A stretch of 64,000 nt of DNA from Thermohalobacter berrensis (GTDB lineage: Bacteria > Bacillota > Clostridia > Tissierellales > Thermohalobacteraceae), in assembly GCF_003609645.1 (NCBI RefSeq), contig NZ_MCIB01000034.1, forward strand, positions 62,001-126,000, given 5' to 3'. Both the position numbers and the translations under genes were made by a program. The notes below the pieces were generated by a model. The model ran no database searches. It had not been told where the DNA came from and saw only the letters and a list, made by a program, of their open reading frames with translations. This document shows positions 1-64,000 of the stretch, one piece after another. Position 1 is the first letter of the stretch. Every line of letters begins with the position of its first letter.

Positions 1-1
1 T

Positions 2-475
2 ATTGATAAAAAGGGAGTATATTTAATAAAAGTTAATCAATCTAAAGAAGGTAAGAGAGTAAAAACTGCAAATCATGCTATAGCTGTAAATTATTCAAAG
101 GAATATGATTATAGTACTTCAAGGAACATATTAAAACAACTTTCAGTTACCTCAGGTGGTAAGTTTATTACAGATCCTAAGGAGGTTTTTAAGGGTAACT
201 TAAAGGAAGTGTACGGTATAAAGGATTTATCAAGGGCTTTTCTAATTATAGTTTTAGTACTATTTATTTTAGATATTGCAATAAGGAGACTAAATATTAG
301 CATTAGATTTAATCCCTTAGACAATAGGAAAAAAGATGAGTCAAAGAAAACTAAGAATATAAGTAAGAAAAAAGTAGAAAGTAAAAAGGAATTAAATAAA
401 ACTGAGGGTCAAAGGGAAAAACAAAAACTAGACACCTCTAGGCTTATAAAGGCTAAAAATAAGAGGAAAAGATAG
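2..475 (+). CDS. C-terminal part of a large membrane protein (5' end outside window)
   Basis: An open frame runs from the first bases of the window to a TAG at 473-475 (157 residues visible), with no convincing internal start. The first 75 residues look like the end of an extracytoplasmic or regulatory domain (a GVYLIKVNQ strand, then a serine- and glycine-bearing segment). One strongly hydrophobic segment follows (AFLIIVLVLFILDIAIRRL), then a very basic lysine-rich cytoplasmic tail of about 60 residues. A last membrane helix ending in LDIAIRR is typical of the von Willebrand A / glutamine-amidotransferase-like membrane proteins of Firmicutes, so that family is my best guess. The identification is weak because the diagnostic domains lie upstream. 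Confidence 0.5.
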   Translation: MDKKGVYLIKVNQSKEGKRVKTANHAIAVNYSKEYDYSTSRNILKQLSVTSGGKFITDPKEVFKGNLKEVYGIKDLSRAFLIIVLVLFILDIAIRRLNISIRFNPLDNRKKDESKKTKNISKKKVESKKELNKTEGQREKQKLDTSRLIKAKNKRKR

Positions 476-538
476 TTTATCTGTTATTTTACTGGGTAAA
501 AGATGAGTAAATAGTATTATAAAAGAGGTGTAAATTAT

Positions 539-1156
539 ATGAAAGATTTAAAAGAGATATTTGAAAGCAGAAGATCAGTTAACTATTTTGACCCAAATAA
601 ACAAATAGACAATAAAGTATTAAAGGAAATTATTGAATTATCAACATTAGCTCCTTCATGCTTTAATCTTCAACCATGGGAGGTCTTAGTAATAAAGTCT
701 GAAGAATGGAAGAAAAAACTATATAATGAGGCTTGTAAACAGGATAAGGTATTAGAGGCTCCGGTAGTATTAGCTATTATAGGAAATACAAGGGGCTTCC
801 TTAGAGAAAATCCTATTTGGGATGAAAAAATAGACAAAGGAGCTACTGAAGAAGAAATACAAGGATATATAAATTATTCTAAAACAAAGCTTTTTCCATC
901 TGAAGAGAAGAAAGTTGCTTTTGCAGCAAGAAATAGTTCTCTGCTTGCCATGTCAATAATGTATGCAGCAAAATACTATGGATTAGATACCCATCCAATG
1001 ATAGGATTTGATGAAGATAAAGTAAAGGAAGTTTTTTCAATTGATGAGGATAAAATAGTTACAATGCTTATAGCCTTAGGGTATCATGATGAGAGTAAAG
1101 AGTTAAAGCCGAGGGGAAAAAGATTGGGATATAATGATATAGTAAAAGAGTTTTAA
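539..1156 (+). CDS. Nitroreductase family FMN-dependent oxidoreductase
   Basis: 205 residues, the usual length for a compact nitroreductase. The N-terminus has the family FMN-binding pattern SRRSVNYFD, followed by APSCFNLQPWEVLV, which contributes to the flavin pocket. The later stretch AARNSSLLAMSIMYAAKYYGLDTHPMIGFD and the C-terminal ALGYHDE match the second half of the fold. These proteins reduce nitro compounds, quinones or similar acceptors with NAD(P)H through FMN; the natural substrate cannot be read from sequence. An AGAGGTG site precedes the ATG by 8 nt. The gene stands alone, converging on the selenoprotein operon across a shared terminator. Confidence 0.88.
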   Translation: MKDLKEIFESRRSVNYFDPNKQIDNKVLKEIIELSTLAPSCFNLQPWEVLVIKSEEWKKKLYNEACKQDKVLEAPVVLAIIGNTRGFLRENPIWDEKIDKGATEEEIQGYINYSKTKLFPSEEKKVAFAARNSSLLAMSIMYAAKYYGLDTHPMIGFDEDKVKEVFSIDEDKIVTMLIALGYHDESKELKPRGKRLGYNDIVKEF

Positions 1157-1165
1157 ACTCATATC

Positions 1166-1200
1166 AAAAAGGATAATGGGATATCCCATTATCCTTTTTT
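1166..1200. terminator. Bidirectional terminator between nitroreductase and thioredoxin operon
   Basis: A near-perfect palindrome, with a GC-containing core GGATAATGGG / CCCATTATCC flanked by A5 on the left and T6 on the right. It can therefore end transcripts from both converging genes. It overlaps the stop codon of the leftward CDS by two bases. Confidence 0.85.
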
Positions 1201-1438
1201 AAATAACTTCTTTTAATTTTTCAATAACCTCATCAAGGGAAGGAATTCTGCCTTCAAATAATATTTTGTCATTAACTACTAAAGCAGGAGTTTGTTTTAC
1301 CCTCATTTTTGCAATAGTAGGAACATCGCCAATAATTTCAAAATCTTCATCAGAACCTAATCTGTTTAAGGCCTCATCAACGATGGGCGCTAGTTTACTT
1401 CCTCCTCAGCAAACCATTTCTAGAATTTTAATATCCAT
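1199..1438 (-). CDS. Thioredoxin-like selenoprotein, in-frame UGA read as Sec11
   Basis: This gene is normally missed because codon 11 is TGA (complement of 1406-1408). Reading through it gives 79 residues, exactly the length of the neighbouring thioredoxin at 1451-1690, and the two align end to end without gaps. The start is MDIKILEMVC-U-GGSKL; the cysteine before the UGA aligns with the first cysteine of the neighbour's CKNC motif. Conserved thioredoxin-fold features follow: KQTPALVVND (cis-proline strand), FEGRIPS and a C-terminal helix. A strong GGAGGTATTAAAATG start is present and there is no other disruption. It is the last gene of the arsR operon. The likely role is a small redox partner, with a vicinal Cys-Sec pair, for the upstream permease or its substrate. 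A nonsense mutation is the alternative, made unlikely by the second UGA in the same operon. Confidence 0.82.
1371..1388 (-). promoter_or_regulatory. Candidate bacterial SECIS hairpin for the thioredoxin UGA
   Basis: On the mRNA, 18 nt after the UGA, GCC-CAUC pairs with GAUG-(A)-GGC: 7 bp with one bulged A and a GUU loop. The loop starts 25 nt after the UGA with a G in its first position, as known for bacterial SECIS elements, which lie inside the coding region just downstream of UGA. The short stem makes this only a candidate; clostridial SECIS elements are loosely conserved. Confidence 0.45.
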
Positions 1439-1450
1439 TTTAATACCTCC

Positions 1451-1690
1451 TTATAGGTTTTTATTAATTAATTCTTTAACTTCTTTTTTAGATGGAACCC
1501 TTCCAGAAACTTGAACTTTTTCGTTTATTACTATACCAGGTGTTTTCATAATACCATAACTTGCTATATCTTTAAATTCTGTCACTTTTTCAATTTTAGC
1601 ATCAATTCCTAATTCCTCTACTATCTCATTAGCCATATCATAAAGTTTTTGACAGTTTTTACAGCCGGGTCCTAGGATTTTAATATTCAT
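1451..1690 (-). CDS. Small thioredoxin family protein (TM0996/MTH895 type)
   Basis: 79 residues with the redox motif C-K-N-C at positions 10-13 (MNIKILGPGCKNCQKL), a KTPGIVINEK strand carrying the cis-proline, and GRVPSKKEV near the C-terminus. This minimal glutaredoxin-like family is commonly encoded beside COG0701 permeases and ArsR repressors, as here. It presumably acts as a cytoplasmic dithiol reductant for the permease or its cargo. The start follows TAGGAGGGATATTATG. It lies 10 nt after the permease and 12 nt before the UGA-containing paralogue, so it arose by, or retains, a tandem duplication in which only one copy uses selenocysteine. Confidence 0.9.
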   Translation of the reverse strand: MNIKILGPGCKNCQKLYDMANEIVEELGIDAKIEKVTEFKDIASYGIMKTPGIVINEKVQVSGRVPSKKEVKELINKNL

Positions 1691-1700
1691 AATATCCCTC

Positions 1701-2684
1701 CTATAAAATTATATTAAATAAATATCCTACTAAAATTATTGACACTCCAGTTATTGATACAAAGATACCAATCAATTTTGGTTTTATAACCTTTTTTAAT
1801 AATATCATTTCAGGTAAAGATAGAGCAACTACTGACATCATAAAAGCTAAAGCTGTACCAACACCAACTCCCTTTCCTATAAGTGCCTCTACTACAGGGA
1901 TTGTTCCAACAGCATTTGAATAAAGAGGTATTCCTAGTATTACAGCTACGAAAACTGCAAAGGGATTGTTTGGTCCTGCATATCTTACTAGATAATCTGA
2001 AGGTGCATAACCATGTATTGCTGCTCCAATACCAATACCTATAATTATATATATCCAAACCCTTTTAACAATATCCTTTACGGCATTTAATGCAAAATTT
2101 GTCCTTTCCTTTATATCCATTTCTTCTACTTCACTTTTTCCCATGTGTATTTGATATACATATTCTTCTACTAGGTGTTCTAGTTTAAGCTTTTGAATAA
2201 GTATACCTGCTACAATACCTATTATCATTCCTGCTAAAGTATATAATATAGCTATTTTTGCTCCAAAAGTTATAAATAAAAACCCTAAGGCAATCTCATT
2301 AACTATAGGTGATGTAACTAGAAATGTAAAGGTTACTCCAAGTGGAATCCCCGATTCCACAAATCCGATAAAAATCGGAACTGTACTACAGCTTCAGAAT
2401 GGAGAAAGAACTCCTAAGACGGAAGCGGCTACATGGGCCCATACACCACCAAACTTTGCTAGAACTTTTTTAACCTTCTCTGGTGGAAAAAAACTTCTTA
2501 TAAAAGAAATAACAAAAATCATAAAACTTAAAATAAATATTATCTTTAATGTATCATATATAAAAAAGTTTACAGCTTCATTAAAGGCATTTCCAACCCT
2601 TAAATTTGACCCCAACTTACTAAAAAGCCAGTTTATGAAATTTACTATATAAGGTGAAAGTATATCTGCAATATGCTTAAACAA
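1701..2684 (-). CDS. COG0701/ArsP-type permease, selenoprotein with in-frame UGA (Sec97)
   Basis: Two open stretches (2394-2684 and 1701-2360) are in the same frame and separated only by a TGA at 2394-2396. Reading through gives 327 residues, a normal length for this permease family. At the junction the protein reads GVLSPF-U-SCSTVPIFIGF. Family members carry SPFCSCS at this place, so UGA replaces the first cysteine of the conserved CxC motif in the membrane core. About eight hydrophobic segments are visible, with a charged cytoplasmic loop around VEEYVYQIHMGKSEVEEM. Related ArsP proteins export trivalent organoarsenicals; the substrate here is unknown. The start is TTG, supported by GGAGGG inside the end of arsR, giving tight coupling. 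A pseudogene is unlikely because sequence on both sides is intact. Confidence 0.83.
2343..2391 (-). promoter_or_regulatory. Hairpins downstream of the permease UGA, candidate SECIS region
   Basis: Three short stems follow the UGA on the mRNA. CUGU-AGU-ACAG starts 3 nt after it. UCCGAU-UUUU-AUCGGA is a perfect 6-bp stem whose loop begins 21 nt after it. UGGAAUC-GGG-GAUUCCA is a 7-bp stem starting 35 nt after it. The middle stem has the expected SECIS distance but a U-only loop; the third has G in the loop. Which, if any, binds SelB cannot be told from sequence. Confidence 0.4.
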
Positions 2685-2685
2685 T

Positions 2686-3009
2686 TTAGTCGCCCTCCTT
2701 CTCTAATAGATCTTGAGTTTCATTAAGTTGTCTAATTAATATTTCTTTTACCTTATTAACTATATTAAATACATCTTTATCTTTTACCCTATACATTATG
2801 TTAGCACCTTCTCTTCTACTTACTAGAATCCCTTGGTCCTTTAAAACCCTTAAGTGTTGAGAAACATTTGATTGTTCTAATTCTAAAGCTTCAAAAATCT
2901 TACATACACATAATTCTTCATCCTTAAGTATATCTAATATTTTTAATCTTGTAGGATGTGAAAGGGCTTTTAAATAAGAAGCTGATAATTTAAATATTAT
3001 ATCATTCAT
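2686..3009 (-). CDS. ArsR/SmtB family transcriptional repressor
   Basis: 107 residues from the ATG at 3009, which sits 6 nt after AGGTGGTG; the in-frame GTGs further upstream lie inside that ribosome site. The winged-helix core reads LKALSHPTRLKILDIL, then ELCVCKI, then LEQSNVSQHLRVLKDQGIL (recognition helix). The ELCVC pair of cysteines is the classical alpha-3 site by which ArsR-type repressors sense As(III) or Sb(III). The gene heads the operon with the permease and both thioredoxins and should repress its own promoter, where a perfect inverted repeat lies. The inducing ligand could be a metalloid, but this is inferred from the family. Confidence 0.9.
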   Translation of the reverse strand: MNDIIFKLSASYLKALSHPTRLKILDILKDEELCVCKIFEALELEQSNVSQHLRVLKDQGILVSRREGANIMYRVKDKDVFNIVNKVKEILIRQLNETQDLLEKEGD

Positions 3010-3037
3010 ATAGCTCACCACCTATTTCTAATATTAT

Positions 3038-3099
3038 CATATTAGAAAATTCTAATATGTTTATATTCTTATTGTATATTGTTTCCTATAATTAATCAA
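3038..3099 (-). promoter_or_regulatory. Promoter and operator of the arsR selenoprotein operon
   Basis: On the minus strand: -35 TTGATT (3094-3099), a 17-nt spacer, then -10 TACAAT (3071-3076). Just downstream, around the transcription start, is a perfect 22-bp palindrome, CATATTAGAA-AA-TTCTAATATG (3038-3059). ArsR proteins typically bind AT-rich inverted repeats overlapping the start of their own transcript, so this is the likely operator. Confidence 0.72.
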
Positions 3100-3212
3100 G
3101 GGGTATTATATGAAGATTAATAGTTTGCTATTAAAGTTATTTTAAATAAATTTCAAAAAATTATTATTTTAGTGTAAACTATATACAAGAAATATTAAAG
3201 GAGGAAAACAAA

Positions 3213-4391
3213 ATGTTATCAGAACGATTAAAATACATAACACCATCCTATACAATAGCAATAAGTAGTAAAGTTAGTGAGTTAGAAAGGAAGGGTGTAA
3301 AAATACTAAATTTAAGCATTGGAGAGCCCGATTTTTTAACCCCTAATTCTGCTAAAAATGAGGGTATTAAAGCAATAGAAAATAATAAAACTAAATACGA
3401 TCATCCTGCAGGAATAATAGAACTAAAAGGAAAAATCTTAGAAAAGCTTAAAAGGGAAAATAATATAGAATACGAAATAGATGAGATAGTTGTTTCAAGT
3501 GGAGCAAAACATGCAATTACTAATACGTTATTGGCACTACTTAACTATGGAGAAGAAGTAATTATTCCTGTTCCATATTGGGTAAGCTACCCTGAGATGG
3601 TTAAATTAGTAGGTGCAAAACCTGTATTTGTTAAAACTTCAAAGGAAAATGACTTTAAAATTACCCCAGCTCAATTGGAAGAACATATTTCACCAAAAAC
3701 TAAAGGGATAATAATATCTAACCCTTCTAATCCAACAGGAGCAATATATAGTAAAGGGGAATTGGAGGGAATAATTGAAGTATGTAGTAAAAATAATATT
3801 TATATAATTGCAGATGAAGTATATGAAAAAATTAGATATATTGATAATTTTGTAAGTATAGCTTCTATATCAGATAAGGCTAAAGAGGTAACTATAACGA
3901 TTAATGGGTTATCTAAGTCAGCATCTATGACTGGGTGGAGAATAGGATATTCAGCTTCAACAAAGGAAATAGCAAAGGCCATTTCAACTATACAAGGACA
4001 TTTAGTATCACACCCATCAACTATTTCACAATGGGCAGCATATGGAGCACTAAACTACTCACAAGAAGAAATGGATAAAATGGTAGAAACCTATAAAAAG
4101 AGAAGAGATAAAGCTAAAGCCATGCTATCTAAGATTGATGGTATATCCTTTGTAAATCCAGAGGGTGCCTTCTATATATTTATTGATATATCTAAGCTTA
4201 AGGATAAAATTAATTTTGATGATAGTTTTTCAATTGAATTTTGCAACAGGTTATTGGAAAGTCAAAGGGTAGCTGTAGTCCCTGGAATTGCATTTGGTAT
4301 GGATGATTATATTAGAATATCATATGCATGCGATATGGATATTTTAGTTGAAGCTATACGAAGGATGGAAGATTTTATTGAAAACTATTAA
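3213..4391 (+). CDS. Class I/II pyridoxal-phosphate aminotransferase (aspartate aminotransferase type)
   Basis: 392 residues. The N-terminus SIGEPDFLTP, the strand PVPYWVSYPEM, the asparagine motif NPSNPTGA, DEVYEKI and the lysine motif GLSKSASMTGWRIGY (Schiff-base lysine near residue 234) are diagnostic of the AspC/PatA branch of fold-type I aminotransferases. The C-terminal arginine motif is VPGIAFGMDDYIRISYA. It transfers amino groups between aspartate or another amino acid and 2-oxoglutarate using PLP in the cytoplasm; the exact donor is not certain. AAAGGAGG precedes the ATG. Monocistronic or followed by the Nudix gene 33 nt downstream. Confidence 0.9.
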   Translation: MLSERLKYITPSYTIAISSKVSELERKGVKILNLSIGEPDFLTPNSAKNEGIKAIENNKTKYDHPAGIIELKGKILEKLKRENNIEYEIDEIVVSSGAKHAITNTLLALLNYGEEVIIPVPYWVSYPEMVKLVGAKPVFVKTSKENDFKITPAQLEEHISPKTKGIIISNPSNPTGAIYSKGELEGIIEVCSKNNIYIIADEVYEKIRYIDNFVSIASISDKAKEVTITINGLSKSASMTGWRIGYSASTKEIAKAISTIQGHLVSHPSTISQWAAYGALNYSQEEMDKMVETYKKRRDKAKAMLSKIDGISFVNPEGAFYIFIDISKLKDKINFDDSFSIEFCNRLLESQRVAVVPGIAFGMDDYIRISYACDMDILVEAIRRMEDFIENY

Positions 4392-4424
4392 TTTAAAGGT
4401 TGAAATTTAAGGTTGGTGAGTTAA

Positions 4425-4817
4425 GTGTTAATAGTTACAGCGGGGATAATAAAGAAGGGAAATAAAATACTTATAACCCAGAGAAAAGATGAAAAGAATC
4501 AGGCACTTAAGTGGGAATTTCCAGGTGGGAAATTAGAAGAAGATGAAACTCCAAAGGAATGCCTTAGAAGGGAAATAATGGAGGAATTAGATATTAAAAT
4601 AGAAATAGAGGATATATATGAGGTTGTCTATCATAAATATGAAAATGTAACAATATTATTACTATGCTATATGGCAAAATATATATTAGGTAATCCAAGG
4701 GCAATAGAATGTAATGATTTTAAATGGATAGAAATTGAAGAATTAAAGGATTATGATTTAGCTGAGGCAGATAAAAAAATAAGGAATAAACTTTTAGGGT
4801 CAGGCCTGAATAATTGA
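4425..4817 (+). CDS. Nudix hydrolase, MutT-like (8-oxo-dGTP diphosphatase type)
   Basis: 130 residues starting at GTG, with GGTGAG 6 nt before. The complete Nudix box is visible: G-x5-E-x7-REIMEELDI within FPGGKLEEDETPKECLR. The opening VTAGIIKKGNKILITQRK and the C-terminal FKWIEIEELKDYDLAEAD match the (d)NTP-sanitizing MutT/CTP-pyrophosphohydrolase subfamily. The likely reaction is hydrolysis of oxidised nucleoside triphosphates to monophosphates. The last codons and the stop lie inside the stem of the following terminator. Confidence 0.9.
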   Translation: MLIVTAGIIKKGNKILITQRKDEKNQALKWEFPGGKLEEDETPKECLRREIMEELDIKIEIEDIYEVVYHKYENVTILLLCYMAKYILGNPRAIECNDFKWIEIEELKDYDLAEADKKIRNKLLGSGLNN

Positions 4818-4859
4818 ATTATTTCTAACTTTCAATTATTCAGGCCCGACCCTTTTTTT
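4797..4859 (+). terminator. Long stem terminator overlapping the Nudix gene stop
   Basis: Arms of 22 nt (4797-4818 and 4831-4852) pair at all but one position around a 12-nt loop, and are followed by seven T. The arms include GGCCTGAATAATTGAA and its complement. The stem is unusually long for an intrinsic terminator. Confidence 0.88.
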
Positions 4860-4922
4860 GTTTAAAAGGAGGAATAAACATTGTAAATATCGAATAAATG
4901 TTCTATGAAGTGGGGTGATAAA

Positions 4923-6026
4923 ATGGAAATTAAATGTATTCATACAGGAGATATCCATCTTGGGATGGAATTTAAAAATGCTAGCTTTGATAAGGAACAG
5001 GCCTATAATAGGAGAATAGAGTTATGGGAAACATTTAATAGAATAATAGATAGGGCTAAAAAGAAAGAAGTAGACCTATTACTAATTGCAGGGGATTTAT
5101 TTGAAGATAAGTATTGTACTATTGGAGATGTAAAGCGGATAAGTGACAGATTTCGGGATATTAAAGGTACAAAGGTAGTAATTGCAGCAGGAAATCATGA
5201 CCCATGCTCTAACAAATCCCTATATAGATTAATTGAATGGTCAGATAATGTACATATTTTTGATAGTAATACTGTTCAAAAAATTGAGTTTCAAGATATA
5301 AATACCGTTGTATGGGGATTAAGTTGGGATAAAAAAGAAGAGAAGGAAAGTCTTTTAGATAATTTAGAGGTAGAAAATGATGAAAAAATAAATATTTTAT
5401 TGGTTCATGGGGATCTGTTAAATGATAGATCAAATTATTTACCAATTTCTAAAGAAAAGTTAATAAACAGTAGGTTTGACTATATAGCATTGGGACATAT
5501 TCATAAACCTCAATTTATAGATGATAATATAGCATATTGTGGAAGTCCAGAACCATTAGATTTTGGAGAACCTGGTGACCATGGAATAATAGAAGGAGTT
5601 ATATCAAAGGAAAAAATAAAAATGACCTTTACTTCTTTAAGAAAGAGGGAATTTGTTATAAAATCTTTAGAGCTAAATGAAAGTATGAGTTTTAACGACA
5701 TAATAGATTTAGTCTCTAATTGTGATGAAGAGAAAAATAGAAGGAAAAACCTCTATAGAATTGTTTTAAAAGGGGTAAGGGACAGTGATATTAACATAGA
5801 TTTACAGGAGTTAAAGAATATTTTAAATGATAAGTTTTACTATATAGAATTAATAGATAAATCAAAGCCTGACTATGATATAGACAAAATATTAAAAGAT
5901 AATAAAGGAAATATAATTGGATGTTTTATAGAAGAAATGAAAAAGAAAGGGTTAGATGATCCTATAGTAAAAGAGGCATTATATTATGGTTTAGAAGAGC
6001 TTTTTAAAGAGAAGGTGATAAAATAA
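4923..6026 (+). CDS. yhaO: YhaO-like metallophosphoesterase, DNA repair exonuclease subunit
   Basis: 367 residues from the ATG at 4923, chosen because GGGGTGAT lies 3 nt before it; an upstream in-frame ATG at 4905 lacks a ribosome site. All calcineurin-like phosphoesterase motifs of the SbcD/Mre11 family are present: HTGDIHLG, AGDLFEDK, AGNHDPCS, LVHGDLL and LGHIHKPQ. It probably binds two Mn2+ ions and acts as a nuclease on DNA ends. Its stop overlaps the start of the large ATPase gene by one base, giving tight translational coupling, as with B. subtilis yhaO-yhaN. I prefer the YhaO name to SbcD because of the partner's structure. Confidence 0.82.
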   Translation: MEIKCIHTGDIHLGMEFKNASFDKEQAYNRRIELWETFNRIIDRAKKKEVDLLLIAGDLFEDKYCTIGDVKRISDRFRDIKGTKVVIAAGNHDPCSNKSLYRLIEWSDNVHIFDSNTVQKIEFQDINTVVWGLSWDKKEEKESLLDNLEVENDEKINILLVHGDLLNDRSNYLPISKEKLINSRFDYIALGHIHKPQFIDDNIAYCGSPEPLDFGEPGDHGIIEGVISKEKIKMTFTSLRKREFVIKSLELNESMSFNDIIDLVSNCDEEKNRRKNLYRIVLKGVRDSDINIDLQELKNILNDKFYYIELIDKSKPDYDIDKILKDNKGNIIGCFIEEMKKKGLDDPIVKEALYYGLEELFKEKVIK

Positions 6027-8782
6027 TGATTATCGAGGAATTAATTTTAAGTGCCTTTGGTAAATTTAAAGGTAAGCATTTAAAGTTAAAAGATGGATTG
6101 AATGTAATTTATGGCAACAATGAGGCTGGAAAAACAACTATACATAAGTTTATAGAAGGAATGTTTTATGGCTTTTTTAAACCATATACTAAACGAAAAC
6201 TTTATACTGATGACTATCATAAATATCTTCCATGGGATTGTAATGAATATAAAGGAATCCTTAAATACAGATACAAAGATTCTATATATAGAATTGAAAG
6301 GAATTTTATGAAGAGAAATGATGAAGTTAAAATATATGATGATAAAACTGGTGAAGATGTCACACATATGTTTGAATATGATAATGTAACTAGACTTCAC
6401 AATCCAGCTTCTCTTCATTTAGGATTAAATAGTATAGTATATAATAATACAGTAAGTATAAAGCAATTAGGCAATAAAACAGAAGAATCTCTAGCAAAGG
6501 AAGTAAAGGATAGCCTTATTAACCTTGGGGGAAGCTTAGATGAAGATATATCAATAAAAAGGGTTTTAGAAAGACTTGATAAAAAAATTGAAGATATAGG
6601 GACAGAAAATAGGATAAAAACCTCACCATATGGTAAGTTGGTAAATGATTTAAACAAGCTTTATGAAAAGAGAGATGAAACAAGAAAAATATACGATAAC
6701 ATAAAAATATATCAGGAAAGATTAAATATTGTATCGAAGGAGCTTGATTCTTTATTAAGTAAAAGGGATAAAGTAAAAGATAAAGTATCACTAATTGATG
6801 GTTTAAAAACTAAGAAGCGTTACTTAGAAGGTAAAAAGTTATATGATGAAATAGAAAAGCTTAAGGAAGAAATTTTAAAACTTGAGGAATATAAAAATAT
6901 AAATGGGGATGATTATACAGAAACTTTAAGATTAGATGATAGGATTAAAGAGTTAGAGAAAAACTTAAATGAAGCCAAGAAAGAGCATAATAATCTGCTA
7001 GATGGCTTAAATGATATTGAAAAGGAAATAGAAAAATTAAAATACTTTGAAGATATAGAAGATGATGAAATAGATAATGTAATGAGTAATTTTAATATTT
7101 TAATGGAAAAGGAAGAAAAAGTAAAATCAATAGATGAAGAGATTAAAAAGTATAAAGAAGAGTTAGATAAAACTAACTGTAAAAAAGAGTTCAATAACAT
7201 TGAAAAAGACTTTTATGAACATGAAGCTAAGGAAGAAGAAAGAAACAAATTAATATATTCTAAAAATGAATCAAAGAATATTTTGCTTGAATCAAAGCTA
7301 GGTGAGAAGAAAAGAAGTTTAAAAAGGTTAAATATTTTTGTGGGAGTATCAGGTATAGGAATGATTTTACTTAGTATATTAGGTTTTTTAATAAATCCAT
7401 TGATTTTAACTGCTAACATTATACCGTTGGGTACTTTATTATACTCTATTGTTAAGTCTAAGACATTAAAAAGTGATATTAATTCTTTAGTAAAACAAGT
7501 TGAAGAAACAAAAAAGAGAAAATATGAGATTGAACAAAAAGTTAATAAGCTCGAAGAAGAAATGAAAAATATTTTAAGAAAGCATGGATGTTTATCAAAG
7601 GCTGAACTTACAAGGAAGTTTAATGAATATAATAGGAACAATAACTTGCAAAATAATATAACTATTATTAAAAGACTTGAAAATCAGAAAAAAGAGTTAG
7701 GAAAGGAAATAGAAAATTTAAAAGGGTTTATTAATAAATATTTGACTTTAGTTGGGTTAAAGGAAGAAATAAATCTTGAAAATATTATGCAGGTAAGAAA
7801 TATGTATAAAGAATATACTAAATTAAAGAATAGAAAAACACAGATAATCGAAGCTAAAGAAAAACTTTCAAAGTCAGTAGAGGAAATTAATCAAAAACAT
7901 TTGGATACTAAGGAAAAGTATAAAGAAATTATTTCTAAAAACAAATCAAAGAATATACAAGAGTTTAAAGAAAAACTAAATAAGAAAAACAGATATATTG
8001 AAATTTGCCAATCACTAAAAAATAAAGAAGAATTATTAAACAGAGTTTTAGATAATGAAGACCTTGAAACCCTTGAACATAGGGCTAAAGAATTTATGGA
8101 TATAGATACAAAAGATATCGAGGAATTAGATGAAGAATTAGATAGAGAATTTTTTATTAACAAATTAGAGGAATTAGAAAGGGAAATATCAAGACAAAAA
8201 GAGGAAAAGACAAGGCTAGAAGAAAAGATTAAGAATTTAACTTCAAATACAGAACCATTGGTTGATATAGAAGAAGAAATCATTAGAAAAACTAAATTGA
8301 AAAGGGACTTTGAAAGAAAGATTAAAGCATTAAATATTGCTAGAGATACAATAAATAGGATTTCAAAGGAAATTCAAAGTGATTTTGCACCTAAGCTAAA
8401 TAAAAAGGTTGGTACAATAATAGAAAAGATTACTAATGGTAAATATAATGAAGTAAAGATTACAGATAGTATAGATATTAAGGCTGTTAACCCACATGGG
8501 GCAAATCTTATAGATATAGAAAAGCTAAGTGGAGGTACAATTGACCAGTTTTACTTTGCCACAAGGTTTGGAATTATTGATATAATTAGAGGAGATAATA
8601 ATCTTCCATTAATTTTAGATGATTGCTTTGTACAATATGACAATAAAAGGTTATATAATATACTTAGTTTCCTTATAAAGGAGTCTAATAAAAGGCAGAT
8701 AATATTATTTACATGCCATAAAAGGGAAAAAGAAGTATTAGATAAAATAAATACAGATTATAATTTTATTGAAATAGGTTAA
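6026..8782 (+). CDS. yhaN: YhaN-like coiled-coil AAA/ABC ATPase with central membrane hairpin
   Basis: 918 residues. Walker A GNNEAGKTTIHKF (residues 30-42), then very long charged heptad-rich coiled coils. A hydrophobic double segment lies near residues 438-476 (IFVGVSGIGMILLSILGFL and NIIPLGTLLYSIV), followed by a second coiled coil. Signature LSGGTIDQFYFATRFG is near residue 833 and Walker B LPLILDDCFVQYD near residue 860. This is the SMC/Rad50 layout, but where Rad50 and SbcC carry a CxxC zinc hook there is a two-helix membrane insertion and no CxxC. That arrangement is known for YhaN-type proteins and suggests membrane anchoring of the nuclease complex. It is co-translated with the phosphoesterase. 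Confidence 0.83.
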   Translation: MIIEELILSAFGKFKGKHLKLKDGLNVIYGNNEAGKTTIHKFIEGMFYGFFKPYTKRKLYTDDYHKYLPWDCNEYKGILKYRYKDSIYRIERNFMKRNDEVKIYDDKTGEDVTHMFEYDNVTRLHNPASLHLGLNSIVYNNTVSIKQLGNKTEESLAKEVKDSLINLGGSLDEDISIKRVLERLDKKIEDIGTENRIKTSPYGKLVNDLNKLYEKRDETRKIYDNIKIYQERLNIVSKELDSLLSKRDKVKDKVSLIDGLKTKKRYLEGKKLYDEIEKLKEEILKLEEYKNINGDDYTETLRLDDRIKELEKNLNEAKKEHNNLLDGLNDIEKEIEKLKYFEDIEDDEIDNVMSNFNILMEKEEKVKSIDEEIKKYKEELDKTNCKKEFNNIEKDFYEHEAKEEERNKLIYSKNESKNILLESKLGEKKRSLKRLNIFVGVSGIGMILLSILGFLINPLILTANIIPLGTLLYSIVKSKTLKSDINSLVKQVEETKKRKYEIEQKVNKLEEEMKNILRKHGCLSKAELTRKFNEYNRNNNLQNNITIIKRLENQKKELGKEIENLKGFINKYLTLVGLKEEINLENIMQVRNMYKEYTKLKNRKTQIIEAKEKLSKSVEEINQKHLDTKEKYKEIISKNKSKNIQEFKEKLNKKNRYIEICQSLKNKEELLNRVLDNEDLETLEHRAKEFMDIDTKDIEELDEELDREFFINKLEELEREISRQKEEKTRLEEKIKNLTSNTEPLVDIEEEIIRKTKLKRDFERKIKALNIARDTINRISKEIQSDFAPKLNKKVGTIIEKITNGKYNEVKITDSIDIKAVNPHGANLIDIEKLSGGTIDQFYFATRFGIIDIIRGDNNLPLILDDCFVQYDNKRLYNILSFLIKESNKRQIILFTCHKREKEVLDKINTDYNFIEIG

Positions 8783-8886
8783 AGTAGAACTTTAAAAGTT
8801 TTACTTCAACCCAGAGAAATGTTGAAAAATAGCCAATTTAAACTTAAAGTTAAACTTTAACTTTAACATAGATTAGAGGTGAAAAT

Positions 8887-9573
8887 ATGGCAGTATATGG
8901 TATAGCAGATTTGCATCTTGACCCCATTGGAGATAAGCCTATGGATATTTTCGGAGAAAACTGGGTGGACCATGAAAAAAAAATATTTAACCATTGGAAT
9001 AAGGTTATTTCTGATGATGATTTAGTTCTTATTCCAGGAGATATATCATGGGCATTAAAGCTTGATGAAGCTAAAGTAGATTTAACGAAAATAGATGAAC
9101 TTCCCGGTATTAAAGTTATAGGTAAAGGTAACCATGATTATTGGTGGGGTACTAAATCAAAACTAAACTCCCTAAAGCTTAATTCTATTCACTTTCTTTA
9201 TAATGACCATTTTATATATAAAGATATAGCTATATGTGGAACTAGGGGATGGCCCTCTAAAGATAGTGAGGAGTTTGACCCACATGATGAGAAGGTGTTT
9301 AATAGAGAGGTAAATAGGCTAGAACTATCATTAAACTCAGTATGTAAACAAGTAAATAAAATAATTGTTATGCTTCATTATCCACCTTTTAATATAGATA
9401 AAACACCTAACGAGTTTGTAGAGGTAATGAAAAAATATAATGTAGAAGTTTGCGTCTATGGTCATTTACATAGTGAGGGACATAAATTTGCTGTTGAAGG
9501 GAAAATTGATGGAATAGACTTTCATTGTATTTCATGTGATTACATTAACTTTAAACTTAAAAAAATCATGTAA
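8887..9573 (+). CDS. Calcineurin-like metallophosphoesterase (COG1768 type)
   Basis: 228 residues. Metal-binding motifs appear in order: IADLHLDP near the N-terminus, IPGDISWA, GKGNHDYWWG, then MLHYPPF and VYGHLHSEGH. The short form without a nuclease capping domain resembles the predicted phosphohydrolases of COG1768, whose substrates are unknown. ATTAGAGGTGAAA provides the ribosome site before ATG. It lies 104 nt after the YhaN gene; the interval contains only a weak A/T hairpin, so read-through from the repair pair is possible. Confidence 0.85.
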   Translation: MAVYGIADLHLDPIGDKPMDIFGENWVDHEKKIFNHWNKVISDDDLVLIPGDISWALKLDEAKVDLTKIDELPGIKVIGKGNHDYWWGTKSKLNSLKLNSIHFLYNDHFIYKDIAICGTRGWPSKDSEEFDPHDEKVFNREVNRLELSLNSVCKQVNKIIVMLHYPPFNIDKTPNEFVEVMKKYNVEVCVYGHLHSEGHKFAVEGKIDGIDFHCISCDYINFKLKKIM

Positions 9574-9613
9574 TGATTATGAAAAATACTGCACAATAGG
9601 AAGGTGAGTTGCA

Positions 9614-10165
9614 ATGGGAAAAGAGCTAGAGGTTAAAGTACTTAATATAAATAAGGATGAGATTGAAAAGAAATTAAAGGATTTGGGAGCTAAACTAATA
9701 AAGAAGGAGTATCAGATTAATACCATATTTGATACAGAAGACAGATATATAAAAAATGAAAAGAATGGTTATTTAAGAATAAGAGAGAGAAGGGATTTAG
9801 TTAATAAAGATACAGAATACATATTTACCTTAAAAAGGAATATAAGTAAAGATGGTTTAAGGGAAAATGTTGAGATTGAAACTAAAGTAGAAGATAAGGA
9901 AGCTTTAACGGAAATACTAAAGAATCTAAAATTAAATAAAAAGCATCAAGGTGAAAAGGAAAGGATTAGTTATAAATATGAAGATATAAGATTTGATATA
10001 GACACATGGGATAAAGAAACATATCCATATCCTTATTTAGAGATTGAAGTAAATAGTAAGGATGATTTAGAAAAGGCTATAAAGCTTTTAGAATTAAATA
10101 GGGAAAATGTCACTTCAAAATCACTAGGTGAACTTAGAATGGAATTGGGATTAGAAGACTTGTAA
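9614..10165 (+). CDS. CYTH domain protein (class IV adenylate cyclase / triphosphatase family)
   Basis: 183 residues. The defining ExExK motif is at residues 4-8 (KELEVKVL), and the other tunnel-lining charged strands are visible: YLRIRERR, YIFTLKRN, VEIETKV, RISYKYEDIRFDIDTW and YLEIEVNS. CYTH proteins hydrolyse inorganic or thiamine triphosphate, or form cAMP (CyaB-like). Stand-alone bacterial forms are mostly triphosphatases, so cyclase activity should not be assumed. AGGTGAG precedes the ATG and a terminator follows directly. Confidence 0.86.
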   Translation: MGKELEVKVLNINKDEIEKKLKDLGAKLIKKEYQINTIFDTEDRYIKNEKNGYLRIRERRDLVNKDTEYIFTLKRNISKDGLRENVEIETKVEDKEALTEILKNLKLNKKHQGEKERISYKYEDIRFDIDTWDKETYPYPYLEIEVNSKDDLEKAIKLLELNRENVTSKSLGELRMELGLEDL

Positions 10166-10167
10166 AC

Positions 10168-10199
10168 AAAAAGCAGCCAACTATGGCTGCTTTTTTTTT
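10168..10199 (+). terminator. Intrinsic terminator after the CYTH gene
   Basis: AAAGCAGCC / GGCTGCTTT stem with loop AACTAT, followed by a run of nine T. Confidence 0.92.
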
Positions 10200-10278
10200 C
10201 ACTAAAATTGGTTCTTTGCATAGTATAAATTAGGGAATAATAGGGATTAATAATTTGAATAGAGGTGATTATATTAGC

Positions 10279-10896
10279 ATGAATAATAAACTGCCTAGTA
10301 AAGGTTCATCTGTTACCGATTTAACTGATGATAAAAAAGGGTCTAAAGGTATAGGCACTATGCTTTTGCCCTTCATGGCTATCTTACTAACTAACCAAGG
10401 TGGATTTAATTTTAAAAAACTAAACCTTGATACTAATTTAGATGAAAAAATAGAGATGTTAGATAGAATTAAGAATTATTTCTATTATAATGACCAGGTT
10501 AACCTATGTAAAGCAAAAGATGTATTAGAAATTTTAAACAAAATGAAAAAGATTAAAAGGGAAAAATATAATGAGGAAGTAAGTGCAAGTACTGTGGATC
10601 AGTTAACCAGAGATGAAAGAAAGGAAAGAATAATAGAAGAATTGATAAACTATTCAGAAGGAAAAAATAGAGATATTATGGAAAAGGCCTTGACTGTTAA
10701 GAAAAACTTGCAACAAGTACAAACTAAAGTCCTTTCTAATAGAGAAAATGCTGTTTCTAGTGTAGATAGTAGTATTGAACCTTTAATAATGGTTGCAAAA
10801 AGTTTTGAACCTGTAATGAATGAAAGCTCCAGGAAGACAATAAGAAAGTTAGAAAAAATAATTAGAATTTTAAGAGAATCAGATGATGAGTTTTAA
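10279..10896 (+). CDS. Conserved-looking hypothetical protein, not recognised
   Basis: 205 residues from the ATG at 10279, 11 nt after AGAGGTG; a TTG at 10255 in frame would place that ribosome site inside the gene. The first 20 residues are polar, followed by one short hydrophobic stretch (IGTMLLPFMAILLTNQGG). The rest is a highly charged, largely helical protein with lysine/glutamate-rich segments and no cysteine motif. I recognise no family. Its position just before a small hydrophobic repeat protein and a probable spore-wall peptidase makes a sporulation or envelope role conceivable, but this is context only. Confidence 0.7.
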   Translation: MNNKLPSKGSSVTDLTDDKKGSKGIGTMLLPFMAILLTNQGGFNFKKLNLDTNLDEKIEMLDRIKNYFYYNDQVNLCKAKDVLEILNKMKKIKREKYNEEVSASTVDQLTRDERKERIIEELINYSEGKNRDIMEKALTVKKNLQQVQTKVLSNRENAVSSVDSSIEPLIMVAKSFEPVMNESSRKTIRKLEKIIRILRESDDEF

Positions 10897-10971
10897 AATT
10901 GTAACGGAAATACCCCTTGATGAATATTATGTATTAAATTAAATCAACTAATTGTTTAAGGGGGTTTTCTA

Positions 10972-11133
10972 ATGTCTAAAGGATTTTTTGGAGATGGAGA
11001 TGAAAGTTTACTTTTCTTTTTCTTACTTTTAGTATTGTTCTTTAATAATGGAAATTGGTTTGGAGAAGAAGGAGATGAAAGCCTACTATTCTTCTTCCTA
11101 CTATTAGTTATACTATTTGGATACGGCTACTAA
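10972..11133 (+). CDS. 53-residue hydrophobic protein made of two tandem repeats
   Basis: Too short for most ORF filters. ATG at 10972 follows AAGGGGG by 6 nt. The protein consists of two copies of a unit: GDGDESLLFFFLLLVLFF, then a NNGNWFG linker, then EEGDESLLFFFLLLVILF, ending GYGY. The two DNA copies differ at synonymous sites, so the repeat is maintained at protein level. Each unit is an acidic cap plus a membrane-length phenylalanine/leucine helix. Similar tiny hydrophobic proteins occur in endospore formers, often in spore layers, but no function is assigned. CCCCTT at 10913-10918 could pair with the ribosome site (AAGGGG, 10958-10963), possibly limiting translation. Confidence 0.78.
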   Translation: MSKGFFGDGDESLLFFFLLLVLFFNNGNWFGEEGDESLLFFFLLLVILFGYGY

Positions 11134-11152
11134 AATACTTAAAAATTAATGA

Positions 11153-11187
11153 ATCATGAGTCAGGGGATATTCCTCTGACTCATGAT
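11153..11187. terminator. Long hairpin after the repeat protein gene
   Basis: Arms ATCATGAGTCAG / CTGACTCATGAT are extended by a G-T pair and GGA/TCC to 16 bp around a TAT loop. No T run follows, so it is either a weak or Rho-assisted terminator or an mRNA-stabilising hairpin. Confidence 0.55.
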
Positions 11188-11241
11188 ATTTGTACCGTTT
11201 TTGATTATTTTGAATAGATTATAGAATAAGAGGTGGTGATA

Positions 11242-12513
11242 ATGAGAGTATTAAGATTAGGTTCCACAGGAACAGATGTAATGGAAATACAATCACTTTT
11301 AGATAAAATTGGATATAACCCTGGACCTATTGACGGTATTTTTGGATATAGAATTCAGCAGGCAGTTATTAATTTTCAGCGTGATAATGGCCTTGTACCA
11401 GACGGTATCGTTGGACCTAGAACATATAGTATACTTGAAAGGTTTTTACTTGGATATGATAATTATGTAATAAGACCAGGAGATACATTATATGACATAG
11501 CTAGAAGGTATTATACTCAAGTAGATAAAATTTTAACTGCCAATCCTGGTCTTAACCCTTATAATTTAACTATAGGCAGAGAAATTGTTGTTCCATATGG
11601 AATTGATGTAGTAGATACAGATATTGAATATACCCATGAAATAATGGAAAGGGATATAAGGGGATTACAGGCTAGGTATCCATTTTTGGAAGTAGGTTCT
11701 ATAGGTAATAGTGTGTTAGGAAGAGAGTTATATTATATTAAACTGGGAAATGGCCCTAATGAAGTATTCTATAATGGTGCACACCATGCCCTTGAATGGA
11801 TAACTGTACCTTTATTAATGAAATTTATTGAGAATTTTTCAGAAGCTTATGCAGAAGGAAGTTCAATTCGCGGATATGATATAAGGGATATCTGGAATCA
11901 AAGTACAATTTATATTGTACCTATGGTAAACCCTGATGGTATTGATTTAGTTCTTAATGGCCTCCAGAGAGATAACCCATATTATGAAGAATTATTAGAA
12001 TGGAATGATACCGGTCTGCCCTTCTCACAGGTGTGGCAGGCAAACATAAGGGGAGTAGATTTAAATCATAACTATAATGCTCTATGGGAGCTTTCAAAGG
12101 AAGCAGAACCTAGATATGGAGTTGATGGTCCAGGACCTACAAGATATTCAGGACCTTATCCAGAATCAGAACCGGAATCAAGTGCAGTAGCAAACTTTAC
12201 TAGACAACATAATTTTAGATTAGTATTAGCATATCATAGTCAAGGAGAAGTTATCTTTTGGGATTTTCAAAACATGGCTCCACCAGTAGCTAGAAGAATA
12301 GGAGAATTATTATCACAGGTAAGTGGATATAGACTTGCTGAAGCTTATGGAATTGCTTCATATGCAGGTTACAAAGACTGGTTTATTTATAGATATGGAA
12401 AGCCGGGATACACAATAGAGGTTGGAAGGGGTAGAAATCCATTGCCAATAACTCAATTTGACAGAATATATAATGATAATGAGGAACTATTAATTTTAGC
12501 TTCAGTTGTTTGA
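11242..12513 (+). CDS. M14 zinc carboxypeptidase with peptidoglycan-binding and LysM domains
   Basis: 423 residues from the ATG at 11242 (AGGTGGTG 3 nt before). Domain order: a peptidoglycan-binding type 1 repeat (LRLGSTGTDVMEIQSLL to GIVGPRTY, about 5-70), one LysM (YVIRPGDTLYDIARRY to VPYG, about 75-115), then a zinc carboxypeptidase M14 domain. The domain has HHALEW (HxxE zinc site, near residue 180), LAYHSQGE (third ligand) and YTIEVGRG (catalytic glutamate, near 391). The layout matches gamma-D-glutamyl-diaminopimelate endopeptidase I of bacilli, which cuts muropeptides during sporulation. There is no signal peptide, compatible with action in the mother cell or forespore. Confidence 0.87.
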   Translation: MRVLRLGSTGTDVMEIQSLLDKIGYNPGPIDGIFGYRIQQAVINFQRDNGLVPDGIVGPRTYSILERFLLGYDNYVIRPGDTLYDIARRYYTQVDKILTANPGLNPYNLTIGREIVVPYGIDVVDTDIEYTHEIMERDIRGLQARYPFLEVGSIGNSVLGRELYYIKLGNGPNEVFYNGAHHALEWITVPLLMKFIENFSEAYAEGSSIRGYDIRDIWNQSTIYIVPMVNPDGIDLVLNGLQRDNPYYEELLEWNDTGLPFSQVWQANIRGVDLNHNYNALWELSKEAEPRYGVDGPGPTRYSGPYPESEPESSAVANFTRQHNFRLVLAYHSQGEVIFWDFQNMAPPVARRIGELLSQVSGYRLAEAYGIASYAGYKDWFIYRYGKPGYTIEVGRGRNPLPITQFDRIYNDNEELLILASVV

Positions 12514-12565
12514 GAAATAGATATTTCAAATTAAAAATCTAAAATAAAAAATTGAAAATTATTGT

Positions 12566-12587
12566 AGGGCTGAATTTATTCAGCCCT
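12566..12587 (+). terminator. Terminator-like hairpin after the M14 peptidase gene
   Basis: AGGGCTGAA / TTCAGCCCT 9-bp stem with TTTA loop; the T run after it is interrupted (AAACATTTT), so termination may be inefficient. Confidence 0.65.
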
Positions 12588-12688
12588 AAACATTTTATGA
12601 AAGTAATTATAAATTTAAAATATGAGAGGAAAATTCTATATTTTAGAGAAATATAACATTAGGGTCTTTTTAAAGGAGGATAAATAAA

Positions 12689-13438
12689 ATGCTTAATATA
12701 AGGAGAGTCAATAAGGAGGATAGGGAAGATATAATCTCTATATCAACGACAATTTGGGAAGGTGATGATTACATACCTAATATTGTGGATAAATGGATTG
12801 ATGATAGAGAAGGAGAATTCACAGTAGCAGAGCTTAATGGACAAGTTGTAGGATTTGCAAAACTTACTGTATTAAAACCAGGGGATATATGGCTTGAAGG
12901 TATAAGGGTAGATAAAAGGTATAGAGGGTTAGGAATTGGAAAAGAGATGACCAGGTATTTTATTGATAAAGCAAAAAGGATGAAAGCAAAATCAATATCA
13001 CTTTCAACTTATATAGAAAATCATGAAAGTATAAAAATTATTGAGAAAAATGGATTTAAAAAATCTGTTTCTTTTAAGATATTTTATGGTAATGATAATT
13101 ACCAAAGTACCAAAAAAGCCAAGAAATATAAAAAGGTAGATAACTTTGATGATATATCTTATATTTTAGATAGTAATCAGATGAAATTAAGAAAAAATTA
13201 TATAGCTTTTGATTGGACTTTTATAAAATTGGATAAAAAATTATTAGAAGAATTAATTAATAGAGGGGATGTTTACGTATTAAAAGAAAACAATGAAGTC
13301 AAATCAACATTAATATTAAGTAATAAAATGTCTAAAGCAAATGGTCTATCACTTTCATATATAGATGGTGAGGATTATTATGAGGATGGATTAAAATTTG
13401 CAGTTAACAAATTTAAAAGTAAAGGATATGTGAATTAG
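12689..13438 (+). CDS. GNAT family N-acetyltransferase, C-terminus cut by a frameshift
   Basis: 249 residues up to TAG at 13436. The N-terminal half is a standard GNAT domain: VGFAKLTVL, then LEGIRVDKRYRGLGIGKEM (acetyl-CoA loop with RxxGxG), then SISLSTYIENHESIKIIEKNGF. The second half is a degenerate GNAT-like repeat. The frame breaks after KFKSKGY. One base further the -1 frame continues with ELVFMCPNIEKLRK to DVFVYEYLHQ, which looks like the family's proper C-terminus. The substrate is unknown. The truncated protein may still fold in its catalytic half, so I list it as a CDS rather than a dead gene. Confidence 0.75.
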   Translation: MLNIRRVNKEDREDIISISTTIWEGDDYIPNIVDKWIDDREGEFTVAELNGQVVGFAKLTVLKPGDIWLEGIRVDKRYRGLGIGKEMTRYFIDKAKRMKAKSISLSTYIENHESIKIIEKNGFKKSVSFKIFYGNDNYQSTKKAKKYKKVDNFDDISYILDSNQMKLRKNYIAFDWTFIKLDKKLLEELINRGDVYVLKENNEVKSTLILSNKMSKANGLSLSYIDGEDYYEDGLKFAVNKFKSKGYVN

Positions 13439-13551
13439 TCTTTATGTGTCCAAATATAGAAAAATTACGTAAGACTGCACAAAAATTAAACTTAATATTC
13501 TTTAATGAGAAACCATTAGATGTATTTGTATATGAATATTTACACCAATAA
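13429..13551 (+). pseudogene. Orphaned out-of-frame C-terminus of the GNAT gene
   Basis: In the frame beginning at 13429 an open stretch of 40 codons runs to TAA at 13549-13551 and overlaps the end of the GNAT reading frame. It reads ELVFMCPNIEKLRKTAQKL, then LIFFNEKPLDVFVYEYLHQ, a plausible GNAT C-terminal helix and strand. Adding one base near 13429 would join it to the upstream gene as a protein of about 287 residues. It has no start or ribosome site of its own. Confidence 0.65.
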
Positions 13552-13584
13552 AATATTGGAATTTAAATATAAGGAGGGAATTGT

Positions 13585-14976
13585 ATGTTGAATAAATCGG
13601 TTATAGAGGCTGTAATTAATGATGCACTATCTACTGGAGGGGATTTTGCAGAAGTTTATTTAGAAGATAAGTATAATACTGGATTAACTATGATAGGTGG
13701 AAAGGTTGAGAAAGGTCTTTCGGGAAGGGATTATGGAGTAGGTATTAGAATTTTTAATAAAAACAATAGCATATATGCATACACTAATAATTCATCTAAA
13801 GAAAACCTTATTAAAGTAGCAAGGGAAGCTGCAAAGGCTCTATCAGAAAATAAGAAGGATATTGCTATTGATTTAAGGAAAAGTTCATTAGACAATAAAC
13901 ACTTTATTAAGGTACTTCCAAATAACGTAGAAAAGGCTAAAAAAGTAGAGCTTATGAGAAGGGCCTATAATACAGCTAAAAATTATGATGAAGTAATTTC
14001 TCAGGTTACAGTTAATTATATGGATGTAGAAAAAAATATTTTGATTGCAAATTCAGAAGGGCTATTTGTTGAAGATAAAAGGGTTAGGACTAGAATTGCA
14101 ATTAACGCTGTTGCTTCAAAAGATGGAGAAATGCAGTCCGGTTTCTTTGGTCCAGGTGCCCATATGGGATTTGAATTTTACGAGAAAATTAATATTGAAG
14201 AATATGCTAAGGAAGCAGCTAGAATTGCTAAAACTATGATAAATGCTGACCTATGCCCTAGTGGGAAAATGCCTGTTGTTATAGAAAATGGATTCGGAGG
14301 AGTTATATTACATGAAGCATGTGGACATGGATTAGAGGCTACATCAGTTGCAAAGGGTACTTCCATATTTACAGGGAAAATTGGTGAAAAAGTAGCATCA
14401 GACTTAGTAACTGTAGTAGATGATGGAACTATACCTAATGAATGGGGGTCACAAAATATAGATGACGAAGGTATGGAGACTAGAAAAAATGTATTAATAG
14501 AAAGGGGAGTATTAAAAGGATATTTAATAGACAAGCTAAATAGTAGAAAAATGAATATGGAGCCTACAGGTTCAGGGAGAAGACAATCATATAAATATGC
14601 CCCAACATCAAGAATGACAAATACATATATATGTAATGGAAAATCTACTAGAGAGGAAATTATTGAGAATACGGAATATGGACTCTATGCAAAATATATG
14701 GGAGGGGGTTCTGTAAATCCTTCAACGGGAGATTTTAACTTTGCAGTAATGGAAGGATATATTGTAAAAAATGGAAAAATAGAAAAACCAGTACGAGGAG
14801 CTACACTTATTGGTAATGGAAGAAATATTTTAAAAGAAATAGATATGGTTGGGAATAATCTTGCCTTTGGTCAAGGGATGTGTGGTTCATTAAGTGGTTC
14901 TTTACCAGTTAATGTTGGCCAACCAACAATAAGGGTAAGATCTATAACTGTAGGGGGAAGAAAGGCAAAAAAATAA
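13585..14976 (+). CDS. tldD: TldD family metalloprotease, catalytic subunit
   Basis: 463 residues. The zinc motif HEACGHGLEA (HExxxH, first His near residue 243) follows MPVVIENGFGGVIL. The C-terminus GQPTIRVRSITVGGRK is typical of TldD. Family knowledge: TldD pairs with TldE (PmbA) to form a heterodimeric protease that degrades unfolded peptides and matures microcins and some RiPPs. The partner gene follows 129 nt downstream. AAGGAGGG precedes the ATG. The stop codon follows a run of seven A (GCA AAA AAA TAA), which is a -1 slippery heptamer, noted separately. Confidence 0.9.
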   Translation: MLNKSVIEAVINDALSTGGDFAEVYLEDKYNTGLTMIGGKVEKGLSGRDYGVGIRIFNKNNSIYAYTNNSSKENLIKVAREAAKALSENKKDIAIDLRKSSLDNKHFIKVLPNNVEKAKKVELMRRAYNTAKNYDEVISQVTVNYMDVEKNILIANSEGLFVEDKRVRTRIAINAVASKDGEMQSGFFGPGAHMGFEFYEKINIEEYAKEAARIAKTMINADLCPSGKMPVVIENGFGGVILHEACGHGLEATSVAKGTSIFTGKIGEKVASDLVTVVDDGTIPNEWGSQNIDDEGMETRKNVLIERGVLKGYLIDKLNSRKMNMEPTGSGRRQSYKYAPTSRMTNTYICNGKSTREEIIENTEYGLYAKYMGGGSVNPSTGDFNFAVMEGYIVKNGKIEKPVRGATLIGNGRNILKEIDMVGNNLAFGQGMCGSLSGSLPVNVGQPTIRVRSITVGGRKAKK

Positions 14977-15071
14977 AAGCTTCCCCACTACCATTATTTA
15001 CAGAGTTTAAAAAAGACTTCGGAGAAAAATTTGAGAACACTAATTTACTAAAGAAACTGAAATTAAAATAG
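14973..15071 (+). other. 32-codon open extension in the -1 frame after tldD
   Basis: The tldD end GCA-AAA-AAA-TAA contains the heptamer A-AAA-AAA. Slipping back one base there would read ATA and then 31 further sense codons (KASPLPLFTEFKKDFGEK, then FENTNLLKKLKLK) before TAG. No convincing downstream stimulatory hairpin was seen. It may be a decayed gene fragment or chance rather than a recoding site. Confidence 0.3.
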
Positions 15072-15105
15072 TCATATTTAGAATTAACAAAAAGGGGGCA
15101 GAATA

Positions 15106-16461
15106 ATGGACATTAAAGAGCTAGTAGATAGATTATTTGAATATGGAAAAAAGCAAGGTTTTGAAGATATGGAAGTTTATATCCATGGCAATAAAAAGTT
15201 AGATATAAAAATATTTAAAGGGGAAATAGATAAATATAGTCTTGCAGATGAAAGGGGATTATCCTTTAGAGGAATATATAAGGGAAAAATGGGATATTCC
15301 TATACAGAAAAATTAGATAAGGATTCTATAAAAACCCTTGTTACAGATGCAATGGATAATGCTTTAAACATTGATAGTGATGATGAGGAGTTTATATTTA
15401 AAGGTTCTAAAAATTACAAAGAAGTAAAAAGTTTTAATAAAGAACTAGAAAATATATCTACAAAAGAAAAAATAAATTTTGTAAAAGAGTTAGAAAAAGA
15501 AGCCTTTGCCTTAGATAAAAGGGTAGTAGCCGTAGATTATTGTTTTTATGGAGAAGAAACTGTCTATAGTAGGATAGTTAATACTAAAGGATTAGATTTA
15601 GAAAACAACTCTAATATTGCATACTCCTATATCTCTGTGGTGGTTAAAGATGGAGATGATGTAAAAACATCAGGAAAATATATAATTACAAATGATTTTT
15701 CAAAGTTTCATGTTAAATCATTAGCAAAAGAGGCAGTTGATGAGGCTATTTCAATGCTAGGTGCTGATAGCATTGAATCCGGAGAATATACTACTATATT
15801 AAGAAATGATGTGGCTGCTAATATTTTAGAAGCCTTTGTTCCAATTTTTTCTGCAGAAAATGTACAAAAGGGTTTATCATTGCTTAAAGATAAAATAGGT
15901 AAGGAAATAGCTAATTCTAATATAACAATAGTAGATGACCCATATATGGAAGGAGGAATAGCATCAAGTTCTTTTGATGCAGAAGGTGTTAGTACAAAAT
16001 ATAAAAAGGTTATAGATAATGGAATATTAAAAACTTATTTACATAATTTAAAAACAGCTAAAAAAGATGGTGTAGAGTCTACAGGTAATGGATATAAAGG
16101 TTCTTATAAATCACCTATTTCCATAGCTCCATCAAATATGTATATTAAAAAAGGACAAAATAGTTTTAATAAAATAATAGAAGATATTGAAAAGGGAATA
16201 TTAATAATTGATGTGCAGGGACTACATTCTGGACTTAATCCAGTTTCAGGAGATTTTTCCCTTTCTGCATATGGATATGAAATAGAAAAAGGGAAAATAA
16301 AAAGGCCTATAAATCAGATAACTATCGCCGGTAACTTTTTTGATATGTTAAAAGAAATAGAGGTTATAGCTGATGATCTTAAATTTGTATTACCTTCAGG
16401 TAATGGATTTATAGGATCTCCTTCATTGAAAATTAAAAAACTTTCAATTTCAGGGAAATAA
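15106..16461 (+). CDS. TldE/PmbA family protein, non-catalytic partner of TldD
   Basis: 451 residues, homologous in layout to the preceding gene but lacking HExxxH, as TldE/PmbA proteins do. Recognisable parts: YSLADERGLSFRGIY near the N-terminus, GGIASSSFDAEGVST, YLHNLKTAKK, and the C-terminal NPVSGDFSLSAYGYEIEKG, NQITIAGNFFDMLKEI and FIGSPSLKIKKLSISG. It should combine with TldD, which supplies the zinc site, to form the protease chamber in the cytoplasm. AAAGGGGGC precedes the ATG. A small membrane protein gene follows 21 nt downstream, so the three may share a transcript. Confidence 0.87.
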   Translation: MDIKELVDRLFEYGKKQGFEDMEVYIHGNKKLDIKIFKGEIDKYSLADERGLSFRGIYKGKMGYSYTEKLDKDSIKTLVTDAMDNALNIDSDDEEFIFKGSKNYKEVKSFNKELENISTKEKINFVKELEKEAFALDKRVVAVDYCFYGEETVYSRIVNTKGLDLENNSNIAYSYISVVVKDGDDVKTSGKYIITNDFSKFHVKSLAKEAVDEAISMLGADSIESGEYTTILRNDVAANILEAFVPIFSAENVQKGLSLLKDKIGKEIANSNITIVDDPYMEGGIASSSFDAEGVSTKYKKVIDNGILKTYLHNLKTAKKDGVESTGNGYKGSYKSPISIAPSNMYIKKGQNSFNKIIEDIEKGILIIDVQGLHSGLNPVSGDFSLSAYGYEIEKGKIKRPINQITIAGNFFDMLKEIEVIADDLKFVLPSGNGFIGSPSLKIKKLSISGK

Positions 16462-16482
16462 GCAGGAAACGGAGGAAGATTT

Positions 16483-16848
16483 ATGGCAAAGAAAAAGGAG
16501 AGGCTTATTAGAAGTTATTATTTTGTTTTATCACTTCTACTTGTGTTGTATATTGCATTATCTGTAACCTTAAATTATTTTGGATATTTTAGTATTAGTA
16601 ATAATAAATTTACTTTCTTTGTAATTACATTTACATATTATTTAATAGTTAAAAACTTACTTGTAAGATATTATAAGAATAAAATTTTTCAAATAGAGCC
16701 TCAACTTAAGAAAAAAGATGAGAAAAAGAAACAACAAATAAAAAGTTTTGTACCAGAGGAAGGAGAAAAATGGTATAAAAATGTAAATTTAATGTATATA
16801 ATAGGAATAATAATAGTAGTGCTCCTATTTAGTCTATTTGGAAGATAA
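16483..16848 (+). CDS. Small membrane protein of unknown function
   Basis: 121 residues with three predicted membrane helices: YYFVLSLLLVLYIALSVTL, FTFFVITFTYYLIVKNLL and LMYIIGIIIVVLLFSLFG (at the very C-terminus). Between the second and third is a basic, lysine-rich cytoplasmic loop (KKKDEKKKQQIK). No family recognised. GGAGGA lies 7 nt before the ATG. It is the last gene before a clear terminator and probably cotranscribed with the TldE gene. Confidence 0.75.
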   Translation: MAKKKERLIRSYYFVLSLLLVLYIALSVTLNYFGYFSISNNKFTFFVITFTYYLIVKNLLVRYYKNKIFQIEPQLKKKDEKKKQQIKSFVPEEGEKWYKNVNLMYIIGIIIVVLLFSLFGR

Positions 16849-16850
16849 AT

Positions 16851-16881
16851 ATCCAGCTATTTCAAGCTGGATGTTTTTTTT
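16851..16881 (+). terminator. Intrinsic terminator after the tldD-tldE-membrane protein unit
   Basis: ATCCAGCT / AGCTGGAT stem with a 6-nt loop, then G and eight T. Confidence 0.92.
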
Positions 16882-16917
16882 CAAGATAAAGTTTTACTAA
16901 AGAAAGGAGGAAGAATC

Positions 16918-17316
16918 TTGGAAGAAACCTTAGTTATTATTAAGCCAGATGGTGTTAAAAGGGGATTAGTGGGAGAAATAATTAATAGATATGAAAGGAA
17001 AGGATTAAAAATAAAAAACTGTAAGTTAATTAATGCAGATAGAGAAACACTAAGGAAACATTATGTAGAGCATGAGGGTAAGGATTATTTTAGAAAACTT
17101 ATTCAATATATGCAAGAAGGACCGATAATAGTGATGGTACTTGAAGGTAATGAGGCAATTAAATTAGTAAGAAATATCAATGGTAATAAGGATTTTACTA
17201 AGGCAATCCCTGGCACAATAAGAGGAGACTTTGCAAGTAGTATTACGAAGAATATTGTTCACGGTTCAGACAGTGTAGAATCAGCAAAGAGAGAAATAAA
17301 TGTATGGTTTAATTAA
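16918..17316 (+). CDS. ndk: Nucleoside diphosphate kinase
   Basis: 132 residues beginning at TTG (AAAGGAGG 9 nt upstream; no ATG is available without losing the conserved start). ETLVIIKPDGVKRGLVGEII, the HYVEHEGKDYFRKLI segment, AIPGTIRGDFAS and the active-site NIVHGSDSVESA (phospho-histidine at about residue 115) are all present. It moves the gamma phosphate from ATP to other (d)NDPs. The protein is a few residues shorter than typical bacterial Ndk at the C-terminus, ending shortly after EINVWF. Confidence 0.95.
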   Translation: MEETLVIIKPDGVKRGLVGEIINRYERKGLKIKNCKLINADRETLRKHYVEHEGKDYFRKLIQYMQEGPIIVMVLEGNEAIKLVRNINGNKDFTKAIPGTIRGDFASSITKNIVHGSDSVESAKREINVWFN

Positions 17317-17399
17317 TATATTAAAAATAATAAAAAGTTCAAGGGTTCCTATAATAGGTATAGAAGTAATAATATAAAAGGTAAATGGGAGGGAGATTG

Positions 17400-18230
17400 T
17401 TGGATAAGCTAAAAGTAGGTATATGCCAGATGATTATTACTACAGATAAAGATAAAAACTTAGAAAAAGCAGAAAATATGGTTAATAAAGCAGTAGAAAA
17501 AGGTGCAAAGCTTGTAGTTCTTCCGGAAATATTTAATTGTCCCTATAGCAATAAATATTTTCCTAAATTTGCAGAGAGTTATCCAGAGGGAAGAACCATT
17601 AAGTTTTTATCTAATTTGGCAAAGGAGAAAAATATTTACTTAATAGGTGGCTCAATACCTGAAAGGGATAAAGAGGGTAATATTTACAATACTAGTTATA
17701 CTTTTGATAATAAAGGTAATATTCTAGGGAGACATAGAAAAGTACATTTGTTTGACATAGATATTGAGGGAGGAATAAGCTTTAAGGAATCTGATACATT
17801 AAGTTATGGTAAAGACATAACAGTTTTTGATACAGATTATGGAAAAATGGGTGTAGCTATATGTTATGATATAAGATTTCCTGAACTTATTAGGCTTATG
17901 GCTTTAAAAGGAGCCAGAATAATTATAATTCCTGCAGCTTTTAATATGACAACTGGACCAGCCCATTGGGATCCACTATTTAAAGTAAGGGCATTAGATA
18001 ATCAGGTTTATATGATAGGTGCAGCACCTGCAAGGGATGAAAACTCACCTTATGTATCTTATGGGAACTCTATTATAACTGACCCTTGGGGAAGTATAGT
18101 AAATAAATTAGATGAAAAAGAAGGTATACTTGTGGAAGATTTAGACTTAGGAAAAATTGATAAAATAAGAAATCAATTACCATTATTAAAGCATAGAAGA
18201 ACAGATTTATATGATCTTAAACTTATATAG
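17400..18230 (+). CDS. Carbon-nitrogen hydrolase (omega-amidase / NIT2-like)
   Basis: 276 residues from TTG at 17400, chosen because GGGAGGG ends 6 nt before; an ATG at 17385 would place that site inside the gene. The nitrilase-superfamily triad is visible: glutamate in VVLPEIFNCPYS, lysine in GRHRKVHLFDIDI and cysteine in GVAICYDIRFPEL. FKESDTLSYG and PWGSIVNKLDEKEGIL match the NIT2/omega-amidase branch, which hydrolyses 2-oxoglutaramate or 2-oxosuccinamate left by glutamine or asparagine transamination. A C-N hydrolase of another specificity cannot be excluded. Terminator follows. Confidence 0.87.
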   Translation: MDKLKVGICQMIITTDKDKNLEKAENMVNKAVEKGAKLVVLPEIFNCPYSNKYFPKFAESYPEGRTIKFLSNLAKEKNIYLIGGSIPERDKEGNIYNTSYTFDNKGNILGRHRKVHLFDIDIEGGISFKESDTLSYGKDITVFDTDYGKMGVAICYDIRFPELIRLMALKGARIIIIPAAFNMTTGPAHWDPLFKVRALDNQVYMIGAAPARDENSPYVSYGNSIITDPWGSIVNKLDEKEGILVEDLDLGKIDKIRNQLPLLKHRRTDLYDLKLI

Positions 18231-18257
18231 ATTATACAAGAAGAAAAAATTTTGTTA

Positions 18258-18300
18258 AAAAGAAATTCGCCAACTTTTAACTGGCGAATTTCTTTTTTTA
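18258..18300. terminator. Bidirectional terminator between amidase and DUF378 genes
   Basis: AAAGAAATTCGCCA / TGGCGAATTTCTTT 14-bp stem with a 9-nt loop. T run on the right; A run on the left serves the opposite strand. Confidence 0.9.
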
Positions 18301-18301
18301 A

Positions 18302-18499
18302 TTATTCAACCTTTTCTCTTTCTCTAAATAATAATGATATACAATATAAACCAGCTAAACCTACAAGACCATATACTATTCTACTTAAAGCTGAAGTCTG
18401 ACCACCAAATAATGAAGCTACTAGGTCAAACTGGAATAATGAAATAAGCCCCCAATTTAAGGCTCCAATAATTACTAAAATTAGAGCTAGTCTATCCAT
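18302..18499 (-). CDS. DUF378 small membrane protein
   Basis: 65 residues from the ATG at 18499, which follows AAGGAGTG by 6 nt; the upstream in-frame ATG at 18529 lacks a ribosome site. LALILVIIGALNWGLISLFQFDLV carries the hallmark GALNWGL of DUF378 (YuzA-like) proteins. A glycine turn (FGGQTSALSRIVYG) and a second helix (LVGLAGLYCISLLF) follow. Two membrane segments, function unknown. Monocistronic, converging with the amidase gene. Confidence 0.85.
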   Translation of the reverse strand: MDRLALILVIIGALNWGLISLFQFDLVASLFGGQTSALSRIVYGLVGLAGLYCISLLFREREKVE

Positions 18500-18636
18500 T
18501 AAATCACTCCTTGTTATAAACTTTTTCATATATAGTATTTCAAGAACTTTTTTTTATATACATAAAAAGGCTAGAATTTATTATTAGGTTTTTTTAAATA
18601 CTATAGATAAAAGTAAATTAAAGGAGAAGATAATAT

Positions 18637-19659
18637 ATGAATTATATTCCCAAAAGGGTATATTTTGAAAAAAGAGCATTAGAATATCCATTAGGAGAAA
18701 AACTTTATAATCTTTTTAATAAAAAAGAAAATGTTGAAATTAAAATTTTAAAATCAAATAGAGTTACATCAATACCTGGAAAGACACCTCAAGAGGCTTA
18801 CAGAGAGGGGAAAAATACTTTAGTTGTGAGGGTAAGAAAAAAACAAGAATTTCAAACTTGTAAGCCTTCGGCACATTATCAGCTTCCTTTAGTGTCTGGC
18901 TGTGCTGGAAAATGTGAATATTGTTATTTAAATACAAGGTTTGGAAACAAGCCATATACTACTATTTATGCTAATATTAACGAAATTTTAGAGAAGGCAA
19001 AGGATTATATAGAAGAAAGAAAACCTGATATTACTTATTTTGAAGCTGCAGCAACTTCAGACCCTATTCCATTTGAAGAATATACTGGAAGTTTAGCAGA
19101 AACTATAAAATTTTTTGGAAGAGAGGAACTTGGAAGATTAAGATTTGTAACTAAATTTCATCAAGTAGACAACTTATTAGGTATAGACCATAAAGGTCAT
19201 ACTACTATACGATTTAGCATAAATTCAGAAAAGGTAATAAAGGAGTATGAACATGGTACATCTCCTTTGGAAAAGAGAATAGAAGCAAGTAAAAAAATTT
19301 TTGATCATGGATACCATCTTGGTTTCATAATTGCCCCTATTATTAGATATGATGGTTGGAAGGAAGATTATTTGAATATGTTAAAAGCCCTAAAAAATAG
19401 CTTAGGGAAAGATATAGATAGGGAAATTCGTTTTGAGGTTATTTCACATAGATTTACTAGTAGTGCTAAAAAGAGAATATTAGAGGTATTTCCAAAAACA
19501 AAGCTTCCTATGGATGAAGAAGAAAGAAAATTTAAGTATGGACAATTTGGTTATGGCAAATATGTATATAAAAAAGAAGACTTAGAAGAAATAAAAGAAT
19601 TTTTTAATGATAATATAAATTCTCTTTTTAAAAAGAGTACAATTGATTATATTATTTAA
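18637..19659 (+). CDS. splB: Spore photoproduct lyase
   Basis: 340 residues. Radical-SAM motif C-x3-C-x2-C at Cys89, Cys93 and Cys96 (SGCAGKCEYCYLNTRFG). The typical later blocks are present: LRFVTKFHQVDNLL, HTTIRFSINSEKVIKEYEHGT, LGFIIAPI and EISHRFTSSAKKRI-like sequence. It repairs the spore-specific thymine dimer by direct reversal during germination, so the organism makes endospores. At the position of the B. subtilis H-donor Cys141 (EASCTSD) this protein has EAAATSD (Ala139). A cysteine at residue 75 (QTCKPSAHYQL), 14 residues before the cluster, may take that role. AAAGGAG ribosome site; single-gene unit. Confidence 0.92.
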   Translation: MNYIPKRVYFEKRALEYPLGEKLYNLFNKKENVEIKILKSNRVTSIPGKTPQEAYREGKNTLVVRVRKKQEFQTCKPSAHYQLPLVSGCAGKCEYCYLNTRFGNKPYTTIYANINEILEKAKDYIEERKPDITYFEAAATSDPIPFEEYTGSLAETIKFFGREELGRLRFVTKFHQVDNLLGIDHKGHTTIRFSINSEKVIKEYEHGTSPLEKRIEASKKIFDHGYHLGFIIAPIIRYDGWKEDYLNMLKALKNSLGKDIDREIRFEVISHRFTSSAKKRILEVFPKTKLPMDEEERKFKYGQFGYGKYVYKKEDLEEIKEFFNDNINSLFKKSTIDYII

Positions 19660-19723
19660 AAAGGCGAGGGAAGTTACTCAGTATTTTAGTAATTTATTTA
19701 AATATATTTTCTTAGATAAAAAA

Positions 19724-19766
19724 CCCCTAATAGTTAAATCTTAGCTATTAGGGGACTTGTTTTTTC
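19724..19766 (+). terminator. Intrinsic terminator after splB
   Basis: CCCCTAATAGTTAA / TTAGCTATTAGGGG, 14 bp with one G-T pair and an ATC loop, followed by ACTTGTTTTTT. Confidence 0.88.
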
Positions 19767-19903
19767 AGAAAAGTAGAAGGTAAATGTGTAACATATTTAA
19801 TAATAGTATACATAAAACAAAATAAAATCCTAAATAGTATAACACAAACAATAAAAAGTATGTTATAATATTCATGATAATGATATAAAAAAGGAGGAAA
19901 AAC

Positions 19904-22255
19904 ATGAGTAATTATAAGTATATAAAATGGTTCAATGAAATTAATAAAGATAATATTTCACTAGTTGGGGGTAAAGGAGCTAATTTAGGTGAATTAACCA
20001 TAAAGGGTGTTAATGTACCACCTGGTTTTTGTATAACAGCACCTGCATATACTTACTTTATAAACAGTGCTAATCTAGATGATGGAATAAAAAAGATTGT
20101 TAAAGGTCTTAATATAGAAGATTCTAATGAGCTTCAAGAAAAAAGTGCAGAAATAAGAAAATTAATTGAAGAGGCAGATATTCCAGAGGAGTTAGTTAAG
20201 GAAATAGAAAATGCTTATTTAGAATTTAGTGAAAAAGTAAATTTACAGAATCCAAGGGTTGCAATAAGAAGTTCTGCAACAGCAGAAGATCTTCCTGATG
20301 CTTCCTTTGCAGGACAGCAGGATACTTACCTTCATATAAAGGGAGTTAAAGAAGTTATTCAATATGCCAAAAAGTGTTGGGCATCTCTTTGGACAGGTAG
20401 AGCAATATATTATAGAGAGAAAAAGGGATTTGACCATTTTATAGTTTCATTAAGTGTTGTTGTACAAAAGATGGTTAATAGTAAGATATCTGGTGTAATG
20501 TTTACTGCTAATCCTATTACAAACGATTCTAAAGAAATAATGATTAATGCAAGCTGGGGATTAGGAGAGTCAGTAGTTTCAGGAACAGTTACTCCAGATG
20601 AATTTATTGTAAATAAGGAAGGGTTAAGTATTGTTGAAAAGAATATAGCAGAAAAAAATACTATGATAATAGAAAAGGAAGAAGGTATTGGAACTATAGA
20701 AGTAAAGGTAAAGGATATATTAGGAGAAAATGCTGTAAATGCACAATGTATAAGTGATGAGGAAGTTAAGAATTTAGCTAATAGTGGAATTACAATTGAG
20801 AAACTATATAACTCTCCACAGGATATTGAATGGGCAATTGATAATGATACTGAAGAGTTATATATATTACAATCTAGACCTATTACTACACTTAAAGACA
20901 AAAAAGAAGAGGTGGTTGAAGTGAAAAAGGAAAAGGTAGTTTTAGTGAAGGGATTAGCTGCATCACCTGGAATGGGTGCTGGTAAGGTTAGAAATATAAA
21001 AGATATAAATGAAATATCAAAGGTTCAAGAAGGAGATATTCTTGTAACTACAATGACAAATCCTGATATGGTTCCTGCAATGAGAAGGGCTAAAGCAGTG
21101 GTAACTGATGAAGGTGGAAGAACTTGTCATGCAGCTATTGTTTCAAGGGAATTGGGAATACCTTGTATAGTAGGAGCTAAGAATGCAAGTAAGATACTTG
21201 AGGATGAAAAGGTTATTACAGTAGATGCAACTAGAGGAGTAGTATATGATGGAAAGGTTATTGATGAAGATAAAGAAAGTAAAAAGGAACAGTCAGGTAA
21301 TATAAGTATAAATGAAGAGTTATTACACCAATTAGCACCAATAACAGGAACAAAAATATATATGAATTTAGGAGAACCTTCTATAATAGATAAATATAAG
21401 CACTTACCTTTTGATGGCATAGGTCTTATGAGAACAGAGTTTATTTTTACAAATCTAGTTGGTGCCCATCCAATGTATTTACTTAAAACAGGCCAAGAAA
21501 AATTATTTATAGAGAAAATGGCTGAGGGAATAACAAAAGTAGCTCAAAAAATATATCCAAGACCCCTTGTAGTAAGATTAAGTGACTTTAGAACCAATGA
21601 ATTTAGAGGACTAAAGGGTGGAGAAGAGGTAGAACCAGTAGAGAATAACCCTATGATAGGTTGGAGAGGTGTATCAAGATATATTTCTCCTGAATATGAA
21701 GAAGGTTTTAGATTAGAATGTAAAGCTATAAGAAAGGTTAGAGAAGAATATGGTTTAATCAATGTATGGACTATGCTTCCTTTTGTTAGAACTACATGGG
21801 AGCTTAAAAAGGCTAAGGAAATAATGGCATCAGAGGGTCTTGTTCAAAGTAATAACTTTAAAATATGGATAATGGCGGAAGTACCATCAGTTATATTCCA
21901 AGCTGAAGAATTTGCACAACTTGTAGATGGGTTTAGTATAGGTAGTAATGATTTAACACAATTAATTTTAGGTGCAGATAGGGATTCAGGAATATTAAAT
22001 AGTATGGGATATTTTGATGAAAGGGACCCTGCTGTTAAAAAGGCAATATCTACACTAATTAAAGCTGCCCATAAGTATGGAAAAATTGTATCAATCTGTG
22101 GCCAAGGACCTTCATTATATCCAGAATTTGCAGAGTTCTTAGTAAAAGAGGGTATAGATAGTATGAGTATAAACCCGGATACTGTTGCATATACTAGAAA
22201 ACTTGTTGCACAGGTTGAACAAAAGATTATATTAAGTAAGTTAAGGGGAGAATAA
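19904..22255 (+). CDS. ppsA: Phosphoenolpyruvate synthase
   Basis: 783 residues. N-terminal ATP-grasp-like domain (SLVGGKGANLGEL, VAIRSSATAEDLPDASFAGQ, ISGVMFTANP). Swivelling phosphohistidine domain DEGGRTCHAAIVSRELGIPC with the catalytic histidine near residue 409. C-terminal PEP-binding barrel with GLMRTEFIF, RLSDFRTNEFRGL and FSIGSNDLTQLILGADRDS, ending in SICGQGPS. It makes PEP from pyruvate, ATP and water, releasing AMP and phosphate, and serves gluconeogenic growth. A GGAGG site precedes the ATG and TATAAT (19864-19869) is the probable -10. The 244-bp interval upstream otherwise holds only the splB terminator. Confidence 0.93.
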   Translation: MSNYKYIKWFNEINKDNISLVGGKGANLGELTIKGVNVPPGFCITAPAYTYFINSANLDDGIKKIVKGLNIEDSNELQEKSAEIRKLIEEADIPEELVKEIENAYLEFSEKVNLQNPRVAIRSSATAEDLPDASFAGQQDTYLHIKGVKEVIQYAKKCWASLWTGRAIYYREKKGFDHFIVSLSVVVQKMVNSKISGVMFTANPITNDSKEIMINASWGLGESVVSGTVTPDEFIVNKEGLSIVEKNIAEKNTMIIEKEEGIGTIEVKVKDILGENAVNAQCISDEEVKNLANSGITIEKLYNSPQDIEWAIDNDTEELYILQSRPITTLKDKKEEVVEVKKEKVVLVKGLAASPGMGAGKVRNIKDINEISKVQEGDILVTTMTNPDMVPAMRRAKAVVTDEGGRTCHAAIVSRELGIPCIVGAKNASKILEDEKVITVDATRGVVYDGKVIDEDKESKKEQSGNISINEELLHQLAPITGTKIYMNLGEPSIIDKYKHLPFDGIGLMRTEFIFTNLVGAHPMYLLKTGQEKLFIEKMAEGITKVAQKIYPRPLVVRLSDFRTNEFRGLKGGEEVEPVENNPMIGWRGVSRYISPEYEEGFRLECKAIRKVREEYGLINVWTMLPFVRTTWELKKAKEIMASEGLVQSNNFKIWIMAEVPSVIFQAEEFAQLVDGFSIGSNDLTQLILGADRDSGILNSMGYFDERDPAVKKAISTLIKAAHKYGKIVSICGQGPSLYPEFAEFLVKEGIDSMSINPDTVAYTRKLVAQVEQKIILSKLRGE

Positions 22256-22278
22256 AGATATAAATCAATTGAAAATAG

Positions 22279-22307
22279 AAAAAGGTTGCCCTCTGGCAAT
22301 CTTTTTT
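22279..22307 (+). terminator. Intrinsic terminator of ppsA
   Basis: AAAAAGGTTGCC / GGCAATCTTTTT stem with CTCT loop and a T run; its T run is also the start of the first 42-bp direct repeat. Confidence 0.88.
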
Positions 22308-22342
22308 TATTGTCGAAGTAAAAAGTATATTTCTATGAATTG
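22301..22342 (+). repeat. 42-bp direct repeat, copy 1, with Spo0A-box heptamer
   Basis: Identical at 41 of 42 positions to 22515-22556. It starts in the T run of the ppsA terminator and contains TGTCGAA (22311-22317), which matches the Spo0A box consensus TGNCGAA, followed by GTAAAAAGTATATTTCTAT. Weaker similarity continues about 18 nt beyond. Confidence 0.85.
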
Positions 22343-22399
22343 TTGAAACAATGAAGAATACTGTATTTATGTATTATTGAAAATTTTGTAAGACAATAA

Positions 22400-22522
22400 A
22401 AAAAGAGGGGTTGTAGGGGATTAAATCCCCTGCCTTATTAGAGGGGTGCTTAAGGGTTAAGAAGTACCCGCCGAAGGGGAACTAGGTTCCCCTAGCGGAA
22501 GCGAGCTTTGCTCGCTTTTTTT
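22400..22522 (+). ncRNA. Candidate structured small RNA or non-autonomous element, unclassified
   Basis: Four consecutive stems, GC-rich against an AT-rich background. A: GTAGGGGATT / AATCCCCTGC (22413-22433). B: GGGT-CTTAA / TTAAG-ACCC with an internal loop (22444-22469). C: CCG-GGGGAAC / GTTCCCC-CGG with a TAG loop (22471-22498). D: AAGCGAGC-TTT-GCTCGCTT followed by T7 (22499-22522), a textbook terminator. No open frame lies inside. A terminated string of hairpins suggests a transcribed RNA. The flanking direct repeats also allow a MITE-like or IS-derived relic. I could not match it to a riboswitch class. Confidence 0.5.
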
Positions 22523-22556
22523 ATTGTCGAAGTAAAAAGTATATTTCTATAAATTG
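22515..22556 (+). repeat. 42-bp direct repeat, copy 2, with Spo0A-box heptamer
   Basis: Second copy, again beginning in the T run of a terminator (stem D of the structured element) and containing TGTCGAA (22526-22532). The two copies enclose 172 bp. The layout suggests duplication of a terminator-tail segment together with insertion or duplication of the RNA element. Confidence 0.85.
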
Positions 22557-22595
22557 CTCAAACAAAGACAAATAACAACTAACTAACAAATCTAT

Positions 22596-22691
22596 AAAGT
22601 CGATGTTTTCCCTGTTTAGGAACTCAAACATTTTTTGGAAGAAATTGCAGGTGTGAATCTAAGTGAATTTAAGGCAGATAATAAATTGTAA
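22596..22691 (+). pseudogene. Decayed coding remnant
   Basis: The frame from 22596 reads KVDVFPV, a TAG, then ELKHFLEEIAGVNLSEFKAD and NKL before TAA. The composition is that of a real protein C-terminus, but there is no start, no ribosome site and an internal stop. I cannot name the parent family. It suggests the gene-free stretch downstream of ppsA once held another gene. Confidence 0.4.
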
Positions 22692-22953
22692 ATATTTACC
22701 ATAAAATGATATTTTTATTCTTAAAGATTGACCTTAAAACCAAGAGCTAAGAGCTAGGACCTGAGGGCTAACAAAGCGTCGTCAAACGCATTTGTTCTAT
22801 ATTTATATACCTATGAATTGATTTTTTGCTAAATATTGATAGGTTTGAATAGTTTTATAAAGGGTAAAAAAACAAAAAAACTTTTAGTTATATATAATGA
22901 TTAAAGTTAATATTTGTATTACAAATAATATTCTTTCAAAGAAGGTGATTTTT
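22692..22953. other. AT-rich gene-free stretch with one hairpin
   Basis: Nothing coding seen. A hairpin at 22770-22796 pairs AACAAA-GCGT with ACGC-(A)-TTTGTT around CGTCAA; it lacks a T run. A short tandem GAGCTAA-GAGCTAG lies just before it at about 22743-22757. Confidence 0.45.
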
Positions 22954-23316
22954 ATGAACAAAGAAAAAAAGAGAATTGCTTCAATTATTAATGAGTTGAT
23001 TTATTTCTTACTTAAAAATAATGCCACAAATATTAACATTGAGATAAAAGATAAAGAAAAATTTACCATAGTAGAGCTTACTATAAAAGATAAATTTTAT
23101 ATCGATAAAAAGGAAATTAGAGAACTTAAAGAAAAATTAGATATTCCTAGAGTAGAAGAAATAGAGGAGTATTATTGGCAATTAGCCGGTAATATAGAAG
23201 GAAAAGAAAGTTTATTTTTAATAGGAAATATGATTAATGATTCAAATGTGTATTATAACAAAAGCCAAGAATTTAAGATAGTTATTTGTAGGATGAAGGA
23301 CATAAAATCTAAGTAG
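22954..23316 (+). CDS. Hypothetical protein, not recognised
   Basis: 120 residues from the ATG at 22954 (GAAGGTGATTTTT before it); an in-frame ATG at 22897 has no ribosome site. The protein is lysine/glutamate-rich with alternating strands and helices: INELIYFLLKNNATNINIEI, FTIVELTIKDKFYI, then EIEEYYWQLAGN and the C-terminal FKIVICRMKDI. There is no signal peptide, membrane segment or cysteine motif. It stands alone with its own terminator, between the structured element and the antiporter operon. I cannot assign a family. Confidence 0.65.
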   Translation: MNKEKKRIASIINELIYFLLKNNATNINIEIKDKEKFTIVELTIKDKFYIDKKEIRELKEKLDIPRVEEIEEYYWQLAGNIEGKESLFLIGNMINDSNVYYNKSQEFKIVICRMKDIKSK

Positions 23317-23334
23317 ACATTTTTATGTCTTTTT
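23315..23334 (+). terminator. Small intrinsic terminator overlapping the preceding stop codon
   Basis: AGACAT-TTTT-ATGTCT followed by TTTT. The 260 bp after it, to the antiporter operon, hold no supported gene, only a short open stretch without start ending at about 23559 (DKKEILKLIKNLK). Confidence 0.65.
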
Positions 23335-23482
23335 ATAGAAAATTAAGAATAAAATTATTATAAACTTTCTTAAAAATTAAAGTTTTTAAAGAAGATAGAA
23401 AGTACAAATCAAAATGCTTATATTTACAATTACTGACTACTTCAGTTATTTTATATTTATAGAAAGTAACAAAAACAAAACA

Positions 23483-23511
23483 TTGAAACTTTAAACAAAT
23501 ATAGATATACT
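23483..23511 (+). promoter_or_regulatory. Promoter of the antiporter operon
   Basis: TTGAAA (23483-23488), 17-nt spacer, TATACT (23506-23511); about 85 nt upstream of the first gene. Good match to the vegetative sigma consensus. Confidence 0.65.
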
Positions 23512-23596
23512 ATAGTGGATAAAAAAGAAATTCTAAAATTAATAAAAAATTTAAAATAAACATTGTACATTTAAAAACAAGCTAAAGGAGGCTTAT

Positions 23597-24148
23597 ATGT
23601 ACAAAAAGAAAATTAGCTATAGACTTTTTATTGTATTAGTTATATTTTGGATAATGTTTACGTTAGATTTTAGCATGTGGAATTTAATTGCCGGTGTAAT
23701 AGTTAGTTATATTATTAGCAGATTATCCTTTGGAATTTATTATGATATTAAGGGGTTTAAGATTAAAATTCCTAGGTTTACCGTACTAATACAGTATTCA
23801 CTTAGATTAATATGTGAAATATATAAGGCTTCGTTTTTCCATATTTTCAGAATAATAAAAAAAGAATATGCTCCAATGATTGTTGAAATAGAATTAAGTA
23901 CTACAGACCCTTTAATAATTACTATTATTGCTAATTCCATAACTTTAACACCAGGAACTATTACTATTGACTCATATGATAACAAACTTTTGGTATTATC
24001 TATAGAGAATGATGGAGAATTTGGGAAATCAATTGAGAGAAATATAAAAGATAAGTTCGAAAGTATTCTATTAAGAAAGGATGAAAATATTGTTTCTACT
24101 GATAACTATGGTCCTTATAGTTGTAGCAATGGTAATAACCTCAATTAG
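23597..24148 (+). CDS. mrpE: Na+/H+ antiporter subunit E (MrpE/MnhE, MbhA-like)
   Basis: 183 residues. N-terminal paired helices (LFIVLVIFWIMFTLDFSMWNL and LIAGVIVSYIISRL), then the family block LIQYSLRLICEIYKASF. The hallmark strand region TDPLIITIIANSITLTPGT is present, with IDSYDNKLLVLSIEND. MrpE is a small structural subunit of the multisubunit sodium/proton antiporter. It is the first gene of an eight-gene operon, with AAAGGAGG before the ATG. Its 3' end overlaps the next gene by 68 bp, longer than the usual 4-bp overlaps elsewhere in the operon. Confidence 0.88.
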   Translation: MYKKKISYRLFIVLVIFWIMFTLDFSMWNLIAGVIVSYIISRLSFGIYYDIKGFKIKIPRFTVLIQYSLRLICEIYKASFFHIFRIIKKEYAPMIVEIELSTTDPLIITIIANSITLTPGTITIDSYDNKLLVLSIENDGEFGKSIERNIKDKFESILLRKDENIVSTDNYGPYSCSNGNNLN

Positions 24149-24350
24149 AATGATTATTGGTCCTACAGTTTGGGATAGACTTCTAGCCCTAAATCTAATT
24201 TCTGCAAAAACAATTTTATTGCTTACCTTATATGGGTCTTATACTGATAATATACACGTCTTAGATGTAAGTATAGCGTATGGAATTATAGGTTTTTTAA
24301 CTATAACTTTATTGTCACTATTCATTTCAAGAGGTGGAAGACAAAAATGA
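24081..24350 (+). CDS. mrpF: Na+/H+ antiporter subunit F (MrpF/MnhF, MbhB-like)
   Basis: 89 residues, three membrane helices. RMIIGPTVWDRLLALNLISAK is the conserved MrpF signature (GPTxxDRxxALN), and the C-terminal helix reads AIIGFLTITLLSLFISRG-like. The start is uncertain: ATG at 24081 directly abuts AAGAAAGG, while TTG at 24090 would have normal 9-nt spacing and give a protein three residues shorter. It overlaps mrpE in another frame and ends with ATGA coupling to the next gene. Confidence 0.88.
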   Translation: MKILFLLITMVLIVVAMVITSIRMIIGPTVWDRLLALNLISAKTILLLTLYGSYTDNIHVLDVSIAYGIIGFLTITLLSLFISRGGRQK

Positions 24351-24640
24351 TTTACAAAATCCTTCTTATTATTTCATGGATATATGTAATCTTTGGAGTT
24401 ATAGGTATTTTTAGGTTTAATAATATGTATGCAAGGTTATTAACAGGTAGTAAGATTGATACAGCTGCTAGTATAACAATAATAGCAGCCTTAATTATTA
24501 GAGCGGGAATAAGTCAATTTTCCATCAAATTACTTTTAATATTGTTATTTTTAATGGTTACCAATCCAATAAGTAATCATGTTTTAGCAAGATCTGCTTA
24601 TCTAAATGGTATTGAAGTAAAGAAAGAGGGGAAAGGATGA
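24347..24640 (+). CDS. mrpG: Na+/H+ antiporter subunit G (MrpG/MnhG, MbhC-like)
   Basis: 97 residues with three hydrophobic helices. IFGVIGIFRFNNMYARLLTGSK matches the MrpG core (GxxRFxDxxxRLHA-type), followed by a LLLILLFLMVTNPISNHVLARSAY C-terminal block, NPISxHxLARAA being the family signature. ATGA overlaps with both neighbours (start over the mrpF stop, end over the next start) show a single translationally coupled unit. Confidence 0.88.
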   Translation: MIYKILLIISWIYVIFGVIGIFRFNNMYARLLTGSKIDTAASITIIAALIIRAGISQFSIKLLLILLFLMVTNPISNHVLARSAYLNGIEVKKEGKG

Positions 24641-25173
24641 GAATAGAAACATTATTACAAATTATTATGATAATAATTGCTTTAACTATTATTTTAGATA
24701 AGGACAATTTAAGATTAGTAATATTTTCATCAGCTTTTTCACTTATAGCAGCTAGTTTATATTATATGAATAAATCTCCAGATGTTGCACTAGCTGAAGC
24801 TGCAATTGGAAGTGCTATAATTCCTTTGATTTTTATAATAGCAATAGAGAAACAAAAGCAATTTATTGTAGTAAACCATTTAAATGATGAATTTTTAGAT
24901 AGAGATACTGGAAAAGGCTATAAGGTTTTAGAGGAATTTGCTAAGCATTATGGACTAAAGTTATCAGTATACAAAAACGATGATGGACAAATACAAGGGG
25001 CTTTTAGAGAAAGAAATATTGATTTAATTGTTGAAAAATCTCCTCAAGATAATAGAAAATATCTTTTTATAGGAAAAAAAGCAAGTATCCTTATGAATAA
25101 GTTAGAACAAATGACCAAAGATATAGAAGATATAAAAATAATAAAAGTAGAAGAGAGTGAAAGATATGATTAA
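24637..25173 (+). CDS. DUF4040/MbhD-like antiporter subunit with extra soluble C-terminal domain
   Basis: 178 residues. The first 80 residues hold three helices and the DUF4040 signature MNKSPDVALAEAAIGSAIIP. This corresponds to the C-terminal part of MrpA or to MbhD of membrane-bound hydrogenases. About 95 hydrophilic residues follow (GKGYKVLEEFAKHYGLKLSV, then GAFRERNIDLIVEKSPQDN) that MbhD proteins of around 90 residues lack. This tail resembles part of a periplasmic solute-binding fold, but the match is vague. It is coupled to mrpG by ATGA and overlaps the next gene. Confidence 0.8.
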   Translation: MRIETLLQIIMIIIALTIILDKDNLRLVIFSSAFSLIAASLYYMNKSPDVALAEAAIGSAIIPLIFIIAIEKQKQFIVVNHLNDEFLDRDTGKGYKVLEEFAKHYGLKLSVYKNDDGQIQGAFRERNIDLIVEKSPQDNRKYLFIGKKASILMNKLEQMTKDIEDIKIIKVEESERYD

Positions 25174-25429
25174 AAGGATGTTTGCAATTATTATTTTAGT
25201 TGTAATTATGTTTGCCTTTTGGCTTGCATATCTAGAAATTGGTGAACTGAAAAATGAATATGCTAAAAATTATTATTTAGATAAAGGATTTGAAGAAACA
25301 GGATCAAAAAATCTAGTTACAGCTATTTATTTAGATTATCGACTATTTGACTCTATATTTGAGGCAGGAATTTTGCTACTAGCTGTAACAGGAATAATGT
25401 TTATGTCTAAAAATGATGAACGTAGATGA
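25166..25429 (+). CDS. MbhE-like antiporter subunit
   Basis: 87 residues from the ATG at 25166 (a GTG at 25157 is possible). One N-terminal helix (MFAIIILVVIMFAFWLAYL), a polar connector (KNYYLDKGFEETGSKNLVT), then AIYLDYRLFDSIFEAGILLL and AVTGIMFM. The YLDYRxFDTxxEAxxL motif is the MbhE / MrpA C-terminal signature. In canonical Mrp operons this segment is fused to the large MrpA; here it is a separate gene, as in Mbh. Confidence 0.82.
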   Translation: MIKRMFAIIILVVIMFAFWLAYLEIGELKNEYAKNYYLDKGFEETGSKNLVTAIYLDYRLFDSIFEAGILLLAVTGIMFMSKNDERR

Positions 25430-25453
25430 ATTATAAGTTAATGGGGTGGTATA

Positions 25454-25858
25454 TTGAGGATATCTTTAATTTTAGTATGTATAAGTAGGTTATTGTATCC
25501 TTTTATTCTTTTGTTCGGATTTTATATTATATTAAATGGGGACAAATCCCCAGGTGGAGGCTTTCAAGGAGGAGTAATATTAGCCACTGCTTTTTTCATT
25601 ACCTACTTTATTGACCCTAAGAAAATAATCAATTTAAAATTATTGGTTAAAATAGAGAAATATCTTTTTGCTTTAATATTGATTGTTGCATGTATAAGTT
25701 ATTTTACAAATGGAGAATTTTTTACTAACTTTATACCTGTTGATAGTCCTATAGAAAATAAAAGGATTTTTTTAATTTTGCTTAATTTCTTCATTGGATT
25801 GAAAGTAACTACAGGGCTTATTGCTGTATTTTCAGCTTTTATTGAGGAGGGAAGATAG
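25454..25858 (+). CDS. mrpB: Na+/H+ antiporter subunit B (MrpB/MnhB, MbhF-like)
   Basis: 134 residues, four membrane helices, TTG start preceded by GGGGTGG. The signature LFGFYIILNGDKSPGGGFQGGVILA (G-H/D-x-SPGGGFQGG) is complete. LIVACISYFTNGEFFTNF and the final FFIGLKVTTGLIAVFSAF follow, matching the MrpB family. It is a membrane subunit of the antiporter, overlapping the mrpC start by one base. Confidence 0.9.
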   Translation: MRISLILVCISRLLYPFILLFGFYIILNGDKSPGGGFQGGVILATAFFITYFIDPKKIINLKLLVKIEKYLFALILIVACISYFTNGEFFTNFIPVDSPIENKRIFLILLNFFIGLKVTTGLIAVFSAFIEEGR

Positions 25859-26199
25859 TGAATATAGACATATTATTATCTTTTTTCGTTGTACTCATAT
25901 CTTTGTTTGGATTAGTAGTTAGTAGAAATATAATAAAATCTATAATCTGTTTTAACATGCTACAGGCATCAGCAGTACTTTTGTTTTTAAATTTTGTCCA
26001 TTCCAAAGAAGCTGTCATTCCCATATTATCTTCCATAGATTCAAACAAAAATATAGTAGATCCCTTACCACAAGCTCTTATGATAACAGCTATTGTAATA
26101 GGAGCTGCTATAACTGCCTTAGCTCTTATGTTTAGTATAAAAATCTTCCATTATTATGGGACACTTGATTGGGATGAGTTAATAAAAAGGGAGGGCTGA
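25858..26199 (+). CDS. mrpC: Na+/H+ antiporter subunit C (MrpC/MnhC, NuoK-like, MbhG-like)
   Basis: 113 residues, GTG start sharing its G with the mrpB stop. Three NuoK-type helices: LLSFFVVLISLFGLVVSRNI, IICFNMLQASAVLLFLNFV and ALMITAIVIGAAITALALM. DPLPQALMITAIVIG is the MrpC/NuoK signature, with the buried-charge region conserved in the complex I family. The C-terminal YYGTLDWDEL is cytoplasmic. Confidence 0.9.
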   Translation: MNIDILLSFFVVLISLFGLVVSRNIIKSIICFNMLQASAVLLFLNFVHSKEAVIPILSSIDSNKNIVDPLPQALMITAIVIGAAITALALMFSIKIFHYYGTLDWDELIKREG

Positions 26200-26200
26200 T

Positions 26201-27796
26201 ATGGAGTTTATCCCAGTATATATAATATTTATACCCATTATAGCTTCGATGATAGTATATTTATTTAATAATAAATATATTAGTTATTTGGCTTTGGTAT
26301 CTCAAATATTGATTACAATAATATTTATCCCTTACTTTAATTTTTTAAAGGAACATGGAATTCATGAGCTTTATATAGGAGGTTGGAACAAGGCTATAGG
26401 GATAGCATTAAAAAATGATATGTTATCGCTGGCATTTATCTGTCTTAGTATAATTATATGGTGGTTAATTTTGATCTATTTTTGGGATAGAAGGAAAGTA
26501 GATTATAAGTTTTTATTTTTCTTTTTGTTTTTAGAAGGGGTATTTTTAGGGCTACTTCAAACAAATGATTTATTTAACTTTTTTGTGTTTGTTGAAGCGA
26601 CTACTATAATATCTGCCATCCTTATTATCTATAAAAAAGATGGTTACTCAATTAGGGCGGGATTCTACTATTTGCTTTTTAATAGTGTAGGTATGATATT
26701 TTACCTAATAGGTTTAATATTAGTATATATAGTAGTAGGTACATTAAACATGGATGTAATTTCTAATACTATTATTTTAATTAAAGATACCAATATTGTA
26801 AAAATGGCATATATATTTATGATAGTAGCAATGGGAGTTAAAGCTGCCTTCTTTCCAGTATATAACTGGCTTCCCAAAGCCCATGGAGCAGCACCAGCGT
26901 CAATATCGGCTTTACTTTCTGGGTTATTAGTAAAGAGTGGATTGTATGGATTTATTAGAATAGGTCAAATTTTCCAGTTTAATTATTTTAATGAATTCTT
27001 TTTCCTAATAGGCTTTTTTACGGCTTTTTCTGGGGTGTTATTTGCAATAAGCCAAAAAGATATTAAACAAATTTTAGCCTTTCATACAATTTCACAAATA
27101 GGTATTGTTCTTATGGGATTAAGTTCGATGTCAGGAAATTTATATTATGGAGGGTTGTTACATCTTTTTAATCATGCCTTTTTTAAATCACTTTTATTTT
27201 TAGGAGCAGGACTTATAATTAATGAATATAAAGTGAGGAGAGTTACAGAAATAAGAGGAGTTTTTAAGAACTTCCCATTTATGTCAATATACATGATTGT
27301 TGGAATACTATCTATTACTGGAGCACCTTTATTTAATGGTTTTGTTAGTAAAAGTATTATTGAATATGAATTAAAAAATAGTTTTATTAAGGTTATTATG
27401 CTTAATATTGTAAATTTAGGAACTATAATATCCTTTGTGAAATTTTCCCAAATATTTTTCGGCAATTCTGATGTAAAAATCAACAAACATATAAATAGAA
27501 CTTTCTCAATATTTTTATTGGCTTTAATGTGCATAATAATTGGTAACTTTTACAATCCTATAGCCAGTCACTTATTAAATATAGATTTACCATATGTTTG
27601 TCACTTAGATATCATAAAATGGGTTAAGTATATTGTTAATTTAGCCATAGGATATGTTATATATAAAAAAGTTATTGACAGAGATTATTGTTTAATAAAG
27701 AAAATAAGGCATACAAAGATTTCCTTTCAAACTTCTAATTTAATGCTTTTATTTTTTATATTTACGATGATAATCTGGAGTAGCATTCTAGTATAA
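26201..27796 (+). CDS. mrpD: Na+/H+ antiporter subunit D (MrpD/MnhD, MbhH-like proton-translocating subunit)
   Basis: 531 residues with about 14 membrane helices. Typical antiporter-type subunit motifs: FFVFVEATTIISAILIIY (helix with the key glutamate), MGVKAAFFPVYNWLPKAHGA (lysine and PxxxWLPxAHxxAP), VKSGLYGFIRI, DIKQILAFHTISQIGIVLMG and LFNHAFFKSLLFLGAG. It is related to NuoL/M/N and forms the ion-translocating channel. It is the last gene of the operon. Its final four codons and stop lie inside a perfect palindrome that it shares with the end of metQ. Confidence 0.93.
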   Translation: MEFIPVYIIFIPIIASMIVYLFNNKYISYLALVSQILITIIFIPYFNFLKEHGIHELYIGGWNKAIGIALKNDMLSLAFICLSIIIWWLILIYFWDRRKVDYKFLFFFLFLEGVFLGLLQTNDLFNFFVFVEATTIISAILIIYKKDGYSIRAGFYYLLFNSVGMIFYLIGLILVYIVVGTLNMDVISNTIILIKDTNIVKMAYIFMIVAMGVKAAFFPVYNWLPKAHGAAPASISALLSGLLVKSGLYGFIRIGQIFQFNYFNEFFFLIGFFTAFSGVLFAISQKDIKQILAFHTISQIGIVLMGLSSMSGNLYYGGLLHLFNHAFFKSLLFLGAGLIINEYKVRRVTEIRGVFKNFPFMSIYMIVGILSITGAPLFNGFVSKSIIEYELKNSFIKVIMLNIVNLGTIISFVKFSQIFFGNSDVKINKHINRTFSIFLLALMCIIIGNFYNPIASHLLNIDLPYVCHLDIIKWVKYIVNLAIGYVIYKKVIDRDYCLIKKIRHTKISFQTSNLMLLFFIFTMIIWSSILV

Positions 27797-27829
27797 GGTA
27801 GCTAAATAGCTACCTTATACTAGAATGCT
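27782..27829. terminator. Perfect 23-bp inverted repeat across both convergent stop codons
   Basis: Arms 27782-27804 and 27807-27829 are exact reverse complements with AA between. The mrpD stop (27794-27796) and the metQ stop (complement of 27820-27822) both lie in it, so the same sequence encodes the C-termini of two unrelated proteins. There is no T run; it probably works as a bidirectional terminator or mRNA 3' shield. Confidence 0.75.
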
Positions 27830-28623
27830 GGTACAACTCCTCCATTATATTTTTCTAAAATAAATTTACGAACTTCTTCAGATTGAAGTACTTTCACTAG
27901 AGTTTTTAATTTAGGATTATTTTCATCACCTTTTCTAACTGTTATAATATTAGCGTAAGGTGAATCACCATCTTCAAGGATTAATGAATCTTTTGTTGGT
28001 ACAAGTCCAGCTTCTAAGGCATAATTTCCATTAATTATAGCACCATCCACATCCTTTAACACCCTTGGAAGCTGGGCTGCTTCTAATGGTTTAAACTTAA
28101 GTGATTTAGGATTCTTAACAATATCCCTTTCAGTGGCTTCAAGCCCTGCATCTTCTTTAAGTTTTATAAGTCCATTTTTTTCAAGAAGTAAAAGGGCCCT
28201 TCCACAATTTGTAGGATCATTTGGAATTGCAATTACAGCACCTTGCTTTAAATCCTCTACTGAATTTACCTTTTCTGAATATAACCCTAAAGGTTCAACA
28301 TGAACTTTTCCAATAGACACAATGTCTAGATCATTTTCTCTAGCGAATGCTTTCATATATGGAACATGTTGAAAAAAGTTAGCATCAATCTCACCTTCTG
28401 ACAAGGCTAGATTTGGCTTAATATAATCAGTAAACTCTATTATTTTTAGTTCTATTCCTTCTTTTTTAAGATCATCCTTTACTAGCTCTAAAATTTTAGC
28501 ATGTGGAACTGGAGTTGCTCCTACCTTTAAAACATTATTATCAGCCTTTGAATTTGCACATCCAGTTAAAAGCAAACCACCTATTAAAGTTACTACAAGT
28601 GATATAAGTAAATTTCTTTTCAT
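27820..28623 (-). CDS. metQ: Methionine ABC transporter substrate-binding lipoprotein
   Basis: 267 residues. Lipoprotein signal peptide with lipobox LLTGC (Cys22). The NLPA/MetQ domain follows: VGATPVPHAKILELV, FTDYIKPNLALSEGEIDANF, FQHVPYMKAF, then IAIPNDPTNCGRALLLLEK and YANIITVRKGDENNP. It captures methionine (or its derivatives) outside the membrane for MetI. It is the last gene of metNIQ; regulation by the SAM-I riboswitch far upstream supports methionine as substrate. Its C-terminal codons form half of the shared palindrome. Confidence 0.94.
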   Translation of the reverse strand: MKRNLLISLVVTLIGGLLLTGCANSKADNNVLKVGATPVPHAKILELVKDDLKKEGIELKIIEFTDYIKPNLALSEGEIDANFFQHVPYMKAFARENDLDIVSIGKVHVEPLGLYSEKVNSVEDLKQGAVIAIPNDPTNCGRALLLLEKNGLIKLKEDAGLEATERDIVKNPKSLKFKPLEAAQLPRVLKDVDGAIINGNYALEAGLVPTKDSLILEDGDSPYANIITVRKGDENNPKLKTLVKVLQSEEVRKFILEKYNGGVVPAF

Positions 28624-28634
28624 TTTTATTCCCC

Positions 28635-29288
28635 CTATCTTTTTTTATTAAGGACTGTTGCCAACTTATTACCTGTTAATTGAACTATTTGGACTAAAAG
28701 AATAATAAGTAAAACAGAAGCTATCATAATATCAGTTTTAAATCTGTATAGACCATAACGTATTGCTAAATCACCTAAACCACCTCCTCCAATAGCCCCT
28801 GCCATAGCAGAGTAGCCAATCAAATTAATTATAGTTAATGTAATTCCTAAAATTAATGACGGCATTGCCTCAGGTAAAAGAACCTTAAAGATAATTTGAA
28901 AGTTATTTGCTCCCATTGCTTCAGCAGCTTCTATAATTCCTTTATCAACCTCCTTTAGAGAATTTTCCACTATCCTTGCAACAAAAGGAGTTGCTGCTAT
29001 AGCTAAAGGTACAATACTAGCTGTAGTACCTATGGTAGTTCCTACTATAAGCCTTGAAAGAGGAAATACCAAAATCATCAAAATTATAAAGGGAAAAGAA
29101 CGGCTTATATTAATTATTAGACTTAAAGATGAATTAATAGATTGATTTTCTAAGATGTTTCCCTTTTCAGTAATAACAAGCAAGATGCCCAGTGGAAAAC
29201 CTAATAATATTGCAGATAGGGTTGATACTGAAACCATATATATAGTTTCCAATAATGTAGGCAAAAGTAAGTCAATATATTTAACCAT
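28635..29288 (-). CDS. metI: Methionine ABC transporter permease
   Basis: 217 residues, five to six membrane helices. The EAA loop for coupling to the ATPase reads IIEAAEAMGANNFQIIFKVLLPEAMPS. The N-terminal LLPTLLETIYMVSVSTLSA and C-terminal GGGGLGDLAIRYGLYRFKT are typical MetI. It overlaps metN by eight bases, and metQ follows after 11 bases. Confidence 0.94.
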   Translation of the reverse strand: MVKYIDLLLPTLLETIYMVSVSTLSAILLGFPLGILLVITEKGNILENQSINSSLSLIINISRSFPFIILMILVFPLSRLIVGTTIGTTASIVPLAIAATPFVARIVENSLKEVDKGIIEAAEAMGANNFQIIFKVLLPEAMPSLILGITLTIINLIGYSAMAGAIGGGGLGDLAIRYGLYRFKTDIMIASVLLIILLVQIVQLTGNKLATVLNKKR

Positions 29289-30294
29289 TCCATATAACCT
29301 CCCATCTAATCTCTTCTTTTTTTAACCAATTTAAAGCCTTATTTACATCTTTGTCCTTACCTAAAATTTGAACAAGGAGATTTCCTACGCTTGTTGTTTG
29401 TAGCTCATTAATATTACCTGATAAAATATTTACATCTATACTAAAATTCTTAATCATTTGTGAAATAATAGGCTTTTTTACTGTGTCACCTAAAAAGTTT
29501 AGCTTTATAACTTTAGAATTTGGTATCTTAGGATATACTATCTCATTTTCAGAATTATTTAGTATACTGGATACAAAGGACTTGGTAGTTTCAGTTTTAG
29601 GATTTGAAAAAATCCTCTCTACTGTATCAAGTTCAATAATTTCTCCATCTTCTATTACGGCTACTCTGTCACATATTTGTTTGATTACTTCCATTTCGTG
29701 AGTTATAAGTACAACAGTTAAATTAAATTCATTAGATATCTTTTTTATTAAGCTTAGGATAGACTTAGTAGTTTTAGGATCAAGGGAAGAAGTTGCTTCA
29801 TCACTTAATAAGATATCTGGATTATTTGCTAATGCACGGGCTATTGCAACCCTTTGTTTTTGTCCACCACTTAATTGAGATGGGTATTCATCTTTTTTAT
29901 CAGATAGTTCCACAAGGGACAATAACCTTTCTACCCTCTCTTTAATTTCACTCTTTTTAAAACCTGAAACTTGAAGGGGAAAGGCTACATTATCAAATAC
30001 CGTTTTTGAGTCAAGTAAATTAAAATGTTGAAATATCATACCTATTCGTTTTCTTAAGTCTCTAAGTTCTTTTTTATTTAGTTTTGTTATATCCACACCA
30101 TTAATAAAAATATTTCCTTCAGATGGTTCTTCTAATCGATTAATACATCTAATAAGTGTTGATTTACCAGCCCCACTTAATCCAATAATCCCAAATATTT
30201 CTCCCTTTTTAATTTCAAAGTTAATGTGATTTAGGGCATTAACTATTTTGTTTTCACTTGTATATTTCTTACTAAGATTTTTAATACTTATCAA
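29281..30294 (-). CDS. metN: Methionine ABC transporter ATP-binding protein
   Basis: 337 residues starting at TTG, with AGGGGTG 5 nt before. Walker A GLSGAGKSTLIRCINR, Q-loop MIFQHFNLL, signature QLSGGQKQRVAIARAL, Walker B ILLSDEATSSLDP and H-loop VVLITHEMEV. The C-terminal 80 residues form the NIL domain (VIKLNFLGDTVKKPIISQMI, TTSVGNLLVQILG), through which MetN is inhibited by cytoplasmic methionine. First gene after the SAM-I riboswitch. Confidence 0.95.
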   Translation of the reverse strand: MISIKNLSKKYTSENKIVNALNHINFEIKKGEIFGIIGLSGAGKSTLIRCINRLEEPSEGNIFINGVDITKLNKKELRDLRKRIGMIFQHFNLLDSKTVFDNVAFPLQVSGFKKSEIKERVERLLSLVELSDKKDEYPSQLSGGQKQRVAIARALANNPDILLSDEATSSLDPKTTKSILSLIKKISNEFNLTVVLITHEMEVIKQICDRVAVIEDGEIIELDTVERIFSNPKTETTKSFVSSILNNSENEIVYPKIPNSKVIKLNFLGDTVKKPIISQMIKNFSIDVNILSGNINELQTTSVGNLLVQILGKDKDVNKALNWLKKEEIRWEVIWNG

Positions 30295-30335
30295 AATATC
30301 ACCCCTTTAGGTTTAATATTAAAGTAATTTAGGCA

Positions 30336-30366
30336 ATAAAAAATGCCTCTTTCAGATGAAAGAGGC
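30336..30366 (-). terminator. Expression-platform terminator of the SAM-I riboswitch
   Basis: On the minus strand GCCTCTTTC-ATCT-GAAAGAGGC followed by ATTTTTT. The left arm can alternatively pair with the aptamer's 3' P1 strand (the GAGAGAGGTC region), the standard S-box on/off arrangement. Confidence 0.9.
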
Positions 30367-30383
30367 ATAAAATTCTAATTAGA

Positions 30384-30500
30384 CCTCTCTCATCTCTCGG
30401 TACATTTAGTACCGCAGGAATTGGCACCTTATGTTATCTTTTGGATAACACAGGTTGCCGGGCTTCATCGGGCCAGTCCCTCCACCTCTCTTGATAAGAG
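30384..30500 (-). promoter_or_regulatory. SAM-I (S-box) riboswitch controlling metNIQ
   Basis: Minus-strand core elements are in order: CTTATCAAGAGAGGTGG, AGGGACTGGCCCGATGAAGC, CCGGCAACC, GGTGCCAATTCCTGC, and the 3' P1 strand GAGAGATGAGAGAGG. These are the invariant S-box blocks forming P1, the kink-turn in P2, the pseudoknot and P3. SAM binding stabilises P1 and allows the following terminator, switching off methionine uptake when SAM is plentiful. Confidence 0.96.
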
Positions 30501-30526
30501 CGTATTATTTATTTTTATTAACTAAC

Positions 30527-30555
30527 ATATTAACTGTTTTTTAAAAATATGTCAA
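30527..30555 (-). promoter_or_regulatory. Promoter of metNIQ
   Basis: Minus strand TTGACA (30550-30555), exactly 17 nt, TAATAT (30527-30532); the transcript would begin just before the S-box aptamer. Confidence 0.85.
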
Positions 30556-30625
30556 TAATTTTTCAAAAAAATTAAAATAAATCCAAGGATTTAGTTAGGA
30601 CAAATTTTTATATGGTCTATTTAAA

Positions 30626-30654
30626 TTGACAAAGATTACTATATTTTCTATAAT
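30626..30654 (+). promoter_or_regulatory. Promoter of the cobalamin operon
   Basis: TTGACA (30626-30631), 17-nt spacer, TATAAT (30649-30654): a full consensus promoter about 28 nt before the riboswitch aptamer. It is divergent from the metNIQ promoter 70 bp away. Confidence 0.9.
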
Positions 30655-30682
30655 TAAAATAACATTGACAAATTAATATCGA

Positions 30683-30844
30683 CCTTCAAAGTACCCTTTT
30701 GAGGGTTTAAAAGGGAAAGAGGTGCGAATCCTCTGCAGCCCCCGCTACTGTGTGTAGGGATGAAATCTCTCACATCCACTGGGTTTTACCTGGGAAGGGA
30801 GAGAGAGTAAGATGATCTACAAGCCAGGAGACCTGCTTTGAAGG
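30683..30844 (+). promoter_or_regulatory. Cobalamin riboswitch (AdoCbl) of the cob operon
   Basis: Conserved blocks: AAAAGGGAA, AGGTGCGAATCCTCTGCAGC, CCCCGCTACTGTG, CCACTGGG, GGGAAGG, GAGAGTAAGATGA and AAGCCAGGAGACCTGC (the B12-box). The closing stem CCTTCAAAG / CTTTGAAGG (30683-30691 with 30836-30844) is perfect. It senses adenosylcobalamin and represses the downstream biosynthesis operon through the terminator at 30908. Confidence 0.96.
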
Positions 30845-30907
30845 GGAAAACTACTACTTCGGAGGGAAGTATGTAGTTTTAGTAAAGGTATAGTATACCC
30901 TTAACTA

Positions 30908-30937
30908 AAACACATAGCTTCTCTATGTGTTTTTTTA
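30908..30937 (+). terminator. Riboswitch-controlled terminator before cbiP
   Basis: AAACACATAG-CTTCT-CTATGTGTTT followed by a T run. It is placed 64 nt after the aptamer, as the off-state expression platform. The region 30845-30907 contains sequences able to form alternative pairings. Confidence 0.9.
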
Positions 30938-30975
30938 TTTTTTGTAAAAGATTAAAGAGTAAGGGGATGGGGATT

Positions 30976-32466
30976 TTGGCCAAAAATATAATGATTCAAG
31001 GTACAGCATCATCTGCAGGGAAGAGTATTATTACTGCAGCTCTTTGTAGAATTTTAAAAAGGGAAGGTTATAAGGTTGCCCCCTTTAAGTCACAAAACAT
31101 GGCATTAAACTCTTTTGTTACAAAGGATGGTAAAGAAATGGGAAGGGCTCAAGTTGTCCAAGCAGAGGCAGCAATGGTAGACCCTATGGTTGAAATGAAT
31201 CCTATTTTACTTAAACCAACTAGTGATGTAGGAAGTCAAGTAATATTAAATGGAGAAGTTTATAAGAACATGTCAGCTGAAGAATATCATAAAGCTAAAC
31301 CTAGATTTAAGAATAGAGTAAAAGAGGCCTATGATAAGCTTAATTCACAATTTGATGTAATTATTATAGAAGGGGCTGGAAGTCCTGCAGAGATAAATTT
31401 AAGGGAAAATGATTTAGTGAATATGGGATTGGCAAAACTAGTAGATTCTCCTGTGATTCTTGTGGGAGATATTGATAGGGGAGGAGTATTTGCTTCAATA
31501 TATGGAACAATAGAGCTTTTAGAGCCAGAAGAAAGAGAAAGAATAAAGGGCTTTATAATAAACAAATTCAGAGGAGATGTAGAAATTTTAAAACCAGGGA
31601 TTAAAATGTTGGAGGAAAAGGTAAATAAGCAATGTTTAGGTGTTATACCATTTATGGATATAAATATAGATGATGAAGATAGTGTTACAGATAGGTTTAG
31701 AAACAAAATTAGTGGTGATATAACTATAGCAGTAATAAAACTTCCCTATATTTCAAATTTTACGGATTTTACTCCATTGGAAATAGAAAGTGGAGTGAAA
31801 GTAAAATATGTATCCAGCAAAGAACAGCTTAAAAATGCTGATTTAATCATAATTCCAGGAAGCAAAAACACTATAATGGATATGAAGTTTATATATGACT
31901 CAGGAATAGATAAAGAAATATATAAAAAACATAGAGATGGTGTGCCTATAATAGGCATTTGTGGAGGATATCAGATATTAGGAAAGGAAATAGTGGATCC
32001 ATATTCTGTAGAGTCACCAATAAACAGGATAAATGGATTATCACTCCTTAATACAAAAACTGTAATGGCAAAGGAAAAAAGGACTAAACAGGTAAAAGGA
32101 AAATTTAAGATAATTCCAAGGGTATGCTCTAATATGAAAGAAGAAGTTATTACTGGATATGAAATACATATGGGAGAAACGGAGATTTTTGAAGGTAATA
32201 AATCATTAATAGAATTAGAAAATGGAAGATTAGATGGAGCAATTAATTCCAAAGGTAATGTTTTTGGTACATATTTACATGGTATTTTTGAAAATGATTC
32301 CTTTAGAAATAGTATTATTAATACCCTAAGGGCTAAAAAAGGAATAGAAATAAAAGAGAGTAATTTAAGCTATAGAGAATTAAAGGAGAAGGAATATGAA
32401 AAGCTAGCAAGAATAGTTAAGGAAAATATAGATATTAACAAAATAAAAAAAATAATGGGGTTATAG
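30976..32466 (+). CDS. cbiP: Cobyric acid synthase
   Basis: 496 residues from TTG at 30976, 9 nt after AAGGGG. In-frame ATGs upstream lie in the terminator or directly on the ribosome site, and homologues start MAKxIMIQGT. N-terminal P-loop-like IMIQGTASSAGKSIITAALC, then KSQNMALNSFVT and IIIEGAGSPAEINL. The C-terminal class I glutamine amidotransferase has IIPGSKNTIMD, GVPIIGICGGYQILG (nucleophile cysteine) and a GTYLHGIFEND histidine. It amidates carboxyls b, d, e and g of adenosylcobyrinate a,c-diamide. First gene of the operon. Confidence 0.95.
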   Translation: MAKNIMIQGTASSAGKSIITAALCRILKREGYKVAPFKSQNMALNSFVTKDGKEMGRAQVVQAEAAMVDPMVEMNPILLKPTSDVGSQVILNGEVYKNMSAEEYHKAKPRFKNRVKEAYDKLNSQFDVIIIEGAGSPAEINLRENDLVNMGLAKLVDSPVILVGDIDRGGVFASIYGTIELLEPEERERIKGFIINKFRGDVEILKPGIKMLEEKVNKQCLGVIPFMDINIDDEDSVTDRFRNKISGDITIAVIKLPYISNFTDFTPLEIESGVKVKYVSSKEQLKNADLIIIPGSKNTIMDMKFIYDSGIDKEIYKKHRDGVPIIGICGGYQILGKEIVDPYSVESPINRINGLSLLNTKTVMAKEKRTKQVKGKFKIIPRVCSNMKEEVITGYEIHMGETEIFEGNKSLIELENGRLDGAINSKGNVFGTYLHGIFENDSFRNSIINTLRAKKGIEIKESNLSYRELKEKEYEKLARIVKENIDINKIKKIMGL

Positions 32467-32468
32467 GT

Positions 32469-33440
32469 ATGGAATATGTTTATATAATAACTTTATCAGT
32501 GATACTAGACTATATTATTGGTGATCCCCCTAACTGGCCCCATCCAATTAAATATATAGGACAAATTATAAGTAAATACGAAAGAATAATTAGGAGTTGG
32601 AGAATTGTACCATTAAAAATAGGGGGTTTTTTGTTAACTACTTTTACACTTATAACAACAGTTTCAGCTACTTTTTTAATATTAAAAATATCAAAGTTAG
32701 TTCATCCAATAGCTGAAATTATTGTAACAATATATATTTTTTATTCCCTATTAGCTGCAAAGTGCCTTCATTTAGAAACTTTTAAGGTTTATAAGGCACT
32801 TAAAAATAACGATATTAAAAAAGCTAGGAAACTATTGTCCTATTTAGTAGGAAGGGATACTACTAAATTAAATGAAAAAGAGGTAACAAGAGCAGCAGTA
32901 GAAACATTGGCAGAAAATACTATAGATGGTGTTTTAGCGCCTATCTTTTATATAGGTGTAGGATTATTTTTAAAAGTTCCAGCTGAAATGTTAGTTGCTT
33001 ATAAGACTATAAATACCTTAGATTCAATGGTAGGATATATGCAAGAACCATATAAAGAAATTGGTTATGCTTCGGCTAAATTAGATGATATTATAAATTA
33101 TATACCTGCCAGATTAGGAAGTGTTTTAATGGTATTATCAGGTATCATTTTAGGATATGATGGAAGAGCAGGCTTTAAGATACTTTTAAGAGATAGACGA
33201 AATCATAAAAGTCCTAATGCTGGATACCCTGAGGCTGCTGTAGCTGGACTTTTAAATATTCAATTAGGAGGTACTAATACTTATTTTGGGCAAAGGGTAT
33301 ATAAACCTACAATAGGAGATAACAAGAATGAATTAATACCAGAAAATATAAAGGATTCTGCTAAAATAATGTATTGTTCTGAGATACTTTTATTAATTAT
33401 AATATTTATTTTAGTTTTTAAATGGGGTGTTTTAAGTTGA
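32469..33440 (+). CDS. cbiB: Adenosylcobinamide-phosphate synthase
   Basis: 323 residues. Membrane protein beginning with the family signature LDYIIGDPPNWPHPIKYIGQ, then VGRDTTKLNEKEVTRAAVET, LAENTIDGVLAPIFY, DSMVGYMQEPYKEIG and SPNAGYPEAAVAGLLNIQLGG. It joins aminopropanol phosphate (made by CobD) to cobyric acid in the membrane. Two bases separate it from cbiP, and its stop overlaps the cobD start. Confidence 0.95.
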   Translation: MEYVYIITLSVILDYIIGDPPNWPHPIKYIGQIISKYERIIRSWRIVPLKIGGFLLTTFTLITTVSATFLILKISKLVHPIAEIIVTIYIFYSLLAAKCLHLETFKVYKALKNNDIKKARKLLSYLVGRDTTKLNEKEVTRAAVETLAENTIDGVLAPIFYIGVGLFLKVPAEMLVAYKTINTLDSMVGYMQEPYKEIGYASAKLDDIINYIPARLGSVLMVLSGIILGYDGRAGFKILLRDRRNHKSPNAGYPEAAVAGLLNIQLGGTNTYFGQRVYKPTIGDNKNELIPENIKDSAKIMYCSEILLLIIIFILVFKWGVLS

Positions 33441-34480
33441 ATAAACATGGTGGATACTATGGGAAAAAGAATAATGTTATTGATTTTAGCGTAAATATTA
33501 ATCCATTAGGTGTATCTGAAAAAGTTTTAGAAAAATTAAAGGAGAGTTTAAAAAATATAGTTAAATATCCAGAAATAGACGGATTAAGTGCCAGAAAAAA
33601 ACTTGCTGAAAAGTTAGGTTTAGATTATAAAGAGATAATTTTAGGAAATGGTGCTACAGAGCTTATATATCTCTTTGCTAAGTCTATTAAAGCTAAAAAA
33701 GTGATTATTATACAACCAACATTTACAGAATATAAAAGGGCTTTTAAAATAAATGGTTCAAAAGTATATCATTTTGTTACAGATAAAAGGGATAACTTTA
33801 ACATAGATATAACTTCTTTAATAACGAAAATTAAAGAAGTTAAGCCAGAAGTTGTTATAATTTGCAATCCTAATAATCCAACTGGAACCTTTACTGAAAT
33901 TGAAAGGATCATTCCGGTTGTTAATGTATTAAATGAAATAGGTGGTTTTTTATTTGTAGATGAATCCTTTATAGATTTTACTAATGAAAAGTCGTACCTT
34001 AAATTAATCTATAAATATCCAATATTTATTATAAGGTCTATGACTAAATTTTTTGCAGTTCCTGGATTGAGATTAGGATACGGAATAGGAAATAAAAAAA
34101 TAATTAATAGGCTTAATCAATATAAAGAGCCTTGGACTTTAAATAGTTTGTCTTTAGATATTATTCCTACTCTTTTAGAGGATGCAGAATATATAAAAAT
34201 GGTTGAAAAATGGTGTAATAGTCAAAAAGAATTTTTATTTAGTAAACTAAAAGATTTAGATTATATAGATGTTTTTCCAAGCAAATCTAACTTTTATCTA
34301 TGTAAGCTTAAAAAAGGAAATGTAAATATTTTAAAGGATAAACTTCTAAAAAGAAATATTTTTATAAGGACATGTGAGGATTTTTATGCACTTGATGATA
34401 GTTTTTTTAGAATTGCTGTTAAAAGAGAAAGTGAAAATATGAAGTTAATTGAGGCTTTAAAAGATATGACCTTAGTTTAA
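33437..34480 (+). CDS. cobD: Threonine-phosphate decarboxylase
   Basis: 347 residues from TTG at 33437 (GGGGTG 7 nt before; TTGA overlap with cbiB). Homologues start with an NKHGG motif, here LNKHGGYYGKKNNVIDFSVN. It is a HisC-like PLP enzyme: LGNGATELIYLFAKS, ICNPNNPTGT, FLFVDESFIDF and the lysine motif RSMTKFFAVPGLRLGYG. It decarboxylates L-threonine phosphate to (R)-1-amino-2-propanol phosphate for CbiB. Threonine phosphate is supplied by PduX further down the operon. Confidence 0.92.
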   Translation: MNKHGGYYGKKNNVIDFSVNINPLGVSEKVLEKLKESLKNIVKYPEIDGLSARKKLAEKLGLDYKEIILGNGATELIYLFAKSIKAKKVIIIQPTFTEYKRAFKINGSKVYHFVTDKRDNFNIDITSLITKIKEVKPEVVIICNPNNPTGTFTEIERIIPVVNVLNEIGGFLFVDESFIDFTNEKSYLKLIYKYPIFIIRSMTKFFAVPGLRLGYGIGNKKIINRLNQYKEPWTLNSLSLDIIPTLLEDAEYIKMVEKWCNSQKEFLFSKLKDLDYIDVFPSKSNFYLCKLKKGNVNILKDKLLKRNIFIRTCEDFYALDDSFFRIAVKRESENMKLIEALKDMTLV

Positions 34481-34494
34481 GGGTAGGTGAAAAT

Positions 34495-35055
34495 ATGGGA
34501 AAAATTATCCTGATAACAGGGGGAGCTAGGAGCGGTAAAAGTAAATTTGCAGAAAAAATTACTAAAGGGACAGGCAATAAAATAACTTATATTGCTACTG
34601 CTATTCCATTTGATGAGGGAATGAAGGATAGAATAAAAAAACATAAAGAATCAAGGCCTCAGGAATGGAACACTATAGAAAAATATAAAGATTTTAAAAA
34701 ATTAGATAAAGATGAGAATTTTATTAAGGCAGATACTGTACTTTTAGATTGTATAACACTTATGGTTACTAACATACTTATGGATAGTGGTCTAGATTTT
34801 GATAAATGTTCAATGGAAGAAATAGATAAGGTGGAAGATGAGGTTTTTTATGAAGTTAAAGGGCTTATTAAAATAGCAAGGGAATACAATAAAAATTTAG
34901 TTTTTGTTACTAATGAAGTTGGAATGGGATTAGTTCCCCCCTATAGATTTGGGAATATATTTAGAGATATTGCCGGTAGAGTTAATCAATATTTAGCTAG
35001 TGAAGCTGAAGAAGTTTATTTTACAGTCTCTGGAATACCAATGAAAATAAAGTAG
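34495..35055 (+). CDS. cobU: Adenosylcobinamide kinase / guanylyltransferase
   Basis: 186 residues. P-loop ITGGARSGKSKFAEK at the N-terminus, YIATAIPFDEGMKDRIKKH (family block with the guanylylated histidine), RPQEWNTIE, LLDCITLMVTN and VFVTNEVGMGLVPPYRFGN. It phosphorylates and GMP-activates adenosylcobinamide for joining to alpha-ribazole. TAGGTGAAA ribosome site; 14 nt after cobD. Confidence 0.95.
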   Translation: MGKIILITGGARSGKSKFAEKITKGTGNKITYIATAIPFDEGMKDRIKKHKESRPQEWNTIEKYKDFKKLDKDENFIKADTVLLDCITLMVTNILMDSGLDFDKCSMEEIDKVEDEVFYEVKGLIKIAREYNKNLVFVTNEVGMGLVPPYRFGNIFRDIAGRVNQYLASEAEEVYFTVSGIPMKIK

Positions 35056-35063
35056 GTGAAAAA

Positions 35064-35792
35064 ATGAAAGGTTTACTTTTAATGTTGACTTTTATGACAA
35101 GACTGCCTATAAAGTACCCATATAAGTTTAAAGAAGATGATTTTGTAAAGGGGATTTTATATCTTCCAATTGTGGGATTAGTAATTGGTTTAATACTTTG
35201 GTTACCTACATTTTTATATGTATATTTTGATAGATTTTTTATTTCAGTTTTAGTTTGGTTAGTCTATTTATGGGTTACAGGAGGATTACATATTGATGGA
35301 TTAGCTGATTCCTTTGATGGCCTTTTTAGTAATCGCAATAGGGAAAGAATTTTAGAGATAATGAAGGACAGTAGGATCGGTACCTTTGGTGTTTTATCTA
35401 TATTCTTTGTCCTTATATTTAATATTACATTGACATATTATCTTGATTTTAAAGTATTATTACTTGTACCTATAATAGGTAGGGCAATGGCTTTATTTTC
35501 CTGTTCATTAAGTAATTATGCTAGAGAAGATGGAATGGGAGAATCCTTTATAAAAAACTGTGGAACTAAGGAAGCTATATTTGGAGTTATTTTTTCTTTA
35601 ATTACTTCTATTATAGTTTTAGGGTATGTAAAAGGTTTAGCTACAACTTTAATAGTTTTAGTAATTATTTATTTGCTAACTAAAAATATAAAAGGAAAAA
35701 TTGGTGGGATGACAGGAGATACTGTTGGATTTGTTATTGAATTATCCCAAACATTCTTTCTTTTATCAAACTATGTATTAAGGAGTATTTGA
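35064..35792 (+). CDS. cobS: Adenosylcobinamide-GDP ribazoletransferase (cobalamin synthase)
   Basis: 242 residues, six or more membrane helices. Signature blocks: LLLMLTFMTRLPIKYPY, YLPIVGLVIG, TGGLHIDGLADSFDGLFSNR (acidic metal site DGLADxxDG), RIGTFGVLSIF and GRAMALFSCSLSNYAREDGMG. It catalyses the last joining of AdoCbi-GDP with alpha-ribazole (phosphate) in the membrane. The C-terminal codons contain the ribosome site of cobC. Confidence 0.95.
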   Translation: MKGLLLMLTFMTRLPIKYPYKFKEDDFVKGILYLPIVGLVIGLILWLPTFLYVYFDRFFISVLVWLVYLWVTGGLHIDGLADSFDGLFSNRNRERILEIMKDSRIGTFGVLSIFFVLIFNITLTYYLDFKVLLLVPIIGRAMALFSCSLSNYAREDGMGESFIKNCGTKEAIFGVIFSLITSIIVLGYVKGLATTLIVLVIIYLLTKNIKGKIGGMTGDTVGFVIELSQTFFLLSNYVLRSI

Positions 35793-35794
35793 TA

Positions 35795-36379
35795 ATGAAG
35801 GTAATATTGGTAAGACATGGAGAAACAAAGGCAAATAAAGAAAAAAGATATAGTGGATGGACAGATTTTCCACTAACGGAAGATGGACAAAAACAAGTAA
35901 AGAAATTACAAAAACTTTTGGAAAATGAAAAAATTGATTTAATCTATTCAAGTCCACTTACTAGAACTTATAATACAGCAAAGGCTATTGCAAAAAAGCT
36001 AAATAAGGATATCATAGTTACTGATTCCTTAAAGGAGATGAACTTTGGTATATTTGATGGGAAAAGAGTAGATGAAATTGTAAAAGAACATAAAAGTGAG
36101 TGGAATAATTGGACTAATGATTATATAAATTACAGAATACCAAAAGGTGAGTCACTAAATGATGCTTACAATAGGGTTATTAGTTTTATAGATGGATTAA
36201 AAAAGGAAGATAAAACCTATCTTTTAGTAACACATGGTGGAATTATTAAGATTATATTAACCTATTTATTAGATCTTGAATTAGAAAAAATGTGGCATTT
36301 TAGAACATCAACAGGATGTTTATTAGAAATAGAATATAAAGAAAATTATGGAATTTTAAATAGATTGATTTGTAAGTAA
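35795..36379 (+). CDS. cobC: Histidine phosphatase, probable alpha-ribazole phosphatase
   Basis: 194 residues from the ATG at 35795, which is 9 nt after AAGGAG inside cobS. Catalytic motif VILVRHGETKANKEKRYSGW, then LIYSSPLTRTYNTAKAIAKKL, EMNFGIFDGK and YLLVTHGGIIKI, placing it in the phosphoglycerate-mutase-like histidine phosphatases. Position directly after cobS supports removal of the 5'-phosphate from AdoCbl-5'-phosphate or alpha-ribazole phosphate. Confidence 0.87.
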   Translation: MKVILVRHGETKANKEKRYSGWTDFPLTEDGQKQVKKLQKLLENEKIDLIYSSPLTRTYNTAKAIAKKLNKDIIVTDSLKEMNFGIFDGKRVDEIVKEHKSEWNNWTNDYINYRIPKGESLNDAYNRVISFIDGLKKEDKTYLLVTHGGIIKIILTYLLDLELEKMWHFRTSTGCLLEIEYKENYGILNRLICK

Positions 36380-36411
36380 AGAATAGATTTACTTTAAAAG
36401 GGGTTAAGATT

Positions 36412-37794
36412 ATGAAAAGAGTGTTAATTGCAGGAACTTCAAGTGGAGTTGGAAAGACTACAATAAGTCTAGGTATAATGGCAGCCCTAACAAAAAGGGG
36501 TAGATGTATTGCACCCTTTAAAGTTGGACCTGATTATATAGATCCAGGTTTTCATAGATTTGTAACAGAAAATCCTTCAAGAAATCTTGATAGCTGGCTT
36601 TTAGATGAAAAGACTCTTAAATATCTATTTATAAGGGGAATGGAAAATAAGGATTTTGGAATTATTGAAGGGGTAATGGGTCTATATGATGGCTTTGGTG
36701 TTAATAAAGATTGCGGAAGTACAGCACATATATCTAAAATATTAAAAATTCCCACAATTCTCGTGATTGACGGCAGTGGTATGTCTTCCAGCGCTGCTGC
36801 AATGGTATTAGGATATAAAGCTTATGATGAAAAGGTTCCAATTAAGGGTGTCATAATAAATAGGGTTTCAGGTAAGGCTCATTATGAGATTTTAAAAAAG
36901 GTTATAGAAAGGGATACTAATATACCTTGTATAGGATATCTTCCCAAAAACTTAGGAATATCCTTAAATAGTAGACATTTAGGATTAATACCAGCTGAAG
37001 AAGTAGATAATTTAAAAAATAAAGTAGATACTATTGCTGAATTAATTGAAAAATATATTGATTTAGATAAATTAGAGGATATTGCAGCAAATGCTGAGCC
37101 TATAGATAAAGTAGATTTAAATTTTCCTAAAATAAATGAAAAAATTAAAGGATTAAAAATAGGAATTCCAATGGATAAGGCCTTTAGCTTTTACTATGAA
37201 GATAATCTACAATTAATGAAAGATATTGGGATTGAATTGGTTCACTTTAGTCCATTAAAGGATAGAGAGTTACCTAAAGATTTAGCTGGTCTCTATATTG
37301 GTGGTGGATTTCCTGAGGTATTTGGAAAAGAGTTAGAAGAAAATTTAAGGTTTAGAGAAAATTTAAAGGAGAGTTTAGAAAAGGGAATGCCAGCATATGC
37401 TGAATGTGGGGGATTAATGTACCTAACTGAAGGTATAGAAGACCTTAATGGAGAGTTTTATAAAATGGTTGGTTTTATTCCAACTAAAGCTAAAATGACT
37501 AAGAGACTTCAGCGTTTTGGATATGTTGAGATAGAGGTTGATTCTAAACTTAAAATTAGGGGACATGAATTCCATAGATCAATGATAGAAGATAATGAAA
37601 AGCTTAATTATAGCTATAATGTTTATAAAATAAGAGATGGAAAGGTAAAGAAAAGATGGAGATGTGGGGTAATAAAGAATAATACCCTTGCAGCATATGC
37701 ACATATTCATTTTTATAGTAATCCAAATTTTCTATTAAAGTTTATTAATAAATGTGAAGAATTCAAAGAAAAATCCAAAGGGGGATTAATATGA
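36412..37794 (+). CDS. cbiA: Cobyrinate a,c-diamide synthase
   Basis: 460 residues. ATP-binding N-terminus RVLIAGTSSGVGKTTISLGI, then APFKVGPDYIDPGFH, GVMGLYDGFG and PTILVIDGSGMSSSAAA. The C-terminal amidotransferase half has LYIGGGFPEVFG, MPAYAECGGLMYL (nucleophile Cys) and AYAHIHFYSNP. It amidates carboxylates a and c of cobyrinate using glutamine and ATP. The last four bases overlap the start of the transporter gene. Confidence 0.95.
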   Translation: MKRVLIAGTSSGVGKTTISLGIMAALTKRGRCIAPFKVGPDYIDPGFHRFVTENPSRNLDSWLLDEKTLKYLFIRGMENKDFGIIEGVMGLYDGFGVNKDCGSTAHISKILKIPTILVIDGSGMSSSAAAMVLGYKAYDEKVPIKGVIINRVSGKAHYEILKKVIERDTNIPCIGYLPKNLGISLNSRHLGLIPAEEVDNLKNKVDTIAELIEKYIDLDKLEDIAANAEPIDKVDLNFPKINEKIKGLKIGIPMDKAFSFYYEDNLQLMKDIGIELVHFSPLKDRELPKDLAGLYIGGGFPEVFGKELEENLRFRENLKESLEKGMPAYAECGGLMYLTEGIEDLNGEFYKMVGFIPTKAKMTKRLQRFGYVEIEVDSKLKIRGHEFHRSMIEDNEKLNYSYNVYKIRDGKVKKRWRCGVIKNNTLAAYAHIHFYSNPNFLLKFINKCEEFKEKSKGGLI

Positions 37795-38300
37795 GGGAAA
37801 GTTCTATTATTAAAAGGAGTAAAGTTACAAAACTAACCTATTGTGCCCTTTTAATTGCATTATCAGCAATAGGTTCAATGATAAAAATCCAGGGAAGTAT
37901 AGCCTTTGATTCTATGCCGGGATTTTTTGCAGCACTTTTTCTTGGTCCTGTTTATGGTGCAGTAGTGGCAGGTATAGGTCATTTTCTTACAGCAACCCTT
38001 AGTGGATTTTGGCTTACTATTCCAATGCATATAATTGTTGCATTGGAAATGGCTTTATTTGGTTATATATTTGGAATTGTATATAAGAAAATCAATGGAA
38101 TAATTGCGTCAATGATAGCAATAATTTTAAACGGTCCAGTAGCAGCATTAATAGCAGTGCCCACTTCTTTAATATTAGGATTACCCTTAAGGGGATGGTC
38201 TTTATTTTATGCAGTTATAATTCCACTTACTGTAGCATCAGCAGCAAATGTGGTGTTAGCTTTTATGTTATATAAAGTCCTTCAAAAGAGGATAGGCTAG
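37791..38300 (+). CDS. cblT: ECF transporter S component, probable alpha-ribazole transporter CblT
   Basis: 169 residues, about five or six membrane helices. Basic N-terminus, then LTYCALLIALSAIGSMIKI, GFFAALFLGPVYGAVVAGIG and LNGPVAALIAVPTSLIL, the layout of energy-coupling-factor S components. Its position directly before a PurM-like kinase, in a B12 operon, matches the CblT-CblS pair that imports and phosphorylates alpha-ribazole. No energising EcfAAT genes are nearby, so it must share a housekeeping module. Another B12-precursor substrate is possible. Confidence 0.75.
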   Translation: MRESSIIKRSKVTKLTYCALLIALSAIGSMIKIQGSIAFDSMPGFFAALFLGPVYGAVVAGIGHFLTATLSGFWLTIPMHIIVALEMALFGYIFGIVYKKINGIIASMIAIILNGPVAALIAVPTSLILGLPLRGWSLFYAVIIPLTVASAANVVLAFMLYKVLQKRIG

Positions 38301-38313
38301 AAAGAGGGATTAT

Positions 38314-39057
38314 ATGAAAATAGAAAAATTTAGGGATTTAACAATAATTTCTATAGATGCTAAAAGGGCTTTAGTAGTATCCTGTGATTCATCAGGAGGG
38401 GTTGGGAACAAGGAAAGGGATGTAATTAAGGTACCACCTAATGTTTTAGGATACTTTACATCCCATGTTGCTTTATCAGAGGTCATTAGTGTAGGGGCAG
38501 AACCCATGACTATTATAAATACCCTTTCTGTTGAAATGGACAACACTGGAATGAAAATATTAAAGGGAATTAAAGAAGCAATTAAACCATTAAATTTGGA
38601 TGAGAATAAGATAATTACAGGTAGTACAGAGGAAAACTTCCCTGTATGTCAGACAGGTATGGGTATTACTGTTATAGGAATTATAAATAAAAGTAAACTA
38701 AATAGTATAAATATACCTAAAAATTCAATGGTTGTAGTTGCAGGTATTCCCAAAGTAGGAAATGAGGTAAAAATGGGAGATAATGAGATATTATCAGTTT
38801 CTACTCTTATTAAGTTAAGGGAAAAGTCTTATGTATATGACATTTTACCAGTAGGCTCAAAGGGGATACTATATGAAATTAACGAAATGGCAAGAACAAA
38901 TGGATTAAAATATATCCTTAATAAAGATATTGATATAGATTTAAATAAATCGGCTGGGCCTTCTACATGTGCAGTATTGTCTGTAGATAAAAATAGATTT
39001 AAAGATTTAAAAGAAAGTTTTAATATACCAATACGAACTATAGGAAAGTTTATATAA
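38314..39057 (+). CDS. cblS: AIR-synthase-like protein, probable alpha-ribazole kinase CblS
   Basis: 247 residues of the PurM/AIR synthase fold: LVVSCDSSGGVGNKERDVIK (metal/ATP site), GYFTSHVALSEVISVGAEPM, ITGSTEENFPVCQTGMGITV, MVVVAGIPKVGNEV and GPSTCAVLSVD. CblS-type kinases are PurM homologues that phosphorylate alpha-ribazole, allowing lower-ligand salvage without CobT. The neighbour CblT and the operon fit this. The activity is inferred from family and context, since PurM-like enzymes have several functions. Confidence 0.7.
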   Translation: MKIEKFRDLTIISIDAKRALVVSCDSSGGVGNKERDVIKVPPNVLGYFTSHVALSEVISVGAEPMTIINTLSVEMDNTGMKILKGIKEAIKPLNLDENKIITGSTEENFPVCQTGMGITVIGIINKSKLNSINIPKNSMVVVAGIPKVGNEVKMGDNEILSVSTLIKLREKSYVYDILPVGSKGILYEINEMARTNGLKYILNKDIDIDLNKSAGPSTCAVLSVDKNRFKDLKESFNIPIRTIGKFI

Positions 39058-39073
39058 ATATAGGAGGTTATTG

Positions 39074-39940
39074 ATGATAACAGCAAAGTGTCCTGCTTCA
39101 TGTGGTGAATTGTTGCAGGGATGGATTTACGGAAGTGAAAAGCTTATATCATATCCAATAGACTGCTATACCTATGTAACTATTACTGAAGGTAATAAAA
39201 AGCAGACAAAATGGTCAAAGGCCCATGAAATGGTTGAAAGGGTTTTTGAATATTTTAATTACCCTAAAGAGGCTAGCAATTTATTATCAATTGAGATAGA
39301 ATCTAATATTCCCATAGGTAAAGGTATGGCCAGTAGTACTGCCGACCTTGCTGCAACAGCCCTAGCTACTGCAGAATATCTTAGAAAAGAAATATCAAAA
39401 GAGGAAATAGCAAAACTATGTGTAGAAATTGAGCCTACAGATAGTATTGTTTTCCCAAATATAACCCTTTTTGACCATTTAAAAGGAGATTATATAAAAG
39501 AATATGGAGATTTTCCAAAGTGTAGTGTTTTAGTGTTAGAGGGAAAGGAAATTGTAGATACTATAAGTTTTAGAAGGGTAGACAGAAAAGAAGTATTACA
39601 GAAAAATGAAGAGCTTTTAAAGAAGGCTTTTACTTACTTTGAAAATGGGATTAAAAACAAGGATTTAAACTATATAGGACAAGCTGCCATTATAAGTGGA
39701 ATTGCAAATCAAAAAATTTTATATAAGGACAGGTTAGAGGATATAGTGAATTTAGCTAAAAAACTAGGGGCGTATGGAGTAAATGTAGCCCATAGTGGTT
39801 CAGTTATAGGAATCCTTTATGATGAAGCATATTTTGATAAAAAAGCATTTAAATATGAGTTTAAACAAAGGGGGTTTTCCCCAAATTATGAAAGATTGAG
39901 GGAACATAATATTGTAAAGGGTGGTCCAAGAATAATTTAG
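39074..39940 (+). CDS. pduX: L-threonine kinase (GHMP family)
   Basis: 288 residues from the ATG at 39074 (AGGAGG 6 nt before). The opening AKCPASCGELLQGWIYG is the PduX signature; the GHMP ATP-binding loop is NIPIGKGMASSTADLAATAL, and the C-terminal block is GAYGVNVAHSGSVIGILYD. It makes L-threonine O-3-phosphate, the substrate of CobD, linking two operon genes into one branch of nucleotide-loop assembly. Confidence 0.92.
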   Translation: MITAKCPASCGELLQGWIYGSEKLISYPIDCYTYVTITEGNKKQTKWSKAHEMVERVFEYFNYPKEASNLLSIEIESNIPIGKGMASSTADLAATALATAEYLRKEISKEEIAKLCVEIEPTDSIVFPNITLFDHLKGDYIKEYGDFPKCSVLVLEGKEIVDTISFRRVDRKEVLQKNEELLKKAFTYFENGIKNKDLNYIGQAAIISGIANQKILYKDRLEDIVNLAKKLGAYGVNVAHSGSVIGILYDEAYFDKKAFKYEFKQRGFSPNYERLREHNIVKGGPRII

Positions 39941-39954
39941 AAGGGGGACAAAAA

Positions 39955-40572
39955 TTGAAGTATATAAAAGATCCAAGGGAAATAGAAAAAAGGAGTTTTG
40001 AAATTATTACAAAGGAGCTAGGAGATAGGAAATTTAATCATAGGGAAGATAAAATAATAAAAAGGGTAATACATACTACTGCTGATTTTGAATATGCCGA
40101 TTTACTTGAAATTCATCCTGAAGCTATCGACAAAGGTATTAAGGCTTTAAAGGATGGAAGTTATATATATACAGATACCCAGATGATAAAAGCTGGGATA
40201 AACAAAAGAAAACTCTCAACACTAGGTGGAAAAGTGTGCAATTTAGTACATGATAAAGAGGTTGTTAAAGAGGCAAAAGAAAGAGGAGTTACTCGTTCAA
40301 TGGTTGCCATTGAAAAGGCATGTGATAATAAAAATATTAAAATATTTGCAATTGGAAATGCTCCAACTGCTTTATTCCAACTTATAAATCTAATAAAGGA
40401 AGGTAAAGCAAAACCAGAGTTAATTGTTGGTGTACCAGTCGGATTTGTTGGAGCAAAAGAATCTAAGGATGCTTTAATGAATATTAATGTTCCTTACATA
40501 ATCACTAAAGGAAGAAAAGGCGGAAGTACAGTGTCAGCTGCAATCATTAATGCTCTTCTTTACCTTATATAG
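39955..40572 (+). CDS. cbiC: Cobalt-precorrin-8 methylmutase
   Basis: 205 residues, TTG start after AAGGGGGAC. Conserved blocks: IEKRSFEIITKELG, VIHTTADFEYADLLEIHP (catalytic histidine), YTDTQMIKAGINKRKL, IGNAPTALFQLI and VGVPVGFVGAKESKDAL. It shifts the C-11 methyl to C-12, giving cobyrinic acid. First of the block of ring-contraction genes cbiC-D-E-T-L-F-G-H-J. Confidence 0.95.
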   Translation: MKYIKDPREIEKRSFEIITKELGDRKFNHREDKIIKRVIHTTADFEYADLLEIHPEAIDKGIKALKDGSYIYTDTQMIKAGINKRKLSTLGGKVCNLVHDKEVVKEAKERGVTRSMVAIEKACDNKNIKIFAIGNAPTALFQLINLIKEGKAKPELIVGVPVGFVGAKESKDALMNINVPYIITKGRKGGSTVSAAIINALLYLI

Positions 40573-40582
40573 AGGTGATAGT

Positions 40583-41698
40583 ATGGAACGTTATATTATT
40601 AAAAAAGGAAAAAAGCTAAGGTATGGTTATACTACAGGGACGTGTGCAGCTGCAGCAGCAAAGGCTGCTACTAAGATGCTTTATTTACAGGAGAAAATTA
40701 ATAACATAACTATAAATACTCCTAAGGGATGGAATTTAACGTTAGACATAAAGGATATTGAAATAAAAAAAGATTGTGTAAGCTGTTGTGTTATAAAAGA
40801 TAGTGGGGATGATTCTGATGTAACTGATGGGATAAAAATTTATGCAAAGGCTGAAAGGAAAAATGATAAAGGAATAGAGATAACAGGGGGAATAGGGATA
40901 GGTAAGGTTACAAAACCAGGGCTTTCTGTCCCAGTAGGAAAACCTGCCATAAATCCTGTTCCTATGAAGATGATAAAAGAAGAGGTAAAAAAGGTATTAC
41001 ATAAAGATAGAGGAGTAACTATCACTATATATGCTCCAGAGGGTGTCAAGATAGCTGAAAAAACTTTTAATCCAAATTTAGGTATTATAGGTGGTATATC
41101 TATTATAGGAACAACTGGAATTGTTGAGCCAATGTCAGAAGAAGCCTTTAAGGATTCATTGGCGTTAGAACTTTCTATATTAAAGGAAGAGGGTGTAAAC
41201 AAGGCTATTTTTGCTCCTGGAAATTATGGAAGGGATTTTGCAAAAAAGATCTCATTAAAAGAGGATTATGTAGTTAAAACAAGTAATTTTATAGGGTTTA
41301 TGCTTGAAAAGGCAGTGGAATATGGTATAGAGGAAACACTCTGGATAGGACATATTGGAAAATTGGTAAAAGTAGCAGGGGGAATATTTAATACCCATAG
41401 TAAAGTTGCAGATGGAAGGATGGAAATTCTTGCAGCATATTATGGATTAATGTCAAATTCTAAAGAATTAATAGGCAAGATATTAGAGTGTAAAACAACA
41501 GAGGAAGCAGTAGGCTATATACTTAATGAAAACAATAAAGATGTATTTAAATATATAGCAGAAAGGGTTAGTAAGAGATGTGAAAATAGGGTAAAAAATA
41601 AGCTTAAGGTTGGAACATTACTTTTTAGTAATCAATATGGAATATTAGGTATATGTCCTTATGGAAAAAAATTATTGGAGGAATTTAAAAATGAATAA
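40583..41698 (+). CDS. cbiD: Cobalt-precorrin-5B C1-methyltransferase
   Basis: 371 residues from the ATG at 40583 (AGAGGTGATAGT before it); an ATG at 40550 lies inside cbiC and has no ribosome site. Family signature RYGYTTGTCAAAAAKAATKM, then IKDSGDDSDVTDGIKI, GIGKVTKPGLSVPVGKPAIN, GTTGIVEPMSEEA and HIGKLVKVAGGIFNTHSKVA. It methylates C-1 in the anaerobic pathway using SAM. Confidence 0.95.
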   Translation: MERYIIKKGKKLRYGYTTGTCAAAAAKAATKMLYLQEKINNITINTPKGWNLTLDIKDIEIKKDCVSCCVIKDSGDDSDVTDGIKIYAKAERKNDKGIEITGGIGIGKVTKPGLSVPVGKPAINPVPMKMIKEEVKKVLHKDRGVTITIYAPEGVKIAEKTFNPNLGIIGGISIIGTTGIVEPMSEEAFKDSLALELSILKEEGVNKAIFAPGNYGRDFAKKISLKEDYVVKTSNFIGFMLEKAVEYGIEETLWIGHIGKLVKVAGGIFNTHSKVADGRMEILAAYYGLMSNSKELIGKILECKTTEEAVGYILNENNKDVFKYIAERVSKRCENRVKNKLKVGTLLFSNQYGILGICPYGKKLLEEFKNE

Positions 41699-42317
41699 GA
41701 TAAAGGTAGTTGGCTTAGGACCAGGACACCCTGATTATGTTTTACCTGTTGCAAAAAGGGCAATTAATGAGGCAGATATATTAATAGGTGGTAGAAGAAA
41801 TATTGAAAGTATTAATCCAAAGGATAAGGAAATTTTTATTATTGAAAAAAATCTTAAGAAACTTATTCCTTTTATAAAAGAGAAATATAAAACTAAAAAA
41901 GTTGCTGTAATTGTATCTGGTGATACAGGTTTCTATAGTTTATTAAGATATCTAAAGAGGTACATTGAAAGTGAATACCTAGAGGTTATTCCTGGTATAA
42001 GTTCACTACAATATATGTTTTCAAAATTAGGACATACTTGGGATGATGCCTTTATAGGAAGTTTACATGGTAGGAATTTAGATTTTGTTAAAAAGGTTAG
42101 AGAATATAAAAAAGTTGGATTACTTACAGATAAAAATTGGCCCCCTAAAAAAATAGCCAAAAAGTTATTAGATAATGGAATAAAAGATAGGGTAATGTAT
42201 GTAGGTGAGAGACTTTCTTATGAAGATGAAAGGATAACTAAGGGAAATATAGAGTACTTTACAACAAAAGAAGGTTTTGGAATGTGCGTGGTGGTGATTA
42301 CGGATGACAAATTATAA
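41691..42317 (+). CDS. cbiE: Cobalt-precorrin-7 C5-methyltransferase, CbiE
   Basis: 208 residues from the ATG at 41691, after GGAGG in the end of cbiD. KVVGLGPGHPDYVLPVAKRA, IVSGDTGFYSLLRYL, VIPGISSLQYMFSKLG and SLHGRNLDFV are typical. In many bacteria CbiE is fused to CbiT (CobL); here the two are separate but overlap by 14 bases. Confidence 0.93.
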   Translation: MNKIKVVGLGPGHPDYVLPVAKRAINEADILIGGRRNIESINPKDKEIFIIEKNLKKLIPFIKEKYKTKKVAVIVSGDTGFYSLLRYLKRYIESEYLEVIPGISSLQYMFSKLGHTWDDAFIGSLHGRNLDFVKKVREYKKVGLLTDKNWPPKKIAKKLLDNGIKDRVMYVGERLSYEDERITKGNIEYFTTKEGFGMCVVVITDDKL

Positions 42318-42891
42318 TCTTTTTTCTATTCCTGATAGTGAGTTTATAAGAGGGAATGTACCTATGACAAAGGAAGAAGTAAGGGCTTTAACTATTGGTA
42401 AACTTAGAATAAGACCTAAGGATATAATCTTAGATATAGGTGCAGGGACGGGTTCAATATCTATAGAGGCAGCTTTGTTTGCAAAAGAAGGTATTATATA
42501 TTCAATTGAAAGAAAACAGGAAGGGATAAAGCTTATAGAGAAAAATATTAAATTATTCAATATAAAAAATATTAAACTTATAAAAGGTATAGCTCCTAAT
42601 GATTTAGGAAATGTTCCAATGGTAGATAAAGTATTTATTGGTGGAAGTGGAGGAAAAATAAAAGAAATTTTTGATTGGGTAGATGACAACTTAAAGAGTC
42701 ATGGCAGGTTAGTAATTAATGTAATAACTATTGAAAACTTGTATAAAGCTTTAGAACAGATTAAGAGACGAAAATATAAAAATATAGAAGTAGTGCAAAT
42801 AGCTGTTTCAAAGGGTGAAAATATTGGAAATCTTACAATGATGAAAGGACAAAATCCTGTATATATAATATCTGCAGATAAGGAGTGTTAA
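42304..42891 (+). CDS. cbiT: Cobalt-precorrin-6B C15-methyltransferase (decarboxylating), CbiT
   Basis: 195 residues. Substrate-binding start FSIPDSEFIRGNVPMTKEEV, then the class I SAM motif DIILDIGAGTGSISIEAALF, VYSIER-like acidic strand (IIYSIERKQEG), VFIGGSGGKIKEI and GRLVINVITIENL. It methylates C-15 and removes the C-12 acetate carboxyl. The GTGGTGGTGAT inside cbiE is the ribosome site. Confidence 0.95.
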   Translation: MTNYNLFSIPDSEFIRGNVPMTKEEVRALTIGKLRIRPKDIILDIGAGTGSISIEAALFAKEGIIYSIERKQEGIKLIEKNIKLFNIKNIKLIKGIAPNDLGNVPMVDKVFIGGSGGKIKEIFDWVDDNLKSHGRLVINVITIENLYKALEQIKRRKYKNIEVVQIAVSKGENIGNLTMMKGQNPVYIISADKEC

Positions 42892-42893
42892 TT

Positions 42894-43607
42894 ATGAAGG
42901 GGAAATTTTATGGGATAGGAGTAGGTCCTGGAGATCCAGAGCTTATTACTATTAAAGGTGTTAAAATTTTAAAATCAGTAGATGTTGTAGTTTATCCAGA
43001 AAGTAAAGTAGGAAAGGGAAGTATTGCCTTAGATATAGCTAAAGGATATTTAAGGAAGGATATAGAAAAAATAAATCTTCACTTTCCAATGATACATGAT
43101 AGGAAAGCCCTTGAAGAAAAATGGCAAGAAAATGCTCAAATAATAAAGAATAAACTAAATGAGGGTAAAGATGTGGCATTTTTAACATTAGGAGACCCAA
43201 CAGTTTACAGTACATATATGTATATAGTTCCATTTCTAAAGCAATATAAAGTAGAAATTGAGACAATCCCAGGTATCACTTCCTTTTGCTCTGTGGCCAG
43301 TAGGGTTAATATTCCTTTGGCTGAAGGAAAGGAATCCTTTTGTATATTACCATTAATGAAAGATGAAGAAAAACTAGAGAAAATGTTAGACAACTTTGAC
43401 AATGTTATTATTATGAAACCATCCCATGCTAATCAAATGTTGGCAGAGAAATTAATAGATAAGGGATATGAGGATAAATTTGTCTTAATATCAAAGTGTG
43501 GAACTGATAAGGAAAAGATATCCTATGATATAGAAAGCTTAAAGGATGAAAAGATTCCATATTTATCGACTGTAATTGTAAAAAAAGGTGGGATAAGGGA
43601 TGAGTAA
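42894..43607 (+). CDS. cbiL: Cobalt-factor-II C20-methyltransferase
   Basis: 237 residues from the ATG at 42894 (GGAGTG within the end of cbiT); a GTG at 42885 is less well spaced. FYGIGVGPGDPELITIKGVK, VAFLTLGDPTVYSTYMYIV, IETIPGITSFCSVASRV and VIIMKPSHANQM are the tetrapyrrole-methylase blocks, the DPTVYST variant being typical for C-20 enzymes. Confidence 0.94.
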   Translation: MKGKFYGIGVGPGDPELITIKGVKILKSVDVVVYPESKVGKGSIALDIAKGYLRKDIEKINLHFPMIHDRKALEEKWQENAQIIKNKLNEGKDVAFLTLGDPTVYSTYMYIVPFLKQYKVEIETIPGITSFCSVASRVNIPLAEGKESFCILPLMKDEEKLEKMLDNFDNVIIMKPSHANQMLAEKLIDKGYEDKFVLISKCGTDKEKISYDIESLKDEKIPYLSTVIVKKGGIRDE

Positions 43608-44358
43608 GGTATATTTTATTGGTGCTGGACCAGGTGACCCAGACCTTATTACAGTAAAGGGAAGAAAAATAATAGAAGAAGCTGATGTAATAATATATGC
43701 AGGTTCACTTGTTAATCCTGAAGTTATTAATTGTAGAAAGGAAAAAAGTGAAGTTTATAATAGTGCAAAAATGACTTTAGAAGAAATAATAGATATTACT
43801 AAAGAAAGTATATACGAGGGTAAAAAAATAGCTAGAGTACATACAGGGGACCCTAGTATTTATGGTGCAATAAGAGAGCAAATGGATAAACTTGATAAGT
43901 TAGGAATAGATTATGAAGTTATACCAGGGGTAAGTTCCTTTGTGGCTTCAGCAGCAGTATTAAAGAAGGAATTTACACTACCAGGGGTTTCTCAAACTGT
44001 AATATGTACAAGGCTTGAAGGAAGAACCCCTGTACCTGAGAAGGAAAATTTAGAGAGTTTAGCTTCCCATAAGGCTTCTATGGCTATTTTTCTATCAGTA
44101 CATATGATAGATAGAGTAGTAGAAAAATTAAAGAAACATTATGATGAGGATACCCCTGTTGCAGTAGTACAAAGGGCTACATGGGAAGATGAGAAAATTG
44201 TAGAGGGTACATTAAAAGATATAGAAAAGAAAGTAAAAGAAGCAAATATTACTAAGACAGCTCAGATTTTAGTTGGCAATTTCCTAGGAAATAAATATGA
44301 ACTATCTAAACTTTATGATAAAAATTTTAGCCATGAATATAGGAGTGCAAAGAAGTGA
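43600..44358 (+). CDS. cbiF: Cobalt-precorrin-4 C11-methyltransferase
   Basis: 252 residues. VYFIGAGPGDPDLITVKGRK, ADVIIYAGSLVNPEVI, VHTGDPSIYGAIREQMDKL, VIPGVSSFVASAAVLKKE and TRLEGRTPVPEKENL are diagnostic of CbiF/CobM. It overlaps cbiL by eight bases and cbiG by four. Confidence 0.95.
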   Translation: MSKVYFIGAGPGDPDLITVKGRKIIEEADVIIYAGSLVNPEVINCRKEKSEVYNSAKMTLEEIIDITKESIYEGKKIARVHTGDPSIYGAIREQMDKLDKLGIDYEVIPGVSSFVASAAVLKKEFTLPGVSQTVICTRLEGRTPVPEKENLESLASHKASMAIFLSVHMIDRVVEKLKKHYDEDTPVAVVQRATWEDEKIVEGTLKDIEKKVKEANITKTAQILVGNFLGNKYELSKLYDKNFSHEYRSAKK

Positions 44359-45380
44359 AATGGGCAGTTATAACCCTTACAAGGGGAGCTCTTAGTTTAG
44401 GTAAAAGGATTAAGAGAAAAATACCAGATATAGATTTATATACACAACCTAAATGGAATGATACAGATGCTATAAGTATAGCTCAAAACTTTAAGAATTT
44501 TGTTGGCAATATATTTACAAGATATGAAGTAATTATATTTATTATGGCAACAGGAATTGTAGTAAGGACAATATCAGAATATATAGAGGATAAAACTAAA
44601 GACCCTGGAGTTTTAGTAATAGATGAGGAAGGAAATCATGTAATAAGCCTACTTTCAGGTCATATAGGAGGTGCTAATTCTGCAGCAGTAAAGGTTGCAG
44701 AATTAATTGGGGCAAAACCTATAATTACTACTGCTTCAGATGTTAAAAATACTATAGCAGTAGATACCTTAGCCATGAAGTTAAACTGTGAAATTGAAAA
44801 TTTAGAGGATGCAAAAAAGATTACCTCATTAATTGTAAATGATGAAATAGTAGAGATTAAATCTGATATAAAAATAAGAATTCCTCTACCTAAAAACATA
44901 ATTTTAAATGATTTAAATAATAATCACAACATAAAGGGAACTATTCACATAACAAATAAAAAAATAATAGATGATCACAAATCAAAGGTTCATCTAATTC
45001 CTAAGAATATTGTAATAGGTATAGGATGTAGAAGGGGAATACCTAAAAAAAGCATTATTAATGCAATAGATACTGTATTAAACAAATTAAATCTTCATCC
45101 AAAGAGTATTAAAAATTTTGCAACTGTTGATATAAAAAGAAATGAAAAGGGATTAATAGAAGCTTCAAATTATTACAATGTATCTATCAAGATATTTACA
45201 AAAAATGAAATAAAAAAGGTTGAAAATAAATTTAACACCTCTGAATTTGTAAGAAAGACTATTGGTGTAGGTGCAGTTTGTGAACCGTGTGCTTATCTTT
45301 CGTCAAATAAGGGAAAATTTTTATTAAAAAAAACATCATTTAATGGAATAACCATTGCTGTATGGGAGGAAGAAATATGA
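44355..45380 (+). CDS. cbiG: Cobalt-precorrin-5A hydrolase
   Basis: 341 residues, GTG start 7 nt after AGGAGTG. N-terminal domain WAVITLTRGALSLGKRI, MATGIVVRTISEYIEDKTKD, DEEGNHVISLLSGHIGGAN and ASDVKNTIAVDTLA. C-terminal CobE-like domain IVIGIGCRRGIPKKSI and GVGAVCEPCAYLSS. It opens the delta-lactone and releases acetaldehyde during ring contraction. Confidence 0.94.
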   Translation: MKWAVITLTRGALSLGKRIKRKIPDIDLYTQPKWNDTDAISIAQNFKNFVGNIFTRYEVIIFIMATGIVVRTISEYIEDKTKDPGVLVIDEEGNHVISLLSGHIGGANSAAVKVAELIGAKPIITTASDVKNTIAVDTLAMKLNCEIENLEDAKKITSLIVNDEIVEIKSDIKIRIPLPKNIILNDLNNNHNIKGTIHITNKKIIDDHKSKVHLIPKNIVIGIGCRRGIPKKSIINAIDTVLNKLNLHPKSIKNFATVDIKRNEKGLIEASNYYNVSIKIFTKNEIKKVENKFNTSEFVRKTIGVGAVCEPCAYLSSNKGKFLLKKTSFNGITIAVWEEEI

Positions 45381-46120
45381 GTTATAAAAAAGGGAAAATT
45401 TACATAGTAGGTCTTGGTCCTGGAAAAAGAGAATATATGGTACCAGAAGCTTTAGAAGCAATAGAAAAGTCTGAGGTTATAATTGGATACAAAACTTATA
45501 TTAAGTTAGTTGAAGATTTATTAAAAAATAAATCAGTAATTTCTTCTGGAATGAGAAAGGAAATCGATAGATGTAAAAAGGCATTAGAATATGCTAAAAA
45601 AGGAAATATTGTATCACTTATAAGTAGTGGTGATGCAGGAGTTTATGGAATGGCAGGAATAATGTTAGAGATATTATTAAAGGAAGATAGTAACATAGAA
45701 GCACAAGTTATTCCGGGTGTTACTGCAGCAAATGCAGCTGCAGCCTGTTTAGGGGCACCACTTATGCATGATTATGCTGTTATAAGTTTAAGTGATCTAT
45801 TGACTGATTGGGAAGTTATAGAAAAGAGAATAGAATGTGCAGCTAAAGGCGATTTTATAATATGTTTATATAATCCAAAGAGTAAAGGAAGGCAAAAACA
45901 AATTGAAATTGCTAGAAAAATAATGCTTAAGTATAAAGATAAGGATACTCCAGTTGGAATTGTAAGAAATGCCAAAAGAGAAGGAGAACAGATAATATTA
46001 ACAACATTAGATAAAATGCTAGAAAATAAAATAGACATGCTTACTGTAGTAGTAATAGGAAATTCACAGACATTTATAAAAAATGGAAAAATGGTGACAC
46101 CTAGGGGGTACAAAGTTTGA
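45377..46120 (+). CDS. cbiH: Cobalt-precorrin-3 C17-methyltransferase
   Basis: 247 residues from the ATG at 45377, after GGAGGA within the end of cbiG. KIYIVGLGPGKREYMVPEAL, VIIGYKTYIKLVEDLL, SLISSGDAGVYGMAGIMLE, VIPGVTAANAAAACLGAPLM and FIICLYNPKSKGRQKQIEIA define CbiH/CobJ, the ring-contracting methyltransferase. Confidence 0.95.
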   Translation: MSYKKGKIYIVGLGPGKREYMVPEALEAIEKSEVIIGYKTYIKLVEDLLKNKSVISSGMRKEIDRCKKALEYAKKGNIVSLISSGDAGVYGMAGIMLEILLKEDSNIEAQVIPGVTAANAAAACLGAPLMHDYAVISLSDLLTDWEVIEKRIECAAKGDFIICLYNPKSKGRQKQIEIARKIMLKYKDKDTPVGIVRNAKREGEQIILTTLDKMLENKIDMLTVVVIGNSQTFIKNGKMVTPRGYKV

Positions 46121-46854
46121 TACTAGTCTTATCTGGTACTAAAGATGGAAGGATAATAATTGAAAAACTTATAGAAAAGGGATATAAAGTATTAGCTACT
46201 ACTGCAACAGAATATGGAGGAGCATTAATTAAAGAACATCATAACTTAAAAATAATATCAAAACGACTTACTGAAAATGAAATGAAGCATATTATAAAAG
46301 AATATGGAATAAACTGTATAATTGATGCTACCCATCCTTATGCAAAAGAAGTATCAAAAAATGCCATAAATGCTAGCAAAAAGACTTTAGTTAAATATAT
46401 AAGGTACGAAAGATCTAAAGGAGAATACGAAGGGGTAAGAAATTTTAAGTCCTTTAAGGAAGCAGCAGACTGGCTAAAAAATAAGCAAGGAAATATCTTA
46501 TTAACAATTGGAAGTAATAATTTAGAAGCCTTTGTAAACACAGTACAAAAAGAAAGGCTTTATATTAGACTCTTGCCCATGTCAAAGATTATAAAAAAAT
46601 GTGAAGATTTAGGACTTCTACCAAAGCAAATATTAGGAATGCAAGGACCTTTCTCGAAGGAGCTTAATATTGCTATTTATAGTTTTTATAATATTAAATA
46701 TCTAGTTACCAAAGATAGTGGAGATATAGGAGGTACAAAGGAAAAAATTGAATCAGCTAAGGAAATGGGGATAGATATACTACTTATTGAAAGACCTAAA
46801 ATAAAATATGAAAATGCGTACAATAATATTGATAAAGTTATTGAAAATATATAA
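46117..46854 (+). CDS. cbiJ: Cobalt-precorrin-6A reductase
   Basis: 245 residues from TTG at 46117, overlapping the cbiH stop. ILVLSGTKDGRIIIEKL, CIIDATHPYAKEVSKNAI, LVKYIRYER, ILLTIGSNNLEAF and LVTKDSGDIGGTKEKIESAK match CbiJ/CobK, which reduces the ring with NAD(P)H. It is the last gene of the operon. No cobaltochelatase gene (cbiK or cbiX) occurs among these genes. Confidence 0.94.
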   Translation: MILVLSGTKDGRIIIEKLIEKGYKVLATTATEYGGALIKEHHNLKIISKRLTENEMKHIIKEYGINCIIDATHPYAKEVSKNAINASKKTLVKYIRYERSKGEYEGVRNFKSFKEAADWLKNKQGNILLTIGSNNLEAFVNTVQKERLYIRLLPMSKIIKKCEDLGLLPKQILGMQGPFSKELNIAIYSFYNIKYLVTKDSGDIGGTKEKIESAKEMGIDILLIERPKIKYENAYNNIDKVIENI

Positions 46855-46879
46855 AATTAATTATACATAAGTTTAAGTT

Positions 46880-46905
46880 AGCATCCCAAAGTTGGATGCT
46901 TTTTT
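46880..46905 (+). terminator. Terminator of the cobalamin operon
   Basis: AGCATCC / GGATGCT stem with a CAA-AG-TT inner part, followed by TTTTT; 25 nt after the cbiJ stop. Confidence 0.85.
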
Positions 46906-46931
46906 ATTTAGTAAAGAGATAGGGGGATTAT

Positions 46932-47657
46932 ATGACTTGTAAAAAGGGAATATCCTATGATTCATATGAAAAATTGGCTGAATATTACTTTAAACATGTA
47001 GACAATAAGCCATTTAATGCATATTATGAAAGACCTGGAACATTAGCTTTATTACCAGATGTAAATAATAAAAGGGTTTTAGATGCAGCCTGTGCAGCTG
47101 GATGGTATACAGAGTGGTTAATAGAACATGGAGCAAAGGTAACTGCTATAGATTTCAGTCCTAAAATGATAGAAATGACTAGAAAAAGGGTTGGGGATAG
47201 GGCTGAAATTATAAGGACTGATTTAAATAGACCATTAGATTTTTTAGAAGATAAAAATTTTGATTTAGTCATATCCTCATTAACACTTCATTATATTAAA
47301 AATTGGAATAATGTTATGAAGGAATTTAATAGAATATTAAAACCATCTGGCTATTTAGTATTTTCAGTACATCATCCCTTTATGGATTTTACAGTGTTTA
47401 ATAGAGAAAATTATTTTGCTATTGAACTACTAGATGATGAATGGGATACACATGAAGGTAAGGTAAAGGTACAATTTTATAGAAGACCATTGAAGGATAT
47501 AATATCTCCTGTAATTAAATCAGGTTTCATGATAGAAAAGTTAGATGAACCTATGCCAACGGAAGAATTTAAAAGAAAACAACCAGAAAGTTATCAAAGA
47601 CTGACAAAGAGGCCACAATTTTTATTTTTAAGGTGTAAAAAAATTAGTGATGTTTAA
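46932..47657 (+). CDS. Class I SAM-dependent methyltransferase
   Basis: 241 residues. SAM-binding motif I KRVLDAACAAGWYTEWLIEH, then VTAIDFSPKMIEMTRKRV, DLVISSLTLHYIKNW and FNRILKPSGYLVFSVHHPFM. This is the UbiE/methyltransferase-11 type fold; the substrate cannot be told. The C-terminal IEKLDEPMPTEEFKRKQPES is typical for small-molecule methyltransferases of Firmicutes. AGGGGGATTAT precedes the ATG; it has its own terminator and does not look like part of the B12 operon. Confidence 0.87.
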   Translation: MTCKKGISYDSYEKLAEYYFKHVDNKPFNAYYERPGTLALLPDVNNKRVLDAACAAGWYTEWLIEHGAKVTAIDFSPKMIEMTRKRVGDRAEIIRTDLNRPLDFLEDKNFDLVISSLTLHYIKNWNNVMKEFNRILKPSGYLVFSVHHPFMDFTVFNRENYFAIELLDDEWDTHEGKVKVQFYRRPLKDIISPVIKSGFMIEKLDEPMPTEEFKRKQPESYQRLTKRPQFLFLRCKKISDV

Positions 47658-47664
47658 ATAAGTT

Positions 47665-47696
47665 AAGCGACTGCCAATATAGCAGTCACTTTTTTA
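47665..47696. terminator. Terminator between methyltransferase and UPF0180 genes
   Basis: AAG-GACTGC / GCAGTC-CTT stem with a C-A mismatch and a CAATATA loop, followed by six T on the plus strand; it probably also serves the leftward gene. Confidence 0.8.
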
Positions 47697-47954
47697 TTAT
47701 CTTAAATTTCTTAATTCATTGTAAACATCTTGAGGTGATTTTCCTTTAGTTTCAATCACAGGTAGATTATTTATATTTCCTTGTGTTGTATTCATTTTAT
47801 TTTTATTAGAAAGTATAATAGCTTCATATTCTGGTGAAGTAATATTATTTGCATTTTTGTTTAAGTATAGTTTATGGACATCATATCCATTGTTTTTTAA
47901 ATATTCTATATATGGCTCTAGAGTATTTTCAACAACTATTTTTTTATAATCCAA
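47697..47954 (-). CDS. UPF0180 (YkuS-like) small protein
   Basis: 85 residues from TTG at 47954, which lies 6 nt after GGAGGTG; the ATG at 47969 is upstream of that site. Pattern VVENTLEPYIEYLKNNGYDV, then EYEAIILSNKNKMNTTQGN and LPVIETKGKSPQDVYNEL: the alternating strand, a DxxxTTQ-like middle and the final helix match the YkuS/UPF0180 family of uncharacterised Firmicute proteins. Monocistronic; the intergenic 225 bp on its 5' side is AT-rich with no further gene. Confidence 0.8.
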   Translation of the reverse strand: MDYKKIVVENTLEPYIEYLKNNGYDVHKLYLNKNANNITSPEYEAIILSNKNKMNTTQGNINNLPVIETKGKSPQDVYNELRNLR

Positions 47955-48179
47955 TCGTTTCACCTCCATTTCTCTAATTTATTATTACCAGAAAAGGTAA
48001 AAATATTTTAATACAAAATTTTTCCTGATATAATAAATAAAAAAATCTTCTATTTAAAATAGAAAATTCTCAAGGTTGACTTTTTTGAAACACATAACGG
48101 AAATCATATTTTATCCATAGTTTTTATTTGATTATACTTTCCTATGTGTTATAAAAATAATATATTAGGAGGGATTATA

Positions 48180-48731
48180 ATGAAGAGTATAGGTTTTACA
48201 TATAATGGGACTAAAATAACTCTTTTAAAAGGTGATATAACAAAACAGGATACAGAGGTTATAGTAAATGCAGCTAATAGCTCACTTATGGGCGGTGGAG
48301 GAGTAGATGGAGCTATACATAGGGCGGGAGGTCCTGAAATACTTAAGGAATGTAAAGAAATAAGGAAAAATCAGGGTAAATGTCCAACAGGAGAAGCTGT
48401 TATAACATCAGGTGGAAACCTAAAAGCAAAATATGTAATACATACAGTAGGTCCAATTTGGAGGGGAGGGAATAATAAAGAACCTCAATTGTTATCAAAT
48501 GCATATAAAAATAGTCTTAAATTAGCCCATGAAAATAATATTAAAACAATAGCTTTCCCATCAATAAGCACAGGAGCCTATGGATATCCAATAGAAAAGG
48601 CTAGTATAGTTGCATTAAATGCAGTTAAAGAAGTGTTGAATAAAATAACCTTTGAAGAAGTAAGGTTTATTCTTTATTCAGGGGAAGATTTTGAGGTTTA
48701 TAAAGATAAAATAGAGAAGGTTTTCAGCTAA
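48180..48731 (+). CDS. Macrodomain protein (O-acetyl-ADP-ribose deacetylase type)
   Basis: 183 residues from the ATG at 48180 (TAGGAGGG before it); an upstream in-frame ATG at 48144 has no ribosome site. [76 protein letters not shown] and [14 protein letters not shown] give a complete macrodomain of the YmdB/MacroD class. It hydrolyses O-acetyl-ADP-ribose or protein ADP-ribosyl esters in the cytoplasm. Confidence 0.93.
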
Positions 48732-48747
48732 TTTAAATTTTGTTTTC

Positions 48748-48780
48748 CTTCATATTTTCTTCAAATTTTTAGATTATAAT
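48748..48780 (+). promoter_or_regulatory. Promoter with CTTCA direct repeat, upstream of the SHOCT/two-component operon
   Basis: CTTCATATTTTCTTCAAA (48748-48765): two CTTCA half-sites exactly 11 bp apart, then 9 nt, then TATAAT (48775-48780). No -35 box is recognisable, since the repeat lies where it should be. The same arrangement recurs at 51436-51468, so this is a probable binding site for the OmpR-type regulator encoded in between. Confidence 0.68.
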
Positions 48781-48807
48781 GTAAACAAGAAGTAAGGAGG
48801 GATAAAT

Positions 48808-48993
48808 ATGATGGGATTTGGGCTAATATTAACCCTTTTAGTAGTATATTGGCTTGTTAGTTCAAAGGGTGATAATATTTTTAGAGAACAATCTAGTAGA
48901 AGAGACCCTTTAGATATATTAAAAGAAAGGTATGCAAGGGGAGAAATATCAGAAGAAGAATATCTTGAGAAAAAGAGGGTATTATTAGATTAA
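48808..48993 (+). CDS. Small SHOCT-domain membrane protein (first copy)
   Basis: 61 residues. One N-terminal membrane helix (MGFGLILTLLVVYWLVS), a polar linker, and a C-terminal SHOCT motif DPLDILKERYARGEISEEEY. The SHOCT (short C-terminal) module is a helical oligomerisation element. GGAGGGATAAAT lies before the ATG. It is the first gene of a probable operon with a second SHOCT protein, response regulator and kinase. Confidence 0.85.
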   Translation: MMGFGLILTLLVVYWLVSSKGDNIFREQSSRRDPLDILKERYARGEISEEEYLEKKRVLLD

Positions 48994-49013
48994 GATAATA
49001 AGGAGGAAATTTA

Positions 49014-49256
49014 ATGTGGCATATGTTTAATGTTGGATTACCGGGAAATATGTTATGGTTAGTATTTGGTATGGGATTAATTAGAATAGTAGTAATAGTA
49101 ATTGCAGTTGTTTTAGTTTTCAAACTGATAAATAAAAATTCAAATAATAATTATAGAAAAAATGATAGGGCTATTGAAATATTAAAAGAAAGATATGCAA
49201 AGGGAGAAATAGATGAAGAAGAGTATAGAAGAAAAATGGATATTTTAAAGGATTAG
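49014..49256 (+). CDS. Small SHOCT-domain membrane protein (second copy)
   Basis: 80 residues. A short amphipathic start rich in Met/Trp (MWHMFNVGLPGNMLWLVFGM), a membrane helix (IRIVVIVIAVVLVFKLI), an asparagine-rich linker, and the SHOCT motif AIEILKERYAKGEIDEEEYR. It differs from the preceding gene mainly by the longer N-terminus. AAGGAGGAAATTTA ribosome site. A hairpin follows before the response regulator, so part of the transcripts may stop here. Confidence 0.85.
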   Translation: MWHMFNVGLPGNMLWLVFGMGLIRIVVIVIAVVLVFKLINKNSNNNYRKNDRAIEILKERYAKGEIDEEEYRRKMDILKD

Positions 49257-49263
49257 TTAGAAA

Positions 49264-49286
49264 CCCAGTATAATACTGGGCTTTCT
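49264..49286 (+). terminator. Hairpin between SHOCT genes and response regulator
   Basis: CCCAGTA-TAA-TACTGGG followed by CTTTCTCT; the imperfect T run suggests partial termination within the operon. Confidence 0.6.
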
Positions 49287-49335
49287 CTGTTTTAAGTTAA
49301 TTTAGAAGGGAAAGTTAAGGAATAGAGGTGATATA

Positions 49336-50025
49336 GTGGAAAATGAAAAAAGTATTCTTGTAGTAGATGATGAGGAGCAAATAGTTAATGTTGTAAAAGC
49401 ATACTTAGAAAAGGAAGGTTATAAGGTTTTTACAGCATTTAGTGGTAAAGATGCAATTGATATATTTAATTTAGAAACTATAGATTTTATTGTGCTAGAT
49501 TTAATGTTACCTGATTTATCAGGTGAGGAGGTTTGTAAAAAAATAAGGGTTAAATCACAAGTGCCAATACTAATGCTAACAGCAAAGGTAGAAGAAGGCG
49601 ACAGAATTAACGGATTAAATATAGGGGCAGATGATTATATGGTAAAACCATTTAGTCCTAAGGAATTAGTAGCAAGGGTTAGGGCAATATTAAGAAGGCT
49701 TGAAAATAGTAATATAAAGGCAGACATAATTGAATTTAATAATGGTGATTTAGCTATTGACTTTAGTAAAATGGAAGTTAGAAAAAAGGGTAAACAAATA
49801 AAACTTACCCCTACTGAGTTTAAGATATTATCTTTACTAAGCAAAAACATAGGGAAAGTTTTTAGTAGAGAAGAGCTAATTAATAAGGCTTTAGGGTTTG
49901 ACTTTGAAGGATATGATAGAACAATAGATGCCCATATAAAGAATATTAGACATAAAATTGAAGATGAAAAAAATAAATATATCAAAACTATTTATGGTGT
50001 GGGATATAAGTTTTTAGGAGGATAA
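49336..50025 (+). CDS. OmpR/PhoB family response regulator
   Basis: 229 residues, GTG start after AGAGGTGATATA. Receiver domain: acidic pair VVDDEEQI, phospho-acceptor aspartate in FIVLDLMLPDLSG, MLTAKVE and the lysine in DDYMVKPFSPKELVARVRAI. C-terminal winged helix: LTPTEFKILSLLSKNIGKVF, RTIDAHIKNIRHKIED, YIKTIYGVGYKF. It pairs with the kinase two bases downstream. It probably binds the CTTCA repeats found before the SHOCT operon and before the DUF2680 gene, since OmpR-type regulators bind 11-bp-spaced direct repeats. Confidence 0.94.
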   Translation: MENEKSILVVDDEEQIVNVVKAYLEKEGYKVFTAFSGKDAIDIFNLETIDFIVLDLMLPDLSGEEVCKKIRVKSQVPILMLTAKVEEGDRINGLNIGADDYMVKPFSPKELVARVRAILRRLENSNIKADIIEFNNGDLAIDFSKMEVRKKGKQIKLTPTEFKILSLLSKNIGKVFSREELINKALGFDFEGYDRTIDAHIKNIRHKIEDEKNKYIKTIYGVGYKFLGG

Positions 50026-50027
50026 AA

Positions 50028-51443
50028 ATGTTTAATAGACTAAGGACAAGGTTAACCCTTTTTATTTTAGGAGGAACTATATTCTCTATTATTTTAGTTA
50101 GTATAATATCAAATATTACCCTGTTTAATAAGTTTGATTTATACATGAAAAAAGAACAGAAAAATAGGATAAAAGAATTAACTCATCTTATTAAAGAGTC
50201 ATATGAACCAGAAGTTGGTTGGACAATAGATAGTCTAGAAAATATTGCTACTTCTTCCCTTATTAAAAATTTTGATATTGTAATTAGAGATAATAAAGGG
50301 AATGTTATATTTACTCACTATGTGCAAAATAATATGATGAGAATGCATATTGAAATGATGAGAAAAATGGGTCATAGTATGATGGGAATGGGAAGACGAA
50401 GAAGAAGCTTTTTGGAAAATGGAGAGTATAAAAGTGAGGTTATTGAACTAAATAAAAATGGAGAAATAATTGGACATGTGGAAATAGGTTATATAGGTCC
50501 TTTCATGGTATCTGAAAGAGAAATAGAGTTTGCAAAGGGAATAAATACATCTATTATCTTTTCTGCACTTATATCAATTATTATTGCTATTGGGTTAGGA
50601 GCATATTTATCAAAAATTATTTCAAAGCCTATTATAAATATCACAAAGGCTTCTAATGATATAAGAAATGGGAAACTAGATACGAGAATAAGTAAATTAA
50701 ATAATATAAATGAATTAAATGAACTTACAAATTCCATAAACCATTTAGCAGCTTCATTAGAAAAACAACAAAGATTAAGAAAAAGACTTACATCAGATAT
50801 AGCCCATGAGCTTAGGACGCCATTATCAATACTTCAAAGTCATATTGAAGCTATTATAGATGGAGTATGGGAGCCAAATATTGAGAGAATGACTATATTT
50901 AAAAATGAAGTAGACAGACTTATAAAATTGGTTGAACAGTTAAAATATCTTACAGATATTGAAAATCATAAAATAGAACTTCAAATAGAAGAAATAAATT
51001 TAACAAAGCTATTAAAGGAAATAGTGGAAAGCTTTAAGGTTGAGTTCTACAATAAACAAGTATCTTTAGAAAGTGATATTGAGAAAGACGTAGATATTAT
51101 GGCAGATAGGGATAAAATAAGACAGGTAATGATTAATATTATATCTAATGCTTTAAAATTTACTGAAACCGGTGGAAGGGTAAATTTAAAATTAAGACAA
51201 GATAAGAAGAATATAATAATTGAAATTGAAGATAATGGCATTGGTATTCCGAAAGAAGATTTACCTTTTATATTTGAAAGATTATATAGAAGTGAAAAAT
51301 CAAGAAATAGGAAAACTGGAGGAGCAGGTATTGGTTTAACTATTGCAAAAAAGTTAGTAGAGGCACATAAAGGTAAAATTAGAGTAGAAAGTCAGGAGAA
51401 AAAAGGGACTAAATTTATAATAATCCTTCCTATATCTTCATAA
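50028..51443 (+). CDS. Sensor histidine kinase with Met/His-rich sensor loop
   Basis: 471 residues. TM1 (about 9-29) LTLFILGGTIFSIILVSI, an extracytoplasmic domain to about 172, TM2 TSIIFSALISIIIAIGLGAY, HAMP, dimerisation domain with phospho-histidine in SDIAHELRTPLSILQSHIEA, then N box NIISNALKFTETGGRV, D box IEIEDNGIGIPKEDLP, F box IFERLYRSEKS and G box GGAGIGLTIAKKLV. The sensor domain contains an unusual cluster of methionines and histidines followed by arginines (MMRMHIEMMRKMGHSMMG). This is compatible with a metal such as copper or silver, though not proven. The CTTCA operator of the next gene overlaps its 3' end. Confidence 0.93.
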   Translation: MFNRLRTRLTLFILGGTIFSIILVSIISNITLFNKFDLYMKKEQKNRIKELTHLIKESYEPEVGWTIDSLENIATSSLIKNFDIVIRDNKGNVIFTHYVQNNMMRMHIEMMRKMGHSMMGMGRRRRSFLENGEYKSEVIELNKNGEIIGHVEIGYIGPFMVSEREIEFAKGINTSIIFSALISIIIAIGLGAYLSKIISKPIINITKASNDIRNGKLDTRISKLNNINELNELTNSINHLAASLEKQQRLRKRLTSDIAHELRTPLSILQSHIEAIIDGVWEPNIERMTIFKNEVDRLIKLVEQLKYLTDIENHKIELQIEEINLTKLLKEIVESFKVEFYNKQVSLESDIEKDVDIMADRDKIRQVMINIISNALKFTETGGRVNLKLRQDKKNIIIEIEDNGIGIPKEDLPFIFERLYRSEKSRNRKTGGAGIGLTIAKKLVEAHKGKIRVESQEKKGTKFIIILPISS

Positions 51444-51468
51444 TATCTTCAAAATTATAACCTATAAT
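51436..51468 (+). promoter_or_regulatory. Promoter with CTTCA direct repeat, upstream of the DUF2680-type gene
   Basis: CTTCATAATATCTTCAAA (51436-51453): CTTCA half-sites 11 bp apart, 9 nt, then TATAAT (51463-51468). Half-site sequence, spacing and distance to the -10 are the same as at 48748-48780. It overlaps the stop codon of the kinase gene, giving the downstream gene its own promoter. Confidence 0.68.
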
Positions 51469-51503
51469 TAAAGTACAAAATAAGTTAAGGGAGGAGAGAA
51501 GTT

Positions 51504-51851
51504 ATGAAAAAGATTTTAGGATTATCACTTGTAGTTGTATTAGTTTTAACGATGGGAATTGTTGCTTTTGCAGCAGATAATGACGAAGTACCTAATTGGT
51601 TTAAAGAAATGATTGAATGGAGAAAAGAACAAGTAAAGGATGCTTTAGAAGAGGGATATATAACAGAAGAACAAGCTAAAGCCTGGGAAGAACACTTTGA
51701 ATATATGGAAGAATTCCATAGTACAAATGGATTCGGTTTTCCAGGTGGATGTCATAGATTTGGTCCTAGAGGATATAAAAGAGGATTTGGAAATAGACAA
51801 GGATTTGGACCTGGAATGATGAATAGCCCATTTTTCAATTATAATAGATAG
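51504..51851 (+). CDS. Secreted DUF2680-type protein
   Basis: 115 residues. Signal peptide ILGLSLVVVLVLTMGIVAFA with likely cleavage before ADNDE. The short helical domain WFKEMIEWRKEQVKDALEEG, YITEEQAKAWEEHFEYM resembles DUF2680/YckD. A glycine-, arginine-, phenylalanine- and methionine-rich tail follows (GFGFPGGCHRFGPRGYKRG, then GPGMMNSPFFNY) with one Cys-His. The tail could bind metal or cell wall. GGGAGGAGAG ribosome site. It is expressed from a promoter that looks controlled by the adjacent two-component system. Confidence 0.82.
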   Translation: MKKILGLSLVVVLVLTMGIVAFAADNDEVPNWFKEMIEWRKEQVKDALEEGYITEEQAKAWEEHFEYMEEFHSTNGFGFPGGCHRFGPRGYKRGFGNRQGFGPGMMNSPFFNYNR

Positions 51852-51854
51852 CCG

Positions 51855-51893
51855 AAACCTTCGCTTTAAATTTAAAGCGAAGGTTTATCTTTT
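51855..51893 (+). terminator. Terminator after the DUF2680-type gene
   Basis: Perfect palindrome AAACCTTCGCTTTAAA / TTTAAAGCGAAGGTTT (51855-51886), then ATC and seven T. Confidence 0.9.
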
Positions 51894-51990
51894 TTTGCAA
51901 AAAAATTTTTAGCTATGAATATAATATCTTCTGTTGCACAAAATATTAGAGGAACAAAGAAAAAATAAGTATAACGAAAGGAGAGGTTTT

Positions 51991-52197
51991 ATGACTCTTA
52001 AAAACACTTTAAACTTAAGTAATTTGAATCAACAGGAATTACAAAATTTAAGACACATTATCATGAACCATCAAATGATGGAATCTAAGTTAAGAACTTA
52101 TGCACAAAATTGTAGAGATCAACAACTTAAACAAATGTTTGAGCAAGGAGCTCGTTCAGCAGGAACTACTGCTCAAAACTTAATTAATTCACTATAA
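51991..52197 (+). CDS. Small spore-coat-type protein
   Basis: 68 residues from the ATG at 51991, which follows GAAAGGAGAGG; an in-frame ATG at 51934 has no site. Glutamine- and asparagine-rich helical protein: LSNLNQQELQNLRHIIMNHQ, MMESKLRTYAQNCRDQQLKQ, MFEQGARSAGTTAQNLINSL. The pattern matches the short clostridial coat proteins related to CotF/ferritin-like helices. It is paired with a similar gene 22 nt downstream, as is common for these duplicated coat genes. Expected in the spore coat and under mother-cell control. Confidence 0.78.
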   Translation: MTLKNTLNLSNLNQQELQNLRHIIMNHQMMESKLRTYAQNCRDQQLKQMFEQGARSAGTTAQNLINSL

Positions 52198-52219
52198 AAA
52201 ATAAATGGGAGGTATGATT

Positions 52220-52495
52220 ATGCAAGAAAGAGATATTGTTAATGATGTTTTAGCTATGACTAAAGCTAGTTTAAGTGATTATACAAAAGCTATAAGTGAA
52301 TGCTCAAATCAACAACTAAGAGGAGCATTACAACAATTAAGAGGAGAAGCTGAGCAATTTCAAAGTCAATTAGCTCAAATAGCTACTCAAAAGAATTATT
52401 ATCAACCAGCAGGGCAAGTAAGCTCTCAAGAAAGACAACAACTTAAATCTCAATTAACTCAAGCTCAAGGTGTTGGCGGAGGAAGAATGAGATAA
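52220..52495 (+). CDS. CotF-family spore coat protein
   Basis: 91 residues from the ATG at 52220 (GGGAGGT 6 nt before; earlier in-frame ATGs overlap that site). QERDIVNDVLAMTKASLSDY, TKAISECSNQQLRGALQQLR and EAEQFQSQLAQIATQKNYYQ fit the CotF family (two-helix coat protein with the D-x-L-x2-xK-x8-Y pattern). Glutamine-rich C-terminus with a GGGRMR end. Cotranscribed with the preceding coat gene. Confidence 0.85.
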   Translation: MQERDIVNDVLAMTKASLSDYTKAISECSNQQLRGALQQLRGEAEQFQSQLAQIATQKNYYQPAGQVSSQERQQLKSQLTQAQGVGGGRMR

Positions 52496-52503
52496 TATTT
52501 TGT

Positions 52504-52526
52504 AAGGACTCCTAAATGGAGTCCTT
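52504..52526 (+). terminator. Terminator after the coat gene pair
   Basis: AAGGACTCC-TAAAT-GGAGTCCTT followed by AATTATTTT. Confidence 0.8.
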
Positions 52527-52576
52527 AATTATTTTCTAAAATTTACAAAAATTTAAAAACAATTTTCTGTTTTAAA

Positions 52577-52605
52577 TTGAATCCCTTAAAAATATAATGT
52601 ATAAT
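52577..52605 (+). promoter_or_regulatory. Promoter of the MFS transporter gene
   Basis: TTGAAT (52577-52582), 17-nt spacer, TATAAT (52600-52605), 35 nt before the start codon. Confidence 0.75.
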
Positions 52606-52640
52606 GGAATTTAATTAAAATTGAGAAAAGAGTTGGTAAT

Positions 52641-53891
52641 ATGCAATTAAGAGAAACCTTCAATACTTATAAGGGCCTTCCAAGGAGTATTTATGTATTA
52701 TTTTTTGCACGAATAATTAACACTATGGGAGCATTCGTATTTCCATTTCTAACTTTTTATTTAACTGAAAATTTAGGGATAAGGGAAGAAGTAGCAGGAA
52801 CCTATGTGATGTTATCAGCAGTATCATATGTACCTGGTTCCATTATAGGAGGAAAGTTATCAGACCACTTTGGCCGTAAAAAAATACTAGTATTTTTCCA
52901 GGGATTAGCTGCATTATGTTTTGTCCCTTGTGCATTTTTAGGAAATTCTATGATTGTCCCGTGGTTACTTATATTAGCAGGTGTATTTGGAGGGGCAGCA
53001 CAGCCTGCAAGTAGTGCTATGACTGCAGATTTAACTACTGCAGAAAATAGAAAAGGAGCATTTTCATTATTATACCTAGGGACTAATATTGGTTTTAGTA
53101 TTGGACCATTAATTGCAGGTTTTCTTTATAACAACTATCTTAAATGGATATTTTTAGGGGATGCTTTTACGACTTTAATTTCGCTTATTTTAGTTTTAAT
53201 CTATGTAGAAGAAACAATTCCTTCGGAAAAAGAAATGGAAGAAGGTAAAAAGCTTAAAACCGATGAAAGAACTGAAGAAGGACATTTAATTGCTGTATTA
53301 TTTAAAAGACCCTCTCTTTTGGCATTTGCACTTGTATCAACCATATACTCATTTGTATTTGCTCAACATCATTTTGCATTACCAATTCAATTAAGTGATA
53401 TTTTTGGAGAAGAATCAAGTAAAAAAATCTTTGGAGTTCTTATGACTACAAACGGAGCTGTAGTAGTTACAATGACTATATTTCTTACTACTTTAACAAA
53501 AAAATTAAAGCCTATTTTAAATATAGCTATATCAGGAGTATTATGTGCAGTGGGTTTTGGTATGATTTACTTTATTGACAAACCTTCTTTGTTCGTGTTA
53601 TCTACAGCAATATGGACTATGGGTGAAATACTAAATGTAACTAATTCTGGAGTTTATATTGCTAATCATGCACCTATGTCCCATAGGGGAAGATTTAACG
53701 CTGTACTTCCCATAATTACCGGAGCAGGTTGGGCATTAAGTCCAAGAATAATGGGTTCCTTTATAGAAAGCTATGGAATAAAACAGGTGTGGATTGTAGC
53801 TTTTATTATGGGTTTATGTGGAGCTACATTAATGTATCTATTATATTTGGTTGAAAGAAGAAGAGAAGCTAAAAAAATAGATGCTGTATAG
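52641..53891 (+). CDS. Major facilitator superfamily transporter
   Basis: 416 residues, 12 membrane helices. MFS motif A between helices 2 and 3: GGKLSDHFGRKKILVFFQG; YLGTNIGFSIGPLIAGFLYN in helix 5; a charged central loop EKEMEEGKKLKTDERTEEG between helices 6 and 7. It belongs to the drug:H+ antiporter-like (MDR) group, but no substrate can be named. The ribosome site is weak (GAGTTGGT). The stop codon lies in the loop of a bidirectional terminator shared with the convergent symporter gene. Confidence 0.87.
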   Translation: MQLRETFNTYKGLPRSIYVLFFARIINTMGAFVFPFLTFYLTENLGIREEVAGTYVMLSAVSYVPGSIIGGKLSDHFGRKKILVFFQGLAALCFVPCAFLGNSMIVPWLLILAGVFGGAAQPASSAMTADLTTAENRKGAFSLLYLGTNIGFSIGPLIAGFLYNNYLKWIFLGDAFTTLISLILVLIYVEETIPSEKEMEEGKKLKTDERTEEGHLIAVLFKRPSLLAFALVSTIYSFVFAQHHFALPIQLSDIFGEESSKKIFGVLMTTNGAVVVTMTIFLTTLTKKLKPILNIAISGVLCAVGFGMIYFIDKPSLFVLSTAIWTMGEILNVTNSGVYIANHAPMSHRGRFNAVLPIITGAGWALSPRIMGSFIESYGIKQVWIVAFIMGLCGATLMYLLYLVERRREAKKIDAV

Positions 53892-53908
53892 CACAGCATC
53901 TATTTTTT
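53877..53908. terminator. Bidirectional terminator between MFS and DAACS genes
   Basis: ATAGATGCTGT / ACAGCATCTAT 11-bp stem with ATAGC loop, A7 on the left side and T6 on the right. Confidence 0.9.
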
Positions 53909-55081
53909 ATTTATTTCTTTTCTTCGTTTTGCAATTGAATCAATTAATATGGCTATTGCACCATCACCAGTAACATTAGTTGCAGTGCCAAAACTATCTT
54001 GAGCAAAATGTAGGGCTATCATTAATCCCTGTTGTGCTTTAGTAAAAAGTAACATATTTTGAAGTAATCCTAAAGCAGCATATACACCACCACCAGGGAT
54101 ACCTGGAGCAGCAACCATTGTAATTCCCAACATTAAAATGAATGGTAGCATAGTTGCAAAAGTAGGTGTTTGCCCTGAAATAAGCATAACTCCCATTGAA
54201 GCTAATACTAATGTTATAGTATCACCAGCAAGGTGTATTGTGGCACCTAAAGGTATTACAAAATCTATGATATCTTCTGAAATTTCATTTTTTCTAGCAC
54301 TCTGTATTGTTACAGGTATTGTTGCAGCAGAGGATTGTGTTCCTAAAGCTGTAAAATATGCAGGTAACATGTTTTTAATACATATAAATGGATTTTTCTT
54401 ACTTACAACCCACGCTACAATATATTGAATAATAATATAACTTAGCTGAAGGGTAATTATTAAAGCAAAAACTGAAGAGAAAGCCTTTAGTGTTTTAAAA
54501 ATTTCTCCTGCAGCTGTTAGTCTAGAAAAAATACCTGCTATATGAAATGGAATTAAAGGAATTAATACTTTTTTTACAACACCTTCAACTATATTTTGAA
54601 AATCTGTAAGTGCTTCAAATAAACTTCTTCCCTTTATATATGCCATGCCAATTCCTAAAATAAAAGCTGTTATTAAAGCAGTCATAACCCCCATCATAGG
54701 AGGCATTTCAATATTGAAATAGCCTGATAAATTTACTGCAGTTTTTTGACCTACTTCACCGGCTTTTATGATACTAGGTAATATAGCTGAACCTATAAAA
54801 AAGGCTATAATACCAGCTGTTATTGCTGATATGTATGCTATAAAAGCAGTTATCCCTAATAACTTACCAGCACCTTTGCCTAAATCAGCAATACCTGGTG
54901 CAACAAATCCTATAATTATAAAAGGAATAATAAAATTTAAAAAATTACCAAATATACCTGTAAAAGTGCTAAACAATCTTATAATTATATAATTTTCGAT
55001 AGATCTTGAGATTAATCCAATAATAATACCTAAAATTATACCTATAACTAATCTAGGCAATAATCCTATTTTTTTTAACAT
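53900..55081 (-). CDS. Dicarboxylate/amino acid:cation symporter (DAACS family)
   Basis: 393 residues, eight or so membrane helices plus re-entrant loops. FLNFIIPFIIIGFVAPGIAD near the N-terminus, the serine-rich re-entrant loop TALGTQSSAATIPVTIQSAR, IPLGATIHLAGDTITLVLAS (helix 7 region) and PGIPGGGVYAALGLLQNML (second hairpin), ending in DSFGTATNVTGDGAIAILID. It takes up acidic or neutral amino acids or dicarboxylates with Na+ or H+. AGGAGG-type site before the start at 55081. Monocistronic. Confidence 0.9.
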   Translation of the reverse strand: MLKKIGLLPRLVIGIILGIIIGLISRSIENYIIIRLFSTFTGIFGNFLNFIIPFIIIGFVAPGIADLGKGAGKLLGITAFIAYISAITAGIIAFFIGSAILPSIIKAGEVGQKTAVNLSGYFNIEMPPMMGVMTALITAFILGIGMAYIKGRSLFEALTDFQNIVEGVVKKVLIPLIPFHIAGIFSRLTAAGEIFKTLKAFSSVFALIITLQLSYIIIQYIVAWVVSKKNPFICIKNMLPAYFTALGTQSSAATIPVTIQSARKNEISEDIIDFVIPLGATIHLAGDTITLVLASMGVMLISGQTPTFATMLPFILMLGITMVAAPGIPGGGVYAALGLLQNMLLFTKAQQGLMIALHFAQDSFGTATNVTGDGAIAILIDSIAKRRKEINKK

Positions 55082-55381
55082 TGACTGAACCTCCTTTAAA
55101 ATTTATTGTTAATAAAAAAAGTTATAATTATACTAAATTAGGGCAGATAATATATTGAAAAAACACTAAAATATTATATCAAAAATGCAAAATTTAAACA
55201 ACAAAAATTTAACAATATTAAAAATTATGTAATTAAATTATTAAAATAATGAGAAATTTAAAATTAGAATGATTTAGTTTATAGATATCTATAATATATG
55301 GTAATAATATTTATTACTTTAAAAATTTTCGGATAAGTTGTAAAATATAACTGTAGCAAAATATTATGGAGGTGTAAAACA
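55082..55381. other. Divergent AT-rich intergenic region
   Basis: 300 bp between the leftward symporter and the rightward threonine dehydrogenase genes. No ORF, hairpin or riboswitch was seen. TATAAT at about 55290-55295 may serve the dehydrogenase gene; its -35 is unclear. Confidence 0.4.
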
Positions 55382-56341
55382 ATGACAAAAAAGATATTAA
55401 TAACAGGTGCTTTAGGACAAATTGGTTCTGAGCTAACAATGTACATGAGGAAAATTTATGGTGATAATAATGTAGTTGCAAGTGGACTTAGTAGAAAAGA
55501 AGGTGCTGAAAAGGTTATTGAATCTGGTCCTTTTGAAATAGTAGATGTTACTAAACCAGAACAAATAGCAGAAGCTGTAAAAAAACATAAAGTAGATTGG
55601 ATTGTTCATTTAGCAGCAATATTATCAGCAGTAGGTGAAAAGAAGCCAGGTTTAGCTTGGGATGTAAACATGAATGGGCTTTATAATATTTTAGAGGTGG
55701 CAAAGGAAAACGATTGCGGAGTATTTACTCCAAGTTCGATAGCAGCTTTTGGTCCAAATACTCCTAAAGATAATACTCCACAGGATACTATACAACGCCC
55801 AACAACTATGTATGGTGTAACGAAGGTAGCAGGAGAGTTATTATGTGATTATTATCATAAAAGATTTGGTGTAGATACTAGAGGGGTTAGATTCCCTGGA
55901 CTAATTTCATATACTACACTACCTGGTGGAGGTACTACTGATTATGCAGTACATATATATTATGAAGCACTAAAAAATAAGAAATATACTTGCCCGATTA
56001 AAGAAGGAACATACATGGATATGATGTATATGCCAGATGCTTTAGATGCAATAGTTAATTTAATTGAAGCTAATCCAGATAAACTAGTTCATAGGAATGC
56101 ATTTAATGTAACTGCTATGAGTTTTGCACCAGAAGATATTTATGCTGAAATTAAGAAACATATACCAGATTTTGAAATGGATTATGATGTAGATCCTGTA
56201 TTACAAGATATCGCTGATTCATGGCCTAATTCATTAGATGATAGTGCTGCCCGTGAAGAGTGGGGATGGAATCCTAAGTATGACTTAGCAGAAATGACTA
56301 AGGATATGCTAGAAAAATTAAAAAAGAAGTTAAATAAATAG
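55382..56341 (+). CDS. tdh: L-threonine 3-dehydrogenase, SDR/epimerase type
   Basis: 319 residues. Extended short-chain dehydrogenase: NAD-binding KILITGALGQIGSELTMYM, VDWIVHLAAILSAVGEKKPG, TPSSIAAFGPNTPKDNTPQD, catalytic Tyr-Lys in TTMYGVTKVAGELLCDYYHK, and VRFPGLISYTTLPGGGTTDY. The last stretch and PEDIYAEIKKHIPDFEMDYD are specific to SDR-type threonine dehydrogenases, unlike the zinc-dependent family. It oxidises threonine to 2-amino-3-ketobutyrate. TGGAGGTG before the ATG. The usual partner Kbl is not adjacent. Confidence 0.9.
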   Translation: MTKKILITGALGQIGSELTMYMRKIYGDNNVVASGLSRKEGAEKVIESGPFEIVDVTKPEQIAEAVKKHKVDWIVHLAAILSAVGEKKPGLAWDVNMNGLYNILEVAKENDCGVFTPSSIAAFGPNTPKDNTPQDTIQRPTTMYGVTKVAGELLCDYYHKRFGVDTRGVRFPGLISYTTLPGGGTTDYAVHIYYEALKNKKYTCPIKEGTYMDMMYMPDALDAIVNLIEANPDKLVHRNAFNVTAMSFAPEDIYAEIKKHIPDFEMDYDVDPVLQDIADSWPNSLDDSAAREEWGWNPKYDLAEMTKDMLEKLKKKLNK

Positions 56342-56349
56342 TGAAACAT

Positions 56350-56378
56350 TTGACAAGGGGAAAAAGTTGGAATATAAT
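56350..56378 (+). promoter_or_regulatory. Promoter of the cbiMNQO riboswitch transcript
   Basis: TTGACA (56350-56355), 17-nt spacer, TATAAT (56373-56378); starts only 9 bp after the tdh stop. Confidence 0.9.
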
Positions 56379-56411
56379 CAGTATAAATAGATTTTAAAAT
56401 AGAATAATATG

Positions 56412-56575
56412 CCAAAATAGGTGCCTTTTTGGCTTAATAGGGAAAGAGGTGAAAATCCTCTACAGCCCCCGCTACTGTGAGCGTGGACGAAATCTAATTA
56501 ATACCACTGTCCTTTATAGGATGGGAAGGTTAGAGAGTAGGATGAATCGCAAGTCAGGAGACCTGCCTAGTTTGG
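56412..56575 (+). promoter_or_regulatory. Cobalamin riboswitch of cbiMNQO
   Basis: Conserved blocks: ATAGGTGCC, TTAATAGGGAA, GAGGTGAAAATCCTCTACAG, CCCCGCTACTGTGAGC, CCACTG, GATGGGAAGG, AGAGAGTAGGATGAA and AAGTCAGGAGACCTGCC. The closing stem pairs CCAAAATAGG with CCTAGTTTGG at nine of ten positions. It controls cobalt import by the AdoCbl level, independent of the operon at 30.7 kb but with the same ligand. Confidence 0.96.
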
Positions 56576-56657
56576 ATAAGTATACCTTCGGAGGGGAGGT
56601 AATACTCAAGTAATATGCTACTTGTATACTTTTAAGTAGTATATAGCTATAGTATGT

Positions 56658-56690
56658 AATCCTAACCTTCTAAGGTTAGGATTTTTTATT
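56658..56690 (+). terminator. Riboswitch-controlled terminator before cbiM
   Basis: AATCCTAACCTT / AAGGTTAGGATT stem with a tight loop, followed by TTTTATTTTATTT. Between aptamer and terminator, segments 56590-56650 rich in AGTATA/TATACT repeats can form antiterminator pairings. Confidence 0.9.
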
Positions 56691-56714
56691 TTATTTATGA
56701 AAGGAAGTGAAGAA

Positions 56715-57446
56715 ATGCTAGCTTATAGGCTTATATTTTTATTAATAGTTCCTTTGATTGTAATTACCCCTAACATAACATTTGCTATGCACATAATGGA
56801 AGGATATCTTCCTCCTTTTTGGGCTATCTCTTGGTTTATAATTACATTACCCTTTATTATAAAGGGATTTTATAATGTAAAAAAGATAGTAAAGAGTGAG
56901 CCCAATAAAAAAATGTTTTTAGCTATTGTTGCAGCATTTGTATTTGTTTTATCTGCACTTAAATTACCATCAATAACAGGTAGTTGTTCCCATCCTACAG
57001 GTGTAGGTTTAGGTGCCGTACTCTTTGGACCTACAGTTATGAGTTTTTTAGGATTAATAGTGTTACTGTTTCAGGCATTATTATTAGCCCATGGAGGAAT
57101 TACAACTTTAGGAGCAAATACGTTTTCAATGGCTGTTATAGGTCCAGTAGTAGCTTATGGAGTTTACAAACTAGGGAAAAAAAGTGGGTTAAAGAATTCT
57201 GTAGCAGTTTTTTTAGGGGCTGCTTTAGGGGATTTATCTACATATGTTGTAACTTCAATCCAGCTTGCATTAGCCCACCCAGACCCAACAGGAGGGATTT
57301 TAGCTTCACTAGTAAAATTTATGTCAATTTTTGCAATAACACAAATTCCACTGGCAATTGTAGAAGGTATTTTTACGGTTATAGTATTTAATTTATTGAC
57401 TCAATATAAATTTGAAGGGGGATTTTTAAATGAAAGTGACAACTAA
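56715..57446 (+). CDS. cbiM: Cobalt ECF transporter S component CbiM
   Basis: 243 residues from the ATG at 56715, with AAAGGAAG about 8 nt before; an in-frame ATG at 56697 precedes that site. Signal peptide [19 protein letters not shown], then the mature N-terminus [18 protein letters not shown], whose Met-His forms the cobalt site. Later: [39 protein letters not shown] and [20 protein letters not shown]-like. It binds Co2+ for import. First gene of cbiMNQO, under the cobalamin riboswitch. Confidence 0.95.
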
Positions 57447-57720
57447 AAATCTTATATTATTGTTTATAGGAATATTAGTAGTATTGTTGCCTATGATTTT
57501 AAATGGAAATGCAGAATTTGGCGGAGCAGATGGTATGGCAGAAGTAGTCATAAATAAAGTTTCACCAGATTATAAACCTTGGTTTGAGCCTTTTTGGGAG
57601 CCTCCAAGTAGTGAAATTGAAAGCATGTTATTTGCAATACAGGCATCTATAGGAACTGGTATTATAGCATATATTATGGGATATTTAAAGGGGAAGAAAA
57701 ACAGTGCTTATAATAGATAA
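57430..57720 (+). CDS. cbiN: Cobalt transporter accessory protein CbiN
   Basis: 96 residues. Two membrane helices ([17 protein letters not shown] and [17 protein letters not shown]) around an extracytoplasmic loop with the family features [40 protein letters not shown]. CbiN assists metal loading of CbiM. It overlaps cbiM by 17 bp and cbiQ by 17 bp. Confidence 0.95.
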
Positions 57721-58384
57721 ATACGCTTATATAAATAAATTAAAAGAAGTTAATCCATTTACAAAAGTCATATTTTATATAGTAGCTTTAGCTGTAGCTT
57801 TATTTTCAAATAACCTATATATTTGGACAGGTATAGTTATAGCTATGTCCATTCTAATTGTAGTTATAGCAAGAATACCATTAACTATTTATTTAAAAAT
57901 ATTAACTGTTCCCTTATTATTTTTGGTATTTGGATCATTTGCAGTATTGTTTTCAATAGATATAGATAAAAATAATTTTATATTTAGTTTAAAAGTTATA
58001 AATTTCTATATTGGAATCACAGAGATTAGCTTAAATAATACTTTTATGTTATTTATGAGGTCAATTTCAACAATAACTTCTACTTTTTTTCTAATTCTTA
58101 CAACTCCAATAAATGATTTAATATATGTATTAAAACTTATTAGACTACCTGATATATTTATTGAAATCATAGTTCTTACATATAGATTTATTTTTATTTT
58201 TTTAAAGGAGTGCAAGGAGATATATACAGCACAACAATTGAGATTTGGCTATGTAGAATTTAAGAATTCACTAAATTCTATTTCTTCTTTAGTTGCATGT
58301 CTTTTTATTAGAGTAATGAAAAGGTATGAAGAGATGAAAATAGCATTAGAAGTGAAAGGTTACAACGGAAAATTTCATATGTAG
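57704..58384 (+). CDS. cbiQ: Cobalt ECF transporter transmembrane component CbiQ
   Basis: 226 residues, GTG start at 57704 inside cbiN, after AAGGGGA. Five or so membrane helices; opening LKEVNPFTKVIFYIVALAVA, and coupling region APAQQLRFGYxxF-like (IYTAQQLRFGYVEFKNSLNS), then IRVMKRYEEMKIALEVKGYN, which contacts CbiO. It belongs to the T-component family of ECF transporters. Confidence 0.94.
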   Translation: MLIIDKYAYINKLKEVNPFTKVIFYIVALAVALFSNNLYIWTGIVIAMSILIVVIARIPLTIYLKILTVPLLFLVFGSFAVLFSIDIDKNNFIFSLKVINFYIGITEISLNNTFMLFMRSISTITSTFFLILTTPINDLIYVLKLIRLPDIFIEIIVLTYRFIFIFLKECKEIYTAQQLRFGYVEFKNSLNSISSLVACLFIRVMKRYEEMKIALEVKGYNGKFHM

Positions 58385-58392
58385 GTGATAAA

Positions 58393-59199
58393 ATGCTGAA
58401 AACAGTTAACTTAACGTATAAATACGAAGATAAAACTGTGGCACTTAAAGATGTAAATGTTGATTTAAAGAAAGGTGAGATAATAGGTATAGTTGGGCCA
58501 AATGGTTCAGGAAAAACAACTCTCTTTTTAAATTTTGTAGGAATTTTAATTCCTACAAAAGGGGAAGTACTATTTAATGGACAAAAGGTAAAATATAGAA
58601 AAAAGTATCTGATAGAACTAAGAAGGAAAGTAGGTATAGTTTTTCAAGATCCGGAAAAACAGATTTTTTATTCTAGAGTGTATGATGATGTAGCCTTTGC
58701 CCTTAGAAATTTAGGATTAGAAGAGAAGGAAGTAGAAAAAAGGGTTTACAATGCCCTAAAAACCGTTAAGGCATTAGATCTAGAAAATAAACCAGTACAT
58801 TTTTTAAGCTATGGACAAAAAAAGAGAGTTGCTATTGCTTCAGTTTTAGCATTAGATACAGAGGTGATATTTTTAGATGAGCCAACTGCAGGACTTGACC
58901 CATACATGGTTGATATTATTGTTGATATAATAAAAGAAATAAAAAGGAAAGGAAAAAGGGTAGTCATATCAAGTCATAACATGGATTTAATATATAGTAT
59001 ATGTGATTACATATATGTTTTAAATAATGGAATAGTATTAGGTGAAGGAAGAACTAAAGAAATTTTCTTACAAGATGAAATTTTAAAAGGGGCAAACTTG
59101 AAACAGCCTTGGCTTGTAAGATTACATAAAAATTTAGGTATTCCATTATACAAAAGTGAAGAAGAATTGTATGCCAATTGGAATAAAATAAAGCTATAA
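58393..59199 (+). CDS. cbiO: Cobalt ECF transporter ATP-binding protein CbiO
   Basis: 268 residues. Walker A IVGPNGSGKTTLFLNFVG, Q-loop GIVFQDPEKQIF, signature FLSYGQKKRVAIASVLAL, Walker B VIFLDEPTAGLDP, H-loop VVISSHNMDLI. It powers CbiMNQ. TAGGTGATAAA before the ATG. A 100-bp gap without terminator separates it from hemA, so read-through into the hem cluster, and thus B12 control of it, is possible. Confidence 0.95.
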   Translation: MLKTVNLTYKYEDKTVALKDVNVDLKKGEIIGIVGPNGSGKTTLFLNFVGILIPTKGEVLFNGQKVKYRKKYLIELRRKVGIVFQDPEKQIFYSRVYDDVAFALRNLGLEEKEVEKRVYNALKTVKALDLENKPVHFLSYGQKKRVAIASVLALDTEVIFLDEPTAGLDPYMVDIIVDIIKEIKRKGKRVVISSHNMDLIYSICDYIYVLNNGIVLGEGRTKEIFLQDEILKGANLKQPWLVRLHKNLGIPLYKSEEELYANWNKIKL

Positions 59200-59300
59200 T
59201 TATATATTTTTTGATGTATACAAAAAATCAGTTAAAATTATAAAGGAAGATAATTATAAAACTATAGAGATTAAACAATGAAATTATGGAGGTATAAAAT

Positions 59301-60551
59301 ATGAAAATTGCAGTTGTAGGTGTAAATCATGACACAGCACCTGCTAAGGTTAGAGAAAAGGTTTCTTTTACAGATTCTAAAAAAATAGAAGCAACAAATT
59401 ATCTTTTAGATGAGGGCATAAAAGAAGTAGTAATATTGTCAACATGTAATAGAAGTGAAATATATATAGCAGATAGAGAAAAAAAGATCTCTGAAAAAAT
59501 TAAAATTATAAAGGATTTTTATAAGAATTATTCAAAGGCAAATAATATAGAAAATTATCTTTTTGTAAAAGAAGGCAAAGAGGCTTTATTTCATTTATAC
59601 TCTGTAGCGGTTGGTTTAAAATCTATAGTCTTAGGAGAAGACCAAATTTTAGGCCAAGTAAAGGATGCACACACTTTTGCTATGGAGCTTGGTGCTAGTA
59701 AGAAAATATTAAATAAACTATTTAGGGAAGCTGTAACTACAGCTAAAAACATTAAAAGTCAACTAAAAATATCTGAACACCCCCTTTCAGTTAGTTATAT
59801 AGGTATAAAGTTTTTGAAAGAACAATTAGGAAGTTTAGAAGGTAAAAAAGCTTTAGTAATAGGCCTTGGGAAAATGGGGAGACTTGCCCTTGAATATCTG
59901 TTAGAAGAAAAACTTGATAAGGTTTATATGTCAAACAGAAGTCATGAAAGGGTAGTTAATATTAAAAAATGTTATCCTAAAGTAAATCCTATAGATTATG
60001 ATGAAAGGTATAATATTTTAAATGAAGTGGATATTTTAGTTACTGCAACTGCATCACCCCATACTATTATAAAGAGTGAAGATATGCCCACTTTAGAGAA
60101 AGAATTATATATAATGGATATGGCTATGCCTAGAGATGTAGATGATAAGGTTAAAGATATTAGCAAAGTCTACTTATTTAATATAGATGATTTAAAAAAG
60201 ATATCAAGTGAAAATGAAAAAAAGAGGGAAGAACTTTCAAGAAGAGCTAAAGATATTATAAATTCAGATATAGATGAATTTATAAACTGGCTTAAAACAA
60301 TCAAGGTAGACCCGGTTATAAAGGCATTAAATAGGCAGTGCAGTAAAGTACAGGAAGATACCCTTGAATATATTTATAGAAAACTAGAATTAAATAGTAG
60401 AGAGAAGAAGATTATACAGAAGATGTTAAATTCAGCATTAAAAAGGATTATTAGAAACCCAATTTTAAAATTAAAAGAACTAGATGATGAGGAAAAATTA
60501 GAAGAATATATCGAATTATTAGATAACCTATTTGAGTTTAATATGGAGTGA
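59301..60551 (+). CDS. hemA: Glutamyl-tRNA reductase
   Basis: 416 residues. N-terminal catalytic block AVVGVNHDTAPAKVREKVSF and VILSTCNRSEIYIADREKK with nucleophile Cys49; EGKEALFHLYSVAVGLKSIV, LGEDQILGQVKDA; NADPH-binding ALVIGLGKMGRLALEYLLEE; ATASPHTIIKSEDM; C-terminal dimerisation helix. First committed step of tetrapyrrole synthesis by the C5 pathway, reducing Glu-tRNA to glutamate-1-semialdehyde. TGGAGGTATAAAAT before the ATG. Confidence 0.95.
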   Translation: MKIAVVGVNHDTAPAKVREKVSFTDSKKIEATNYLLDEGIKEVVILSTCNRSEIYIADREKKISEKIKIIKDFYKNYSKANNIENYLFVKEGKEALFHLYSVAVGLKSIVLGEDQILGQVKDAHTFAMELGASKKILNKLFREAVTTAKNIKSQLKISEHPLSVSYIGIKFLKEQLGSLEGKKALVIGLGKMGRLALEYLLEEKLDKVYMSNRSHERVVNIKKCYPKVNPIDYDERYNILNEVDILVTATASPHTIIKSEDMPTLEKELYIMDMAMPRDVDDKVKDISKVYLFNIDDLKKISSENEKKREELSRRAKDIINSDIDEFINWLKTIKVDPVIKALNRQCSKVQEDTLEYIYRKLELNSREKKIIQKMLNSALKRIIRNPILKLKELDDEEKLEEYIELLDNLFEFNME

Positions 60552-60555
60552 TAAG

Positions 60556-61158
60556 ATGTTTTATCCTATGATGATTAACGTAAAAAATAAAAAAGTTTCA
60601 GTAGTAGGTGGAGGAAGGGTTGCTTATAGAAAAGTAAAAACTTTCTTAAAATATGGGGCAGATGTAAAGGTAATTAGCATAAATTTTATTAACAAATTTG
60701 AAAAGATAAAGGATAAAATTGAAATTATTAAAGATAAATATACACCTGAATATATTAAAAACTCATTTTTGGTTGTTGCGGCTACTTCTTCAAAGGAGAC
60801 TAATGAGAAAATAGCCTTGTTTTGTAAAGAGAATAAAATATTATGTAATATTGCAGATGATATTCAATTATCCGACTTTATTGTACCATCAAGTATAAAA
60901 AAGGGAGATTTGATAGTTTCAGTATCTACTTCAGGAAAAAGTCCATTGTTGGCAAGAAAAATAAGAAAAGAAATAGAAGAGATATTTCCTTATGAATATG
61001 ATGACTATGTTAATACCTTAGGGGAAACAAGGAGATTAGTAATAGAAAAGTGCAAAGATGAAAAAAGAAAGAATAAATTACTTAATGAGTTAATAGATTT
61101 AGACTTAGAAGAATTGAAAAAAAGGAGAGAAAAGTATGAAGATTGTAGTAGGCTCTAG
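60556..61158 (+). CDS. Precorrin-2 dehydrogenase (siroheme synthase N-terminal type)
   Basis: 200 residues from the ATG at 60556 (GGAGTG in the end of hemA). MFYPMMINVKNKKVSVVGGG is the canonical opening, RVAYRKVKTFLKYGADVKVI the NAD-binding turn, then VVAATSSKETNEKIALFCKE, NIADDIQLSDFIVPSSIKKG and VSTSGKSPLLARKIRKEIEE. It oxidises precorrin-2 to sirohydrochlorin. Related single-domain Met8-like enzymes can also chelate metal, which would matter because no separate cobaltochelatase is visible. Confidence 0.9.
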   Translation: MFYPMMINVKNKKVSVVGGGRVAYRKVKTFLKYGADVKVISINFINKFEKIKDKIEIIKDKYTPEYIKNSFLVVAATSSKETNEKIALFCKENKILCNIADDIQLSDFIVPSSIKKGDLIVSVSTSGKSPLLARKIRKEIEEIFPYEYDDYVNTLGETRRLVIEKCKDEKRKNKLLNELIDLDLEELKKRREKYEDCSRL

Positions 61159-62029
61159 AGGAAGTAAATTAGCCCTAAGACAGACAAATTGGGTTATAGA
61201 TATATTAAAGGAAAAATTTGAAGATGTAGAATTTGAAGTTAAAGTAATAAAGACAAAGGGAGATAAAATAGTTAATGTTTCCCTTGATAAAATTGGGGAC
61301 AAAGGACTTTTTGTAAAGGAGATAGAGAAAGAACTTTTAGAAGGAAAAATAGATATGGCTGTACACAGTATGAAGGATATGCCCTCTGAAATGACAGAAG
61401 GGTTAACATTTTCAGGCATACCAAAAAGAGAAGATTATAGGGATGTACTAGTACTTAGAGATGGATACAAGGATATAGACGATATTCCTAAGGGTGGAAG
61501 GATTGGTACAGGAAGTAAAAGGAGAAAATACCAGTTATTAAAGTATAGACCTGACTTAGAAGTTGTTTCAATAAGAGGAAATGTAGATACTAGGATAAAA
61601 AAGATAGAAAATGAAAATCTTCATGGAGTAGTTTTAGCTGCAGCTGGATTAAAGAGGATTGGCTTAGAAGATAAAATAAGCTCATATCTTTCTCCAGATA
61701 TTGTTCTACCGGCCCCTGCACAGGGAGCATTAGCTTTACAAATACGTAAAGATAGACTTAAGCTTGATAAAATGCTAAAGAAAATATCAGATAGGAAAAC
61801 GGAAATACAAATAAAGGCTGAAAGGGCTTTCCTCAAAGGAGTTGGTGGAAGCTGCCATGTTCCTATAGGAGCTTTGTGTAATGTAATTGAAGATAGAATT
61901 ATTTTAGAAGGAATACTTGGTGATGAAGATGGTTCTAAGTTAGTAAGGGAAAAAATAGAAGGAAAAATTGGAGATGAAGAAACAATTGGATATAAACTAG
62001 CTGATAAAATACTTAAGGAGTTGAAATAA
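61136..62029 (+). CDS. hemC: Porphobilinogen deaminase (hydroxymethylbilane synthase)
   Basis: 297 residues. VVGSRGSKLALRQTNWVIDI, KGDKIVNVSLDKIGDKGLFV, AVHSMKDMPSEMTEGLTFSG, RIGTGSKRRKYQLLKYRPDL, APAQGALALQIRKD and the dipyrromethane-cofactor cysteine in GVGGSCHVPIGAL (near residue 239). It polymerises four porphobilinogens to hydroxymethylbilane. It overlaps the preceding gene by 23 bp, with GGAGAGAAAAGT as ribosome site. Confidence 0.96.
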   Translation: MKIVVGSRGSKLALRQTNWVIDILKEKFEDVEFEVKVIKTKGDKIVNVSLDKIGDKGLFVKEIEKELLEGKIDMAVHSMKDMPSEMTEGLTFSGIPKREDYRDVLVLRDGYKDIDDIPKGGRIGTGSKRRKYQLLKYRPDLEVVSIRGNVDTRIKKIENENLHGVVLAAAGLKRIGLEDKISSYLSPDIVLPAPAQGALALQIRKDRLKLDKMLKKISDRKTEIQIKAERAFLKGVGGSCHVPIGALCNVIEDRIILEGILGDEDGSKLVREKIEGKIGDEETIGYKLADKILKELK

Positions 62030-63526
62030 ATGAAAGGAAAAGTTTATCTTGTAGGAGCAGGTCCAGGAGACTTTGAATTGATAACACTAAAGGGATTAAA
62101 AGTTTTACAGAAGGCAGATGTAGTAGTATATGATAGATTAGTTAATAAAAAACTATTAAAGGAATTAGAAAAAGATTGTGAATTAATCTATGTAGGGAAG
62201 AAAGCTAATAAACATACAATGAAACAGGAAAATATAAACAAGTTACTAGCTGATAAAGCAATTGAAGGGAAAATAGTTGTAAGATTAAAGGGTGGAGACC
62301 CTTATGTTTTTGGCAGAGGTGGTGAAGAAGGAGAATTTCTATATAAAAAAGGTATAGATTTTGAAGTAATTCCCGGAATTACTTCTGCCATAGGAGGTTT
62401 AGCATATAGTGGTATACCTATAACCCATAGGGATTATGCATCATCATTTCATGTAATAACAGGACATTTAAAAGATGATAGTAAAGAGCTAAACTGGAAA
62501 GCTATTTCTAATCTTCAAGGTACCCTTGTTTTTCTTATGGGAATGTCAAATCTTAAGAAGATTACAAAAAAGCTTATAGAGAACGGAAAGGATAAATGTA
62601 CTTCAGTTGCAGTAATAAATTGGGCTGCAAATCCCAATCAAAAAGTTGTTATTGGTAATTTAGAGAATATTTATGAAAAAGTCCAAAAAGAAAACATAAA
62701 ACCTCCGGCTCTAATAGTTGTAGGGGAAGTTGTTAAGTTAAGAGAAAAATTAAATTTTTATGAGAAAAAGCCCCTTTTTGGTAAAAATATAGTAGTAACT
62801 AGGGCAAGGGCTCAAAGTAGTAGTCTTATAAAAAAGATAAATGAATTAGGCGGAAATCCTATAGAGTTTCCAACAATAAAGATAAAAGAGATAGTACCCA
62901 ATAATGAATTTGTGGAAGCTATAAATGAGCTTAGGAAGTATAATTATATAATTTTTACTAGTGTTAATGGTGTAAAGATATTTTTTAATAAACTCTTTGA
63001 TCTAGGGTTTGATACTAGAAGCCTTGGCCACTGTAAAATTGTAGCAATAGGACCTGCTACAGCTAAGTCTTTAATAAAATGGGGAGTTAAAGCTGATATA
63101 ATTCCTGAAAAATATGTGGGAGAAGAAATATATAAAGAATTAGCAAAGGTAATAAGGACAGGTGATAGTGTACTAATTCCCCGATCAAAGGATGCGAGAA
63201 GTTACTTAGTTGACTCCCTTAAAAAGATTTGCCATGTTAAAGAAATTAAAACATATAAGACAGTACTGGGAAATGGAGATAAAAAAGAATTGTTAGAGCT
63301 TTTAGATTTAGGGAAAATTGACTATATAACCTTTACAAGCTCATCTACTGTTAAAAATTTCATAGACATAATTGGCAAAGATAATATAGTAAAAATAAAG
63401 GATGTAAAATTTATTTCCATAGGACCAATAACCTCAAAGACTATTAAAGATTATGGATTAAAGGTTTATAAGCAAGCTAAAGAATATACGATCGATGGTA
63501 TTATAGATTGTATTTTGAAGGATTAG
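62030..63526 (+). CDS. cobA/hemD: Fused uroporphyrinogen-III C-methyltransferase / uroporphyrinogen-III synthase
   Basis: 498 residues. The N-terminal half (1-240) is a SUMT: KVYLVGAGPGDFELITLKGL, VVYDRLVNKKLL, VRLKGGDPYVFGRGGEEGEF, VIPGITSAIGGLAYSGIPIT and GTLVFLMGMSNLKKI. The C-terminal half (about 250-498) is HemD: NIVVTRARAQSSSLIKKINE, YIIFTSVNGVKIFFNKLFDL, VAIGPATAKSLIKWGVKADI and ITFTSSSTVKNFIDIIG. The fusion, frequent in Clostridia, closes the bilane and then makes precorrin-2. It starts immediately after the hemC stop. Confidence 0.96.
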   Translation: MKGKVYLVGAGPGDFELITLKGLKVLQKADVVVYDRLVNKKLLKELEKDCELIYVGKKANKHTMKQENINKLLADKAIEGKIVVRLKGGDPYVFGRGGEEGEFLYKKGIDFEVIPGITSAIGGLAYSGIPITHRDYASSFHVITGHLKDDSKELNWKAISNLQGTLVFLMGMSNLKKITKKLIENGKDKCTSVAVINWAANPNQKVVIGNLENIYEKVQKENIKPPALIVVGEVVKLREKLNFYEKKPLFGKNIVVTRARAQSSSLIKKINELGGNPIEFPTIKIKEIVPNNEFVEAINELRKYNYIIFTSVNGVKIFFNKLFDLGFDTRSLGHCKIVAIGPATAKSLIKWGVKADIIPEKYVGEEIYKELAKVIRTGDSVLIPRSKDARSYLVDSLKKICHVKEIKTYKTVLGNGDKKELLELLDLGKIDYITFTSSSTVKNFIDIIGKDNIVKIKDVKFISIGPITSKTIKDYGLKVYKQAKEYTIDGIIDCILKD

Positions 63527-63537
63527 GAGGGATAAGG

Positions 63538-64000
63538 ATGAAAAAGAGACCTAGAAGACTAAGAAATAATAAAATGATTAGAAGTCTAGTTCGTGAGACA
63601 AAACTTCATATAGAAGATTTAGTATATCCTTTATTTGTAGTTGAAGGTGAAAATGTAAAAAAGGAAATAAATTCCCTTCCAGGTAATTATCATTTATCAG
63701 TGGATAGGTTAAAAGAAGAAATAGAGGAAATAAGAAATTTAGGAATAAGACATATTTTATTATTTGGAATTCCAAATAATAAAAATCATCTTGGGGAGGA
63801 AGCCTATAGCAAGGATGGAATAGTTCAAAAAGCTATAAGGAAAATAAAAGAAAATTTTGATGATATATACATAATAACAGACATTTGTATGTGTCAATAT
63901 ACAGACCATGGACATTGTGGAATTTTAACTTCTGAAGGAAGAATAGATAATGACGAAACCTTAAAATACTTAGGTAAAATAGCAGTAAGCCATGCTGAAG
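63538..64000 (+). CDS. hemB: Delta-aminolevulinic acid dehydratase, 5' part (continues past window)
   Basis: Starts at ATG 63538 after AGGAGGGATAAGG and is open to the window end (154 codons visible of about 325). RPRRLRNNKMIRSLVRETKL, VYPLFVVEGENVKKEINSLP, IRHILLFGIPNNKNHLGEEA and ITDICMCQYTDHGHCGIL. The last contains the cysteine cluster of zinc-dependent HemB enzymes. It condenses two aminolevulinate molecules to porphobilinogen. HemL is expected further downstream. Confidence 0.96.
   Translation, partial: MKKRPRRLRNNKMIRSLVRETKLHIEDLVYPLFVVEGENVKKEINSLPGNYHLSVDRLKEEIEEIRNLGIRHILLFGIPNNKNHLGEEAYSKDGIVQKAIRKIKENFDDIYIITDICMCQYTDHGHCGILTSEGRIDNDETLKYLGKIAVSHAE

Follow-up and report, generated by a model that had tools for sequence, protein, structure and literature searches.

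Group IIC introns have been reported to depend on a DNA hairpin as a key determinant of target recognition (PMC3898094), and in the class that comprises the REP/RAYT systems and the IS200/IS605 elements, cleavage is described as being defined by hairpins together with short, internal guides (PMC8266576, PMC6006769). A transposon-linked nuclease has also been reported to be guided by RAGATH-18, an orphan RNA (PMC11061315), a precedent that makes it worthwhile to look for a partner enzyme of another orphan RNA. RF02937 ("Clostridiales-2") is such an orphan family, to which Rfam assigns the type sRNA. Here we describe a copy of RF02937 within a 64,000-nucleotide stretch of the Thermohalobacter berrensis genome (the window), along with the larger unit in which it is embedded and the copies of that unit in related genomes. 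On our best reading, this orphan RNA would be more aptly described as the core of a mobile element that is non-autonomous and targets terminators.

Anatomy of the unit and its RNA core

The original prediction for this locus was an unclassified element at 22395-22525 consisting of four hairpins, the last of them a terminator, with no open reading frame and with the next gene some distance away. The four stem-loops are confirmed, with a minimum free energy for this segment of −55.2 kcal/mol (z = −4.5) and 0 of 200 shuffled sequences folding as well, and a terminator prediction calls a terminator-like site at 22497-22519, in agreement with the stem-loop and T-run listed in Table 1. No listed plus-strand ORF of at least 60 aa covers the element, and the next one begins at position 22897 and contains an in-frame ATG at 22954; this ORF (22897-23316, 139 aa) has no Pfam match. 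The predicted extent holds for the four hairpins but falls short of the whole unit, which is longer and includes a fifth hairpin, hairpin A, that had been missed. The label "unclassified" was overturned by the Rfam check, in which 22399-22481 scores 61.3 bits against RF02937 (gathering cut-off 58.6); the accompanying remark that the element fits no recognised riboswitch was close to the mark. The RF02937 model has 82 positions and covers the middle of the unit, without hairpin A, most of hairpin 3 and the terminator.

Table 1. Features of the RF02937-containing unit and its surroundings (window coordinates).
Feature	Position	Strand	Description	Basis
Upstream gene's terminator, the insertion target	22284-22308	+	stem-loop 22284-22301, T-run 22302-22308	sequence
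Whole unit, probably mobile	about 22309-22522	+	left end ATTGTCGAAG; right end is the T-run of its own terminator	
Hairpin A (5')	22302-22404	+	left arm about 22302-22318, right arm about 22388-22404	sequence, copy arm table, covariation in relatives
RF02937 Clostridiales-2 core	22399-22481	+	model positions 1-82	Rfam
Core hairpin 1	22413-22433	+		fold; covariation in relatives
Core hairpin 2	22444-22469	+	variable stem	fold; covariation in relatives
Hairpin 3	22471-22498	+	CCG..GGGGAAC/GTTCCCC..CGG	fold; highly conserved in relatives, no two-sided changes
Intrinsic terminator, the unit's right end	22500-22522	+	stem-loop 22500-22516, T-run 22516-22522	
Second copy's left end fused to another repeat	22523-22808	+	begins ATTGTCGAAG...	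repeat comparison

The borders of the unit were placed by comparison of repeats within its own genome and by analogy with the empty sites of a related genus described below. The gene upstream ends at 22255 and encodes a PEP-utilising enzyme (PPDK_N and PEP-utiliser domains in Pfam), and the T-run of its terminator doubles as the foot of hairpin A, in which the host T7-ATTGTCGAAG lies opposite GTAAGACAAT and an A-run at 22398-22404. On the other side, a second left end abuts the unit's own terminator, a layout that recurs on contig C17. The repeat to which this second left end belongs is composed of a left-end copy of approximately 50 nt and approximately 230 nt with hairpins, with CTAACAAA and TTTGTTC as flanks, and related copies are present on contigs C40, C17 and C38 (partial). 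Elsewhere in the window Rfam identifies cobalamin riboswitches at 30672-30854 and 56402-56584 (plus strand) and a SAM riboswitch at 30387-30500 (minus strand).

Among 31 diverse copies from genus g20 the 49 pairs of the named structure are formed in 96.7% of cells, and 81 cells are changed on both sides compared with 18.7 in shuffles, 0 of 500 of which reach as high, although the structure was derived from these same 31 sequences and the comparison with slid controls is biased in its favour. Two-sided changes are present in hairpin A, in core hairpins 1 and 2 and in the terminator, and there are none in hairpin 3, whose pairs are one-sided or invariant. In hairpin A they occur at 10 of 16 pairs, and in the mid-stem (columns 8-14) 37 cells are changed on both sides, one on one side only and three are unpaired, suggesting that the two arms are rewritten together. 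The pairing is clearly maintained, which fits either the RNA or the folded DNA as the acting form. Correction of quasi-palindromes during replication could rewrite both arms without selection for an RNA, and we have therefore not accepted the covariation of the arms as sole proof of RNA function.

Dispersal and placement of the copies

A search for further copies, proposed with the original prediction as a way to recognise a mobile element, reveals a dispersed repeat. BLAST with 22350-22560 gives at least 40 matches in the unit's own genome (2.76 Mb in 40 contigs; 40 of 85 candidates scored), many of them partial, and the same genome contains eight RF02937 matches, two over the cut-off and six under it. 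Six of the partial copies share one identical internal junction, TATTTAAG-GTTCCCC (with T/C variants), which shows that this deleted form has multiplied in its own right. RF02937 was found in 7 of 60 genomes comprising its own and relatives (with 21 matches in G020) and, across the order, in 18 genomes out of 249, which belong to 9 of the 92 genera, a patchy distribution; one of the 18, G226, is probably spurious, as the remainder of the element is absent there. A pattern scan of named genomes returned 20 stretches, 13 of them in Anaeromonas gelatinilytica. The stretches in Brucella (three), Luteibacter, Desulfogranum and Prevotella proved not to be RF02937, and the one remaining, in Oceanirhabdus seepicola (Clostridiaceae), scores 69.9 bits and likewise lies behind a stem-loop and T-run. 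Plasmid sequences searched with two queries and phage sequences searched with one gave no match to the element, nor did viral contigs searched with two narrow exact patterns. Genome G076 seems to hold two subfamilies with different cores (L258-L260 and L145), and in copies L040 and L049 of G052 the part 3' of the core is swapped for a longer stretch with extra hairpins before the terminator.

The fetched loci provided 107 distinct copies, from 14 genomes, whose positions were determined. A T-run at the left border could be parsed in 98, and these were compared with 4000 control runs of at least five Ts, sampled from the 8282 such runs in pieces of G065. Of the 98, 88 are preceded by a fold at least as stable as −6 kcal/mol (13.6% of control T-runs), and in 84 of these 88 the stem ends within 3 nt of the T-run (9.3% of controls), leaving 14 parsed copies without such a stem. 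Refolding of the nine unparsed copies showed both stem and T-run in five (L265, L219, L258, L259 and L260), a T-run without a stable stem in L051, and neither in L267, L013 and L053.

Orthologous unfilled loci were found for nine filled copies, of which three are clean (L131, L129 and L148) and three agreeing (L216, L208 and L210), the sequences compared for L046, L149 and L211 being too diverged to be informative. For L131 the empty site (L178) reads CCATTTTTTTATTTT and the filled site CCATTTTTTTAT...GCAACTTTTTTATTTT; L129 and L171 form a second clean pair; and in L148, by comparison with L180, the host sequence CACTTTTTTGATATTG is split by the element, with a T-run and GATAT on either side. 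Copy L210 has landed behind the remnant of an older copy. These empty sites show that the element inserts where a host terminator ends, on its 3' side. The dispersed copies, the empty sites and the multiplied deleted form together place the predicted description "MITE-like" close to the mark, and its companion term "relic" suits the degenerate copies only, since 15 copies in G079 are 94.6-100% identical (median 97.6%), indicative of recent movement in that genome.

The copies are oriented with respect to their neighbours. Among 88 loci examined, the nearest upstream ORF is read in the same direction as the element in 71 of 85 and the nearest downstream ORF in 65 of 81, and of the 78 loci at which both neighbours could be called, 53 have the element flanked by two genes that run the same way as it does. 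An Rfam scan of 20 loci revealed a T-box directly before the element in L046 and L137, a glycine riboswitch before L139, and copies L250 and L254 behind tRNA clusters; in L046 the T-box and the element precede trpS, as read from the protein. The element can thus place a second terminator in regulated leaders, and may rewire gene control by doing so.

The left and right ends do not form an inverted repeat, and the 5' stem differs between copies yet stays complementary. All 15 copies in G079 have a right T-run of exactly five, with left runs of 5 to 9, which favours a right T-run that is carried by the element; 14 of the 15 share the left arm ATTATATAGG irrespective of the host sequence, L120 being without its first bases. 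In genus g20, 56 of 62 copies have an A immediately behind the right T-run, compared with 183 of 398 terminator-like runs (46%; p = 2e-13), and AT follows in 39 of 62 compared with 26% of control terminators, where the controls are from one genome, G065, and the copies from several. The bases past the right T-run also resemble the first bases of the left arm of the same copy (mean match 2.33 versus 1.98 in within-genome shuffles, p = 0.0006, 61 copies); for 15 copies from other genera an unstratified shuffle gives p = 0.0035 for the mean and p = 0.43 for matches of 4 or more. In eight copies the left arm does not start with AT, and the right flank was judged to agree with it in five (L242, L148, L158, L243 and L144) and to disagree in L221, L216 and L050.

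Mode of movement and competing explanations

We consider it likely that the unit is a mobile element, non-autonomous and directed at terminators, whose cargo is a structured RNA (RF02937) and which is moved in trans by an enzyme encoded elsewhere; as part of the same explanation, it would be a short non-coding unit of about 160-220 bp, incapable of moving alone. The data show that the copies are dispersed and that they insert with a single orientation, immediately 3' of the T-run of a host terminator and preferably where an A follows; the element closes with its own terminator, and further copies can land behind it. The enzyme would recognise a stem-loop plus T-run and join the element there. 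Because a stem-loop and T-run are found alike at the left flank, at the right end and in the targets, and HUH-class enzymes bind hairpins and locate their cut by means of short internal guides, a HUH/Y1-type enzyme acting on folded single-stranded DNA may be the easiest route. The RNA core would presumably be transcribed at least by read-through from upstream.

No coding copy of the element was found among the partial matches in G079, G053, G065 and G068 that were read for an ORF between the ends; these look truncated or deleted, and the G068 match adjoins a run of N. No mobility protein recurs among the ORFs of at least 80 aa within 2.5 kb of 88 copies, the two largest clusters of neighbours (10 and 4 loci) having been judged from one translated member each. 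Two protein families, Y1_Tnp and RVT_1, were compared for co-occurrence with the element. In the order as a whole, 16 of the 18 carriers have Y1_Tnp, as do 146 of the 231 other genomes (p = 0.037, with kinship and the number of families tried uncorrected), and within genus g20 it is present in 7 of 9 carriers and 11 of 16 non-carriers (p = 1.0). An association seen at first look, with Y1 in seven of seven carriers and neither of two non-carriers, failed to hold inside the genus, and no Y1 gene was seen in carriers G077 and G078, both incomplete genomes. The 16 Y1/RAYT loci that were read share no ends with the element. RAYT-like Y1 genes at six loci (L093, L091, L204, L205, L092 and L095) are flanked by palindromes of the GGGACGGTTCT type, which are a separate repeat system.

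A bolder version of this explanation, which we regard as possible but doubtful, is that insertion is self-guided. The right arm of hairpin A together with its A-run would act as a guide, spanning the insertion point behind any terminator by pairing with "T-run|A(T)"; after integration the guide would pair with the left arm and the host T-run, so that the arms must change together; and both the enzyme and the deleted copies would receive the guide in trans from full-length copies, in the form of RNA or of folded DNA. The preference for A and the match of the right flank to the left arm support such a guide, and the six-copy deleted form, which is without the guide arm, weakens it and speaks against a need for the guide in cis. 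Copy L148, in which a guide C is opposite a host G, was considered as proof of covariation between guide and target and then withdrawn, because the left arm past the T-run is the element's own, as the arm shared by the G079 copies demonstrates.

Movement as a retroelement, with a reverse transcriptase supplied in trans, is an unlikely route. The U-tract at the 3' end of the RNA would anneal to the nicked A-tract of a terminator and be copied there, or the RNA would reverse-splice in the manner of a group IIC intron, which is reported to need a terminator-like hairpin and hence shares this class of target (PMC3898094). The RNA-like structure and the T-runs at either border agree with this, but of the genus g20 genomes 5 of the 9 with the element and 6 of the 16 without it have RVT_1, which is absent from G061, where 23 copies were examined, and from the 81% complete genome G078, where 16 were. 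Moreover, Rfam identifies no group II intron family at its gathering score in the window or at 20 copy loci, and the length of the right T-run does not track that of the left.

The two explanations without movement fare worse. That the copies are a host small-RNA gene family, each with its own terminator and multiplied for use by the host, is improbable, even though Rfam types the family as an sRNA, the structure is preserved with two-sided changes, and a terminator is present. The empty orthologous sites, the patchy presence, the insertion exactly behind host terminators and the multiplication of a form without the core all argue against it, as does the lack of any promoter-like site found on the element's strand. 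The stand-alone small RNA proposed in the original prediction is partly supported, in that the core is a listed sRNA and most of its helices covary, but a site just downstream of a host terminator is more in keeping with insertion than with a gene locus; the element may have an RNA function as well as mobility. It is highly improbable that the copies are immobile back-up terminators, or regulatory modules, that are held behind genes by selection. They do end in a terminator, sit behind terminators and are commonly located between two genes of their own direction, but a plain terminator has no use for a conserved core and hairpin A, empty sites exist, and a second terminator between a T-box or riboswitch leader and its gene (L046, L137, L139) should harm expression. 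We therefore prefer the trans-mobilised, terminator-targeting element over these alternatives.

Comparison with known systems

Rfam lists RF02937 as an sRNA only, and the segment at 22399-22481 that exceeds the family cut-off is here part of a probably mobile unit. The orphan RNA thereby gains a physical context: what Rfam models would be the central portion of a mobile unit that targets points where transcription stops. If this is true, the family model needs lengthening in both directions. Among the titles and abstracts of the open-licence literature we found no description of RF02937 as mobile, or of such an element at terminators.

Like MITEs, the element is short, non-coding and multi-copy, and is presumably moved in trans. 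Unlike MITEs, it has no inverted repeat that joins its ends, the left and right ends being different, and no target duplication can be distinguished from the T-runs, with the addition in L148 of GATAT on both sides. Resemblance to the REP/REPIN sequences mobilised by TnpA-REP/RAYT and to the ends of IS200/IS605 lies in its being short, palindromic, intergenic and non-autonomous. It differs from the REP/RAYT systems in that the alignment of 31 copies from genus g20 shows no conserved GTAG ahead of a hairpin (the window copy has a GTAG inside the first core stem, where it is not conserved), and in its greater length, its conserved RNA core and its terminator targets; the RAYT loci also carry other palindromes. 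The closest parallel in target choice is provided by the group IIC introns as they are described in PMC3898094, which likewise insert behind intrinsic terminators, as the element does in 84 of 98 parsed copies and at the empty sites. Unlike these introns, the element has no intron-encoded protein, is far shorter, and has a terminator at its end.
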